DNA of 46,567 nucleotides, from contig JAKAUM010000013.1 in assembly GCA_021827685.1 (NCBI GenBank), positions 1 to 46,567 of the forward strand, given 5' to 3'. A model generated the notes under the pieces. The model was not told where the DNA came from and made no database searches. It was given only the letters and a program-made list of their open reading frames with translations. Of this stretch, positions 1 through 46,567 are shown piece after piece (positions within the stretch are counted from its first letter, which is position 1; each line of letters begins with the position of its first letter). This DNA comes from a bacterium. Its GTDB lineage: Bacteria; Patescibacteriota; Minisyncoccia; UBA6257; 2-01-FULL-56-20. Made by a program: the position numbers and the translations under genes.

Positions 1-46
1 GCAGAAAATCGTATGTTTTCTGGTAAATTACAAGGTCATCGAGCAT
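1..46 (-). CDS. Avd-like four-helix-bundle protein of a DGR (5' end only)
   Basis: Only the first 15 codons are inside the window, reading MLDDLVIYQKTYDFL from the ATG at 46. The pattern D-L-x-I-x-Q-K-x-Y-D-x-L is how many four-helix-bundle Avd proteins of candidate-phyla diversity-generating retroelements begin. Avd binds the retroelement reverse transcriptase and is needed for mutagenic retrohoming. The position fits: same strand, 54 nt downstream of the probable variable target gene. The template repeat and reverse transcriptase would then lie beyond the left edge. Fifteen residues are little evidence, so the call leans on context; a related four-helix S23-type protein is the main alternative. 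Confidence 0.55.
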   Translation of the reverse strand, partial: MLDDLVIYQKTYDFL

Positions 47-100
47 TTCCGTAAAAAATCAAATTCTTAGGTAGATAGATTTCAGATATCTACAGGGCGG

Positions 101-1570
101 CTACCGGGCACAGCGAAACCCCACACTGCCGTCCGTATCGCCGGTGTACCAATCCAGGTACAACGTGAAGGGCCCAGCAGCCGAGCCATTGTACCAAGCG
201 CCGCTGCGGAGGAACGCATTGGTTCCCTGATTGGCGCCGCTGCCATACGTATAAAGCTGGCCCATTCCTTGGGCGCTCGTCCAGGTGTTGTTCGGTGGAG
301 CGACGGTCGTTGCACTGAAGGAAGAATCATTGTAGGCAGTCACGTAAGGAGCGGTGGAATTCCACTCGCACCATTCCCATCCGACGGTGCCGTTCGAACA
401 GGTGGGCGGCGTAATGGTGTTCGTATTGTCGCCCTGGTTCATCGTGCTCCGCTGCACAAGTTGCCAGACATTGCCCGCCATATCCCAGATGACCGAGCCG
501 TTCGAAAGGGTGTAGGTACGGATCTGAGTCGCATTCGATCCCGTGCCGCCGCAGGAGGCGGGGCCGTCAGTGCCGACGCAATTCTGGGAATCGTTGCTAG
601 AGGCCACGCTCGCGTTTCCCGGCACATTGTCATTGTGGCCCGAGTAGATATAGCCGGATCCGACGGAGCCGCCCGACCAGTTGGATGCCTGGTCCACAGC
701 GTTCGTCACGATCGTCGTGTATTCATCATTTGTGAGGAGATGGGCGCCGATGGATTGGCAGTAGGAGACGGCGTCGGTATGGTCGATGTTCGCAATGGGC
801 CATCCGCCAGGCAAGGAAGCGATCTGCCTTCCGTTCGCCGATGTGCATGGCTCGCCGGAGTTCGAGTAGGTCTGGTAGCCCGTGTTGTTGTCGTTGATAT
901 AGTTCCCGTTCCCATCCGAGCAGACGGCATCATACTTCATGACCCAGAAGTTGTTCGTGCCGAAGGTAGAGTTCCCGGGGACGAGAACCCAGTACTTGCC
1001 GCCGTCGAGGTTCGGATTGTCGCCCGTCTCGAACATGCCGGGGTTCGCCCCTCCCTCGGAGAGATATGCCTGGGATTCGGGGGTGGCCCATATCTTGAAG
1101 GTCGCCCCATTCGTCTCAAAGGCGTAGGAGAGGTCGGAGGAAGAGCTGTTGATTGGGTCTATGGGGAGGGATCCGAAGGGGGAACCGAAAGAGGCCGCCT
1201 TGAAGTCCACGGGGATCCAGCCCGTGCCGTCTACGTTCCTCACCGTCGCTCCTTCGGGACAGTGGAAGTTGCCTCCTGAGTAGTAGCCCCCGAGGCCGGA
1301 ACAGTTCGTTCCTGCGCTTGAGGTGGCCGTGGGGTCGGGGAGGGAGAGGTAGGTCACGCCGGAGGTCGCGAGGGAGAAGTTTCCCTGGTCCTCGGCATAG
1401 AGGGTGAGGGCCTGCTGGAGCTCGGCCATGTCCGAGAGGCGGGTCGAGTCCCTGCTCTTGCGGAGGAGCTCTGCGGGGTTCAGGGCGAGGATCACGACCG
1501 TGGCCAGGATCGCGATGATGGCGATCACGATGAGGAGCTCGATAAGAGTGAAGGCTCCTCTCCGGTTCAT
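101..1570 (-). CDS. Pilin-anchored FGE/C-type-lectin-fold protein, probable DGR variable target
   Basis: A 489-aa protein starting MNRRGAFTLIELLIVIAII, a class III-type prepilin signal and hydrophobic helix, so it should be processed by prepilin peptidase and carried on or near a type IV pilus or pseudopilus. The next ~60 residues look like a pseudopilin stalk. The remainder is Asn/Ser/Gly-rich and resembles the formylglycine-generating-enzyme (SUMF1) fold: FWVMKYD, LLTNDEY, a WDMAGNVW motif, and the ending FRSG-like AFLRSGAWYNG followed by VGFRCAR. Endings of this type are typical of DGR variable regions. The start at 1570 is chosen for the pilin leader; in-frame starts at 1588 and 1618 (overlapping ruvB) are possible. 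It lies just downstream of ruvB and upstream of the avd-like gene. Confidence 0.8.
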   Translation of the reverse strand: MNRRGAFTLIELLIVIAIIAILATVVILALNPAELLRKSRDSTRLSDMAELQQALTLYAEDQGNFSLATSGVTYLSLPDPTATSSAGTNCSGLGGYYSGGNFHCPEGATVRNVDGTGWIPVDFKAASFGSPFGSLPIDPINSSSSDLSYAFETNGATFKIWATPESQAYLSEGGANPGMFETGDNPNLDGGKYWVLVPGNSTFGTNNFWVMKYDAVCSDGNGNYINDNNTGYQTYSNSGEPCTSANGRQIASLPGGWPIANIDHTDAVSYCQSIGAHLLTNDEYTTIVTNAVDQASNWSGGSVGSGYIYSGHNDNVPGNASVASSNDSQNCVGTDGPASCGGTGSNATQIRTYTLSNGSVIWDMAGNVWQLVQRSTMNQGDNTNTITPPTCSNGTVGWEWCEWNSTAPYVTAYNDSSFSATTVAPPNNTWTSAQGMGQLYTYGSGANQGTNAFLRSGAWYNGSAAGPFTLYLDWYTGDTDGSVGFRCAR

Positions 1571-1604
1571 TGGGACTGGTTTAAACATCCTATGCGTTCC
1601 CGCG

Positions 1605-2624
1605 CTAGAGCAGCTCATCGCGGCCTTTTATCTTTAAATGTTTGTACGCCGCGGGGAGGACGATGCGTCCCGCGGATGACCGCTGGAGGAATCCGAGCGT
1701 CATTAAATACGGTTCGTAAATGTCTTCGATCACGCCCCTCTCCTCGGAGAGCGCGGCGGAGAGCGTATTGATGCCCACGGGGCCTCCGTTGAATTTCTCT
1801 ATGATCGTGAGAAGGAGCCGGCGGTCGTTCGGCTCGAGCCCTGCCTCGTCCACGTCGAGCATTTCAAGCGTCTTCCGCGCCGCCGCCTCGTCGATGACCG
1901 GCGCTCCGTGCACTTCCGCGAAATCGCGCGCGCGTCGCAGGAGGCGGTTCGCGATGCGCGGCGTGCCCCGCGCCGCGCGCGCGAGGACTCCGACGGCCTC
2001 CGGCGTCGCCTCGGCGCCGAGAATCTTTGCCGACCGGTTTAAGATTTTTTTAATATCCTCGATCGTATAATATCCGAGCCGGAACGTCGCGCCGAACCGC
2101 GACCGGAGCGGCTGGGAAAGCAGGTTCTCGCGCGTCGTCGCGGCGATAAGCGTAAACGGCGGGAGGTCGAGCGAGAGCGTCCGCGCGGACGGCCCCTTCC
2201 CCACGACCAGGTGCAATTTCCGAGATTCCATGGCGGGATAAAGCACTTCCTCGATCGAGGGGTTCACGCGGTGCGCTTCGTCTATAAAAAGCACCTCGCC
2301 GGGATTCAGATTGGTGAGTATCGCGGCGAGGTCGCCAGTTTTTTCGAGCGCCGGCCCCGAGGTGGTCTTCACGAGGCCGCCCAGCTCCCGCGCCACGAGA
2401 TACGCGAGCGTCGTTTTCCCGAGCCCCGCCGGCCCGGAAAAAAGGAGATGATCCGCCGCTTCGCCGCGCCCCTTCGCCGCTTTAAGAATTACGCGGAGGT
2501 TGTCTTTGACTTTCTCCTGGCCGATATAATCATCCCACGCGACTGGACGCAGAGTGACGTCTATCGCCTGGTCGTCCCGGGCCGCTTCCGCGCCCGCCGT
2601 CTTGCGATTGGCAACATTCTTCAT
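1605..2624 (-). CDS. ruvB: Holliday junction branch migration helicase RuvB
   Basis: A 339-aa AAA+ motor that drives branch migration of Holliday junctions with RuvA. Visible features are the N-terminal RPVAWDDYIGQ segment, Walker A GPAGLGKTT (64-72), Walker B LFIDEAHR (112-119), sensor region AATTREN and the arginine-finger-type segment LRSRFG, followed by the winged-helix C-terminus ending in the conserved EPYLMTLGFLQRS-type region. The ATG at 2624 is preferred to an upstream TTG at 2633 that sits inside the -35 box of the opposing promoter. ruvC is 3.5 kb away on the other strand, and ruvA is not in the window. Confidence 0.97.
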   Translation of the reverse strand: MKNVANRKTAGAEAARDDQAIDVTLRPVAWDDYIGQEKVKDNLRVILKAAKGRGEAADHLLFSGPAGLGKTTLAYLVARELGGLVKTTSGPALEKTGDLAAILTNLNPGEVLFIDEAHRVNPSIEEVLYPAMESRKLHLVVGKGPSARTLSLDLPPFTLIAATTRENLLSQPLRSRFGATFRLGYYTIEDIKKILNRSAKILGAEATPEAVGVLARAARGTPRIANRLLRRARDFAEVHGAPVIDEAAARKTLEMLDVDEAGLEPNDRRLLLTIIEKFNGGPVGINTLSAALSEERGVIEDIYEPYLMTLGFLQRSSAGRIVLPAAYKHLKIKGRDELL

Positions 2625-2626
2625 AC

Positions 2627-2655
2627 TTGACAAAGTTTTTGCGGTATGCTAACAT
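2627..2655 (+). promoter_or_regulatory. Consensus extended sigma-70 promoter for plus-strand ncRNA
   Basis: TTGACA (2627-2632), 17-bp spacer and TAACAT (2650-2655) with an extended TGC just before the -10. The start site would be near 2662. No plus-strand coding gene follows until 4648, which has its own promoter. The immediate downstream sequence is instead a strongly folded 160-nt stretch. The promoter is divergent from ruvB and its -35 lies only 3 nt from the ruvB start. Confidence 0.65.
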
Positions 2656-2661
2656 TAGCGC

Positions 2662-2840
2662 CGTAATCTAAGGCTGTAGCTGATTCAAATCTGGGGGCGG
2701 GAGTTATCTCTAAAATCTTCAGGACGGACCGGTTCCGGCTGGTTCTCTCCTTTGAGCGACTCTATCCTCTTTTATCCAAGATAAAAGAGAACACAAATCC
2801 TTTCGCGAGGAATTTGCCCCCAGGTTTGAGCCAGTTACCA
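2662..2840 (+). ncRNA. Candidate structured non-coding RNA, family unknown
   Basis: A 22-position closing stem joins 2677-2698 to 2816-2837, with 18 Watson-Crick pairs, three G-U pairs and one mismatch when read as plus-strand RNA; the minus-strand RNA pairs less well. Inside are a perfect 10-bp hairpin with a 3-nt loop (2767-2789), an 8-bp hairpin with a single bulge near 2795-2815, and a CCGG-type short hairpin near 2735. A consensus promoter lies just upstream. The 3' end overlaps the pilB stop codon in antisense. Paired ends and ~180-nt length recall 6S RNA, but no family motif was recognised. No U-tract terminator is seen at the 3' end. Confidence 0.5.
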
Positions 2841-4511
2841 CTCGATTTGGCCGGTCGCGCCCTCTACTTCCTCGAGGGTCGTTTTGCCTTCGATGACTTT
2901 CAAGATCCCGTCCTCCTGCATGGTGACCATGCCCTGCCGGCGAGCCACCTCGTGGAGCGCGACCTCCGATGCCTCTTTCAATATCGTGATCTCCAGATCC
3001 GGACCGCCTTCTAAAAATTCAAAGATCCCTACTCTCCCCTTATACCCCATGCCGCCGCACTTTGTACAGCCCGAAGCTGTGTAGAGCGCGGGGTTTCCGT
3101 ACCCTTTTTTATCGATTTTATCCGGAAGCCGGTCGAGAAGCTTTTTTATCTTCTCCGCGAGCACGGGATCCGGCGGTGCGGGCTTCTTGCAGTCGGGGCA
3201 GAGCACGCGGACAAGGCGCTGGGCGATCGCGAGCGAAAGCGCGGGCCCGATGGAGACCGCTTTCACGCCGAGATTGATAAGCCGCGGCACGGCGCCGACG
3301 GCGTCGTTCGTGTGGAGCGTCGAGAGCACGAGGTGGCCGGTCAAAGCCGCCTGCAGGGCGATGTCCGCCGTCTCAAGGTCGCGCACCTCGCCCACCAGGA
3401 TCACGTCGGGGTCCTGGCGCACGATGGCACGGAGGCCGCTCGCGAAGGTATACCCCGCCTCCTCGTCCACCTGCGTCTGCTCTATCCCCTCAACCCTGTA
3501 TTCGATCGGGTCCTCAAGGGTGATGATTTTCAGCTCCGGGCTGTTCAGGTCGCGCAGGAACGCGTAGAGCGTCGTGGTCTTGCCCGATCCCGTCGGGCCC
3601 GTGTTGAGGATAAGGCCGTTCGGCGCCGCGAGATGTTTCTTTACGAGCGCGAGGTTGTCCTGCCGGAGGCCGAGGTCGGCAAGGCCCGCGCGGGTTCCCG
3701 AGGGATCGAGAATGCGCATCACGATCGTCTCGCCGAATTCCGCCGGGATGATCGAAACGCGCATTTCAATTTCATTCCCCGCGGCGGAGATGGTAAACCG
3801 CCCGTCCTGCGCTTCGTCGCGGACATTGAGCTTCATCCCGGAGAGGAGCTTGATGCGCGACACGAGTGATTGGTACGCGTGCGGCGGGATGCCGCCGAAG
3901 ACATCGTGCAGAAGCCCGTCCACCCGGTAGCGGATTTTCGCCGCATGCTCGCCGGCTTCCGCATGGATGTCCGACGCGCGGAGCGCGAGGGCGCCCGCGA
4001 GGAGGGTTTCGATGAGCGTCGCGGGAGAGACCGCGGCGAAATCCATGCCCTCGAATTCTTTTTTCACTGCGGCGAAATCGTCGAATTTGGCGCGAAGCTC
4101 TTCCGGCCGTCCCTTTGTAATTTCCGTTTTCCCCGTAATCTGCTTTTCCGCCGGTTTTATGAATTTATAATATCCGAATGCCGTCTCGAGCCCGGACGGA
4201 GACACCGTGAAAACCCTGACGCCGTAACCTTCCCCTTCCAGCTTCTTGATCGCGGCTTTGGTCGCGGGCGATTCGGGATTCACCGCTCCCACTGCGAGCG
4301 CCCGCGCCTTGAGCTCGATGCCGGCGATCTTCGCGTCGCGCGCTTCGCCTTCGGGAATCGCGCGCACCGCGTCAAGCGAAATCGGCGTCCTTGAAAGATC
4401 GGCGTAAGGAAGCTTGGTGTTCTCCGCAAGGCGCCGGGCCGAGCGCTCCTCTCCGTCGCGCCGCAGTTTTTCAAGCCGCGCCTTAAGATCGTTTGCCTGA
4501 ACGTCAGCCAT
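2835..4511 (-). CDS. pilB: Type IV pilus assembly ATPase PilB/GspE
   Basis: A 558-aa secretion ATPase that powers pilus or pseudopilus extension at the inner face of the membrane. Domains: an N-terminal GSPII_E-like region, then an ATPase core with arginine-finger strands (RYRVDGL, 195-200), Walker A GPTGSGKTT (305-313), Asp box EDPIEY (333-338), Walker B QDPDVILVGEVRD and His box TGHLVLSTLHTN (391-402). A tetracysteine zinc site follows (CPDC and CTKC). It could serve the pilin-like target protein encoded 1.3 kb downstream. It has its own near-leaderless promoter. The stop codon lies in the closing stem of the opposing ncRNA. Confidence 0.95.
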   Translation of the reverse strand: MADVQANDLKARLEKLRRDGEERSARRLAENTKLPYADLSRTPISLDAVRAIPEGEARDAKIAGIELKARALAVGAVNPESPATKAAIKKLEGEGYGVRVFTVSPSGLETAFGYYKFIKPAEKQITGKTEITKGRPEELRAKFDDFAAVKKEFEGMDFAAVSPATLIETLLAGALALRASDIHAEAGEHAAKIRYRVDGLLHDVFGGIPPHAYQSLVSRIKLLSGMKLNVRDEAQDGRFTISAAGNEIEMRVSIIPAEFGETIVMRILDPSGTRAGLADLGLRQDNLALVKKHLAAPNGLILNTGPTGSGKTTTLYAFLRDLNSPELKIITLEDPIEYRVEGIEQTQVDEEAGYTFASGLRAIVRQDPDVILVGEVRDLETADIALQAALTGHLVLSTLHTNDAVGAVPRLINLGVKAVSIGPALSLAIAQRLVRVLCPDCKKPAPPDPVLAEKIKKLLDRLPDKIDKKGYGNPALYTASGCTKCGGMGYKGRVGIFEFLEGGPDLEITILKEASEVALHEVARRQGMVTMQEDGILKVIEGKTTLEEVEGATGQIEW

Positions 4512-4519
4512 TTCGCTTT

Positions 4520-4547
4520 ATTTTACCGTTCTTTAATGGTCTGTTAA
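4520..4547 (-). promoter_or_regulatory. pilB promoter, near-leaderless
   Basis: On the minus strand TTAACA (4547-4542), 16-bp spacer and TAAAAT (4525-4520) end 8 nt before the pilB ATG at 4511. Transcription should start at or within 1-2 nt of the start codon, leaving no room for a ribosome binding site. Confidence 0.6.
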
Positions 4548-4553
4548 ATGGGA

Positions 4554-4582
4554 TTGACAAATATTAATGCGATTGCTATAAT
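4554..4582 (+). promoter_or_regulatory. Perfect consensus sigma-70 promoter
   Basis: TTGACA (4554-4559), 17-bp spacer and TATAAT (4577-4582) with an extended TGC before the -10. It is an exact consensus match and drives the secreted glycine-zipper gene at 4648, leaving a leader of about 58 nt with a Shine-Dalgarno sequence. It is divergent from the pilB promoter. Confidence 0.85.
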
Positions 4583-4647
4583 ATGAGCGCACTTTAACAA
4601 GTGAAACCTAACCGTCTGTGGCGGGCGACGCCACAAGGGAGAAGGCC

Positions 4648-5460
4648 ATGAAGCTCAAAATCTCTGTATTTTTCTTGGCCGCCATTGTGGCGGCCGCAAC
4701 CATGACCCAGGCGACGATGGCGCAAACGTGCGGGCCGACGACTAAACAGCGCGCCGCGCACGCCGGAGTTGTCGCGATCCTCGGTGCCATTATCGGCGCC
4801 GTAGCGTCGCCGCAACATCGATACAGCGGCGCGGCGATAGGCGCCGGCGCCGGCGCCGTTCTCGGCGCGATTACGGCCCGGAATAAAAAGTGCGTGGCGC
4901 CGCGGTTGTACAGCCAGTACGACCACGCAATCGCGCCGGCGAGTAAGCCGGGCGAGATAATACAGCTTGCACAGATTGCTGGCGCAAGCCAGCAGTCGCT
5001 AGATCCCGTACTCGCCCAGGGGCTATCGGATATCGGGTTCGAATTTTCGGATCCGACGCTGATCGGCCGGTTCGGCCGCCAGGCGCACCCTCCCGCCATA
5101 TTCCGGATCGTGTATATCTCGGTCCGACAAATTGGCGGCGGATACGGCGCCGGAGGGAGCGGGTTCTCCCTCGCCTCTTTCGCGACCTCGGGGAGTCAGT
5201 TCTCTGAGGAGGGAGAGTTCGAGGTTTCCGTGACGATGGTAAACCCCGTCACGGGAGTCGTCGACCCCCGACGCTCGGCCGAGCGTCGAGTCGGGTTTGT
5301 CCTCTACCAGGGCGGAGGCGGCTACGTCGCCATCCGCTCTTACAACAACTGGGGTAACCGCTCCTATTTTCGCGGCGACCCCAGCACCGCGGCAGTCCGA
5401 GCCGCAGTAACCGCCCTTTTCCAGCTGCCGCCGCCTGCGGCGATAGCTAAGAAAAAGTAA
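4648..5460 (+). CDS. Secreted glycine-zipper protein of unknown function
   Basis: A 270-aa protein with a clear signal peptide (MKLKISVFFLAAIVAAATM, cleavage probably after MAQ). A glycine-zipper segment around residues 35-75 (AILGAIIGAV, then GAAIGAGAGAVLGAI) can insert in or pack against membranes. The rest looks like a beta-rich domain with Tyr/Gly-rich strands. The family was not recognised. GGGAG six to seven nt before the ATG decides the start at 4648. The gene stands alone between a perfect promoter and a strong terminator, which points to high expression. Most neighbours lack Shine-Dalgarno sequences, so it also differs from them in how translation starts. Confidence 0.8.
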   Translation: MKLKISVFFLAAIVAAATMTQATMAQTCGPTTKQRAAHAGVVAILGAIIGAVASPQHRYSGAAIGAGAGAVLGAITARNKKCVAPRLYSQYDHAIAPASKPGEIIQLAQIAGASQQSLDPVLAQGLSDIGFEFSDPTLIGRFGRQAHPPAIFRIVYISVRQIGGGYGAGGSGFSLASFATSGSQFSEEGEFEVSVTMVNPVTGVVDPRRSAERRVGFVLYQGGGGYVAIRSYNNWGNRSYFRGDPSTAAVRAAVTALFQLPPPAAIAKKK

Positions 5461-5466
5461 CTCTGT

Positions 5467-5501
5467 CGCCCCCGTGCTTATTGCCGGGGGCGCTTTTTTT
5501 T
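5467..5501 (+). terminator. Rho-independent terminator
   Basis: An 8-bp stem CGCCCCCG (5467-5474) with CGGGGGCG (5485-5492), a 10-nt loop and then an eight-T run. It ends the glycine-zipper gene transcript. Confidence 0.9.
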
Positions 5502-5516
5502 GCCTAAAATCGGCGA

Positions 5517-5522
5517 TATAAT
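5517..5522 (+). promoter_or_regulatory. -10 element of yebC-ruvC
   Basis: TATAAT ends 9 nt before the yebC ATG, giving a leader of only about 2-3 nt. The -35 position falls in the T-run of the preceding terminator, so only the -10 is convincing. Confidence 0.45.
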
Positions 5523-5531
5523 CCATGCGAC

Positions 5532-6092
5532 ATGTCAGGACACTCTCATTGGGCGGGGATAAAGCATAAAAAAGAAATCGTGGACCAGAAGCGCGGGCGC
5601 TCGTTCTCAAAGCTTCTTGCGGCCGTCACCGCGGCGGCGAAATCCGAGCCGAACCCGGACTTCAACCCGCGCCTCAGGACTGCGGTTACGAAGGCAAGGG
5701 AGGCAAATGTCCCGCAGGAGAATATCGAGCGTGCGGTAAAGCGCGCATCCGAAGCGGGCGCGGGCATCGAGGAATTTATTTTCGAGGCCTATGGCCCGGG
5801 CGGCGCGGCGATAATAATCTGCGCCGTAAGCGACAACAAAAACCGCGCCGTACAGGAGATTAAAACAATATTAAAAGAGCGCGGCGGGAAATGGGCGGAG
5901 CCGGGCAGTGTCAGATGGGCATTCGAGGCCCCGGGCGCGGGCGGCGAAAGCGGATGGAAAGCGAAGTTTCCCCAGAAGATCCCCGCCGAGGACCAGAAGG
6001 GGTTCTCTGCGCTCATTGAAGCGCTGGAAGGCCACGATATCGTCCAGGAAGTCGCGACGAACGCCGAAGGTCAAGCGGCGGGAGAAATATGA
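5532..6092 (+). CDS. yebC: YebC/TACO1-family protein, short form
   Basis: A 186-aa YebC family protein. The family binds DNA or ribosomes; members are described as transcription regulators and, more recently, as factors that help ribosomes through proline-rich stretches. The N-terminal signature MSGHSHWAGIKHKKEIVDQKR is clear, followed by the central YGPGGAAIIICAVSDNKNRA segment. Family members are usually about 240 aa, and this one lacks the last ~50 residues of the C-terminal lobe. It overlaps ruvC by four bases (ATGA), so the two are translationally coupled, a common arrangement in bacteria. Confidence 0.93.
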   Translation: MSGHSHWAGIKHKKEIVDQKRGRSFSKLLAAVTAAAKSEPNPDFNPRLRTAVTKAREANVPQENIERAVKRASEAGAGIEEFIFEAYGPGGAAIIICAVSDNKNRAVQEIKTILKERGGKWAEPGSVRWAFEAPGAGGESGWKAKFPQKIPAEDQKGFSALIEALEGHDIVQEVATNAEGQAAGEI

Positions 6093-6583
6093 TCGCGCTC
6101 GGCATCGATCCCGGGACGAAGAGAATCGGCTACGGCGTAGTGAAAGACGAACGGGGCGCGGCTACCTTTATCGCGGCCGGCATCCTCGATATTAAAAGCC
6201 GCGCGCACGGCGCAGCCACCGGCGACGCGGAAGCGCTTCAGGAGGTGAGGCGCGGCGTCGAAAAGCTTATAAAAAAATACCGGCCGGGCGTGGTCGGCGT
6301 AGAGCGGCTCTTCTTCGCAAAAAATCGGAAAACGGCAATGGCGGTCGCCCAGGCGCGCGGCGCCATTCTTCTCGCGATAAAAGAATGCAACGTGCCGATA
6401 AAAGAGTATGCCCCGAACGAGGTGAAGCTCGGCGTCACGGGTTATGGTTCCGCCGACAAGAACGCCGTGCTTAAAATGGTGCGCCTTATTCTCGGCGAGC
6501 GCGGCCTTGACGTCATTGACGATGCGAGCGACGCGCTTGCCCTCGCGATCATGGCTTGCCGCCTGGGGATTGCGCGGGATTGA
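6089..6583 (+). CDS. ruvC: Holliday junction resolvase RuvC
   Basis: A 164-aa endodeoxyribonuclease that cuts Holliday junctions, acting with RuvAB. The RNase H-like fold is shown by GIDPGTKRIGYG with catalytic Asp7, VVGVERLFF with Glu72, and DDASDALALAI with Asp145 and Asp148. These are the four acidic metal ligands in the usual spacing. Its start overlaps the yebC stop. Its own stop overlaps the -35 box of the next promoter. Confidence 0.96.
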   Translation: MIALGIDPGTKRIGYGVVKDERGAATFIAAGILDIKSRAHGAATGDAEALQEVRRGVEKLIKKYRPGVVGVERLFFAKNRKTAMAVAQARGAILLAIKECNVPIKEYAPNEVKLGVTGYGSADKNAVLKMVRLILGERGLDVIDDASDALALAIMACRLGIARD

Positions 6584-6607
6584 CACGCGACGTTTCTTTC
6601 CTATACT
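6580..6607 (+). promoter_or_regulatory. Sigma-70 promoter of the acidic small protein
   Basis: TTGACA (6580-6585), 16-bp spacer and TATACT (6602-6607). The start site would be near 6614, about 29 nt before the ATG at 6643. The -35 overlaps the ruvC stop codon. Confidence 0.65.
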
Positions 6608-6642
6608 GAGGGAAAATTAAAGGTCGTGAACACCAGTATTAT

Positions 6643-6825
6643 ATGACGACAGAAACCAAATTCGATCTCGTGGACGCTTTTGTCCCATTGAGCGACGAGG
6701 GAAGCGATGAGAGCGACTCCGGGGGAGACAGCGATGATGACCTCGAGAGCGGCTCGAGCACCACGCCGGACAGCGGAAACGACGGCTACGGCAGCGACGA
6801 CGAAGAAGGCTCCGAATTGGCTTAA
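6643..6825 (+). CDS. Very acidic 60-aa protein, unknown
   Basis: Sixty residues, about one third Asp or Glu and most of the rest Ser and Gly, with only one Lys and no Arg. It has no signal peptide or membrane segment and should be disordered. No family was recognised. It is a single-gene unit with a good promoter (TTGACA-16-TATACT) and a 14-bp terminator hairpin, so expression is likely. No clear Shine-Dalgarno sequence precedes the ATG. A DNA or metal mimic or a charge-rich chaperone-like role is possible but is only a guess. Confidence 0.55.
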   Translation: MTTETKFDLVDAFVPLSDEGSDESDSGGDSDDDLESGSSTTPDSGNDGYGSDDEEGSELA

Positions 6826-6841
6826 ACCGTATATACTCAGC

Positions 6842-6890
6842 GAAAACAGCCTCCCTGCCTGAACATGGCGTAGGGGAGGCTGTTTTCATT
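6842..6890 (+). terminator. Strong stem-loop terminator
   Basis: A perfect 14-bp stem GAAAACAGCCTCCC (6842-6855) with GGGAGGCTGTTTTC (6874-6887). The A-rich 5' arm and T-rich 3' arm allow it to work in either direction. It separates the acidic-protein gene from the penicillin-binding protein gene. Confidence 0.8.
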
Positions 6891-6899
6891 TGGTAATAT
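6891..6899 (+). promoter_or_regulatory. Extended -10 promoter of the penicillin-binding protein gene
   Basis: TGG-TAATAT (6891-6899). The start site, about 7 nt downstream, falls on the ATG at 6906. This suggests leaderless translation from 6906 rather than from the ATG at 6900. No -35 is seen because the terminator occupies that position. Confidence 0.5.
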
Positions 6900-6905
6900 A
6901 TGGTA

Positions 6906-9164
6906 ATGCAGAGCGCGAACGGAATACGCAGGATCCGCCGCCACCGATGGCTCCGTATTACGGGGCTTGTGGCCGCGTCGCTTATTATCGTCGTCTGCTT
7001 GATGGCCCTTTACTTCGTGGAAACGCTCCCCACCTTCGCCGAAATCATCAACCAGAACGATAACCTGAGCCAGTCCACGAGGATATACGACCGCACGGGC
7101 ACCATCCTCCTCTACCAAATTAACAGCTCGGGGGGCGCCCAGCGAACCGTCGTGCCTTTCGACCAGGTTCCGCAATCCCTTAAAGACGCGACGCTCGCCA
7201 TTGAAGATTCCAATTTCTATAACGAACCCGCATTCGACCTCCAGGGCATCCTCCGGGCATTCCTCGTCGACGTCACGACCGGCTCGTTCGCCGAAGGCGG
7301 TTCGACGATTACGCAACAGCTCGCGCGGACCGCGTTCCTTAACGACAACCGAACCATTACGAGGAAGCTCAAAGAGCTCATCCTCGCAATCCGGCTGAAC
7401 CAATACTATTCAAAAGACCAGATTTTCGATCTCTATTTGAACGAGGCGCCGTACGGGCCGAATATCTCCGGCGTTGAAGCCGCGAGCGAGGCGTATTTCG
7501 GCGAACCCGTCACCGGATTGAACCTCCCGCAGAGCGCGCTCCTTGCGGCGCTCCCCCAAGCGCCGAGCTATTACTCGCCATGGGGCAGCCACGTGGATGA
7601 GCTCGTCGCCCGCGCTCATCTCGTGCTCCAGCGCATGTACGCGCTCGGGGAAATAACGGAGCCCGAGCTCGGCGCGGCGCTGAAGTATAAATATTCGTTT
7701 CAGCCCCGCTCATCGGAGGCTATTAAGGCTCCTCATTTCGTCCTCGCCGTCGAAGATTATCTCGTGAAGAAATACGGCGAAGCGATGGTCGACACCGGCG
7801 GCCTGAAGGTGATCACGACGCTCGACTGGAACCTCCAGCAGGATGCGGAGCAGGCGGTCGCATGGGGAGCCGCAAGGAATCAGGAACTTTACGGCGGGTA
7901 CAACGCGGCACTTGTCGCGGAAGACCCCACTACCGGCCAGATCCTCGCGATGGTCGGCTCGCGGAACTATTTCGCTTCTTCGTCGCTCCCCGTCGGATGC
8001 ACCCCGGGCGTGAACTGTAAATTTGAGCCGAATTTCAACGTTGCGACTCAGGCGCTCCGTCAGCCAGGTTCTTCGCTGAAGCCATTCGTATATCTCACCG
8101 CCTTCCAGGAAGGATATACGCCGGACACGGTGCTATGGGATGTTCCCACGGAGTTCAGCACGAACCCCGCGTGCCCCGAGGTGCCCGACATGAATTCTAT
8201 AAACAAGCTCTGCTTCCACCCGACTGATTTCGATCCTTTCCAGGGGCCCATCTCCATGCGGGACGCCCTCGCGCAGTCGGTGAATGTCGCCGCGGTGAAA
8301 ACGCTCTATCTCGCCGGCATGAAGCCCGCCATCGCGAACATGCAGGCGTTCGGCCTTAAAACGCTTACAAGCCCCGACCAATATGGGCTTTCCCTCGTGC
8401 TCGGCGGCGGCGCGGTCCGCCTCGTCGACCTCGCAAAGGCCTATTCCGTGCTCGCGGACGACGGCGTGAAGCACGCGCAATCGATGGTGCTCCAGGTCCA
8501 GGCGCCTGACGGAAAGATTCTCGAGTCGTACACCGACAAGGCGACGCGGGTCGCCGACCCGCAATCCGTCCGCCTAGTGAATGACGTCCTCTCGGATCCG
8601 GTCGCGAGGAGCGGGCTCTTTAAGTCGGGCCTTGGGCTTACGACCGTCCCGGGGTACGACGTCGCGCTGAAGACGGGGACTTCGAACGACTACCGCGACA
8701 CGTGGGCGTCTGGCTATACGCCGAACTTCGTCGCCTCCGTATGGGCGGGGAATAACGACAACACACCCATGCAACGCAACGGTTCAAGTTTGCTTGCCGC
8801 GGTGCCGATGTGGCACATGTTCATGGAGAGCGCGCTCAAGGAGTTCCCGCCGGAATCGTTCCCCGCCCCGAGTCCCGTAACGACCACGAAACCGATCCTG
8901 AACGGGAATTATACTTACCAAAACCAATTGCATTCCATTCTCTACTACGTTAACCCCGCCGACCCGCTGGGGCCGCCCCCGACGGATCCGAATGCCGACC
9001 CGCAGTTCCGCAACTGGGAAGCGGCCGTGCAGGCATGGGCATCGAAAAACTTCCCGAACTACGGGACGTACAACCAGCCGGTTCCCGTAAGCGGCGCGGC
9101 GAGCGGCGCCCAGGGCCAAGGCGCAGGCCCGTCGGCCTCGGTATCGCCCGCGGCCGCGCCTTAG
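6906..9164 (+). CDS. Class A penicillin-binding protein (glycosyltransferase-transpeptidase)
   Basis: A 752-aa bifunctional enzyme that polymerises and cross-links peptidoglycan on the outer face of the cytoplasmic membrane. A basic N-terminus is followed by a membrane anchor (about 18-38). The GT51 domain shows EDSNFYNEPAFD with Glu100; the usual His of EDxxFxxHxG is Glu here. GGSTITQQ follows at 131-138. The transpeptidase domain has SxxK Ser389-Lys392, SxN Ser458-Asn460 and KTG at 589-591. The C-terminus is a Pro/Ala/Gly-rich tail. An ATG at 6900 is an alternative start. It converges on dnaN with 6 nt between stop codons. Confidence 0.94.
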   Translation: MQSANGIRRIRRHRWLRITGLVAASLIIVVCLMALYFVETLPTFAEIINQNDNLSQSTRIYDRTGTILLYQINSSGGAQRTVVPFDQVPQSLKDATLAIEDSNFYNEPAFDLQGILRAFLVDVTTGSFAEGGSTITQQLARTAFLNDNRTITRKLKELILAIRLNQYYSKDQIFDLYLNEAPYGPNISGVEAASEAYFGEPVTGLNLPQSALLAALPQAPSYYSPWGSHVDELVARAHLVLQRMYALGEITEPELGAALKYKYSFQPRSSEAIKAPHFVLAVEDYLVKKYGEAMVDTGGLKVITTLDWNLQQDAEQAVAWGAARNQELYGGYNAALVAEDPTTGQILAMVGSRNYFASSSLPVGCTPGVNCKFEPNFNVATQALRQPGSSLKPFVYLTAFQEGYTPDTVLWDVPTEFSTNPACPEVPDMNSINKLCFHPTDFDPFQGPISMRDALAQSVNVAAVKTLYLAGMKPAIANMQAFGLKTLTSPDQYGLSLVLGGGAVRLVDLAKAYSVLADDGVKHAQSMVLQVQAPDGKILESYTDKATRVADPQSVRLVNDVLSDPVARSGLFKSGLGLTTVPGYDVALKTGTSNDYRDTWASGYTPNFVASVWAGNNDNTPMQRNGSSLLAAVPMWHMFMESALKEFPPESFPAPSPVTTTKPILNGNYTYQNQLHSILYYVNPADPLGPPPTDPNADPQFRNWEAAVQAWASKNFPNYGTYNQPVPVSGAASGAQGQGAGPSASVSPAAAP

Positions 9165-9170
9165 CGGCGC

Positions 9171-10280
9171 CTATGATTTTAGAATCGGCTTCAGGATATA
9201 AAGGTATGACGCGTCCCCCGATGGGCGAAGAAGCGCCGGGTTCCCCTCTTCCTGCAGCCCGATAAACAGCTCTTCGCCCTCCATGGCGCGCACGGGGTCG
9301 GCCAGATAGCGCCAGTTAAAAAACGTTTCGGCGGCGTCCCCTTTGATTTTTGCGGGAATAAGGTAGCTGTTCTCGCCGAGCGACTGATCCGACGAACTTA
9401 CCTCGATGACTTTTTTGTTCGCCGCCGCCGCGATCTTTACCTCATTCGTCCTCTGCCCGAAGATACTTGCGAGCTTTATGGCGTTAAGGAATTCTTCGCG
9501 GTTGACGACAGCCTCGAGCGAAAACTCTTTGGGTATCAGCGGGAGGTAGTCGGGGAAACTGCCCTCAACGAGGCGGGAGATAAGCTCGGCGCCATCGGTC
9601 CTGAAAACGACCTGGCTCTCGCCATGAGAAATCTTCACCATCTCATCCTTCTTTATTATGCGCGCGGCCTCCTGGCCCGTTTTCAGCGGGATTAGGATCT
9701 TAAACGGTTCCTTATGCGACGAGCTGAAAAGGTTTTGCGGGATTGTTTTTTCCGCCAGGCGGAATCCGTCAGTCGCGACGAGTTTTATGGTGTCCAGCGC
9801 AAAATCGAAAAGTATGGTGTTGAGTTCCGGCCGGAGGTCGGAGAATTGCGCGGCAACTATGGTTTCTTGGAGCGCGTCCTTAAGAAGCGCGCCTTTTATC
9901 CCTAAGGTCTCGCCGCCGCCGCCAACCTGCGGCGTTACCGGAAATTCCTCCGCGGGGATTCCTTGTATGGTCGCCTGATAGTTATCGGTTTTTATCGTAA
10001 GTGATTCGTCTTTTTTCTCGAAATTAAGGCGGTCTCCCTGGATGTTGTTGATAAGGTTCGAAAGTAGCGCGATCGGCACGGTGATGTTTCCTTTCTCTAT
10101 GACCTTCCCCGAAAGGCGGCTTGTTATTGAAATATCAAGGTTTGTCGCGGTGAAGGAGATGGCGTCCGTTATGGAAATAAGGACGTTTCTTAGGATTGGA
10201 AGGTTGAGATTCTCCCCGGAAGCCCTCTCGATGGTGGATATGGCGTCCTTCACGTTCGATCTTAGCGCGATGAATTGCAT
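9171..10280 (-). CDS. dnaN: DNA polymerase III beta sliding clamp
   Basis: A 369-aa clamp, the usual length for the family, built from three repeated domains. The start MQFIALRSNVKDAISTIER and the ending LYILKPIL are typical of DnaN. It holds the replicative polymerase on DNA. It follows dnaA on the same strand after an 86-nt AT-rich gap, the standard origin arrangement. A -10 TATTAT (10293-10288 on minus) ends 7 nt before the ATG, so its mRNA may be leaderless. Confidence 0.97.
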   Translation of the reverse strand: MQFIALRSNVKDAISTIERASGENLNLPILRNVLISITDAISFTATNLDISITSRLSGKVIEKGNITVPIALLSNLINNIQGDRLNFEKKDESLTIKTDNYQATIQGIPAEEFPVTPQVGGGGETLGIKGALLKDALQETIVAAQFSDLRPELNTILFDFALDTIKLVATDGFRLAEKTIPQNLFSSSHKEPFKILIPLKTGQEAARIIKKDEMVKISHGESQVVFRTDGAELISRLVEGSFPDYLPLIPKEFSLEAVVNREEFLNAIKLASIFGQRTNEVKIAAAANKKVIEVSSSDQSLGENSYLIPAKIKGDAAETFFNWRYLADPVRAMEGEELFIGLQEEGNPALLRPSGDASYLYILKPILKS

Positions 10281-10366
10281 GGTAGTTATAATATATATTT
10301 TATATAAATACTTATTGTTATTATTAAGCGGTTGAATTTAGTGGATAAGTGCTATTTAACAAGGAA
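10281..10366. other. AT-rich dnaA-dnaN gap, possible origin unwinding element
   Basis: From 10285 to 10327 the sequence is almost all A and T. Next to it, on the minus strand at 10348-10340, is TTATCCACT, one mismatch from the DnaA box TTATCCACA. An AT block beside a DnaA box is what an origin unwinding element needs, though the same AT-rich stretch also provides the dnaN promoter. Confidence 0.4.
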
Positions 10367-11713
10367 CTAGCTTTTATAAATAATATCCTTAATTGTTAAT
10401 ATCTTCTGGTTTAAGGATGAGTTCCTGTTGATTTCCTGGTTAATCTTTTCATAGGAATGGATCGCGGTGGTGTGATCCCTCCCCATCTTTTCCCCTATGT
10501 ATGGGTATGAAAGGTCCGAGATTTCCCGAAGTAGATACATTGCGATCTGCCGCGGCTCGACGATTTCCTTTCTCCGGTTGTGGCTTACGATATCCTCGAT
10601 GGTGACGTTGAAAAATTCGGCGACCGCCTTAAGTATCTGTGCGTCACCCACCTGCTTCGAGGTATTCTTCACCGCCTTGTCGATAATGTCTTCCGCCGCG
10701 GCGCGCGAAACCTCGCCGCCCTTCTGTTCCTGGAGGAATACGAGTTTTTTCAGCACGCCTTCCAGCTCACGCACGTTTTTCCTAAGGCGGCGGGCGATAA
10801 GATCCACGACGTCTTCGCGGAGGGAGCGGCCCGCCTCCTGGAGCTTGCTCTGTATAATCGCGACTCTCATCTCGTATTCCGGATAGCCGATATCGGCGAC
10901 GAAACCGCCCTCAAAGCGCGATCTGAGCCGCGCCTCAAGCGTGGGGATGGACTGCGGGGGCCGGTCGGATGAGATGATAATCTGCTTGTTGCTCTCATAG
11001 AGCGCGTTGAAGGTATGGAAAAACTCCTCCTCGGTCTTTTCCTTGCCGCCGATGAATTGGATGTCGTCGATAATGAGGACGTCGGCGTCCCGATATTTTT
11101 TCTTCACGCTCTCTATGCGGTCGTTGCGGAGGCCCCAGACGACTTCGCGGGTATACTGCTCCGAGGGGATGTACTTCGGCTTGATTTTACGGTCGTATTT
11201 GGAAACGATCTCGTTGCCTATTGCCTGGATGAGGTGGGTTTTACCAAGGCCGACGCCGCCATAGATGAAGAACGGATTATATTTCCCTATTTTTTCGATA
11301 ATTGCCTTCGCGGCGGTATATGCGAGCTCGTTCGACGGGCCCACGACGAACGAAGAGAGCGTATACCGCGGATTAAGGTTGGTTTCCAGCTCGGCGCTCC
11401 CGAATTCAAGGCCGCCCGCGGCGGCCTCGGGCGCATTGTTGGCCGGAGCCGTCTTTTGAGCCTGCGCCTTCTGATTGATCACGAACTCAACCTTCTTAAT
11501 GGAGCTGTCCGTATTGCGGAGGATGCCCAGAATATTCTTATAATACTTGTCCTCAACCCAATTTTTTGCGAACGTACTAGGAAGAGAAACGTAAAGCGTG
11601 CCTTCGCGCCAATCAAGCGGCCTGCTATTCCTAAGCCACATTGAAAAATTAGCCTTAGAAAGCTGGATCTCCATCTCCCCCATCGTCGATTGCCAGAGTT
11701 TATCGAGATCCAT
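10367..11713 (-). CDS. dnaA: Chromosomal replication initiator DnaA
   Basis: A 448-aa AAA+ initiator that binds DnaA boxes and opens the origin. Domain I covers about 1-80. A short Ala-rich linker follows (83-100). The ATPase domain has Walker A GGVGLGKTH (152-160) and Walker B DVLIIDDIQF. The C-terminal helix-turn-helix carries the signature MGRDHTTAIHSYEKI, which reads the DnaA box. The gene order dnaN-dnaA-rpmH-rnpA-yidC-jag is the ancestral bacterial origin cluster. Confidence 0.98.
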   Translation of the reverse strand: MDLDKLWQSTMGEMEIQLSKANFSMWLRNSRPLDWREGTLYVSLPSTFAKNWVEDKYYKNILGILRNTDSSIKKVEFVINQKAQAQKTAPANNAPEAAAGGLEFGSAELETNLNPRYTLSSFVVGPSNELAYTAAKAIIEKIGKYNPFFIYGGVGLGKTHLIQAIGNEIVSKYDRKIKPKYIPSEQYTREVVWGLRNDRIESVKKKYRDADVLIIDDIQFIGGKEKTEEEFFHTFNALYESNKQIIISSDRPPQSIPTLEARLRSRFEGGFVADIGYPEYEMRVAIIQSKLQEAGRSLREDVVDLIARRLRKNVRELEGVLKKLVFLQEQKGGEVSRAAAEDIIDKAVKNTSKQVGDAQILKAVAEFFNVTIEDIVSHNRRKEIVEPRQIAMYLLREISDLSYPYIGEKMGRDHTTAIHSYEKINQEINRNSSLNQKILTIKDIIYKS

Positions 11714-11734
11714 AAAAGTTTCAACTTATCTTAC

Positions 11735-11763
11735 TTCATACGCTTCCCCCGTCAAAGAGTCAA
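11735..11763 (-). promoter_or_regulatory. dnaA promoter
   Basis: On the minus strand TTGACT (11763-11758), 17-bp spacer and TATGAA (11740-11735). The start site would be about 15 nt before the dnaA ATG. The exact DnaA box lies about 24 nt upstream of the -35, a position that could allow autoregulation. Confidence 0.45.
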
Positions 11764-11849
11764 ATAGAAAGTTTTTGTGTACGGTTTGTGCATAACCTGT
11801 TCGACGGGGTGTCGGCGGCCGGCGGCGGCTGGCGCACTGCGGGGTTTTA

Positions 11850-11858
11850 TGGTAGCAT
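11850..11858 (+). promoter_or_regulatory. Extended -10 promoter of rpmH, leaderless
   Basis: TGG-TAGCAT (11850-11858) ends 7 nt before the rpmH ATG at 11866, placing the transcript start on the start codon. No Shine-Dalgarno sequence precedes it. Confidence 0.45.
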
Positions 11859-11865
11859 TGCACTA

Positions 11866-12000
11866 ATGTCGTTAACCTATAATCCAAAGAAGAGAAAGAG
11901 GGCGCGGACCCACGGCTTCTTAAAACGGCAGCGGTCGCCGGGAGGCCGGCGGACGATCGCGCGCCGCCGCGCAAAGGGAAGGAAGCGGCTTTCCGCGTAG
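11866..12000 (+). CDS. rpmH: Ribosomal protein bL34
   Basis: A 44-aa, very basic protein of the large ribosomal subunit. It shows the family signature [18 protein letters not shown], then [17 protein letters not shown]. The start at 11866 matches the usual family N-terminus; longer in-frame starts would add unrelated residues. It heads the rpmH-rnpA-yidC-jag cluster beside the origin. Confidence 0.97.
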
Positions 12001-12016
12001 CCAACCCCCGCTTAAG

Positions 12017-12352
12017 ATGCGCTTCTCGAGGCTTCCGGGGCGCGAATTCCGGCAGGGAGGATACCGAACCGCCGCCACGCCATTCTTTTCCGTAAAGGCG
12101 AAGAAGAACGGCATGGGAAAATGGCGCGCGGGGGTCGTGGCGGGCACGGCGGTCCATAAAAGCGCCGCGAAGCGGAATTTCTGGAAGCGCCAAACGATGG
12201 GAATCCTAAGGGCATTGCCCGAGCGTCCTGCGCCAAGGGGCGCGGGTTCGCCCGCGGAAACGCACGACGTCCTCGTCATCCTTTTTTCCAAGGTGAACGG
12301 TCTTACCAAAAGACAGTTTCAGGAGAAGCTAACACATGAGCTATTTTTTTAA
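12017..12352 (+). CDS. rnpA: Ribonuclease P protein component
   Basis: A 111-aa basic protein that helps the RNase P RNA cleave tRNA 5' leaders. The family core is visible: a Phe-rich strand (FFSVKAKKNG), GVVAGTAVHKSAAKRNFWKRQ, equivalent to the RNR motif region, and DVLVILFSKVNGLTKRQF. It starts 16 nt after rpmH and overlaps yidC by 17 nt. The RNR motif reads KRNFWKRQ, slightly divergent from the KRNRxKR consensus. Confidence 0.9.
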   Translation: MRFSRLPGREFRQGGYRTAATPFFSVKAKKNGMGKWRAGVVAGTAVHKSAAKRNFWKRQTMGILRALPERPAPRGAGSPAETHDVLVILFSKVNGLTKRQFQEKLTHELFF

Positions 12353-13049
12353 CCTCGTCTTTTACCACCCGATTCTCAACCTCCTCGTCTATTTTTACGA
12401 GACGGTGGCGGCGCGGAATTTCGGGTTCGCGATTATTTTCGTCACCATCGTCGTCCGCCTGATCCTCTACCCGTTTTTTCATAAAGGTGCTCGACAGCAG
12501 ATGCTGATGCAGCGCATCCAGCCGGAAGTTCGGAAAATCCAGGAGCTCCATAAGAACGACCGCGAGAAGCAGACGCAGGCCCTCATGGCGCTGTATAAAC
12601 AGCACGGCGTCAGCCCGTTTTCGAGTATCCTTCTGCTCATTATTCAAATTCCCATTATGCTCGCGCTGTTTTACGCCGTTCAGGCTCCCTCTCACGGCGC
12701 AATCTCCGGGCTCTATTCCTACATCCCCCAGCCGGGCGCGGTAAATACGGGATTCTTCGGCATAAACCTCACGGCACCCAGCCTGGTCCTCATTCTTTGC
12801 GCAGCGATAGCGCAATATTTCCAGGCGCGCCTCGCCATTTATAAGAATCCCGCGCCCGGCGCGAAGCCCTCGCAGGCCGAGAAAATGGCGCGGCAGATGT
12901 CGTTCATCGGCCCCATTTTCACGCTGATAGTTTTCTACCGTCTCCCGGCCGCGATAGGGCTCTACTGGTTCGCCACGTCCGCCTTCTCGGTCTTCCAACA
13001 GATTATCGTAAACCGCCACTTCAAGCGCGGCGAGACGGCGGCTATCTGA
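12336..13049 (+). CDS. yidC: Membrane protein insertase YidC/OxaA
   Basis: A 237-aa, short Gram-positive-like form without the large periplasmic domain. It inserts proteins into the cytoplasmic membrane. Five hydrophobic segments are visible. Arg41 in IIFVTIVVRLILYP is the conserved groove arginine, followed by the cytoplasmic coiled loop QQMLMQRIQPEVRKIQELHKND and the late motif GLYWFATSAFSVFQQ. It has no obvious lipoprotein signal. It overlaps rnpA, so they are co-transcribed. Confidence 0.95.
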   Translation: MSYFFNLVFYHPILNLLVYFYETVAARNFGFAIIFVTIVVRLILYPFFHKGARQQMLMQRIQPEVRKIQELHKNDREKQTQALMALYKQHGVSPFSSILLLIIQIPIMLALFYAVQAPSHGAISGLYSYIPQPGAVNTGFFGINLTAPSLVLILCAAIAQYFQARLAIYKNPAPGAKPSQAEKMARQMSFIGPIFTLIVFYRLPAAIGLYWFATSAFSVFQQIIVNRHFKRGETAAI

Positions 13050-13163
13050 TCCGCGCCCGCGGGCGCCCGCCGTCATGCGCGACGCGTCTGGCGCGGCCGA
13101 GAGAAGCGGAAACGCATGCCGCCGCTTGCGTTTCTTAAAAAAATATGAAATAGTACCATCACT

Positions 13164-13637
13164 ATGGAGAGTTGGGAGGAGATGACGAAAAAGTTGGCCG
13201 AGTCCATGGGATTCCGCGATTACCGGATAGAGATGAAACCGGAGGAAAAGCGCGGTTCGCTTTTCATTTACGACGGCGGGAGCGTCTTAAAGGAGAATCT
13301 TCCGGCTATCGTCGAGGGCATCAACCATATTTTCCAGATGGTTGCGAAAAAGAACGGCGCCGACCTCATCTTCATGGACGTGAACAACTATCGTCAGGAG
13401 CGCGAGGTGCTCATCGCGGAGCTCGCACGCGCGGCGGCGAAGAAAGCCGTGGCGACGAAAGGAGAAGTGCCTCTCCCTGCAATGAACTCTTATGAGCGGC
13501 GGCTCGTACACGTCGCGCTCGCGGTGCATCCCGAGGTGACTACGGAAAGCGTCGGCGAAGGGAAGGAGCGCTATGTAATTATCAAGCCTATCGCCGAGAA
13601 CGGTTCCGCGAGTCAGCTCGCAAGCGACACGGCGTAG
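13164..13637 (+). CDS. jag: Jag/KhpB-family KH-R3H RNA-binding protein
   Basis: A 157-aa protein with a KH-like domain (about 25-75, with ADLIFMDVNNYRQER) and a C-terminal R3H domain (NSYERRLVHVALAVHPEVTTESVGEGKERYVII). It lacks the long Jag N-terminal domain. The family binds RNA and affects cell wall growth, and it almost always sits after yidC, as here. A 114-nt gap with GC-rich hairpins separates it from yidC. Its end overlaps the opposing gene's end by 25 nt. Confidence 0.9.
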   Translation: MESWEEMTKKLAESMGFRDYRIEMKPEEKRGSLFIYDGGSVLKENLPAIVEGINHIFQMVAKKNGADLIFMDVNNYRQEREVLIAELARAAAKKAVATKGEVPLPAMNSYERRLVHVALAVHPEVTTESVGEGKERYVIIKPIAENGSASQLASDTA

Positions 13638-14848
13638 AGCTTTCTGTCGTAGCGGTTTATGAAGAAAAGAACCCCGTTGAAGACGCGGAGAGCGGTCGCG
13701 TCAACCGGAATCGGCGGGGTGAATATATCGTTCAAGGCGCCGGTTGAAGCATTCACTTTATAGAGCGTATCGACCGTGAAAAGCGACATCTGGTCATAGC
13801 TGTCCGGGAGCGCCGCGCCCGAAAAGGTTCCGGGATCCTGCGGGACGGCGCAATAGAAATCAAGATAAGACGACGATGCGGCCGTTTCCGTATTAAATAC
13901 GCATTTCGACGGGAGGGTGAGAAGGGTGAGCGGCTGGAGGTTCCCCGTGGAAGAATCCCAGAGCGACAGCGTCCCGCCCTGCGCGCCATCGCCGCTTGTA
14001 AAGACGAGCGCGTCGGGTGCGGAAGTATTGCTCCAAATGGTCTCCATGCCCGCCTGCGCGACGAGCGGGCGGGAGAAAGCCCCGGTCGCCGTATTGAAGA
14101 TTATAAAAGTCCCCTTTTCGTATGCGCTCGGCCTGTCGGCGATGACGATTTCCCCTTCTGCCGGCCAGAACAGGGAAACGTCCTGGAGGCGGAGCGTGGC
14201 GAGCGCTACCGGGCGCGGATTCTGCGATGAGAGGTTAATCACATTAAGCTGTTCACTGCCATCGAGCTTCATCGTCATATAGGCCACTTTGTCGCCGACC
14301 GGCGACCAGACGGGCGAGATGGCGCCGGGAGGGAGCGGATGCCACGTTTTTGAGCCGAGAGAGAACACGCTCGTTTGGGGCGCAGAGGGATCGCCGAAGT
14401 TCACTAATATATTCGTCCCGTCATGCGAGAAACTCGCGGAGATAATATCCGTAATCGCGGTGGAGCTCAAGAACGCAGGCTCGCCGTCGAGGATGGCGGC
14501 TATCTTCCCGTCAGGCTCCACGATCGTCACATTATTTTGGGGATCGATGAAGTATGCGAGCGTCGGCTCGTTGGAAATCATCCCGAAACGCACGGTGCCG
14601 CTTGCCGCTTCCTGCGGGGGGATAAGGGCGACGCTGGAGGACGTAGTTTGGCCGGAACCGCCGCCGTTGTTTCCCGAACCCGTTCCGCTTCCTCCGGAAT
14701 TTCCCGTGCCGACGACGGGAAGCTGTCCCGTGCCCGCTCCGGACGGGCTCAAAGCTGGAGAATAGTTCTTGCCGAAGAGCAGTATGGCAAGAACGACAAC
14801 GAGGATGGCGGCGAGAATGACCGTGATCAGTGTGGTGCGGCGCCTCAT
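13613..14848 (-). CDS. Membrane-anchored beta-propeller-like protein
   Basis: A 411-aa protein with one N-terminal membrane anchor (residues 6-27), then a Gly/Ser-rich linker (about 35-75) and an extracellular domain. Strand repeats such as ISASFSHDGTNILVNF and ISPVWSPVGDKVAYMT resemble TolB/WD40-type propeller blades, which bind proteins or glycans. No enzymatic motif is seen. It is the last gene of the secretion-like operon, 15 nt after the VirB2-like gene, so it may be an outer part of that apparatus. The propeller call is from repeat pattern only. Confidence 0.7.
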   Translation of the reverse strand: MRRRTTLITVILAAILVVVLAILLFGKNYSPALSPSGAGTGQLPVVGTGNSGGSGTGSGNNGGGSGQTTSSSVALIPPQEAASGTVRFGMISNEPTLAYFIDPQNNVTIVEPDGKIAAILDGEPAFLSSTAITDIISASFSHDGTNILVNFGDPSAPQTSVFSLGSKTWHPLPPGAISPVWSPVGDKVAYMTMKLDGSEQLNVINLSSQNPRPVALATLRLQDVSLFWPAEGEIVIADRPSAYEKGTFIIFNTATGAFSRPLVAQAGMETIWSNTSAPDALVFTSGDGAQGGTLSLWDSSTGNLQPLTLLTLPSKCVFNTETAASSSYLDFYCAVPQDPGTFSGAALPDSYDQMSLFTVDTLYKVNASTGALNDIFTPPIPVDATALRVFNGVLFFINRYDRKLYAVSLAS

Positions 14849-14863
14849 TGGTTTAATGATATA

Positions 14864-15547
14864 TCATTTACAGGACCATGTGCCGCCGCTTAAGGTGCAT
14901 TTCTGGCTTTTATTCGCGCACGGCCCGTTATTCCCCCCGTTTTCACTCCCGCATGCAGCTTTGCCGCCGATGGCGGCGACGCACTCCGGCGGAGATGCCG
15001 AATTCCAGCATACCTGGGACGCGGGACTGCAGGTAGTGTTTCCGCAAGGGAAAGCGGACGCCGGCTGGCCGCACTCGCTCACGGACGAAATCATAATACA
15101 TGTTTCGCCCGCGCATCCGACTGCGGCGGAGCAGTTCGAGTCCGTAGCCGTACTGCAGGCGTAAATGCCATTCGCCGCGACGCAGCCGTATACGCCGGTC
15201 GTCGCGGCTTGCGGCAGAGTCGGAGTTTGAAGCGCCGGCAGTAACGGATTCCCCAGCGTCACCAGGGCGGGGTTCACGGTCTGGAGGATGAGATAGGCGC
15301 CCGCAAGGAGCAGGAGTCCGAGGAGAGCCCCCGTGATCCAGCTCTTGCCCTCGCTCTCGGAGGAGGGGTTCCCCCTCCCTAATGCATACTTTATCCCCCC
15401 ATAGACGATGGCGCCGAAGGCAAGGATCCCTGCAAGCGAGAGGGCAAAGAGGTAGATCCCCTGCACCATCCCCGGCACCGTGTTGGCGGCGGCGAGGGGG
15501 ATGCTCGGGTTTATGGTGACCATTGCTGCAAGCGCGCGAGGAATCAT
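14864..15547 (-). CDS. VirB2/TrbC-like two-helix membrane protein with Cys-rich tail
   Basis: A 227-aa protein. Two hydrophobic helices (about 27-52 and 70-90) enclose a short basic loop (GGIKYALGRGNPSSESEGKSW), the layout of VirB2/TrbC pilin subunits. After residue 115 comes an unusual tail with about 14 cysteines in small Cys-X(4-8)-Cys knots, likely extracellular and disulfide-bonded. Typical VirB2 lacks such a tail. It sits 5 nt after the Ig-like gene's stop in the same operon. Membrane topology is inferred; the VirB2 link rests on layout and context. Confidence 0.65.
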   Translation of the reverse strand: MIPRALAAMVTINPSIPLAAANTVPGMVQGIYLFALSLAGILAFGAIVYGGIKYALGRGNPSSESEGKSWITGALLGLLLLAGAYLILQTVNPALVTLGNPLLPALQTPTLPQAATTGVYGCVAANGIYACSTATDSNCSAAVGCAGETCIMISSVSECGQPASAFPCGNTTCSPASQVCWNSASPPECVAAIGGKAACGSENGGNNGPCANKSQKCTLSGGTWSCK

Positions 15548-15552
15548 AGCGG

Positions 15553-16245
15553 CTACTGCGAGGCGGGAGCAAGCGAGATGTTTTCCGAATCGGAGAAATA
15601 AGGATTATTGCTCTGAGTGGTATTGAGCGAAACGTTGAGCGCGTAGTCGGACGGGGCGTTGTTCGCAAGATCGATCGTGAGCAATTCCGGATTTTCGGGC
15701 GTGGTTACGGAATTACCGTTCACCGACCAATCAAACACCAGGTCCCCGAGATCGCTCGCGTTGAAAAAGTAGGGTACCGCCTCGAGGGATACGGTCGAGG
15801 TCGCGAAAGTGTCGTTCGGGTACGGGGCGACTATCACGACCGAAGGATCCGCCATGTCGATATACGCCGTGTTCATGAGCCCGCTGCCGCCCGTAATCTC
15901 CGCCCTCAATGAAATAATCCTCTTATTCGACGGCGCGTTGAAAGAAATAGTTTGCTCGCCCGCCCCTCCTCCGATGAAATTATCGTCCAGGTACCAATAA
16001 ATCGTTTGATTGCCGAGCGGCGCGAATGAATTGCCGTCGAGAACCGCGAGAGACGCCTCCATCTTGGAATTCGGCGAGGGGATAATCTTGTCCACATACG
16101 CCGCCGGGGCGCTTACGCCGATCGTCCGCCAAGTTATGATTACCTGCTGGTTTGCCGACTGGGCACTCGCGCACGCGGGCGCGATGGCGAGCGCGGCGAG
16201 GCACAATGCCGCGGGCAGGATTTTCCATAAGGCGCGGGACATCAT
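15553..16245 (-). CDS. Secreted beta-sandwich protein in the secretion operon
   Basis: A 230-aa protein with a signal peptide (SRALWKILPAALCLAALAIAPACASAQ) and a mature part rich in Asn, Ser, Thr and aromatic residues. Segments such as QTIYWYLDDNFIGGG and LVFDWSVNGNSVT are typical strands of Ig-like or PKD-like sandwiches. There are two such units. No catalytic motif is seen. The gene lies between the VirB4/membrane pair and the VirB2-like gene, so it is probably an extracellular part of the same machine. An ATG one codon later is an alternative start. Confidence 0.7.
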   Translation of the reverse strand: MMSRALWKILPAALCLAALAIAPACASAQSANQQVIITWRTIGVSAPAAYVDKIIPSPNSKMEASLAVLDGNSFAPLGNQTIYWYLDDNFIGGGAGEQTISFNAPSNKRIISLRAEITGGSGLMNTAYIDMADPSVVIVAPYPNDTFATSTVSLEAVPYFFNASDLGDLVFDWSVNGNSVTTPENPELLTIDLANNAPSDYALNVSLNTTQSNNPYFSDSENISLAPASQ

Positions 16246-16268
16246 TGGTTTATTATATCAGAACTATA

Positions 16269-17036
16269 TCATGCGGCGCGGCGCCGATCCGCCGAATCGT
16301 CGCCCTCCTCGCCCGTCTTAGGCCTGGGGAATTGAACAAGATTATCGGGGCCGAAAAGCTTTTCCTTCTCGACTTCCATCGGCGATCGTTCGGCTTCCGG
16401 TTGCATGACCCGGTCAAGATCTTCGTTCTCCGCCCGCTTTTCTCCCTCTTGTTCCGTCGAGGGGAGTTCACCCGGGATTTCCGCCGCCGTCCCCGATTCC
16501 CCGCGCGAGGCGCTTTCTCGAGAGGCTTCTTGCCGGGCGGAGCCGGCTGGCGCCGCCGCCGCCGCAGTCGGTTCCTGTTCCGGCGGTGCGGATTCCTCTC
16601 CCGCGGGGCCCGCCAGCGGACCGGGCTCCATGCCGGCAGGGCCTTCCCCGCCCGCGCTCGCCCCGCCTTCTATCGTCGCCGTTCCCGCCGCCGCGATTAT
16701 CGCCGTCCTCGCCTGCTTGGCTGTATCGGAATCGCTGTTCTGGATCCAGCAGGTCAAGCCCCATCCAAGAGTCCAAAAAGGTAAGATCTGCAAAATCGGG
16801 ATCAATTTAACGACATTGACGAGCCCCTGGAGAATAAGGACGACGTCTTCGAAGCCGAACATCCACTGGAAGAAAAAAGCGATCCATGCGGGGATCTCTT
16901 CGATGTAATCGGCTCCCGGCACGTCGCCGATGACATCCATAATGGGAAAGGCGACGAAGCCGAAAAGAATAATGGGGAGGCTGATTTTTACCCGCTCCCG
17001 CTCCTCCTCTTCCTGTTCCTGCGGTTCCTCGTCCAT
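16269..17036 (-). CDS. Membrane protein with long acidic Pro/Ala-rich cytosolic tail
   Basis: A 255-aa protein with an acidic N-terminus (MDEEPQEQEEEERERV), three hydrophobic segments between about 17 and 100, and a low-complexity tail of Ala, Gly, Pro and Glu from about 115. No family was recognised. Its ATG overlaps the virB4 stop (ATGA), so it is translationally coupled to the ATPase, and it may be a membrane partner for it. Gene order is the only functional clue. Confidence 0.65.
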   Translation of the reverse strand: MDEEPQEQEEEERERVKISLPIILFGFVAFPIMDVIGDVPGADYIEEIPAWIAFFFQWMFGFEDVVLILQGLVNVVKLIPILQILPFWTLGWGLTCWIQNSDSDTAKQARTAIIAAAGTATIEGGASAGGEGPAGMEPGPLAGPAGEESAPPEQEPTAAAAAPAGSARQEASRESASRGESGTAAEIPGELPSTEQEGEKRAENEDLDRVMQPEAERSPMEVEKEKLFGPDNLVQFPRPKTGEEGDDSADRRRAA

Positions 17037-18775
17037 CAGCCGCTCAAGGAATCTTTTTCTTCAAGTAATTGCTCGGGGTTCGTCGTGATGATCTGATCCT
17101 CGAAATAGGAAGGCACGATTTGGATTGCGACGTGTCGCTTGCCGGCGAAGAATATGCCGGTGCCGACTTCGGCGCCGAGAAGGAAGTTCTTTTCCGCTTC
17201 GGTGAGGTCGAACGCCTTGGCGACGATATCGATCGTCGCAGGCGCCTGCTTGAGAAGCAGCTGGAGGGAAGAATTCGTAATGATCGGGCGGCCGTAAGGA
17301 GAGCGCAGGAAGTCCTCGACGTCCTGGGTGATCGTCGAAATCCCAAGGAAATATTTGCGCGCGCGTTTCACGAGGCCGAAGAGGAAGGTCGCCGAATCCT
17401 CGTTTTTCATCATGATCCACGCCTCGTCTATAAAGAGGAGCCGCTTTGCGAGTTTTGCGCGGATGAGCGACCAGATGAAGTTCAATACGACGAACATGCC
17501 GACCGGCCTCAGTTCCTCCTCAAGGTCGCGGATGGAGAAAACAATCAGGCGGTTGTCGACGTCGATATTCGTCGGTTGGTTGAGGAACCCGGAGAAGCTC
17601 CCCTGGGTGTACTTATACAGCTTTTCTGCGAGTTCCCGTCCGCCCTCCAGGTTGCGGAGGATGGTTTCGAGGTCGCCGAGGAGAGGGGCATCTTTCCCCG
17701 AGAAATCCGCGTCGGGAGTTATTTCGCGCGAAGCGTAGGTTTCGGTGAGCGCCCGGTCGAGGAGCGCGTCTTCTTCGGGGGAAAGCTTCCCGAGCATGAG
17801 CTTCAGGAGCGAGGCGAGCGTCACGATGTGCGAACGGAGGACGTCGGAAGGCGTTTCGCCTTCGGGAATCGCGGGGAGGTCGAACGGGTTGATATGCTCG
17901 TGCGACGAAAGCGAGATATTGAACATGCTCCCGCCGAACGTTTTTGCGAGGCGCTCGTATTCGTTTTCCGGGTCTATGACGATTACCATATCCACCCCCA
18001 TCATGAGCGAGCGTATGATTTCAAGCTTCGTCGTATATGATTTCCCGGAACCGGATTTCGCGAAGACGACCTGGTTCGCGTTTTCCAGCGAGAAGCGGTC
18101 GAAGATGACGAGGTTGTTGTTATGGAGGTTGATCCCGTACATGATGCCCTGATTGGACGAAAGGTCTTCCGAAACGAACGGGAAAAACGACGAGAGAGGG
18201 CTCGTGTTCATCGGCGTATAGACCTGGAGCTTGTCTTCATTCAAGGGCAGGATGGAGGAGAGCCCTTCCATCTGCTCGAAAAGCGCCGGTTTTAGATAGA
18301 CGAGTTTCGCCTCCATCATCGTCGTAAGCTTGCTTTCAAGCCGCGCGAGTTCTTCGAGATTGTCCGCGTAGATCGTGATGTAGACGCCGGCGTTGAAGAG
18401 CTTTTCCTGCGACTGCTGGAGGGAGTCGCGAAGATTTTCGACGTCCTGCATGGCGGTCTCGAGCATCGGATTCCGGACGAGCCCCTTTTCTTGCTCGTCG
18501 TTGATCTGGGACTCTATCTGGCCCGCTTTTTTCTGGAGATGCTTCAGCGCGGTTCCCGTGTCCACGGGGTTTACGAAGATGGCGACATCGAAAAGGTTCG
18601 GAAGGTTGATAAGCGGCTCGAACCATCCCGTGGAAAGATAGCGCGGGTAGGAAAGGACGAAAAACGACTTGGCGAACTTATCGCCTATTTTTAGGTAGTT
18701 GGAGCTTACCTCGGCGCCGGCGGGCGCGATAATCTGGCGTACTTGCCCGTCCTCTAGTTTAGGTTCATCGGGCAT
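17036..18775 (-). CDS. virB4: VirB4/TraC-family secretion ATPase (ATPase part)
   Basis: A 579-aa AAA+ ATPase of type IV secretion systems. After an N-terminal alpha-beta region comes Walker A AKSGSGKS (239-246), then VIVIDPENEYERLA, and Walker B RLLFIDEAWIMM near residue 425. A late QDVEDFLRSPYG motif and the LLLKQAP segment are typical of VirB4. It powers subunit assembly or substrate transfer from the cytoplasm. The start at MPDEPK (18775) lies 2 nt from the preceding stop. The preceding small gene resembles the N-terminal VirB4 part, so VirB4 appears split. Confidence 0.9.
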   Translation of the reverse strand: MPDEPKLEDGQVRQIIAPAGAEVSSNYLKIGDKFAKSFFVLSYPRYLSTGWFEPLINLPNLFDVAIFVNPVDTGTALKHLQKKAGQIESQINDEQEKGLVRNPMLETAMQDVENLRDSLQQSQEKLFNAGVYITIYADNLEELARLESKLTTMMEAKLVYLKPALFEQMEGLSSILPLNEDKLQVYTPMNTSPLSSFFPFVSEDLSSNQGIMYGINLHNNNLVIFDRFSLENANQVVFAKSGSGKSYTTKLEIIRSLMMGVDMVIVIDPENEYERLAKTFGGSMFNISLSSHEHINPFDLPAIPEGETPSDVLRSHIVTLASLLKLMLGKLSPEEDALLDRALTETYASREITPDADFSGKDAPLLGDLETILRNLEGGRELAEKLYKYTQGSFSGFLNQPTNIDVDNRLIVFSIRDLEEELRPVGMFVVLNFIWSLIRAKLAKRLLFIDEAWIMMKNEDSATFLFGLVKRARKYFLGISTITQDVEDFLRSPYGRPIITNSSLQLLLKQAPATIDIVAKAFDLTEAEKNFLLGAEVGTGIFFAGKRHVAIQIVPSYFEDQIITTNPEQLLEEKDSLSG

Positions 18776-18776
18776 A

Positions 18777-19517
18777 TTAGGATGATGTCGCGCCCGATGC
18801 CGGCGCGGCGATTTTCTTTTCGACTGTCTGCGGATTGTAGAAATTATAATAGAGTTCCGTAAGGGCGCTGTCGTCGAGCACTGATGCTTCAAGGCCGATG
18901 TTCAGGAGCCCGCTCATGGTCTGGCTTGCCCGCTGGGAAAGCTGGGCCAGGTTCTCGCGGAACGCGCGTTCTTCTTCGGGGTTGCGCTCCGGCTCGCCGG
19001 CTTGCCCGCCTCCTTCGCTGTTTTTCGTATTGCGGGCGGAGCCGCCCTTCCCGGCGTCCGCCTTCTTCCCAAAGAGCGACGAGAAAATGCCTTTTGAGGG
19101 TTTCTTTACGGGCAGGAGGCTTGTCGGATAGAACGGCACGACGACAAGGAACGATTTTTCCATAATCGCATTCTGTTCCACGAAGCCGCTCACGAACGAG
19201 GCGTATTCGTCGATCTGGTTCCTAATGAGGGGCGAGTCCTCGGATGTTTTCCGGGAGAGGAGCTCGCTCACATATTTTTCTATATTGACTTTCCTGGAAT
19301 GGACTACGATTTGAAGGGGGAAATCAACGCCGTTCAGGAAGTCTTGATACGCCTGCGTCATAAGTGCCTGCTCCTCGTCCGATTTAAGCGAGAAATTAAC
19401 GCCGCCCACCATGATGACCTGGTGCAGTCCGCCGTTTTTAATAACGACGGTCTTGTCGCGGATCTCTTTAATATCTACGAGATCCAGTGAATTTCCAAAA
19501 TCCTGCTTATTTGCCAT
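18777..19517 (-). CDS. TraC/VirB4 N-terminal-domain-like protein
   Basis: A 246-aa protein that begins MANKQDFGNSLDLVDIKEIRDKTVVIKNGG. The pattern of strands followed by FLNGVDFPLQIVVHSRKVNIEKY is like the N-terminal domain that precedes the ATPase in VirB4/TraC proteins. A Lys/Gly/Ser-rich linker (about 145-185) follows. There is no Walker motif. It ends 2 nt before virB4, and the pair looks like a two-gene version of a usually single VirB4. An upstream ATG at 19571 is possible but less typical. Confidence 0.75.
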   Translation of the reverse strand: MANKQDFGNSLDLVDIKEIRDKTVVIKNGGLHQVIMVGGVNFSLKSDEEQALMTQAYQDFLNGVDFPLQIVVHSRKVNIEKYVSELLSRKTSEDSPLIRNQIDEYASFVSGFVEQNAIMEKSFLVVVPFYPTSLLPVKKPSKGIFSSLFGKKADAGKGGSARNTKNSEGGGQAGEPERNPEEERAFRENLAQLSQRASQTMSGLLNIGLEASVLDDSALTELYYNFYNPQTVEKKIAAPASGATSS

Positions 19518-19611
19518 AGTTACCGTTATTTTCTCATTATTGCCGCCGCGAGTCCACTCTTTCGCCGGCAACCGCCCCGGGGAAGGCCGCGGGCGGCCGA
19601 TCGGCCGGAAA

Positions 19612-20124
19612 CTACCGATAATCTACCCGCCGCGCCGCCTCGCGCTCCCCCGTCAGCTTTCTGAACACCTCGTAGCGATAGGTTTTTGCGGCCGCGAACT
19701 GGTTGTCTGAAACCTTAGTCCCCGTTTGGAGGCCCGCCCAGTGCCTATGAAGTATTTCGCCGCTCGCGGCTTTCGCGCGGAGGGGGGCGACCGGCGGGGG
19801 CGCTTCCTCATGGGCCGCCGCATGACGCTTCGGGGTCACGACGGGATGTTCCGGCTGCCAGACATAAATTTGCGGATTCCAATAGAAATGAAACGCGGAG
19901 AGGATGACTTTTGCGAGCGGCCGCCCCCCTACTTTAACGAAGGAAACGCCCGCGGTTACGCCAAGGATGATGACGGAGAGGATGAGCCAGAGCCATGTTT
20001 GGAGCATAAAATAAAGCAGCGCCGAGATGCCAAAACCGACGCTTATATAGATGAACTGGCGGAGCGACAACGGGCCCACGATCTTGTCTTCGGCCTCTAT
20101 AAATTGAGGAACTTGGAATTGCAC
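19612..20124 (-). CDS. prgI: PrgI-family (VirB3-like) membrane protein
   Basis: A 170-aa protein that starts at a GTG. The opening MQFQVPQFIEAEDKIVGPLSLRQFIY and two membrane helices (about 27-45 and 47-65) match PrgI, the VirB3-like inner membrane partner of VirB4 in Gram-positive-type conjugation systems. The tail is a ~90-residue hydrophilic region with WNPQIYVWQP. TATAAT ends 6 nt upstream of the GTG, so transcription likely begins on the start codon. It follows a terminator hairpin and begins the second half of the operon. Confidence 0.85.
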   Translation of the reverse strand: MQFQVPQFIEAEDKIVGPLSLRQFIYISVGFGISALLYFMLQTWLWLILSVIILGVTAGVSFVKVGGRPLAKVILSAFHFYWNPQIYVWQPEHPVVTPKRHAAAHEEAPPPVAPLRAKAASGEILHRHWAGLQTGTKVSDNQFAAAKTYRYEVFRKLTGEREAARRVDYR

Positions 20125-20130
20125 GTACTT

Positions 20131-20136
20131 ATTATA
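20131..20136 (-). promoter_or_regulatory. -10 element for prgI, leaderless GTG start
   Basis: TATAAT on the minus strand (20136-20131) ends 6 nt before the GTG at 20124. A start site 7 nt after the hexamer would be the G of GTG. No -35 is visible because a terminator stem occupies that position. Confidence 0.5.
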
Positions 20137-20142
20137 ACGCGT

Positions 20143-20172
20143 AAAACGCCGCCCCGGATTACCGGGGCGGCG
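20143..20172 (-). terminator. Intra-operon terminator
   Basis: A perfect 11-bp GC-rich stem CGCCGCCCCGG (on the minus strand 20172-20162) with its complement at 20157-20147, a 4-nt loop and then TTTT on the minus strand. The stop codon of the Pro-rich gene lies in the loop. It probably reduces read-through from the VirB6 half into the prgI-virB4 half. Confidence 0.8.
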
Positions 20173-21325
20173 CGGGAGGCTTGAGGGGAGCCGGAGCAGG
20201 AGCGGGAGATGGTGTCGGCGGCGGAGATGGCCGAGGGGAAACTGGCGGGGACGGCGGTTGCGGCGGCCGAGGGAGAGGAGGAAGAGGAGGGGGCGGAACG
20301 GGCGGCGTGCCAGCCGTCATCTCCGTGATCTTGCGCGGAACATCCTTTAGCGGCGGCGGAGACGGGAGTGGCGCAGGGGAAATCCTCGGCTTAATGGGGT
20401 TCTCGGGGGCCGGAGATTTAAATTCACTATAGTGCACAATGCGGGTTGTTGAAGGAACCGGTTTCTGCCCGGGCGCGGCGGACGCGAGCGTCCCAAGCTC
20501 CAACACTGCCGGTTTCGAAAGCGGCGCCGACGGCTTCTGGATATTTATCGATTGCGCGGGGATGTCGAGATGAAAGTCGGCCGTTTGTGGGCGCGGCTTG
20601 AATGAGGCGTCGTTATTAAGTATGACCGGCGCGGGTTCCGCCGGTTTCGGGATCGCGGAGGGTTTCGGCGCGGCGGCGGAACCGAAGCTGGTCTTGGTAT
20701 CCCCGCCGGTCGCGGGAACCCCGGGCGTGCCGAGCCGCTCAAATTCATCCACGAATTTCCCCTTTGCGATCGATGCGGAAGGCGACCATGGCGCCGCCGT
20801 GACGGCCGGCTTGACCGGCGGGGGCGACAAATGCGGCTCGTTTCGCGGAGGGGTTGGCATCGGCATGGACGCAGGCGCCGGCGGCGAGGAGTCCGCTGGT
20901 TTGGGCGCCTGGTTCAACTTTATGAAGACCGGTTGTCCCTCGGCCGCAGCCGCCGGCGCCTCGATATCCTGTATTATTTTCGGTTTTACCTCCGAACTGC
21001 CAACGGGCTCATAGATGCCGTCGAGATCGGTTTGTAATGGAACGAAGATGCGCGAGTTTAATGACTCGGCAATGGATTTGCAGATATTGATGTTGAGATT
21101 CAATTGCGATGCGAGTTCCTCCGCAAGGTCGCCCGGGTGCAGGAAGCCAAAAAAGACGTACCCGGCGACGCGCGCCACTTGATAGATGGCCGCGGCGGGA
21201 ATATGTTCCTTCTCGCACGTGCTCCAAATGAAATCAGAGCTTGTTTCCGAGTAGAGCGCTTCGCGCAAGCTTGGCGGAAGGATATCCCAGCGTTGCAATA
21301 GTTGTTGGCGCGATGGACGGATCAT
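20159..21325 (-). CDS. Proline-rich protein of the secretion operon
   Basis: A 388-aa protein. The first ~120 residues form a compact alpha-helical domain (WDILPPSLREALYSETS, then GDLAEELASQLNLN) that looks cytosolic. The rest is low-complexity Pro/Ala/Ser/Lys, ending in polyproline (many PPP runs). No signal peptide or membrane segment is seen. The family was not recognised. Its ATG overlaps the VirB6-like gene's stop (21322-21325), so they are translationally coupled. A scaffold or adaptor role is possible. Confidence 0.6.
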   Translation of the reverse strand: MIRPSRQQLLQRWDILPPSLREALYSETSSDFIWSTCEKEHIPAAAIYQVARVAGYVFFGFLHPGDLAEELASQLNLNINICKSIAESLNSRIFVPLQTDLDGIYEPVGSSEVKPKIIQDIEAPAAAAEGQPVFIKLNQAPKPADSSPPAPASMPMPTPPRNEPHLSPPPVKPAVTAAPWSPSASIAKGKFVDEFERLGTPGVPATGGDTKTSFGSAAAPKPSAIPKPAEPAPVILNNDASFKPRPQTADFHLDIPAQSINIQKPSAPLSKPAVLELGTLASAAPGQKPVPSTTRIVHYSEFKSPAPENPIKPRISPAPLPSPPPLKDVPRKITEMTAGTPPVPPPPLPPLPRPPQPPSPPVSPRPSPPPTPSPAPAPAPLKPPAPPR

Positions 21326-23631
21326 GGAGCCGGAGGGGAAGGCGGGGCGCTCGGCGTCGCGCCCGTGTCGAATATCGCTACGTTCCCGATGGCCCTATTG
21401 ATAGTGTCGAGTTTTTTATCGAGATCATCCATCTTTTGCTTAGTGGGGGCAATTTTTTCCAGACCCGCTTTTTTATTTGCTTCCGCTGCCTCTTGTCGTA
21501 TGGCTTTGTTCTTTTCCGCCAGAGCGATGCCGGCATCCATAGCCCGTTTCCCCTCCTCGCGTTTTTCCTTTATGACCCTCTCTACTTCCGCGAACGCTTC
21601 CTTAGCTTCTTCGACCCGCGCTGCCCGCTGTTCCGGAGGATATTTCGGCGAAAACCGTATCTCTTCCAGTTCTTTTTTAAGTTTTTCCCTCGCAGTTTCC
21701 CGCTCTTTCTCTTGTTGAATCGTAAAGTCGTTAAAATCCTTCTCGGCGCGGTTCTTTGCCTTAGTAAACTCGGCATCGGCGCCTTCCTGCGCTTTCTCAA
21801 ATTCATCCTGGATTATTTTTTCCGCCGGCTTATATGTCGCTTCGAGCGGCGATTTCTTGCCCGTATGCGTGTCTGTTATCAACGTCCGGAAGATTTGGAG
21901 GGTTTTTGAATTCATGCTCCCCATCGCGGCCGTTGCAAGCTGGGGATTTTCAAACAGGTAATTGGCCAGGGAGCGCGCCGTATGCGTCGGCGGTTCGTTG
22001 CCGAACACCGAATCCGCATTCATCTTATGCATATCCCCCTTGTTAAGCTTCGATAGGAAGGAGGCCGTCGCCACGTCGAGCTTTTCAACGGCATCTTTAT
22101 ATTCCGGAGTTTCCTCCTCCCCCTTCATGCCGTCAAGCGTTTTTTGGAGATCCCGCATATTCTTATCGCTTCCCACCGCCTTGTCGGCATCTTTAAGGAA
22201 CTTTCCCCCGTCATACGTCCTTTCTATAACGCCCTTGTTCTTTTCTAAAAAGTCCATCACGGCGGTGCCGTTGACCTGCACTTTGTCGTTTAACCTGCCT
22301 GCGTCGAGGAGCTTCATGAGGTGTGCGAGCTGACGCTCAAGGTTCATGTCCCCCTCGAGATCAGCCTCGATTTTCTTGGGGTCCTTAGGAACCTCTTTAA
22401 TGGATTCATCGAGCGTCTTCATGTCTAGAAGATTTGCCTGGAGAACCCGTCCGGCATTTGACGCGACCCTGCGCGCAAAGGGAATTTTCGAGAGCGGGCC
22501 AAGATTTCCGCGGCGCATTTTCTCCGCCACCTTGTTCGCGCCGAGTTTCCCGCCCAAGCGCCGTCCATGCTTTAAGCTGAACCGCCCGGCGAACCCTCCG
22601 GCGGATTTTATCGCCCCGATGCCCGCCTTCGCTCCCATGATGCTTAACTGATCCGCCGCGTAGATCCCGCCGATGGCGAGCCCCACGATAAGTATGCCCT
22701 GGGTCATCTGGGTGGCCATGCCCGCGACAATGCCGCCGAAGGCCTTTTCGATGCCGCCGAGAAGAGGGTTATTCGCAGAGGGGCCGTAAACGGTTCCCGA
22801 TAAGAACCCGAGAGGGTTTGCCTGGTTTGACGAGTTGAACGCCTGCGCCGTCGCGATGGCGAGCCAGAGGAAAAATACTACGATAGGGGAGAAAAAAGTC
22901 CACCGGATGAATTCGTTCCACCATCTTGTCCAGTGCTTGTTGGTGGATGGGAAAAGCCAGAGGAGCCAGGCGAACGGCATTATGATAAGGAGAAGAGAAA
23001 GGACCACATAGCGGATGAGCAGCATGAGGCCGAATACGGCGAGGGTGACGATGATGATAACGAGGAGCGCGAGGGCGAATACGATTCCGATGAACGGCGC
23101 AATGAACTCCGTCCCGACACCGGACTCGCTCGCGCTCGAAAATTCGCCTTTTTGGCCGAGGAGAAGCCTCTGTGGCTCGAATGCCCCGGCGATTTCCTTG
23201 GCAAAAGTAAGCGGTCCCGGGGAAGAAGGCCCGACGCCCGGGAGTTGCTGGAGGAACGAATTAGTGAATGTATTCGCGACGTTAATGAGCGCGCCGCCGA
23301 TGACCAGGCTGAAGTTTACGAGGATCGCGGCGACAATAAGCCGCCAGAGCGTTTTCCTCATACCATAGTTCTCGAAGTGGAGAATGGTCATGATGGCGAT
23401 GATTATGATCGCGAGGACGAAGCCGAGGTTTGCAAGCGAGAGCATTACGGAAAAGCCGGTCTGTACCGCAAACGTGTTTACGATGCTGTCGCTCATCCTA
23501 AGGAAGATGGAGATGAGGAACGTCTCCAGTACCATGATTACGCTCGCAACCGTACTCAGGGCGTAGGTAATATAGAACATGGCGTACCCGAGCACGTCAG
23601 CGGAGATCGAGCCGATGCTAAAAAGGCTCAT
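21322..23631 (-). CDS. VirB6/TrbL-like polytopic membrane protein with long charged tail
   Basis: A 769-aa protein. The N-terminal ~330 residues hold six to eight membrane helices, in the manner of VirB6/TrbL, with a GMRKTLWRLIVAAILVNFSLVIGG loop that is common in this family in candidate phyla. The C-terminal half is hydrophilic, with long Lys/Glu heptad stretches (about 590-720) that predict coiled coils in the cytosol. VirB6 forms the inner membrane channel. It lies 3 nt after the large secreted gene. The coiled-coil tail is longer than in typical VirB6. Confidence 0.85.
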   Translation of the reverse strand: MSLFSIGSISADVLGYAMFYITYALSTVASVIMVLETFLISIFLRMSDSIVNTFAVQTGFSVMLSLANLGFVLAIIIIAIMTILHFENYGMRKTLWRLIVAAILVNFSLVIGGALINVANTFTNSFLQQLPGVGPSSPGPLTFAKEIAGAFEPQRLLLGQKGEFSSASESGVGTEFIAPFIGIVFALALLVIIIVTLAVFGLMLLIRYVVLSLLLIIMPFAWLLWLFPSTNKHWTRWWNEFIRWTFFSPIVVFFLWLAIATAQAFNSSNQANPLGFLSGTVYGPSANNPLLGGIEKAFGGIVAGMATQMTQGILIVGLAIGGIYAADQLSIMGAKAGIGAIKSAGGFAGRFSLKHGRRLGGKLGANKVAEKMRRGNLGPLSKIPFARRVASNAGRVLQANLLDMKTLDESIKEVPKDPKKIEADLEGDMNLERQLAHLMKLLDAGRLNDKVQVNGTAVMDFLEKNKGVIERTYDGGKFLKDADKAVGSDKNMRDLQKTLDGMKGEEETPEYKDAVEKLDVATASFLSKLNKGDMHKMNADSVFGNEPPTHTARSLANYLFENPQLATAAMGSMNSKTLQIFRTLITDTHTGKKSPLEATYKPAEKIIQDEFEKAQEGADAEFTKAKNRAEKDFNDFTIQQEKERETAREKLKKELEEIRFSPKYPPEQRAARVEEAKEAFAEVERVIKEKREEGKRAMDAGIALAEKNKAIRQEAAEANKKAGLEKIAPTKQKMDDLDKKLDTINRAIGNVAIFDTGATPSAPPSPPAP

Positions 23632-23634
23632 GGG

Positions 23635-25659
23635 TTAAGAATGGATAGTCACGGGGCAGGAGGCGGTCACGGAGTCGTTGTTTACGGTTGCGACCCATAT
23701 GCCGGGCTGCGAGAAAGCAGTCATGAAAGATGAAAAGGCTGAAGAGGTGCCGAATGTCATATTGGGCTGTGAAGGATCGGTGCCGCCTGACACCGACCAG
23801 CTCCAAGTGCTCGTCGGAGACATATCTCCGTTTTCCGCTACGAACACGACGCTCTGGCTCGTCGAGGCGACTGACGGGTTCGCATTGCAGGAAAGTTGCA
23901 CGGGAGCAGTGACTTTCAGGGGTAAACCGATAGGCGCCGCTTCGGCAATCCCGAGTCCCTTAAGCAGGGTCTTATTGAGGATGTCTTCGGTGAGCGAAGA
24001 GATGAGTCCCGTTATCTGCGTGGCATTCGCGGTCAGCTCGGTAATGGAATTGAGTTTATTATGGAAGACATTCTTAATAGTGGACCCGAGGGTTTCCACG
24101 GTCGGCGAACTTCCGTTCGGGCACGTCGAGGCGGTCGTTTTTACCGCCTTCGTCCCCGACGCGTTCGGGCACGTTGCCTGGCCCTTAAAGCCGCCGGATG
24201 CCTCTGCCTGATTTTTAACATTCTGTTGGTTCGCCGCCGCTATCTGCGTAACCTGGTTATAGGACTGCACGATTGCGCCGTATAGATTGTTATTCGGCGA
24301 GAGCAATTCCCCGAATCCTTCCAAGCCGCCGCCCTGATTGAAGTGATTGTAATAAAGACCCAGCTGTTTTTTGGTGATTCCGCTGGATACGGTTCCAAGC
24401 GTGCAATCCGCCCCTGCCGCCCCATTCAGATTGACGCCGCCAAGCGAGATATTCGCGCTCGAGAACGCGTTTTTCAGCCATCCTCCGACGTCCGTCCTGA
24501 AGTTCCCGCAGAGACCCGGATCGATCTGGCCTATCGCGGATCCGGCGGCTACATTAAATGCGGTGTCTAAGAAGCCACCCCAATTTTGGATGAAGAGAGG
24601 ATCTCCGGAATTCTGCACGAGCTTCATGATCCCGTACTGGACCCGTGAAATCAGCTCATCTTTCAGAACTTGAAGCAGTATGCTTTGCGCCCATTCCCAG
24701 AGGGTCTTGCCGAACAACGCGGGATCGAAGACGGTCCATTGCGCGTGCGCGGTAGGTATGCCGATAAGCGCATTGATGAATCCGGTCACCCGGCTCTCGC
24801 TCCCCGAATTCGCGAGGGCGAGTGAAAACGGGCGGTTCGCCATCGCGCTTTGCCATGCCGACGCGAGTTCCTGAATCGCCGCCATATAACGCGCACTTTC
24901 CCCTTGGAAGATGATGCTCGACTTAAGGGGGTCGGCGGAAGCGTTTTCCGTGAGCGCAACCGCGTTGCGGTCATACACGAGAACCTTCATGAAACTTTCC
25001 TGAAGGTTGGCAAGATTTTCAGGGACGGAAAGCGCGGAAGCGCCGCCCAGTGCGCCATTAAGCTCCGACGACACAAGCGATACGGAGCCTTGAGTGGCCG
25101 AGCTCGGATCGCTCACTACGCCCTGCAGGCCGTCGGCCACGAAATATTTTTGAGAGATATTGTTGAGGGCATCCACGTATGCGACAGTCGCCGTGGCGTT
25201 GGTATCAGTGGAGATATGGATCGAGGAAAGCGCCGGGTCGGCGTTCCAGTTCGGGATCGTCATATTCCGGTAGGCTGAGCTCGATGCGAAATCGCTGAGG
25301 ACGCTTTGTTCAGTCGGCACTTCGAGCGTTTGATTCCCGTTCGCGTCGGTTTGCGGACCATTAGGATTATAGGCGGCGACGGCGCTGGTATAGGTTTCCA
25401 CAAGGCGTCCGGTGAGATTGTTCGGGTCGGCCGCGGCGGTATCGAATGCGCTCGCAAGCGTCTGCGCCGCCTCGGTGGAGGTCGGTTCTACGAAACTGTC
25501 CGCATAAGGCGAGGATGTTCCGCCTCCTATAGTGAACGGCGCGGCTCCGGGCGAGATTGGCGCATTGTTGGTTCCGAATTGCGGCAGAATAAACGCCGCC
25601 GTGCCGGCGAAAATGGCAAGGGCGATGAAGAAAGCGATGAACTTCCTCACATCTATCAT
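23635..25659 (-). CDS. Large secreted protein heading the secretion-like operon
   Basis: A 674-aa protein with a signal anchor (IAFFIALAIFAGTAAFIL) and a long Asn/Ser/Thr/Ala-rich extracellular part. The middle has helical segments, including a hydrophobic stretch LIGIPTAHAQWTVFDP. The C-terminal ~90 residues resemble a PKD or Ig-like domain (SCNANPSVASTSQSVVFVAEN). The family was not recognised. As the first gene of the operon it may form a surface or tip part of the apparatus. TATAAT (25673-25668) ends 8 nt before the ATG, consistent with a near-leaderless mRNA. Confidence 0.7.
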   Translation of the reverse strand: MIDVRKFIAFFIALAIFAGTAAFILPQFGTNNAPISPGAAPFTIGGGTSSPYADSFVEPTSTEAAQTLASAFDTAAADPNNLTGRLVETYTSAVAAYNPNGPQTDANGNQTLEVPTEQSVLSDFASSSAYRNMTIPNWNADPALSSIHISTDTNATATVAYVDALNNISQKYFVADGLQGVVSDPSSATQGSVSLVSSELNGALGGASALSVPENLANLQESFMKVLVYDRNAVALTENASADPLKSSIIFQGESARYMAAIQELASAWQSAMANRPFSLALANSGSESRVTGFINALIGIPTAHAQWTVFDPALFGKTLWEWAQSILLQVLKDELISRVQYGIMKLVQNSGDPLFIQNWGGFLDTAFNVAAGSAIGQIDPGLCGNFRTDVGGWLKNAFSSANISLGGVNLNGAAGADCTLGTVSSGITKKQLGLYYNHFNQGGGLEGFGELLSPNNNLYGAIVQSYNQVTQIAAANQQNVKNQAEASGGFKGQATCPNASGTKAVKTTASTCPNGSSPTVETLGSTIKNVFHNKLNSITELTANATQITGLISSLTEDILNKTLLKGLGIAEAAPIGLPLKVTAPVQLSCNANPSVASTSQSVVFVAENGDMSPTSTWSWSVSGGTDPSQPNMTFGTSSAFSSFMTAFSQPGIWVATVNNDSVTASCPVTIHS

Positions 25660-25667
25660 TTACCTGA

Positions 25668-25673
25668 ATTATA
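25668..25673 (-). promoter_or_regulatory. -10 element of the secretion-like operon
   Basis: TATAAT on the minus strand ends 8 nt before the first gene's ATG (25659). A good -35 is not visible. Read-through from rsmA, 43 nt upstream on the same strand, is also possible. Confidence 0.4.
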
Positions 25674-25702
25674 ACCTAACTATTCCGGCGTGGCATTGCC
25701 CA

Positions 25703-26551
25703 CTATCCCCATTTCCGCAATGCGGCGGCTATCCTTCCTATGTCGTCGGAGGACAGATTTTGCGGTCTCGCTTCAGGATTGATGCCGATGCCGCGGAGCA
25801 TCTCCGCGATGCCGCCTTTGTCTCCCGCCTTGTGTTCCCCGCCCCCGAGGCGCGAAGTAGGCGCGGCGAGGTTGTTAAGTATGGTCTTCCGCGGCTGAGA
25901 AAAGAGCAGTCGCGCCGCAGTATGGTAATCCTCCGCATCGCCGCTTTCCGCGCCGCGCCGGTCTTTTGCCTCGATCGCCACGATCGCGGAATCTACCTTT
26001 GGGGGCGGACGGAAAAGCGTTTTAGGGACGGCGAAGACCACCTCCGGCGCGCCCCAGAATTGAACATTCGCGGCAAGCCGGTTCATGCGCGGCGGCCGTG
26101 CGGCGAGCCGATCCGCCACTTCTTTCTGGAGCATAAAGACGCATCGTGCCGGCTTAGGGTTTGTTTCGCCGATAAGGCGCAGGAGCCGTCCGGTCAGATA
26201 ATAAGGGATATTCCCCACGATCTTAATCTTTTCGCTTCCAGCTTCCCCGGCCGCCGCGCGCAGTCCGTCCGGGAAGAAAGAAAGCGCATCCCCGCATTCG
26301 ACGCGGAGTACCGTTTCGTCCGCGGCGCGAACCTTTTCCGAAAGATGCTCCGCGAGGCGGCGGTCTTTCTCGAGTGCGACTATGCGGCAGCCGCGTTCTC
26401 CGCACGCCCGGGCAAGCGGCAAGGTGAGCTCGCCATGGCCCGCGCCGATCTCCACGATAAAATCCCCGCGCTCGGGCGCGATGGCGCGGATGATCCTCTG
26501 GGCCACGGCGCGATCCGTGAGAAAGTTCTGGCCAAGCGATTTCTTAGGCAT
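25703..26551 (-). CDS. rsmA: 16S rRNA dimethyladenosine transferase RsmA/KsgA
   Basis: A 282-aa SAM-dependent methyltransferase that dimethylates two adjacent adenosines near the 3' end of 16S rRNA during 30S assembly. Motifs: KKSLGQNFLTD (2-12), the SAM loop IVEIGAGHGELTLPLA, and the catalytic NIPYYLTG. The C-terminal helical domain carries the PPPKVDSAIV segment. It begins one base after the upstream helicase gene ends (26553), so the two are an operon. Confidence 0.96.
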   Translation of the reverse strand: MPKKSLGQNFLTDRAVAQRIIRAIAPERGDFIVEIGAGHGELTLPLARACGERGCRIVALEKDRRLAEHLSEKVRAADETVLRVECGDALSFFPDGLRAAAGEAGSEKIKIVGNIPYYLTGRLLRLIGETNPKPARCVFMLQKEVADRLAARPPRMNRLAANVQFWGAPEVVFAVPKTLFRPPPKVDSAIVAIEAKDRRGAESGDAEDYHTAARLLFSQPRKTILNNLAAPTSRLGGGEHKAGDKGGIAEMLRGIGINPEARPQNLSSDDIGRIAAALRKWG

Positions 26552-26552
26552 A

Positions 26553-28400
26553 TTACCAGTGCACCGAGGGCTCTTCGGATTCTTCCGCCTCGACGGGCTC
26601 GAGGAACTCTTCCGGAATTTCCGCGATGAAGCGGGACGGCATTCCGTAAAAGCTGATGAAAAGTTTTTCTCCGGCGCGCGTCATCGCAACGTACATGAGG
26701 CGGCGCTCTTCCTCAATCTGCGCTTCGGTGCCGATGGAGCGAATGTGCGGCAGAATGCCCTCGCCCACTCCCGCGATGAAAACGCGGCGGAACTCGAGTC
26801 CTTTTGCGAGATGAATCGTCATAAGCGATACCGCTTCCCGCGTCTCCGCATCGTTCTTCGCCGTATCGTCCGTTGCCTGCAATAAGCTCATTTTTTCGAG
26901 GAAAGTCGGCAGATCCGGCGATTCCGCGGCGAACCCGATGAGCTCAGCGATATTTTCCTTACGTTCGCCGGCGTTAAGGAAGTTGGACTCAAGGTAATCG
27001 AGATAGCCGAAGGAATCAAGGAATATTTTCAGCGCTTCCGCCGGGCGGAGGCCATTCCCGATTTCCGAGATCCGGCGCGCGAACAAGGCGAACTTGCGCT
27101 TGGTGAGGTTCTTTTCGAGCCGTTCGCGCGCTATCTCGTCGCGCGGGTTCATCGTCCACCTAAGCGCCGCGACCGCGTCCTTGACCTCGCGCCGTTCATA
27201 AAATTTCAGCCCGCCGAAAATCCTGTACGGTATCCCATGGCGGATAAGCGATTGTTCGATTGCGCGCGACTGCGCGTTTGTCCGATAGAGGATTGCGATG
27301 TCGGAACCCGCGGCGCGGCGGCCCGCGCGGCCGCCTGGCGCACCGCGGCCGGCTCCGGCCGCGCGGGCGTTTTCTCCACTGCGGTCCTCGGCGTCGCGCA
27401 AAATGAGTTCGGAAATATTTTGCGCGATCCATTCCGCTTCTTCGTTCTCCCCCCACGCTTCGAAAAGCGTAATCCGCTCCCCTTCCGGGTTCGACGTCCA
27501 AAGCTGTTTCGGCGTCCTGAAGCGGTTCTGGGAAGCAATTGCGCCCGCTGCGCGGATGATATTCGATGCGGAACGGTAATTTTCCTCCAAGAAATAGATT
27601 TTAGCGCCCGGCCAGTCCTTCTCGAATCCGAGAAACGTACGAACATCAGCATAGCGCCAGCCGTAGATCGTCTGTTCGTCATCCCCTACCACGCTTATAT
27701 TCCGATGTCCCCCCGCGAGGGATTTCACAAGTTCGCATTGCATCGGGTTGATGTCTTGATATTCGTCCACGAGCACCGCGTCGAATGCCGCGCGGTGTCT
27801 TTTAAGCACCTCGGGAACCTTTTTAAATAAGAGAACCGGCTTTTCGATCAGATCGTCGAAGTCAAAGGCGTTGTTCCGCGCCAGGGCATCTTCGTATTTC
27901 CGGAAGACCGAGGCGACGTCTGCGGGCAGCTCCTGGTCCGGAAGATTTTTAGCTTTCCCAATCGCTTCCATAAAAAACGACGGGGTCTTATCCTTCCCGA
28001 GGCGCCCCTCGCTCTTTAATATTTTTTTAAGGAGATCGAAGGCGTCATGGTTGTCAAAGATGACGAAGTTCGGGTCGCGGCCGAGAATACGACATTCCCG
28101 CCGGAGGATCCGGGCTCCAAGCGCATGGAATGTGCCGATAAAACTCCGCCGAGCATGGGCGGGAAGGCGGCTGGCCATTTCTTTCGCCGCTTTATTGGTA
28201 AAGGTGATTGCGCAGATGCGGTTTGCCGGCACCCCGGCATCTATAAGATAGAGAATGCGGCTCGTGAGCGTCCTCGTTTTTCCGGTTCCCGCTCCCGCCA
28301 CTATTAATATAGGAGAAGCGGGAGCCCCCGCTGCCGCTTTTTGGGCATCATTTAACGGGAAACCGCCGAAAAGGGAAGGTGTTTTGCGATAAGAAGCCAT
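26553..28400 (-). CDS. UvrD/PcrA-type superfamily 1 DNA helicase
   Basis: A 615-aa 3'-to-5' DNA helicase of the UvrD/Rep family, used in repair and replication restart. Motifs: Walker A VAGAGTGKTRTL near residue 35, FTNKAAKEM, DEYQDINPMQ (Walker B) and QTIYGWRYAD. Late in the protein is VSLMTIHLAKGLEFRRVFIAGV. It is a little shorter than typical UvrD (~720), with an Ala/Gly/Arg-rich insert near residues 345-365. TAGCAT (28413-28408 on minus) ends 7 nt before the ATG, matching the leaderless pattern. It is followed by rsmA. Confidence 0.95.
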   Translation of the reverse strand: MASYRKTPSLFGGFPLNDAQKAAAGAPASPILIVAGAGTGKTRTLTSRILYLIDAGVPANRICAITFTNKAAKEMASRLPAHARRSFIGTFHALGARILRRECRILGRDPNFVIFDNHDAFDLLKKILKSEGRLGKDKTPSFFMEAIGKAKNLPDQELPADVASVFRKYEDALARNNAFDFDDLIEKPVLLFKKVPEVLKRHRAAFDAVLVDEYQDINPMQCELVKSLAGGHRNISVVGDDEQTIYGWRYADVRTFLGFEKDWPGAKIYFLEENYRSASNIIRAAGAIASQNRFRTPKQLWTSNPEGERITLFEAWGENEEAEWIAQNISELILRDAEDRSGENARAAGAGRGAPGGRAGRRAAGSDIAILYRTNAQSRAIEQSLIRHGIPYRIFGGLKFYERREVKDAVAALRWTMNPRDEIARERLEKNLTKRKFALFARRISEIGNGLRPAEALKIFLDSFGYLDYLESNFLNAGERKENIAELIGFAAESPDLPTFLEKMSLLQATDDTAKNDAETREAVSLMTIHLAKGLEFRRVFIAGVGEGILPHIRSIGTEAQIEEERRLMYVAMTRAGEKLFISFYGMPSRFIAEIPEEFLEPVEAEESEEPSVHW

Positions 28401-28454
28401 TTATGCTATGCTAACCGTATTAGTACGATAGCACGACAATTATATAGGAAGAAC

Positions 28455-29537
28455 ATGCCATTAACAGTGGCTGTTTTTTTGGTTATAGGATCTCTCGCCG
28501 CCGGCGCTCTGTTTTCCTCAACGGGGCGCGATTTGATTGACGAAAACAGCGTGCTTGGGGGGCTCGCTCCCGCAGCTTCAACCCTCGGGATACAAAGCGC
28601 GGAAGGGGCGAGCTTCGGATGGCCGGCGGCAATGGCCGCGCGAGCGACGGTGGCCGCACCGGCCACGATCGTGCTTCCCGGAGGAAGCGGCGGGGGCGCG
28701 ATGTCGGGCCAGTCGTCCGTGGCGGCGTCCGCGGGCGCGGTTATGGATGATTTTTATGGCATCGGCTATAGCGGCGCCATCCGCGACCCCGGGAGTCCCG
28801 TCGGTCCGGCGTTTGATCGATCCGGAATGATCTTGTACGCCGTCCACCCCGGGGACAATCTTTCAAAAATCGCCGCCTATTTCGGCATTTCCATCGGAAC
28901 CATAGTAAGCGCGAATCCCACCCTCAAAGCTAATTTTCTCCGCGTCGGCCAGTTGCTCAGCATTCTTCCTACCTCTGGCGTCGTTTACACGGCGCGCGCA
29001 GGCGACACCATCCAAACCATATCGAGCAAATTTGGCATTTCCGAGGAGGAGATCGTGAGATTCAACCGTTCGGTCGACTTTGCAACGCTCGATCCGGGAT
29101 CTCAGGTCATCATCCCGGGCGGCACGGCGAACATGCTCGCGGCAAGCGGCCCTTCGCTTCCGAATTTCAACGGAGATTTTATAATGCCGGCTAAGGGATA
29201 TGACTGGGGGATACTGCACCACTATAACGCGGTCGATATCGCGAATTCTTGCGGGACGCCCGTCGTCGCCTCTGCGGAGGGCCTCGTAGTCCCCGATCCT
29301 AATATCGCGGATACTCCGGGCGGCTGGAACGGGGGCTATGGAAATTTCGTTCTTATAGAACATCCCTTCGGCAACGTGTATACGCGCTACGCACACCTCT
29401 CAAAAATTCTTGTCAGCCCGGGCGACTACGTTCAGCAAGGACAGGAAATCGGGCTTATGGGAGACAGCGGAGATTCGACGGGATGCCATGTCCACTTCGA
29501 AGTAATCGGCGCGCAAAATCCGTTCGCTAAAAAGTAG
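28455..29537 (+). CDS. Secreted LysM-M23 cell wall endopeptidase
   Basis: A 360-aa protein with an N-terminal signal anchor (TVAVFLVIGSLAAGALF), a Gly/Ala-rich linker, and two LysM peptidoglycan-binding repeats (VHPGDNLSKIAAYFGIS and TARAGDTIQTISSKFGIS). A C-terminal M23 (LytM) metallopeptidase domain follows with zinc ligands in HYNAVDIANSCGT and GCHVHFEV, plus RYAHLSK. It cleaves peptide cross-links in peptidoglycan. AGGAAG precedes the ATG, an actual Shine-Dalgarno. It is divergent from the helicase gene and converges on yifB with an 11-nt overlap. Confidence 0.92.
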   Translation: MPLTVAVFLVIGSLAAGALFSSTGRDLIDENSVLGGLAPAASTLGIQSAEGASFGWPAAMAARATVAAPATIVLPGGSGGGAMSGQSSVAASAGAVMDDFYGIGYSGAIRDPGSPVGPAFDRSGMILYAVHPGDNLSKIAAYFGISIGTIVSANPTLKANFLRVGQLLSILPTSGVVYTARAGDTIQTISSKFGISEEEIVRFNRSVDFATLDPGSQVIIPGGTANMLAASGPSLPNFNGDFIMPAKGYDWGILHHYNAVDIANSCGTPVVASAEGLVVPDPNIADTPGGWNGGYGNFVLIEHPFGNVYTRYAHLSKILVSPGDYVQQGQEIGLMGDSGDSTGCHVHFEVIGAQNPFAKK

Positions 29538-31089
29538 CGGCCTCGCGCAGGCGATAGCTAAACGCCTCCGCAAGGTGTTCCTGGGAGACGCGGTCCGCAC
29601 TGTCGATGTCGGCGATGGTGCGGGCGACTTTCAAGATGCGATAATAACCGCGGGGAGATATGCGGCTGCGATCGAGTGTGGCGAGAAACCGCTCGCTTCC
29701 TTCCGTGAGTCGTGCGGCATCTTGCGCCTCGCGCGATGACATCTCTGCATTCGTGGCGCTTTCCCCGAACCGTTTTGCCTGGCATAGGCGCGCGGCGCGC
29801 ACGAGCGCTTTAATGCGCGGACTTGCCGGCTCCCGGCTCGATTCCCCGTTTTTCAGGTCGGCGACCTTTATCCGCCCGACTTTCACCTGCATATCTATGC
29901 GATCCAGGAGCGGCCCCGATATCTTCCTCTGATATTTCAATATTTCATAGGCGGTGCATGCGCATGCCCGTTCGGCGTCGCCGTAGTATCCGCACGGACA
30001 CGGGTTCATGGCGGCTATCAGGGAGAATCTTGACGGGAAGGAGTAGGCGCGCTTTGCGCGCGCGATTCTGATAGTGCCGGATTCCATCGGATCCCTTAAT
30101 GATTCCAAGGCATTTGCGGGGAATTCGGGCAGTTCGTCGAGGAAAAGGACGCCGCGGTGCGCCAAGCTTGCTTCGCCCGGTTTCGGGTCAGAGCCTCCGC
30201 CCACGAGCGCCGCTGCGGAGATCGTTTGGTGCGGCGCGCGGAACGGGCGGCGCGTCATGAGCCTGCCGGGGCTCAGTCCGGCGGCACTCCAGATTTTCAT
30301 AACTTCAATCCCCTCGCTGTGATCAAGGTCGGGAAGGATTCCCGTGAGCGCGCGAGCGAGCATGCTTTTCCCCACGCCGGGCGGTCCGACCATGAGGACA
30401 TTGTGCCCGCCCGCCGCCGCGATCATGAGCGCGCGTTTTGCGTTCTCCTGTCCGATAATTTCCGAGATGTCGGGAACCGGCGTTGTTGTTCCGGCGGTCT
30501 CCTCGGATGACGTATCGGCAGCGCCATCGGCGCGCGCCGGCCGCGCGGCCCTGCGCTTCTCGAGTATTTCGACGGATTCGAGCAGGGTGCCTACGGGAAC
30601 GACTTCAACGCCTTCCATAACGGCAGCCTCCGCCGCGTTCTCCCGCGGAACGAAGAGCTGAGAAATTTTTTTCTCCACCGCGAGCTGGGCGATATTCAGG
30701 GCGCCGGCTATAGGCCTAAGTCGTCCATCAAGAGCCAATTCCCCTACGAACATCTTTCCCGAAGAATCGAACGGGCGGATCTGCTTCGTAGCGGCGAGAT
30801 ATCCAAGTGCGATTGCCAAGTCGTATTGCGAGCCGGTTTTCTTGATATCCGCCGGCGCCAGATTGACGGTGATCTTCCGATTCTCGCGATTCGGCGGTTT
30901 CGTCCCAGAGTTTTTCAGCGCGGAGTTTACGCGTTCTTTCGCCTCGTTCAGTGCGCGGTCGGCAAGCCCTACGATATTGAATGCGTGCAGGCCGACATTA
31001 ATATCGATTTCTATTTCGATGAGCTGAGCATCGACGCCGACAAGTTCTGCGGAGTAGACCTTCGCAAGGTATGATGCTGCCACCGTCAA
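29527..31089 (-). CDS. comM: YifB/ComM-family Mg-chelatase-like AAA+ protein
   Basis: A 520-aa protein. The ComM family acts as a helicase that extends recombination of taken-up DNA during natural transformation. An N-terminal Lon-like subdomain (residues 1-170, VGLADRALNEAKERVNSALKNSG) precedes Walker A MVGPPGVGKSMLA, Walker B GVLFLDELPEF, and the FRAPHQTISAAALVGGGSDPKPGE motif. Four cysteines follow (CPCGYYGD, CACT) of the usual zinc region. A TTG start at 31089 matches the length; a GTG at 31083 is an alternative. With pilB and a pilin-like gene nearby, transformation is plausible. Confidence 0.94.
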   Translation of the reverse strand: MTVAASYLAKVYSAELVGVDAQLIEIEIDINVGLHAFNIVGLADRALNEAKERVNSALKNSGTKPPNRENRKITVNLAPADIKKTGSQYDLAIALGYLAATKQIRPFDSSGKMFVGELALDGRLRPIAGALNIAQLAVEKKISQLFVPRENAAEAAVMEGVEVVPVGTLLESVEILEKRRAARPARADGAADTSSEETAGTTTPVPDISEIIGQENAKRALMIAAAGGHNVLMVGPPGVGKSMLARALTGILPDLDHSEGIEVMKIWSAAGLSPGRLMTRRPFRAPHQTISAAALVGGGSDPKPGEASLAHRGVLFLDELPEFPANALESLRDPMESGTIRIARAKRAYSFPSRFSLIAAMNPCPCGYYGDAERACACTAYEILKYQRKISGPLLDRIDMQVKVGRIKVADLKNGESSREPASPRIKALVRAARLCQAKRFGESATNAEMSSREAQDAARLTEGSERFLATLDRSRISPRGYYRILKVARTIADIDSADRVSQEHLAEAFSYRLREAATF

Positions 31090-31112
31090 TTTATGCCACG
31101 ATGGCGATTAAA

Positions 31113-31128
31113 TTTTCTTTAAAGAAAA
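31113..31128. repeat. 16-bp perfect palindrome between yifB and the zinc-finger gene
   Basis: TTTTCTTTAAAGAAAA lies between the stop of the DksA-like gene (31136) and the yifB start (31089). It could be a weak stem-loop terminator or a protein binding site for yifB. The short gap has no other feature. Confidence 0.35.
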
Positions 31129-31135
31129 CTTGCGC

Positions 31136-31468
31136 CTACGCGGCGGTTCCGCAATGCTTACAAAGCCTGGACGCGGGGTCGTTTACAAGGACGCCGTCTT
31201 CGATCGCGCCGCCGCATTTTTCACAAAGACCATATTTGCCGGAGTATATCTTTCCGAGCGCAACGTCTATTTCCTCAAGGCGATTTTTTAGATCTTGTGC
31301 AATGGCGAGTTCATTACTGAACGCGACTTCTTTATCAACCTCTTCTTCCCGGTCTTCGGTATCGGTACCGTAGTCGACTGGCTTCTCGTGACTTTTTACT
31401 TCCGCGATAAGAAGTAAACGCTCACGTTCGAGATTCTGTTTGTAGGCCGAGAGCTTGATCTGGTCCAT
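31136..31468 (-). CDS. DksA/TraR C4 zinc-finger protein
   Basis: A 110-aa protein with a long helical hairpin (residues 1-70, many Glu/Lys) and a C-terminal zinc finger CEKCGGAIEDGV, then CKHC. The family binds RNA polymerase through its secondary channel and tunes transcription, often with ppGpp. The DxxDxA tip motif of DksA is not evident, so DksA-like activity is unproven. The start at 31468 is chosen because the upstream ATG at 31483 falls in the -10 box. Confidence 0.85.
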   Translation of the reverse strand: MDQIKLSAYKQNLERERLLLIAEVKSHEKPVDYGTDTEDREEEVDKEVAFSNELAIAQDLKNRLEEIDVALGKIYSGKYGLCEKCGGAIEDGVLVNDPASRLCKHCGTAA

Positions 31469-31482
31469 ATGGATATAAGCCA

Positions 31483-31511
31483 ATTTTAACGGATACGACT
31501 ATTTTTGGCAA
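31483..31511 (-). promoter_or_regulatory. Promoter of the DksA-like gene
   Basis: On the minus strand TTGCCA (31511-31506), 17-bp spacer and TAAAAT (31488-31483). The start site is about 8 nt before the ATG at 31468. Confidence 0.55.
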
Positions 31512-31533
31512 ATTTAATGAAAATATAATGGAT

Positions 31534-31558
31534 AATCCGGCAAAATGGTCGCCGGATT
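31534..31558. repeat. 8-bp inverted repeat in AT-rich gap
   Basis: AATCCGGC (31534-31541) and GCCGGATT (31551-31558) form a hairpin with a 9-nt loop; a further GCCGGAT half follows near 31575. The 262-nt gap 31469-31730 is AT-rich, unlike its neighbours, and holds this repeat plus two palindromes nearer yraN. Confidence 0.5.
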
Positions 31559-31692
31559 CGTTGCAGGATAGATTGCCGGATTTAGTGAGATCACAATAAT
31601 CCCTAATTTCATCATTTTTTAATAGTTTTATTTTTAATTATTTAACCTGATAATGTTGATTTTCCTAGCGATAAACAAAAATGTTTCACAAA

Positions 31693-31710
31693 GTGTTTAC
31701 CGGTAAACAC
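31693..31710. promoter_or_regulatory. 18-bp perfect palindrome upstream of yraN, operator-like
   Basis: GTGTTTACCGGTAAACAC is identical on both strands. A related imperfect palindrome ATGTTTGCCGATAAACAT (31731-31748) begins exactly at the yraN start codon, 38 bp away. Two similar sites at a promoter and start suggest a repressor that binds cooperatively. The regulator is unknown. Confidence 0.5.
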
Positions 31711-31730
31711 AATTTAAATTAATTTTAAAT

Positions 31731-31748
31731 ATGTTTGCCGATAAACAT
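31731..31748. promoter_or_regulatory. Imperfect palindrome over the yraN start codon
   Basis: ATGTTTGCCGATAAACAT shares the GTTT-x2-CG-x2-AAAC core with the perfect palindrome 38 bp upstream. The first six bases are the first two codons of yraN, so binding there could block transcription. Confidence 0.4.
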
Positions 31749-32117
31749 CATTTAAAAATAGGTAGAGAAGGAGAGGATTTGATATCCAGAATACTATTAA
31801 ATAATCATTGGCAAATCATAGAGAGAAATTTTCGACGAAAATCCGATGAGATCGATATTATCGCAAAATCTCCAGACCGAACCATCGTTTTCATCGAGGT
31901 AAAAACAATATTAATATGGGAAAATACTAAGTTAACACCGGAAGATAATCTTACTAGGGCGAAATTGAAGAAAATTAGTAGAACCTGCGAATTTTTCGCC
32001 CGAGAGAACCCACTGCTTATAAATGAAGATAAAGGATGGAGAATAGACCTTTTCGCCGTCGACATGGGGCAAAACGGGAAGCCGAGCGCGGTTCGTCATT
32101 ATAGGAATATCGCTTGA
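31731..32117 (+). CDS. yraN: YraN family (UPF0102) nuclease-fold protein
   Basis: A 128-aa protein with a restriction-endonuclease-like core: HHLKIGREGEDLISRIL at the start, then RRKSDEIDIIAKSPDRTIVFIEVKT, with Asp, Glu and Lys as in PD-(D/E)xK folds. The family has no firmly established job and is probably tied to DNA processing or repair. It is noticeably richer in A and T than the neighbouring genes. Its start codon lies within an operator-like palindrome. Confidence 0.9.
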   Translation: MFADKHHLKIGREGEDLISRILLNNHWQIIERNFRRKSDEIDIIAKSPDRTIVFIEVKTILIWENTKLTPEDNLTRAKLKKISRTCEFFARENPLLINEDKGWRIDLFAVDMGQNGKPSAVRHYRNIA

Positions 32118-32142
32118 CAGCGCGTACTGTGGCGGCTAACAT
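32114..32142 (+). promoter_or_regulatory. Sigma-70 promoter ahead of nusA
   Basis: TTGACA (32114-32119, over the yraN stop), 17-bp spacer and TAACAT (32137-32142). The start site near 32149 is only about 8 nt before a perfect terminator hairpin. Confidence 0.6.
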
Positions 32143-32156
32143 AAACTTATTCATGG

Positions 32157-32180
32157 AGTCCGCCGAGTGGCGGACTTTTT
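32157..32180 (+). terminator. Terminator hairpin in the nusA leader, possible attenuator
   Basis: A perfect 8-bp stem AGTCCGCC (32157-32164) with GGCGGACT (32169-32176), a 4-nt loop and a T-run. It sits between the promoter at 32114 and the nusA ATG at 32238. It may simply end yraN transcripts, or it may attenuate nusA, whose product itself acts at such hairpins. Confidence 0.75.
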
Positions 32181-32237
32181 AAAAAGCTCAACAACTATAA
32201 ATAGCCGAGAAAGGCGGCAATAAACAAAATAAATACG

Positions 32238-33503
32238 ATGTTAAATATAAAAGAATTAACAAAAGCGTTAAAGCAAGTTGCCGAGGAAAAAGGTATCGAA
32301 CCGGAAAAAGTTTTGGAGGTAATCGAATCCTCTATCGCGGCCGCGTACAAGCGCGAATATGGCCAGCGTGGAGATGTGGTGAAGTGCAAACTTGACCAGG
32401 CAACCGGCGCGCTCCAGTTCTGGCAGATAAAAACCGTTGTGGATAACACGATGGTCAGATTCATTTCCGAAGAGGAAGAAGTTGCCGAACGGGAAACCGT
32501 CCCCGAACCCGGGAAAGAAGGGGAGGAGCGGCTGGCCCGCTTTAACCCGGAGCGCCATATCACTCTCGAAGAGGCGAAAAAGATAAAAGAGGATGCGAAG
32601 ATCGGAGACGAAATTACATTCGATCTCCCGATGCGCGATGATTTCGGACGCATTGCGGCGCAAACGGCGAAACAGGTCATCTTACAGAAGCTCCGGGAAT
32701 CAGAGCGCGACTCCATCCTGAGCGAATGGCGCGGGAAGGAAGGGCAGATTGTCGGAGGCGTTGTCCAGCGATTCGAGCGCGGCAATGTCTTTATCGATCT
32801 TGGGCGCGCGATCGGCGTGATGTTTGCGAACGAATCAATCCCGGGCGAACACTACCGTTCCGGCGAGCGATTGCGATTCCTCGTGCTTGCGGTCCAAGAG
32901 GATACGCGCTTGCCGGGCATCATTCTTTCGCGCTCACATCCTCGGTTCGTAACGGAGCTTTTCCGGATGGAAGTTCCGGAGCTTGCGGAAGGGGCAATTG
33001 AAATCAAGGCGATTGCGCGCGAACCGGGCAACCGTACGAAGATCGCGGTCGCTTCCCATACGGAAGGGATAGATCCCGTGGGCGCGCTTGTCGGCCAGCG
33101 CGGCACTCGCGTCATGGCGGTAAATAATGAGCTTGGGAACGAAAAAATAGATATTGCGGAATGGTCGGACGATCCCGCCGCCCTCATCGCTAACGTCTTG
33201 TCGCCTGCAAAAGCCGAACACGTCGAAGTCCTGCCTCGCCGCGAAGCACGCGCGTTTGTCCCCGAAAGTCAGCTCAGCTTAGCCATCGGGAGGGGCGGCC
33301 AAAATGTCCGGCTCGCTGCGAAACTTACCGGCTGGAAGATAGACGTGCGTTCTGAAACGAGGCCGGAAGAGGAACAGGAAGGGGGTATTGCCGGCGCAGG
33401 AGAAAGCATCACCGACCTCGGGGGCGCCGAGGAAGGAACCGGCCAGATCGAGGTGCCCGAGAAAAAGAAGGAGGATGACGATAAAGAAGATATCATCACT
33501 TAA
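32238..33503 (+). CDS. nusA: Transcription termination/antitermination factor NusA
   Basis: A 421-aa protein that binds RNA polymerase and nascent RNA and modulates pausing and termination. Domains: an N-terminal RNAP-binding region (about 1-135), an S1 domain (about 140-205, GQIVGGVVQRFERGNVFIDLG), KH1 (about 235-305, GQRGTRVMAVNNELGNEKIDI) and KH2 (SLAIGRGGQNVRLAAKLTGWKIDV). A short acidic tail follows. The C-terminal acidic repeats of E. coli NusA are absent, as in Gram-positive forms. No Shine-Dalgarno is seen. Confidence 0.96.
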   Translation: MLNIKELTKALKQVAEEKGIEPEKVLEVIESSIAAAYKREYGQRGDVVKCKLDQATGALQFWQIKTVVDNTMVRFISEEEEVAERETVPEPGKEGEERLARFNPERHITLEEAKKIKEDAKIGDEITFDLPMRDDFGRIAAQTAKQVILQKLRESERDSILSEWRGKEGQIVGGVVQRFERGNVFIDLGRAIGVMFANESIPGEHYRSGERLRFLVLAVQEDTRLPGIILSRSHPRFVTELFRMEVPELAEGAIEIKAIAREPGNRTKIAVASHTEGIDPVGALVGQRGTRVMAVNNELGNEKIDIAEWSDDPAALIANVLSPAKAEHVEVLPRREARAFVPESQLSLAIGRGGQNVRLAAKLTGWKIDVRSETRPEEEQEGGIAGAGESITDLGGAEEGTGQIEVPEKKKEDDDKEDIIT

Positions 33504-33510
33504 ACCGCGG

Positions 33511-33539
33511 TTCACAAAAAATTAATTACGACATAGAAT
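33511..33539 (+). promoter_or_regulatory. hppA promoter, leaderless
   Basis: TTCACA (33511-33516), 17-bp spacer and TAGAAT (33534-33539), which ends 6 nt before the ATG at 33546. Transcription should start on the start codon. Confidence 0.5.
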
Positions 33540-33545
33540 AAAACC

Positions 33546-35585
33546 ATGTCACCAATCATTTTTTCCATAGCGTGCGGCATCGCGGCGATCGCCGCCGCGG
33601 GGGTGCTGATAGGGAGAATAAAGAAGAAGGCGCCGGGAGACGAAAAGATGCAGGAAATCGCCCGCGCGATCCAGGAGGGCGCGGGTGCGTACCTTAACCG
33701 GCAGTACCGCGCGGTCGCGCTCGTAGCAGTCGTAATCGGCGCGCTCATGTGGTATTTCCTCGGATGGGTCACGACGGCAGGATTCGCGATCGGCGCATTC
33801 GCCTCCGCGCTCGCGGGCTATATCGGCATGAACGTGTCGGTGCGCGCGAACGTGAAGACGGCCGAAGCGGCGAAGTCGGGACTCGCCCCCGCGCTTTCGC
33901 TCGCGTTCGAAGGCGGTTCGGTGACGGGGCTTCTCGTGGTCGGCCTCGCGCTCCTCGCCGTTTCCGGATTCTACGGCGCGACGCATGACGTGCGGGCGCT
34001 CATCGGGCTCGGTTTCGGCGCGAGCTTAATTTCTGTTTTCGCGCGCCTGGGAGGCGGGATTTTCACGAAAGGCGCCGACGTCGGCGCGGATCTTGTCGGC
34101 AAGGTTGAGGCGGGCATACCCGAAGACGATCCGCGGAACCCGGCAGTGATCGCGGATAACGTGGGAGACAATGTCGGCGACTGCGCCGGGATGGCGGCTG
34201 ACCTATTTGAAACATACGCGGTCACGGCGGTCGCAGCGATGCTGCTCGGCAGTCTGCTCTTCGGGGGCGCGGCGGCGGCAGGCGGCGCGGCGGCGGCGAA
34301 CATGATCCTCCTGCCGCTCATGATCGGCGGCATGTCCATTATCGCCTCCGTCATCGGGCTTTTCTTCGTACGGCTCGGCAAGTCGCGCTCCATTATGGGC
34401 GCGCTCTATAAGGGGTTGGTTGCATCGAGCATACTTTCCCTCATTGGCTTTTACGTGCTTGCCGCGGAGTACGCGCCGGCCGCCGCCGCCGCAGGAATCA
34501 CGCTGGCGGGCGCACCCGTTTCGTTCGCAGGGCTGTTCTGGCCGATGGTCGTCGGCATTGCCGTAACGGCGCTCATCGTGCTCATCACGGAATACTACAC
34601 TTCCAAGAAATTCCGCCCGGTGAGGTCCATCGCGCAGTCGTCCACGACCGGCCACGGGACGAACATCATTACGGGGCTTTCAGTCGGCATGGAATCCACG
34701 GCGCTCCCCGTCATCGTAATCGTCGCGGGCATTCTCGCCGCGTATGCAACGAGCGGCATCTACGGCGTGGCGCTCGCGGTCATGAGCATGCTCTCCATGG
34801 CGGGAATTATTATCGCCATCGACTCGTTTGGTCCCATCACCGATAACGCCGGAGGCATCGCCGAGATGGCCGGCCTCCCGGACCACGTGCGCGAATCGAC
34901 CGATGCGCTCGACGCGGTGGGGAACACGACGAAGGCGATCACTAAGGGGTATGCAATCGGCTCGGCGGGGCTTGCGGCCGTCGTCTTATTCTCAACCTAT
35001 CTCCAGGCGCTCGCGGCAAAGTCAACGGCCATCGCGTTCGACCTCGGCGATCCGAAGGTTATCGTCGGTCTTCTTTTAGGCGGCATGATTCCGTATCTCT
35101 TCGCGTCGATTTCCATGCGCGCCGTGAGCAAGGCGGCTGGCAGTATCGTTGAGGAGGTACGGCGGCAGTTCCGCGAAATTCCCGGGATTATGGAGGGTTC
35201 CGCGAAGCCCGATTATGCGAAGAGCGTGGACATCGTGACGAAAGCCGCCATCCGCGAGATGGTGGTACCGGCGCTTCTGCCCGTCGTAATCCCGATAATC
35301 GTCGCTTTCGTGCTCGGCCCGGCGGCGCTCGGGGGCTTGCTCGTGGGATCGATCGTGACCGGCCTCTTTGTCGCTGTTTCTATGACTTCTGGCGGAGCCG
35401 CGTGGGACAACGCAAAAAAGTATATAGAAGAGGGAAACCTCGGAGGCAAGGGCTCCGATACGCATAAGGCGTCGGTGACCGGCGATACGGTAGGCGACCC
35501 CTATAAGGACACCGCGGGTCCTGCAATCAATCCCGTCATTAAGATCATCAATATTATCGCACTGCTTTTAGTGCCGTTCTTATAG
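33546..35585 (+). CDS. hppA: Membrane-bound proton-pumping pyrophosphatase, K+-independent type
   Basis: A 679-aa polytopic enzyme with about 16 membrane helices that couples PPi hydrolysis to ion pumping. Motifs: [11 protein letters not shown] (178-188), then [30 protein letters not shown], and near the end [18 protein letters not shown]. The class switch reads [10 protein letters not shown] with Lys463 and Thr466; K+-dependent enzymes have Ala and Gly or Ala there. This points to the K+-independent, H+-pumping class. It may supply a proton gradient in a cell with little respiration. Own promoter, leaderless. Confidence 0.95.
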
Positions 35586-35621
35586 GCCGTCGAATCACTG
35601 AATTATCAAACCGCCAATTCC

Positions 35622-36221
35622 ATGGAAACCGAGAACCAATATTTGATCCCTACCGTTATCGAGAAATCGCAATACGGCGAGCGGGCGTACGATATTTACT
35701 CGCGCCTCCTGAAGGACCGGATTATCTTTCTCGGCGGGCTCATTAATGACGGCGTCGCGAATGCCGTCATCGCCCAGCTCCTCTTCCTCGACCACGAGGA
35801 TCCGAAGAAGGAAATTCAGATGTATATCAACAGCCCCGGCGGGTCCGTCACCGCGGGAATGGCCATTTACGACACCATGCAGTACGTACAGGCGTCGATT
35901 TCCACGATGTGCGTCGGGGTCGCGGCTTCCATGGGAGCGTTCCTCCTCGCATCGGGCGAAAAGGGGAAGCGTTTTACGCTGCCGAACTCGCAGATTCTGC
36001 TCCACCAGGTAATGGGTGGCGCCGAGGGCCAGGCGATCGAGATAGAAATCGCCGCGAAGCAGATTATCAGGACGAAACAGCAGCTCAACCAGCTTCTTGC
36101 GAAGCACACGGGACAGCCCCTCGCAAAGATAGAGAAGGACACCGACCGCGATTTCTGGCTTACCCCCGAAGAGGCGAAGGCCTATGGGGTGGTCGACGAG
36201 ATTGTGAAGAGTTCGAAATAG
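35622..36221 (+). CDS. clpP: ATP-dependent Clp protease proteolytic subunit
   Basis: A 199-aa serine protease subunit. The catalytic triad is Ser103 (ASMGAFLLA), His128 (ILLHQVMGG) and Asp177 (TDRDFWL) in the usual spacing, with [12 protein letters not shown] before. It forms the barrel that degrades proteins fed by ClpX or ClpA-type unfoldases, none of which is in this window. tyrS starts 5 nt after its stop, so they are probably co-transcribed. Confidence 0.97.
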
Positions 36222-36226
36222 GCGCC

Positions 36227-37420
36227 ATGGCTCCAAAGAGAATAGACGATCTTCTTGAGCGCAATGTCGAGAATATTGTTGATAAGAGCCATCTCCGCGA
36301 AGCGCTTCTCTCCGGGAAGAAGCTGCGCGTAAAGTTCGGCGTTGATCCGACATCGCCGGATTTGCATATCGGCCACGCCGTTGTTCTGCGAAAACTGCGG
36401 GAATTTCAGGATCTTGGACACCGGATCGTGCTGATTATCGGCGATTTTACCGGCCGCGTGGGAGATCCATCCGGGCGGGACTCCGCGCGGAAGCCGCTCA
36501 CCGCTAAGGATGTGGCGAAAAACATGAAGGGATATCTCGCACAGGCGGGGAAAATAATTGACGTAAAAAAAACCGAGATCGTTCACAACGAGGATTGGTT
36601 TAAGAAAGAAGGGGTTGACCAGATGGTCCGCCTCGCCTCGGCGGGGACGTTTCAGCAGGTTCTTCACCGGGCGGATTTCAAAAAACGCATCGACGCGGGG
36701 TCGGATATCACGTTTTTAGAGCTCTTGTATCCGCTGTTCCAGGGGTACGATTCGGTAAAGGTCCGCGCGGACGTGGAAGTGGGAGGCACGGATCAGCTCT
36801 TTAATCTTTTAACAGGCCGGCGCGTCCAGCGTCATTTTGGCATGCCGGAACAGGATATTATGACGGTCCCGCTTCTCGAGGGCACGGACGGCAAGCGCAA
36901 GATGAGTAAGAGCTATGGCAACTACATCGGCCTTAAAGATAATCCCGCCGATATGTTCGGAAAAATAATGTCCGTCCCGGATAAGCTCGTCAATCGCTAC
37001 TTCGCGCTGTGTACGGACCTCACGGATGTCGAGATCCGGGCGCTCGAAAGCTCACTTTCGCCGAAAGCCCTTAAAGAGCAATTGGGCGCGGAGATCATAA
37101 AACTGTATCATGGTGCCGCCGCCGCGAAAACGGCCCGGGAAAATTTTGAAAATATGTTTTCCAAAAGGGAAGTTTCCGCCAAGTTGCCGGAATTAAGGAT
37201 CAAGAAGTCGGGGGAGGGGCGGGCTCTCGGGATGGATATCGTTCTCGCCTCGGGCGCCGCAAAGAGTAAGGGCGAGGCGAGGCGCCTGATTGAACAGGGC
37301 GGCCTTGAAATTGACGGCAAGGTAGTTAAAGAATGGCAAAAACCGATTAAAATCAATGGCGGTGAGGCGGTTCGCGTGGGGAAAAAGCGGTTTTTCCGGT
37401 TGTCCACAGGCGCCGATTGA
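36227..37420 (+). CDS. tyrS: Tyrosyl-tRNA synthetase
   Basis: A 397-aa class I aminoacyl-tRNA synthetase that charges tRNA-Tyr. The HIGH motif (47-50, in DLHIGHAVVL) and the KMSKS motif (KRKMSKSYGN, about 225) are intact. A C-terminal S4-like RNA-binding domain follows (GEARRLIEQGGLEIDGKVV). The N-terminal start MAPKRIDDLLERNV lies just after the clpP stop and gives the normal length; a much longer in-frame reading through clpP is not real. Confidence 0.96.
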   Translation: MAPKRIDDLLERNVENIVDKSHLREALLSGKKLRVKFGVDPTSPDLHIGHAVVLRKLREFQDLGHRIVLIIGDFTGRVGDPSGRDSARKPLTAKDVAKNMKGYLAQAGKIIDVKKTEIVHNEDWFKKEGVDQMVRLASAGTFQQVLHRADFKKRIDAGSDITFLELLYPLFQGYDSVKVRADVEVGGTDQLFNLLTGRRVQRHFGMPEQDIMTVPLLEGTDGKRKMSKSYGNYIGLKDNPADMFGKIMSVPDKLVNRYFALCTDLTDVEIRALESSLSPKALKEQLGAEIIKLYHGAAAAKTARENFENMFSKREVSAKLPELRIKKSGEGRALGMDIVLASGAAKSKGEARRLIEQGGLEIDGKVVKEWQKPIKINGGEAVRVGKKRFFRLSTGAD

Positions 37421-37537
37421 CGCCGCCGAGCGGTGAATTAAACTGAAAGTAGCCATTATATAATTAAATATCGGTTTCAAGCGGCATGATTGCCGCAATC
37501 GCCGCGATATAAGCGGCATGCATTCTTTTCCCCATCC

Positions 37538-37571
37538 CCCGTTGCACGATGTGCCGGGGGACTTTTCTTAT
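37538..37571 (+). terminator. Stem-loop terminator after tyrS
   Basis: A GC stem (CCCCG 37538-37542 with CGGGG 37556-37560) encloses a second small stem GCAC/GTGC and is followed by a T-rich run (ACTTTTCTTAT). It separates tyrS from the hydrolase gene. The 188-nt gap also holds a 6-bp hairpin (GCGGCA/TGCCGC near 37481-37496). Confidence 0.65.
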
Positions 37572-37596
37572 AGGCAACAAAACTCCGAATAGGTTG

Positions 37597-37602
37597 TATA
37601 AT
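37597..37602 (+). promoter_or_regulatory. -10 element of the isochorismatase-fold gene
   Basis: TATAAT ends 6 nt before the ATG at 37609, predicting a leaderless transcript. No convincing -35. Confidence 0.5.
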
Positions 37603-37608
37603 AGACGC

Positions 37609-38226
37609 ATGGCCGACCCATTATTCGACATTTCAAGGACTGCGCTCGTCGTCATAGATCTCCAAAAAGGAATCGTCGGCGGCAAAACCGAGCCGCATGC
37701 CGCAGAGGTCGTGGTGGCGAACGCAGCAGCGCTCGCGGGCGCATTCAGGTCGCATGGGATGCCCGTTTTTCTCGTCCGGGTGACGCCGTCGGCGGACGGA
37801 CGCGACGGCCTGAAGCCGGTTGCCGATGCCCAGCCGTTGGCATTCCCGCGCACGGCGGGTTGGGCCGAACTCGTCCCCGAGCTCGGGCCGGAGCCCGGCG
37901 ATTTTCTCATTACGAAGCGTCAATGGGGCGCGTTCTACGGAACCGAGCTCGACCTGCAGCTCCGCCGCCGCGGGATAACCACGATCGTCCTCTGCGGCAT
38001 ATCGACGAACATCGGCGTGGAAAGCACGGCGCGATTTGCGTATGAATACGGCTATCAGCAGATATTCGTCGAGGACGCTACCGCCGCCCGCTCCGAGGAG
38101 GAGCACTCATTCACGATGAAAACGATATTCGGCAGGATCGGACGAGTCCGGAAGACGGAGGATGTTCTGAAAGAATTGAGGGATGTCTATGCGAAAGTAC
38201 GAACTCATTTTACCCAAAATCTGTGA
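37609..38226 (+). CDS. Isochorismatase-fold hydrolase without the usual Cys
   Basis: A 205-aa protein of the isochorismatase-like hydrolase superfamily. Asp17 (ALVVIDLQKG) and Lys103 (ITKRQWGAF) of the catalytic site are present. The third position, normally the Cys nucleophile in a T-x-x-C-V-x-x-T motif, is Gly136 in STNIGVEST; Cys129 nearby is outside the motif. Non-thiol members such as true isochorismatases also have IG here. The substrate cannot be told. It is the last housekeeping-like gene before the accessory island. Confidence 0.85.
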   Translation: MADPLFDISRTALVVIDLQKGIVGGKTEPHAAEVVVANAAALAGAFRSHGMPVFLVRVTPSADGRDGLKPVADAQPLAFPRTAGWAELVPELGPEPGDFLITKRQWGAFYGTELDLQLRRRGITTIVLCGISTNIGVESTARFAYEYGYQQIFVEDATAARSEEEHSFTMKTIFGRIGRVRKTEDVLKELRDVYAKVRTHFTQNL

Positions 38227-38391
38227 ACTTTGATACCGGGCTACCCCTGCATTGACCCCTGCATTCGGGGTTGCAGAGGTGGGCATCGCATCTATCTCCG
38301 CCGTTACTGGCCTAATCGCCAAATCGAGGGGCATATTCGACCCCCGACAATACTCACCGTCGGCGTCCTGCTGGCCGCCTCCGGTTCGTGT
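38227..38391. other. Gene-free island boundary with small repeats
   Basis: No credible gene is seen in 38227-38593. The stretch before the 124-nt repeat has a 12-bp tandem direct repeat (ACCCCTGCATT at 38243 and 38255) and short hairpins such as CTGCA/TGCAG and CCGAC/GTCGG. Translations of either strand look like noise. It may be debris at the edge of an inserted element. Confidence 0.4.
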
Positions 38392-38515
38392 CCTCGGAGA
38401 GAGAACCACGCCCGCCGCAAGGAAGGGTCAAGGGAAGGAATGGTGGCGGCGTGGTTCTCTCTCCTCGGCTCACGGTGCTTACTGCTCCACAAGGGCACAG
38501 CCCTGTTCCGGTTGG
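38392..38515 (+). repeat. 124-nt inverted repeat, left copy
   Basis: This is the exact reverse complement of 46444-46567. It folds into a stem-loop with 17-bp arms (GGAGAGAGAACCACGCC at 38396 and its complement at 38448-38464) and a purine-rich loop. A shorter AGGGC-ACA-GCCCT hairpin follows. The right copy runs to the last base of the window, which suggests the sequence is multi-copy. Similarity fades after GGTTGG at 38515. Confidence 0.85.
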
Positions 38516-38558
38516 TGTGTGTGGGTATAAAAAGAAAAAAGATGGTTCAATAATTTTA

Positions 38559-38587
38559 TTGCTCCCGCGCGGCGATTTTGATATTAT
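38559..38587 (+). promoter_or_regulatory. Promoter of the first island gene
   Basis: TTGCTC (38559-38564), 17-bp spacer and TATTAT (38582-38587), ending 6 nt before the ATG at 38594. Leaderless start predicted. Confidence 0.5.
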
Positions 38588-38593
38588 TAAGCC

Positions 38594-38974
38594 ATGATCC
38601 CGAACGGAATTTCCTCGAAATACGCATTCTTCGCAGTTGCCGCCGTCGCGATCATGGCTTCCTCATTCTGTGGGGTGGGCATCTCTCGCATGGCGGGGGT
38701 GCCCATGACTACTCCGTCATGTTCCATGAGTCACACATTCACGGTTCCCGCCCCGCTGTCCGGGAATAAAGCCATTTTCTTGCTCATAAGCGTTTTTCTT
38801 GCCGTGGTGGCAGCAACCAATATCAAAAAAGAAAGAAAGCTTTCTTTTGAATCTGGCGGCGCTTCTGCCAACCATATTTTCAGCGAGGTGCACCGTCCAC
38901 AATTCTTCGCGCAACTTTTTAGCCAAGGCATTTTGAACCCAAAACTTTTTGGCGTCGCCGCGATCCGCCCATAG
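38594..38974 (+). CDS. Small membrane protein with Met/Cys/His loop
   Basis: A 126-aa protein with two membrane helices (about 9-30 and 58-74). The loop between them, GISRMAGVPMTTPSCSMSHTF, is rich in Met, Cys and His, so it could bind copper or another soft metal outside the cell. A basic cytosolic tail follows. No family was recognised. It is the first gene of the island, with its own promoter, 94 nt before the DsbA-like gene. Confidence 0.6.
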   Translation: MIPNGISSKYAFFAVAAVAIMASSFCGVGISRMAGVPMTTPSCSMSHTFTVPAPLSGNKAIFLLISVFLAVVAATNIKKERKLSFESGGASANHIFSEVHRPQFFAQLFSQGILNPKLFGVAAIRP

Positions 38975-39068
38975 CCGGTTCGCGCAATTTTATTTTGCCG
39001 TGAACCAGCTCCGCGGTCGTTTTTGTTTCGTCTGTTCAAATAACCAATTTATCCTTAATAAATATCCC

Positions 39069-39854
39069 ATGGAACATCAACATCACGAACATAGTCATGA
39101 AGAGCCGAAAGAGCCCGTCGCTATCGCATCGGCAAAACAGAAAGATCGATTCCTTCCCGCATCGATCCTCATCGCCGCAGTGGTCATCGCCGGATCGGTA
39201 GTCTTTGCCGCTACGAGGCCGAGCGGCGGAGGTGTCATCACTCTACCGATCGCAACGACGACCGCAGGTTCGGCGGGAACCGCCGCAGCGCCCGTTCCGC
39301 CCATCGGCAGCGGCGAAGCGATTCTCGGCAATGCGAACGCCCCCGTGACGTTCATCGAGTACGGCGACTACCAATGTCCGTTCTGCGGACGCATGTTTAC
39401 GAACGTCGAGCCGCAGCTGCGGACTGACTACATCAATACCGGCAAAGTGAAGATGGTCTTTAGGAACTTCCAGTTCTTGGGGCCTGAATCGACGGCCGCC
39501 GGTGCCGCCGCGTACTGCGCTGCCGACCAGAGCAAGTTCTGGGCATATCGGGATGCGTTATATCAGGCGAAAGTGAACGAGGTCGCGAACAACGGTGGTA
39601 GCGAGAACGACGGCTTCTTTAGCCGAAGCCTGTTCCTGAAACTCGCGAACCAGACCGGTCTCGACGCGACGACCTTCACCTCTTGCATCGACAGCAACAA
39701 GTATGCGAGTAAGGTCGAAAAGGATAAGGCGGACGCTTCGGCAGTCGGCGTGAATTCGACGCCGACGAACTACATCAACGGGCAGCAAGTGCTCGGTGCC
39801 CAGCCATATACCGCGTTCAAGGCAGTGATCGATGCTGCCCTCCAAGGGAAATAG
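39069..39854 (+). CDS. Membrane-anchored DsbA-like thiol oxidoreductase
   Basis: A 261-aa protein. The N-terminus MEHQHHEHSHEEP is His-rich and probably metal-binding. A membrane anchor (about 29-48) and a linker precede a thioredoxin-fold domain with the active site YGDYQCPFCGRMF (CPFC) and a cis-Pro loop VNSTPTNYING. Two more Cys (YCAAD, TSCID) may form a structural disulfide. The domain is the DsbA/BdbD type that makes disulfides outside the membrane. Start 39069 gives this N-terminus; an upstream start would be an unlikely extension. Confidence 0.9.
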   Translation: MEHQHHEHSHEEPKEPVAIASAKQKDRFLPASILIAAVVIAGSVVFAATRPSGGGVITLPIATTTAGSAGTAAAPVPPIGSGEAILGNANAPVTFIEYGDYQCPFCGRMFTNVEPQLRTDYINTGKVKMVFRNFQFLGPESTAAGAAAYCAADQSKFWAYRDALYQAKVNEVANNGGSENDGFFSRSLFLKLANQTGLDATTFTSCIDSNKYASKVEKDKADASAVGVNSTPTNYINGQQVLGAQPYTAFKAVIDAALQGK

Positions 39855-39870
39855 CAAAAGCAAGGGAACC

Positions 39871-40413
39871 ATGCTGTTTCAGGCATTTAAAGAAGTGTTC
39901 GGCAGATTTCGTTTTATCGCGCTTGCGCTCGTTGCGGGCTTCGCGGCATTTGAGTTTACAGTATGGTTCCCCAATCTCGGCCTCATCGTGCATACCATGA
40001 TGGGCGATGCATCCCTCGGTATAAAGGCAGAGCTTCTCTATGGACTCTCTGCGGGCATCAGCACCAATTTCACCCCGCTCTCTGCAACGTACACGACGCT
40101 CATCGCCATTCTCTTTGGCGTGAACCTTACAATGATCGTCTACTACGTCATGAAAAGGAAATCATTCGGAAGACAGGCGCTCGCGGTAAGTTCGGGAGCT
40201 GTAGCGAGCGGGGCATTGGGCATCGGATGCGCGGCGTGCGGCTCGCTTGTCGGAGGATACTTCCTTGCTTTTTTCGGTGCGTCGGGCGTCGCAACGCTTC
40301 TGCCGCTCAAAGGAGAAGAGTTCGGGATCCTGAGCGTCTTGCTGTTCGGTATCTCCACGTACGTGATTGCCCGAAAAATAGTCGAACCGGCGGTCTGCAA
40401 ACCTAGCTATTGA
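39871..40413 (+). CDS. Polytopic membrane protein with CxxCGS motif
   Basis: A 180-aa protein with about five membrane helices. Its hallmark is GIGCAACGSLVGGYFLAFFGASGVATLLPLKG, then GEEFGILSVLLF. The pattern C-x2-C-G-S, then L-P-x2-G-x-E-x(3)-L-S is also found in the 526-aa protein encoded at 41590, so the two are related. No named family was recognised. AGGGA 5 nt before the ATG at 39871 fixes the start; an ATG at 39832 would overlap the DsbA gene. Possibly a thiol or metal carrier in the membrane. Confidence 0.7.
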   Translation: MLFQAFKEVFGRFRFIALALVAGFAAFEFTVWFPNLGLIVHTMMGDASLGIKAELLYGLSAGISTNFTPLSATYTTLIAILFGVNLTMIVYYVMKRKSFGRQALAVSSGAVASGALGIGCAACGSLVGGYFLAFFGASGVATLLPLKGEEFGILSVLLFGISTYVIARKIVEPAVCKPSY

Positions 40414-40422
40414 TTTATCTAT

Positions 40423-41010
40423 ATGAAGAAAAAATATCTTTTCCCTTCGCTCGTTATCGCCCTCGCGGTAGTGACAGCCGGGTACATCGTGTTTTCCTCG
40501 GGCGGCCTTTCCCGCCTCTCATCTGCGAAGCCGTTCGCATTCGCCGACAAGGCGCTTGCGGCGAAGTTCGATTACTTGAGCAAGAACGGCAATTCCTCAT
40601 GCTCAGGCAATTTCCTACAGTCCGTGAAAAGCGGCACAACGGGCACGGGACGCCTTGAGGGATCCTGCTGCAGCCCGATGGATCCGAAGCGATACAGCGA
40701 ACAGGTCGCGGGATTGAAACAGTACGCCAATGTCCCCGAGATTCCCCCGGATCCCTACGACATCGACGCGAGTCTCGCACAAAAGCTCACGGGTTACTAT
40801 GATACGCAGCTTACGCCCGACGAGCAAAAAGCGTATGATTACGCCATGCAGAACTCGATGGAAAAGGGGCCGTGCTGCTGCAAATGCTGGCGGTGGTACG
40901 TGTATGGCGGCTTGGGAAAATTACTCATTCAGAAATACCATTTTACCGGCCAGCAGGTGACCGACATTTGGAACTTGTCTGACGGATGCGGAGGCCCGGA
41001 AACTTCATAA
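40423..41010 (+). CDS. Membrane-anchored Cys-rich protein, PCYCGC-like
   Basis: A 195-aa protein with an N-terminal anchor (about 5-24) and an extracellular part holding about nine Cys, in EGSCCSPMD and GPCCCKCWRWYVYGG. It resembles PCYCGC-motif proteins of other bacteria. The stretch LTPDEQKAYDYAMQNSMEKGPCC matches LTAEQEALVTNIAQNSYRPCC of the protein at 41590, showing a shared domain. It begins 9 nt after the CxxCGS membrane gene. Metal binding or thiol exchange is likely, based on the Cys pairs. Confidence 0.7.
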   Translation: MKKKYLFPSLVIALAVVTAGYIVFSSGGLSRLSSAKPFAFADKALAAKFDYLSKNGNSSCSGNFLQSVKSGTTGTGRLEGSCCSPMDPKRYSEQVAGLKQYANVPEIPPDPYDIDASLAQKLTGYYDTQLTPDEQKAYDYAMQNSMEKGPCCCKCWRWYVYGGLGKLLIQKYHFTGQQVTDIWNLSDGCGGPETS

Positions 41011-41020
41011 ACATTCTTAA

Positions 41021-41578
41021 ATGGATCTCTTAAACAAAAAAGAAGGATGGGAGATAAGGACGAAACGGACGCGCCGTAGGAAGTTTCTCGAAGTCGTTGG
41101 AATATTAGCCGCGGTGGTTGCGAGTATCGGCGGGATCGCATGGTATGTCGCGACCCGCCCTACGGCGCCCCCTCCGCCTCCCGGCGAGATCATTTCGGAG
41201 ACGGGCATCCATTGGCATCCCCAGCTCACGATTACCATTAAAGGCGAGGGTCAAGTGATACCCGGAGACATTGGTATGGGCATGCAATTTGCCGGATATC
41301 CGCAGTACGATCCAATGATGATGATGACGGATATGCACACCCATGACGATTCGGGGCAGCTGCATTGGGAAATTATGAAGGGCCCCGTCACGAAAGACCA
41401 AGTGCGCCTCAGCAACTTCTTCGGCATTTGGGGCAAGACGTTCACGAGCTCATGCATTTTCACTTATTGCAACGGGCCGCAGGGCCATCTCACGTTCAAG
41501 GTCAATGGAAAGAATAACCAGGATTTTGAAAATTATCTCGTAAAAGATAACGATAAGATCGAGATTATCTTTCAATAA
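41021..41578 (+). CDS. Membrane-anchored His/Met-rich protein
   Basis: A 185-aa protein with a basic cytosolic N-terminus, one membrane helix (about 22-45), a Pro-rich linker, and an extracellular beta-rich domain. Metal-ligand clusters stand out: GIHWHPQL, then YDPMMMMTDMHTHDDSGQLHWE and TSSCIFTYC. The His-x-His, Met-rich and Cys pair pattern suggests copper or another metal. Similar IHWHPHL-type domains occur in bacteria and archaea with no settled function. It lies 10 nt after the PCYCGC-like gene. Confidence 0.65.
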   Translation: MDLLNKKEGWEIRTKRTRRRKFLEVVGILAAVVASIGGIAWYVATRPTAPPPPPGEIISETGIHWHPQLTITIKGEGQVIPGDIGMGMQFAGYPQYDPMMMMTDMHTHDDSGQLHWEIMKGPVTKDQVRLSNFFGIWGKTFTSSCIFTYCNGPQGHLTFKVNGKNNQDFENYLVKDNDKIEIIFQ

Positions 41579-41589
41579 GAGTCATACTC

Positions 41590-43170
41590 ATGGAACAACA
41601 TAATAAAAAAATGAAGACAATTATAGAGATGGTATCGTCTCTTAGTGAAGAAGAGGAGCAGACGAAAAAAGGCGGACACGTGTCAAAGGACATCGCATCG
41701 CGCACTCGATTTTTCTATGTGCTGATTGCCTACACAGCCTCCGTGGGCCTCTTTCTTCTCTTTTATTGGGGGCTTCGATTGAATGCGAGCATCGGAATGC
41801 TGATTGACAATACGTACGATAAGCCGCTCTACTTCTGGCCGTATGTTCTGCTCACGCTTGGAACCATCGCGCTCTTTGGCGTGAACATCGCTCTTTTGAC
41901 CTACCGCATCAGGAGATTCGGCTTCCCAAAACTTAGGCAGCAGGCCGGAACCGGCATAGGTTCTTTTGTGGGCCTCGCCGCTTCGGCATGTCCCATGTGC
42001 GGATCGGCAATCCTTTCCACCCTCGGCATCGCAGGCGGGCTTGCGGCGTTGCCCTTCGGAGGGCTTGAGCTAAAAACACTTTCATTCGGGTTGATGGCGC
42101 TGCCGATCTGGCTCATCCTACGCGATATGAAAAAAATGAAGTCGTTGCCCACTGATGTGCCGCCGGAAACTCTATCAGAGATGAGCGGTGAAAACACATG
42201 CCCGGTCCCGCGGGATGCCTCTTTTCAGGAAAAAGATCGGTGGTGGCTTGCCGGGACGTGTGCGCTCCTCATCATCTTCAGCGCTCTTGGATGGAATATG
42301 CTCGTGAGCGATCCGATCCTTTACGTGCACGCATCGCTAAAGAACCAAATGAATAGTTTGGGAACGAACGCCTCGACTACCGGATATCCCGTATATAGCG
42401 AGGTGGTGGCGAAGGTTCTGCCCGCGAAAGGATTTCAGAGCAAAATTGTTTTGGGAGACAGCATCGTAAAATTGGTTGAAGATGGAGTGATCGACCCGGA
42501 TAAATTTCAAGCGATTTACAAGGCGCGTGGCGGGCTGCCCGACGAATTCAAGAACGTGCTTAGTATGTCATCAACCAAGCCGATCCTTCTCACGGCGGAC
42601 AACGCCAATTTCTACGTGAACCTTCTCTGGCCCATCGGACTCTCAAACTATATGGCGACGAACAAACAGAGTCCGGTGAATGGGAAAAATCTTTTCGGGT
42701 TCGCTTCGACGGGCGGCTGGAACTTAGGAAAAGCATCGAACGGAGGAGCGTACTTCAATAAACTTGATATCGTGAATCTCACCGCCGAACAAGAAGCGCT
42801 CGTCACGAACATAGCGCAAAACTCTTACCGTCCCTGTTGTAACAATTCCACGTTTTTTCAGGACTGCAACCACGGGTCGGCCTTACTCGGCCTTCTGGAG
42901 CTTGGGGCAAGCCAAGGGCTCACGGAAGCTGACCTCTATCGCGAAGCGCTTGCCTTCAACTCATTCTGGTTTCCGCCAAATTACATCGATATCGGGCTTT
43001 ACTTCAAAGCGGTCAAAAACATTGATTGGGAAAATGTGGATCCTAAAGTGGTGCTTGGGAAAGAGTACTCAAGCGCAACTGGCAATTACCAAATTCAAGC
43101 CGATGTAGCAAAGATTCCCAATCTTATCCCTCCTGCGCCGAGTGGTGGCGGTGGAAGCTGCGGGACATAA
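41590..43170 (+). CDS. Fusion of CxxCGS membrane module and PCC-domain
   Basis: A 526-aa protein. N-terminal helices (about 40-175) include ASACPMCGSAILSTLGIAGGLAALPFGG, then LELKTLSFGL, the same motif as in the protein at 39871. After a further helix (about 217-235) a ~290-aa extracellular region ends with YRPCCNNSTFFQDCNHGSALLGLLELGA, related to the protein at 40423. It thus joins in one chain two modules that are separate genes upstream. The tail ends SCGT. No catalytic domain was recognised. Confidence 0.7.
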   Translation: MEQHNKKMKTIIEMVSSLSEEEEQTKKGGHVSKDIASRTRFFYVLIAYTASVGLFLLFYWGLRLNASIGMLIDNTYDKPLYFWPYVLLTLGTIALFGVNIALLTYRIRRFGFPKLRQQAGTGIGSFVGLAASACPMCGSAILSTLGIAGGLAALPFGGLELKTLSFGLMALPIWLILRDMKKMKSLPTDVPPETLSEMSGENTCPVPRDASFQEKDRWWLAGTCALLIIFSALGWNMLVSDPILYVHASLKNQMNSLGTNASTTGYPVYSEVVAKVLPAKGFQSKIVLGDSIVKLVEDGVIDPDKFQAIYKARGGLPDEFKNVLSMSSTKPILLTADNANFYVNLLWPIGLSNYMATNKQSPVNGKNLFGFASTGGWNLGKASNGGAYFNKLDIVNLTAEQEALVTNIAQNSYRPCCNNSTFFQDCNHGSALLGLLELGASQGLTEADLYREALAFNSFWFPPNYIDIGLYFKAVKNIDWENVDPKVVLGKEYSSATGNYQIQADVAKIPNLIPPAPSGGGGSCGT

Positions 43171-43194
43171 CATGCTGAAATTTTATTCAACGCC

Positions 43195-43431
43195 ATGAAA
43201 TGTAGCCCGAAAACAATGTTGAAGATAGGTTTTGCGCTTGCGATTGTTCTTGGTGCCGGTTTTCTTCTCATACCTCAACTCCGGCCCGCCATCATTGGCC
43301 TCGCCCCCTTCGCCCTTTTTGCGCTCTGCCCGCTCTCAATGATATTCATGATGAGCAGCATGGATAAAAGCCGGGATCATCATGATAACGCCACCGCTGA
43401 CACGTCCGAACGTAAACATCCAACGTTATAA
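43195..43431 (+). CDS. Small DUF2933-like membrane protein
   Basis: A 78-aa protein with two membrane helices (about 8-26 and 29-52), a CPLSMIFMMSSM segment and a His/Asp-rich tail (SRDHHDNATADT). This matches the look of DUF2933 proteins, which are often found with metal-resistance genes. The Cys-Pro and Met cluster in the second helix may touch metal. The family call is by resemblance only. Confidence 0.6.
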   Translation: MKCSPKTMLKIGFALAIVLGAGFLLIPQLRPAIIGLAPFALFALCPLSMIFMMSSMDKSRDHHDNATADTSERKHPTL

Positions 43432-43443
43432 AACACCATCATT

Positions 43444-44001
43444 ATGGAAGAATCAAAAAATCAAAGTAAAAAAGAGGAAGGCTTACAGGGCAGAGAATTG
43501 TATGAATTTCGGAAACACCAAAAAGACCGAGAGCGCCAGAAAGAGCAGAAAAAAGAAAGTCTGAAACAAGCTCCAAAGAAAGTCGCGAAATATTTTCCTT
43601 ATGCGCTGGGATTGATAGCCATTGCCGGAGGGATTGGATGGTTGGTGTGGAACATCGCGAATACTCCGAATTTGCCGCCCACGACGCCCGAAGGTCACAC
43701 CGAAGAATCGCCTGCGGCGCACATTATGAGCATTCCGATACCGGATACCATCCAGCGCCATATGCTGGAACATGCCGACGGCAAAGGAAAGCCCGGCATC
43801 ATCATTCAATACAATTGCACAAAATATTCTTGTGCATCAGATTTGATAGCCAAACTCACCGAACTCGTGAAGCAGTATCCGGATAACGTTTATCTTGCGC
43901 CGAACAATTACGACGGCGAAATCATCCTTACCAAGATGGGCAGCATAAAAACCCTCAGTGGTTTTGACGGCCAAGCGATCGAAGCGTTTATCGGCTCGTA
44001 A
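43444..44001 (+). CDS. DUF3105-like membrane-anchored protein
   Basis: A 185-aa protein with a long charged cytosolic N-terminus (Lys/Glu/Gln-rich, 1-50), one membrane helix (about 55-75) and an extracellular domain. The block IPIPDTIQRHMLEHADGKGKPGIIIQYNC, then YPDNVYLAPNNYDGEIILTKMG, is like DUF3105 domains (conserved LEH and VAPN-like motifs). A Cys pair (NCTKYSC) is present. It ends 9 nt before the opposing peptidase gene's end. Confidence 0.65.
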   Translation: MEESKNQSKKEEGLQGRELYEFRKHQKDRERQKEQKKESLKQAPKKVAKYFPYALGLIAIAGGIGWLVWNIANTPNLPPTTPEGHTEESPAAHIMSIPIPDTIQRHMLEHADGKGKPGIIIQYNCTKYSCASDLIAKLTELVKQYPDNVYLAPNNYDGEIILTKMGSIKTLSGFDGQAIEAFIGS

Positions 44002-44010
44002 TGCGAGGCT

Positions 44011-45222
44011 TCAAACCAGCGAGAACAAACTTTTCGTTTCGCTGAAGGCAGTTTCGTCTGTGGTATTGATCGGTTTCCCGGGCGGCGGCACAATCGCGAG
44101 CGGATTGACCAACGTGCCCGACTTTCGCACTTCGTAATGAAGATGCGGGCCGGTCGAAAGTCCGGTTGAACCCACGTAGCCGATGATCTGGCCTTGGGTT
44201 ACATGTGCGCCTATTTTGATCCCTTTGCCGAATCGCGAAAAATGCCCGTAGGTCGTCGTGTATCCTTTGTCATGGTGGATCACCACTTTATTGCCGTATT
44301 CCCCGCGCCACCCGGCGTCCGTGATTACCCCGTCTCCGATCGCGACCACCGGGGTTCCGGCTGCTGCTGCAAAATCAACGGCGCGGTGCGGTTCGATCGC
44401 TCCGTTTACGGGATCAACCCGACGGTAGGTAAAGTAGGTGCTGACATATTTGTATTGAAGCGGGAATTTCAGAAACATCCTCTTCAGCGACAGGCCATTT
44501 TCGTCATAATATCCTGCCGGGGTTTTGTCGGATTTGAAATAATAAGCGTAAAACGATTGCCCGCTGTTCACGAACTTTGCAGCCAAAATCTTTCCCGGCA
44601 TCTGGTATGTGCCGTTCAAGTAGCGCGCTTCGTAAGTCACCGCGAATGAATCTCCCTTTTGAACATGGAAAGCGAAATCAACCTGCCATGCAAAGATTTC
44701 CGAGAGGAGGATAGCGAGCTTTGGGTCTTTGTTCAAATCAATGAACGTTTGATAGACGGAACTATCGACCGTACCTTGCACTGTTTCGATTTTGGTTTCA
44801 TAAGGGATATCAACGATCTGGGCCCGCCATTGATCGCTGCTCGTGCTCTCGATTTGCAGGTTTTGGTCTGCGTTCACCGTGTAGACGATCCTTTTCAATT
44901 GGTTAGTGGTTTGATCGACGAAGAATGAGAGCAGGTTGCCTGCCGTTAATTTCGATGTGTCATAAACGTTTGCGAGCGAAGCCATAATTGATTGCTTTGT
45001 GGTGCTGCCGATCGAGCCGGGTAGTTCATTCAAAAGATCGTAAAAAGAATATCCGGCGGGTATCCGCTTGTCGATTTCCGCGAGAACGGGAGGTGGTTGC
45101 TGGGTTTGGGTTTGGACTGCCGAACTATGGTTTGGTCGGTGCAAATAAAAGAATAAGGAAAACCCTGCTACTACCAAAAACATCGCCGAGATGATTGCGC
45201 TCCAGTGACTTCTCCTTTTCAT
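44011..45222 (-). CDS. M23 (LytM) peptidase with N-terminal anchor
   Basis: A 403-aa cell wall endopeptidase. An N-terminal anchor (about 9-27) is followed by a ~240-aa alpha-beta domain like those before LytM domains in MepM-type enzymes. The M23 zinc domain has HRAVDFAAAAGTPV, YGHFSRFG and GPHLHYEVRK, with all ligands present. The start at 45222 is preferred; an ATG at 45294 lies in the csoR -35 box. It is divergent from csoR and may be expressed with the island to remodel the wall around envelope proteins. Confidence 0.85.
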   Translation of the reverse strand: MKRRSHWSAIISAMFLVVAGFSLFFYLHRPNHSSAVQTQTQQPPPVLAEIDKRIPAGYSFYDLLNELPGSIGSTTKQSIMASLANVYDTSKLTAGNLLSFFVDQTTNQLKRIVYTVNADQNLQIESTSSDQWRAQIVDIPYETKIETVQGTVDSSVYQTFIDLNKDPKLAILLSEIFAWQVDFAFHVQKGDSFAVTYEARYLNGTYQMPGKILAAKFVNSGQSFYAYYFKSDKTPAGYYDENGLSLKRMFLKFPLQYKYVSTYFTYRRVDPVNGAIEPHRAVDFAAAAGTPVVAIGDGVITDAGWRGEYGNKVVIHHDKGYTTTYGHFSRFGKGIKIGAHVTQGQIIGYVGSTGLSTGPHLHYEVRKSGTLVNPLAIVPPPGKPINTTDETAFSETKSLFSLV

Positions 45223-45287
45223 GTGATGGTGGTTCTTTAACAACGAATTAAGTGTATCGGAAAATGTATCGCTTGCCCATAGAGCTT

Positions 45288-45316
45288 TTGACATCAACAC
45301 CCCCTAGGGGTATAAT
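45288..45316 (+). promoter_or_regulatory. csoR promoter with GC-palindrome operator in the spacer
   Basis: TTGACA (45288-45293), 17-bp spacer and TATAAT (45311-45316): a perfect consensus promoter. The spacer ends CCCCCTAGGGG, containing the palindrome CCCCTAGGGG (45301-45310). CsoR-family operators are GC-tracts with AT ends, so a repressor bound here would block RNA polymerase. The start codon is 8 nt after the -10, a near-leaderless message. Confidence 0.75.
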
Positions 45317-45324
45317 GGAAGTAT

Positions 45325-45597
45325 ATGAAGAAAGAGGCAAAAAAGAAAACAGTCCGCCGCTTGAAAATCGTCCAAGGGCAACTCAAGGGGCTGATGCAAA
45401 TGGTCGAGGATGAAAAATACTGCGTTGACATTATCACCCAATCAAGCGCCATCAAAGAAGCGCTTTCTGGCGTTGAGCATCTGATCCTCGAGAACCATCT
45501 TTCTACCCACGTCATCGAGCAGATGAAATCCGGTAAAGAAAAAAAGGCGATCGAAGAGATCCTGAAGGTCTATAAACTTTCGCAAAGGAAAAAATAA
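45325..45597 (+). CDS. csoR: CsoR/RcnR-family metal-sensing repressor
   Basis: A 90-aa, all-helical DUF156 repressor. The metal site reads Cys33, His58 and His62 (YCVDIITQSS, then ENHLSTHV). The spacing equals that of CsoR (Cys-His-Cys) but the third ligand is His, as in nickel/cobalt RcnR; the extra N-terminal His of RcnR is absent. It likely represses its own promoter until a metal binds. It is followed 2 nt later by the DoxX-like gene. Whether it senses copper, nickel or another signal cannot be told from sequence. Confidence 0.92.
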   Translation: MKKEAKKKTVRRLKIVQGQLKGLMQMVEDEKYCVDIITQSSAIKEALSGVEHLILENHLSTHVIEQMKSGKEKKAIEEILKVYKLSQRKK

Positions 45598-45599
45598 TA

Positions 45600-45944
45600 A
45601 TGCCACTCTCGATATTCATTTTAAGAATTGGTCTCGGCATCACCTTCGCTTTAACGGGCGTTTTGATCCTCAAAGATGACGATAAGTGGACGCACATGGT
45701 GCCGGATTGGTTCGCCAAGTATCTGCCCTCGGCTCGTTCGTTTATGATTACCACTGCTGTGGGAGATATCTTCCTCGGCGCATGGATTTTAAGTGGCTAT
45801 TTTACGGGCATCGCCGCGCTCTTGGCGGCCTTACATCTGGCCGGAGTGCTCATTGTATCGGGAAAGAAGGAATTTCATGAAGTGTATAGGGATATCGGGC
45901 TTTTGTTTGCGTGCGTAGCGTTGGCTGTTTATTTTCTTTTATAG
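45600..45944 (+). CDS. Small DoxX-like membrane protein
   Basis: A 114-aa protein with four membrane helices (about 3-24, 46-66, 68-88 and 95-113), the size and layout of DoxX/DoxD-type proteins. ILKDDDKWTHMVPDWFAKYLP lies between helices one and two. The family includes membrane proteins linked to redox and sulfur or metal chemistry. It is co-transcribed with csoR, so it is probably metal-controlled. Confidence 0.7.
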   Translation: MPLSIFILRIGLGITFALTGVLILKDDDKWTHMVPDWFAKYLPSARSFMITTAVGDIFLGAWILSGYFTGIAALLAALHLAGVLIVSGKKEFHEVYRDIGLLFACVALAVYFLL

Positions 45945-45947
45945 ACC

Positions 45948-46037
45948 ATGGATCACAACCACCAAATAACTCAATATAGAACCATTAAGGAATCCTGGAC
46001 ATCTGGCCCGATTCGTTGCCTAATCTCTGCCTCTTAG
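45948..46037 (+). pseudogene. 29-codon remnant of a third csoR-operon gene
   Basis: An ATG 3 nt after the DoxX-like stop opens MDHNHQITQYRTIKESW and stops after 29 codons. Its tight spacing and His-rich start suggest a former metal-related gene whose rest was lost when the recombinase element arrived. It could instead be a chance reading. Confidence 0.3.
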
Positions 46038-46090
46038 TTATCGACTCGGCCAGCCTGGACGCCCAAGCGGGGTTGCGTCATCTCTTAGGT

Positions 46091-46342
46091 ATGACTAACC
46101 AAATCAAGGGGTCGGCAGGAGCGGCGACCTCAATCAACCCACCGCTGCCAGTAAAGGTCGCCTACTGTCTGTATGCACGAAAGAGTACGGAGAGTGAGGA
46201 ACAGCAAGTCCTTTCAATAGACAGCCAAATCAAGGAGATGATCAAGATCGCCGAGCGGGATGGGCTTGAGATCGCGGAAATTCGTAAGGAATCCCACTCA
46301 GCGAAAGCAGTAGGCCATCCGAAGGGCGGAGATAGAGGATAA
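46091..46342 (+). pseudogene. Truncated large serine recombinase
   Basis: Eighty-three residues of a serine site-specific recombinase N-terminal domain. VAYCLYARKSTESEEQQVLSIDSQIKEM contains the Tyr-x-Arg-x-Ser catalytic motif (Ser nucleophile in YARKS), then EIRKESHSAKAVG, after which similarity ends and a stop follows. Complete enzymes of this type have 450-550 residues. Only the catalytic start remains here, followed by hairpins and the right 124-nt repeat, so it is probably inactive. It hints at how the island arrived. Confidence 0.8.
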
Positions 46343-46345
46343 AAT

Positions 46346-46377
46346 CGAAAAATGGATTCAGAATGATCCATTTTTCG
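46346..46377. repeat. 12-bp perfect hairpin
   Basis: CGAAAAATGGAT (46346-46357) and ATCCATTTTTCG (46366-46377) with an 8-nt loop, right where the recombinase reading breaks off. It may be an end of the element that disrupted the gene or a terminator. Confidence 0.6.
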
Positions 46378-46391
46378 CCGCATAATGATGC

Positions 46392-46427
46392 GCTCACGGC
46401 CATGCGGCCATGAGCTATATTGTTTTT
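46392..46427 (+). terminator. Terminator-like hairpin
   Basis: GCTCA (46392-46396) with TGAGC (46411-46415), an inner GGCC/GGCC stem with one mismatch between them, then TATATTGTTTTT. It could end transcription running from the csoR side before it reaches the 124-nt repeat. Confidence 0.55.
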
Positions 46428-46443
46428 CCTTTCCCCACCCGCG

Positions 46444-46567
46444 CCAACCGGAACAGGGCTGTGCCCTTGTGGAGCAGTAAGCACCGTGAGCCGAGGAGAG
46501 AGAACCACGCCGCCACCATTCCTTCCCTTGACCCTTCCTTGCGGCGGGCGTGGTTCTCTCTCCGAGG
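46444..46567 (-). repeat. 124-nt inverted repeat, right copy
   Basis: Exact reverse complement of 38392-38515. It runs to the final base of the window, so its true outer boundary is unknown. Together with the left copy it brackets 8.2 kb holding the metal/thiol gene set. Confidence 0.85.

Follow-up and report, generated by a model that had tools for sequence, protein, structure and literature searches.

What is the function of a foreign-looking island of about 8 kb that provides a tiny-genome bacterium with Cys-rich proteins of the membrane and cell surface, the majority of which belong to no named family? The island lies in the window, that is, the whole stretch of patescibacterial DNA analyzed here (46,567 nucleotides, contig JAKAUM010000013.1). 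The first-pass annotation had proposed that the genes form a membrane relay that captures or detoxifies a soft metal through thiols. The soft metal and thiol part of this proposal was well supported by the copper islands and MerA operons described below, while the relay role is one that we infer. The reading favored here, with a probability of roughly 0.55, is that a horizontally acquired island of lower G+C content, lying between inverted repeats, carries an envelope module for defense against a soft metal, most likely copper(I), that operates as a thiol relay without a pump.

The island and its borders

The G+C content was 0.48-0.52 within the gene set versus about 0.58 outside it. Inverted repeats with identical arms, 124 nt or longer, bracketed the set, the left arm at 38392-38515 (forward strand), with a strong hairpin inside (z -4.5), and the right arm at 46444-46567 (reverse strand), which reaches the end of the contig. 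The genome had only these two copies. The suggestion that the repeat is one common to the clade was rejected, as it was absent from 60 relatives. Of a serine recombinase, only the N-terminal part was present (46145-46342, forward strand), its translation running into a stop codon about 65 residues in. This truncated fragment was recognized by a YARKSTE motif that was also present in the intact recombinase of another locus (L089). The drop in G+C, the bracketing repeats and the recurrence of the same genes elsewhere indicate that the set is more than a chance assembly. Every gene named in the first-pass annotation was open and intact. There were no Rfam matches in positions 37500-46567, and PADLOC gave no match.

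Genes of the set

All of the genes described are on the forward strand except that of P0008. P0001 (39069-39854) is a membrane-anchored, DsbA-like thioredoxin-fold protein (Pfam Thioredoxin_4, 1.9e-37) with a CPFC motif; the His-rich tail noted earlier is N-terminal and, by hydropathy, cytosolic. The two CxxCGS membrane proteins that had been recognized are P0002 (39832-40413, although ATG 39871 is the more likely start), which has a CAACGS motif, a C-terminal Cys and a conserved family (alignment A2), and the N-terminal part of P0005 (41590-43170), which has CPMCGS. The two are mutually homologous (E 1.8e-4). P0005 is a fusion of a CxxCG membrane domain with an extracytoplasmic PCC domain containing RPCCNNS..DCNHG (alignments A1 and A3, and a model). 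Its conserved Cys residues form a ladder in the alignment, from C204 of the CxxCG domain on the cytosolic side, through C134 and C137 within the membrane, to the PCC domain outside. The CxxCG domain had no Pfam match, and neither P0002, P0005 nor 17 CxxCG family members matched the CcdA/DsbD profiles, PF02683 and PF13386. For 13 of 18 stand-alone CxxCG copies, DsbA was encoded on the same strand no more than 400 nt away.

P0003 (40423-41010) is an anchored Cys-rich protein with the motif GPCCCKCWRW and eight Cys, all invariant within the family (alignment A4), and its profile matched the PCC domain (E 2.7e-5). The label PCYCGC-like that had been attached to this part of the set was not upheld, since PF13798 missed P0003 and P0005 (E up to 1) as well as their aligned homologues (E up to 0.1); PCYCGC was also absent from the rest of the genome. 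Neither P0003 nor the PCC domain matched Pfam. Sequence profile searches of the PDB returned nothing significant (best E 0.15 for PCC, and likewise for P0003), Foldseek and VIA-align did not clearly match P0003 or the whole of P0005 to any fold, and neither structural nor biochemical work on P0003, PCC or CxxCG was found.

Several smaller proteins complete the set. P0011 (38594-38974), a small Cys-containing membrane protein, was detected with the profile of a neighbor family (26 bits) that recurs in related loci. P0004 (41021-41578) is an anchored His/Met-rich protein with HWHP and MHTHD motifs, no Pfam match, and homologues near related loci. P0006 (43195-43431), a small membrane protein, is a DUF2933 protein as suggested earlier (PF11666, 3.2e-10; 40.4 bits versus a cut-off of 21). 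P0007 (43444-44001), an anchored protein with a YNCTKYSC motif, had been called DUF3105-like; a distant relation is likely, but membership in the family was not sustained, as PF11303 gave E 0.12 and 12.8 bits versus a gathering cut-off of 25. A closer DUF3105 homologue of P0007 was found in L149 (PF11303, 7.7e-4, 19.9 bits), and copies 54% identical to P0007 adjoin P0005 in L109 and L174. A plasmid search with P0004 and P0007 gave no match. P0008 (44011-45294, reverse strand), correctly identified as an M23 peptidase (PF01551, 5.8e-33), is probably accessory.

CsoR and its operator

The pairing of a CsoR-family sensor with a DoxX-like gene was confirmed. P0009 (45325-45597; PF02583, 8.4e-24) scored 84.2 bits versus a cut-off of 22.8 for the CsoR/RcnR family, and P0010 (45600-45944; PF07681, 9.7e-7) is a DoxX-like membrane protein. 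Cu(I)-sensing CsoR proteins have a C-H-C ligand set or, in T. thermophilus, C-H-H; the C-H-H fingerprint of P0009 is common to the T. thermophilus protein and the nickel/cobalt-sensing RcnR. The T. thermophilus protein has His at the Z position (PMC4235346), like the window CsoR. A perfect sigma-70 consensus promoter (45288-45316, forward strand) contains a CsoR-type operator, ACCCCCTAGGGGT (45299-45311), in its spacer. The same palindrome precedes related CsoR genes, and those with the C-H-H set have the operator in common and adjoin PCC and CPx ATPase genes. A second CsoR operator was not found upstream of the main operon, and control of that operon by CsoR is assumed. Literature searches combining CsoR or copper homeostasis with Patescibacteria returned nothing relevant.

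Recurrence in other genomes

A gene neighborhood search showed that the same genes recur together elsewhere, which refutes the possibility that they never co-occur. The core pair, P0003 followed by P0005, was found on the same strand in 18 independent loci, mostly directly adjacent. Among the 287 patescibacterial genomes sampled, only 3 had full-length P0003, always next to a fused CxxCG-PCC protein. The PCC domain alone was found at 576 or more places in genome contigs. Stand-alone PCC copies had a CPx P-type ATPase nearby in 37 of 77 loci and CsoR in 20 of 77; a P-type ATPase was near 3 of 28 fused loci versus 40 of 77 stand-alone PCC loci, and CcdA near 1 of 28 versus 24 of 77. These counts are not independent, given the relatedness of the loci and the restriction of the scan to the 80 most similar ones.

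Homologues of P0003, up to 63% identical, sit in annotated copper islands of Sinorhizobium plasmids that also hold RND efflux, multicopper oxidase, SCO and DUF411 genes, and on Burkholderia plasmids PCC lies beside CueR, a P-type ATPase and DUF2933. The gene content of the high-G+C proteobacterial loci was checked with tblastn markers. DUF2933 is included in Alteromonas copA clusters (PMC8478169) and is mentioned beside pcoG in a Salmonella copper/silver island (PMC12582456). No paper was found that joins DUF2933, DUF3105 and PCYCGC.

The earlier observation that the window has no known P-type copper pump or mercury genes was borne out, although homologous sets elsewhere do adjoin CPx ATPases or MerA. 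The host genome, about 90% complete, had no CPx copper pump, its sole P-type ATPase, on another contig, having GPV in place of CPC; it also had no CcdA and, like the window, no MerA. In four Levybacteria/Daviesbacteria loci (L087, L090, L099 and L107), an ArsR-type regulator, P0003, P0005 and MerA made up one operon, with MerA between P0003 and P0005 in L099. These MerA proteins scored above the TIGR02053 cut-off where tested and had a C-terminal SCC. At least 4 of 28 distinct fused loci have an operon in which MerA replaces copper genes, and L113 has DsbA-CxxCG-P0003-P0005 with a mer set about 2.5 kb away. MerA has been reported in CPR bacteria (PMC8261052). Because these four loci carry the same pair in an ArsR-MerA operon, copper is the probable but not the certain metal.

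Proposed function and alternatives

The genes, the conservation of their Cys/His positions, the recurrence of the set, its copper and sometimes mercury neighborhoods and the operator sequence are observed; metal binding, the identity of the metal and the direction of electron or metal flow are features that we infer. In the proposed mechanism, the conserved Cys/His clusters of P0003 and the PCC domain of P0005 would capture Cu(I) outside the membrane. The CxxCG proteins, with a CxxC within the membrane and a cytosolic Cys after TM4, would act with the DsbA-like protein to cycle the thiols of the binding proteins and would fill the position of CcdA in related rhizobial operons. P0004, the DUF2933 protein, the DUF3105-like protein and P0011 may have accessory roles, as copper binders or as membrane parts. 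Cu(I) would relieve repression by CsoR at the promoter facing CsoR-DoxX. In favor of this reading are the copper neighborhoods of P0003, PCC and DUF2933, the His at the Z position of CsoR, the operator shared with related CsoR genes beside CPx ATPases, the lack of CcdA, a CPx pump and MerA in the host, and the rarity of CcdA and P-type ATPases near fused loci. Against it stand the fused loci with MerA, the failure to find an operator copy upstream of the main operon, the sharing of the C-H-H fingerprint with RcnR, and the lack of clear fold matches and of published structures or biochemistry for P0003, PCC and CxxCG.

It is conceivable, if rather doubtful, that the CxxCG proteins are instead soft-metal transporters that stand in for the CPx P-type pump. 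The scarcity of P-type ATPases near the fused loci, the lack of a CPx pump in the host and the Cys ladder across the membrane would suit a transporter, but DsbA is the usual partner of the stand-alone copies, CcdA, an electron carrier, occupies the same place in the rhizobial operons, and there is no energy-coupling domain. We consider it unlikely that the module handles mercury, with P0003 and P0005 binding Hg(II) outside and the CxxCG domain passing it to the cytosol, as MerP and MerT do. The MerA operons, the neighboring mer set and the Cys on either side of the membrane, with a pair inside, in the fused protein are consistent with this scheme; however, the host lacks MerA, the window regulator is CsoR and not ArsR or MerR, copper islands are the main setting of the proteobacterial homologues, and the CxxCG proteins match neither the MerT nor the MerC Pfam profile.

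The occurrence of DsbA-CxxCG pairs away from metal genes, for example in L073-L075 and the haloarchaeal plasmid locus L085, might indicate a general envelope disulfide or oxidative stress system whose metal neighbors merely reside on the same islands. This is improbable, since P0003 and PCC consistently accompany metal genes in unrelated lineages and the window holds CsoR and DUF2933. Least probable is copper delivery, in which the module would load an extracytoplasmic enzyme, like SCO/TlpA systems: SCO, TlpA, PCu(A)C and multicopper oxidase genes do occur near P0003/PCC homologues, but the window set has no cuproenzyme gene and derepression by excess metal is better suited to defense.

If the copper defense reading is correct, or its mercury counterpart, bacteria with minimal genomes can defend themselves without the usual pump, and hypothetical proteins of conjugative copper-resistance plasmids gain names and a testable role. 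Three widespread families in metal-resistance islands have no Pfam or NCBIfam name, although one of them, PCC, is present hundreds of times across bacterial and archaeal genomes. A bolder generalization, to which we give somewhat less than even odds, is that P0003 and the PCC domain belong to one unrecognized superfamily of extracytoplasmic metal-thiolate proteins in patescibacteria, proteobacteria and archaea, used for copper or for mercury depending on the operon, and that the CxxCG proteins represent a new type of conduit across the membrane, carrying either thiol electrons or soft-metal ions, in place of CcdA and the P-type pump.

Comparison with known systems

The CcmH thiol relay of cytochrome c maturation (CcdA or DsbD, CcmG, CcmH), in which CcmH is marked by its fold and an LRCxxC motif, has similar partners, CcdA and a thioredoxin fold. 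The PCC core aligned with P. aeruginosa CcmH (2hl7) over 77 of 82 residues (Z 4.9, rmsd 2.9), a lead only, and profile comparison put the Cys motifs in register at a probability of 2%, which is not significant. Unlike that relay, the window set has no cytochrome or heme genes. The Levybacteria/Daviesbacteria ArsR-MerA operons share the tandem of P0003 and the fused CxxCG-PCC gene, but the window carries CsoR and lacks MerA. Patescibacterial operons of CsoR and CopA, a CPx ATPase, resemble the window in having a C-H-H or C-H-C CsoR, a TACCCCnnnGGGGTA operator and a PCC-domain gene, whereas the window lacks the CPx ATPase and its PCC is fused to CxxCG. The Sinorhizobium plasmid islands (pSinB and an S. 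meliloti accessory plasmid) have the same order of DsbA, membrane thiol protein and P0003 homologue. Their membrane protein is CcdA, accompanied by pumps, RND efflux and oxidases, while in the window no pump is near and CxxCG takes the place of CcdA.

Structure and boundaries of the island

The gene set noticed in the first-pass annotation was confirmed. Eight plus-strand genes spanned 38594-44001. The first two encoded a small membrane protein and a DsbA-like protein; then came the genes for P0002 (a CxxCG membrane protein), P0003 (Cys-rich and anchored), P0004 (His/Met-rich), P0005, a DUF2933 protein and the DUF3105-like P0007. In P0005, which had 526 residues, a CxxCG membrane domain was fused to an extracytoplasmic PCC domain. 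An M23 gene on the minus strand came next, and after it the plus strand carried CsoR and DoxX as a pair. The CsoR promoter at 45288-45316, TTGACA-17-TATAAT, was unusually strong, agreeing with the sigma-70 consensus at 12 of 12 positions, and the operator, ACCCCCTAGGGGT, lay in the spacer between the two boxes.

The G+C content dropped from about 0.58 to 0.48-0.52 at the island, which was flanked by two identical, oppositely oriented copies of a repeat of at least 124 nt that holds a strong hairpin (38392-38515 and 46444-46567, the contig end). These were the only two copies in the whole genome, and none was seen in the 60 relatives searched. The window is an entire contig with the repeat at its end, and the source genome, a patescibacterial one of 567 kb, is approximately 90% complete. 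Just inside the right repeat was a serine recombinase fragment with a truncated reading frame (46145-46342); three of the other loci fetched (L069, L088 and L089) had recombinase-like frames of full length.

In a tree of 110 PCC domains, the supported group that contained the window had 42 rows, with many patescibacterial lineages intermingled with proteobacteria (beta and alpha) and two archaea. Horizontal transfer is the natural reading, and metagenome bins may contribute some of the mixing. P0005 matches were found in 39 of 287 genomes across the phylum and in 22 of the 38 genomes of the same family, where they were mostly stand-alone PCC, about 45% identical, and only G296 had a second fused copy.

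Protein families

Pfam had no model for P0003, PCC or CxxCG. Eight residues, C134, C137, C204, C416, C417, C426, H428 and C524 (window numbering), were invariant in 26 fused sequences; hydropathy and charge predict that C204 is cytosolic, that C134 and C137 are intramembrane and that the PCC domain is outside. Several fused P0005 homologues (L092, L097, L106, L112 and others) were extended at the N-terminus by a zinc-ribbon-like Cys domain (YQCEECGF...CKEHQSCN), which is missing from the window protein. All eight cysteines of P0003 were invariant across 19 sequences, and a profile comparison in which the CC motifs fell into register related P0003 to PCC (E 2.7e-5, probability 74%).

AlphaFold gave a moderate model for P0005 (mean pLDDT 75.7; the PCC domain exceeded 90 in places), and the model of P0003 scored 77.6. 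The only suggestive fold match was CcmH (2hl7), with which 77 residues of the PCC core aligned at Z 4.9 and rmsd 2.9; an independent profile alignment, which was not significant, placed LRCxxCQN of CcmH over YRPCCNN. The partner that serves CcmH is CcdA or DsbD, acting via a thioredoxin-fold protein. Such an arrangement would suit the neighbourhoods, and the resemblance is offered as a lead only.

Recurrence of the gene set

In 18 distinct loci P0003 was found upstream of a fused P0005 in the same orientation, with a gap of at most 55 nt in 15 of them. Full-length P0003 occurred in three of 287 genomes (its own, G095 and G122), adjoined by fused P0005 in each. P0004 separated P0003 and P0005 in L097, as in the window; L113 carried DsbA-CxxCG-P0003-P0005 consecutively, L091 had P0004-DUF2933-P0005, and L109 had DsbA, two copies of P0007, P0005 and CsoR.

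A scan of genome contigs found PCC relatives encoded at 576 or more places, the best 80 of which were fetched. L104, which is the same contig as L034, was removed from the counts that follow, but remained in a separate neighbourhood tally of PCC copies (CPx ATPase 37/77, CsoR 20/77). Within 5 kb of 77 stand-alone PCC loci there were P-type ATPase genes in 40, DUF1573 in 28, CcdA in 24 and CsoR in 19, whereas the corresponding numbers for 28 fused loci were 3, 0, 1 and 1, with P0003 in 17. Fisher tests gave 1e-9 for P0003, 1e-4 for the ATPase and 3e-3 for CcdA, values that serve as a guide only since the loci are related. One P-type ATPase gene in a 567 kb genome corresponds to about 2% of 10-kb windows by chance, so the association of stand-alone PCC with copper pumps is strong, while the fused form appears to manage without them. 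The sole P-type ATPase of the source genome (L083, 2235-4115, contig C5) has GPV in place of the CPC of metal pumps.

In 21 loci, stand-alone PCC genes had nearby a member of a secreted family without a Pfam match (L149 6984-7589 and 22 further neighbours). In L202 (approximately 1341-1869, G116), a PCYCGC gene had two in-frame TGA codons, seemingly at conserved Cys positions, while the adjoining cation-efflux frame of about 330 codons had none; selenocysteine is a possibility in this gene.

Mechanism and the metal

In the favoured mechanism, a thiol relay would keep P0003 and PCC competent for Cu(I) binding outside the membrane, with CxxCG taking the place of CcdA and the DsbA-like protein acting as its partner. 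The partnership is suggested by 13 of 18 stand-alone CxxCG genes, which have a DsbA gene in the same orientation within 400 nt, and by haloarchaeal plasmid L085, where DsbA-like and CxxCG genes overlap (5057-6537). No CcdA was found in the source genome, and VKOR gave a single weak match below the cut-off. The main rival explanation is that CxxCG transports the metal itself.

The soft-metal thiol reading of the first-pass annotation was partly supported, the metal being the weakest point of the assignment because P0003 and P0005 occur elsewhere in MerA operons, while no MerA was found in the source genome. Four loci from Levybacteria and Daviesbacteria (L087, L090, L099, L107) had a single operon of an ArsR-type regulator, P0003, P0005 and MerA, together with P0004 in L107. 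Both full-length MerA copies tested (L107, L099) exceeded the TIGR02053 cut-off; the L090 copy ends at the contig end. These are apparently mercury operons in which unnamed components replace MerP and MerT. MerA has been reported in CPR bacteria, the accompanying genes not being mentioned in the part of that report consulted (PMC8261052).

Copper is more likely than mercury. The CsoR of the window has Cys-His-His ligands, and the Cu(I)-sensing T. thermophilus CsoR likewise has His at the last ligand position (PMC4235346), although HxxxH is also common to RcnR (PMC4528141). The same kind of palindrome as the operator was found at related CsoR genes in L039, L040, L049, L054, L058, L061, L069, L157 and L162, several of which adjoin PCC and CPx ATPase genes. 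DUF2933 is included in the copA clusters of Alteromonas (PMC8478169).

The island is assembled from unnamed yet widespread protein families and is a variant of metal-resistance islands. By tblastn, 11 plasmids from Sinorhizobium, Ensifer and Microvirga carried P0003 homologues with 57-63% identity over about 70% of the length; Burkholderia and Paraburkholderia gave two matches that were short and partial. On pSinB and an S. meliloti plasmid the order was SCO...DsbA-CcdA-P0003, surrounded by CusA, multicopper oxidase, PCu(A)C, P-type ATPase and DUF411 or DUF305 genes, and on Burkholderia plasmids PCC homologues occurred together with CueR, P-type ATPase, CcdA, DUF411 and DUF2933.
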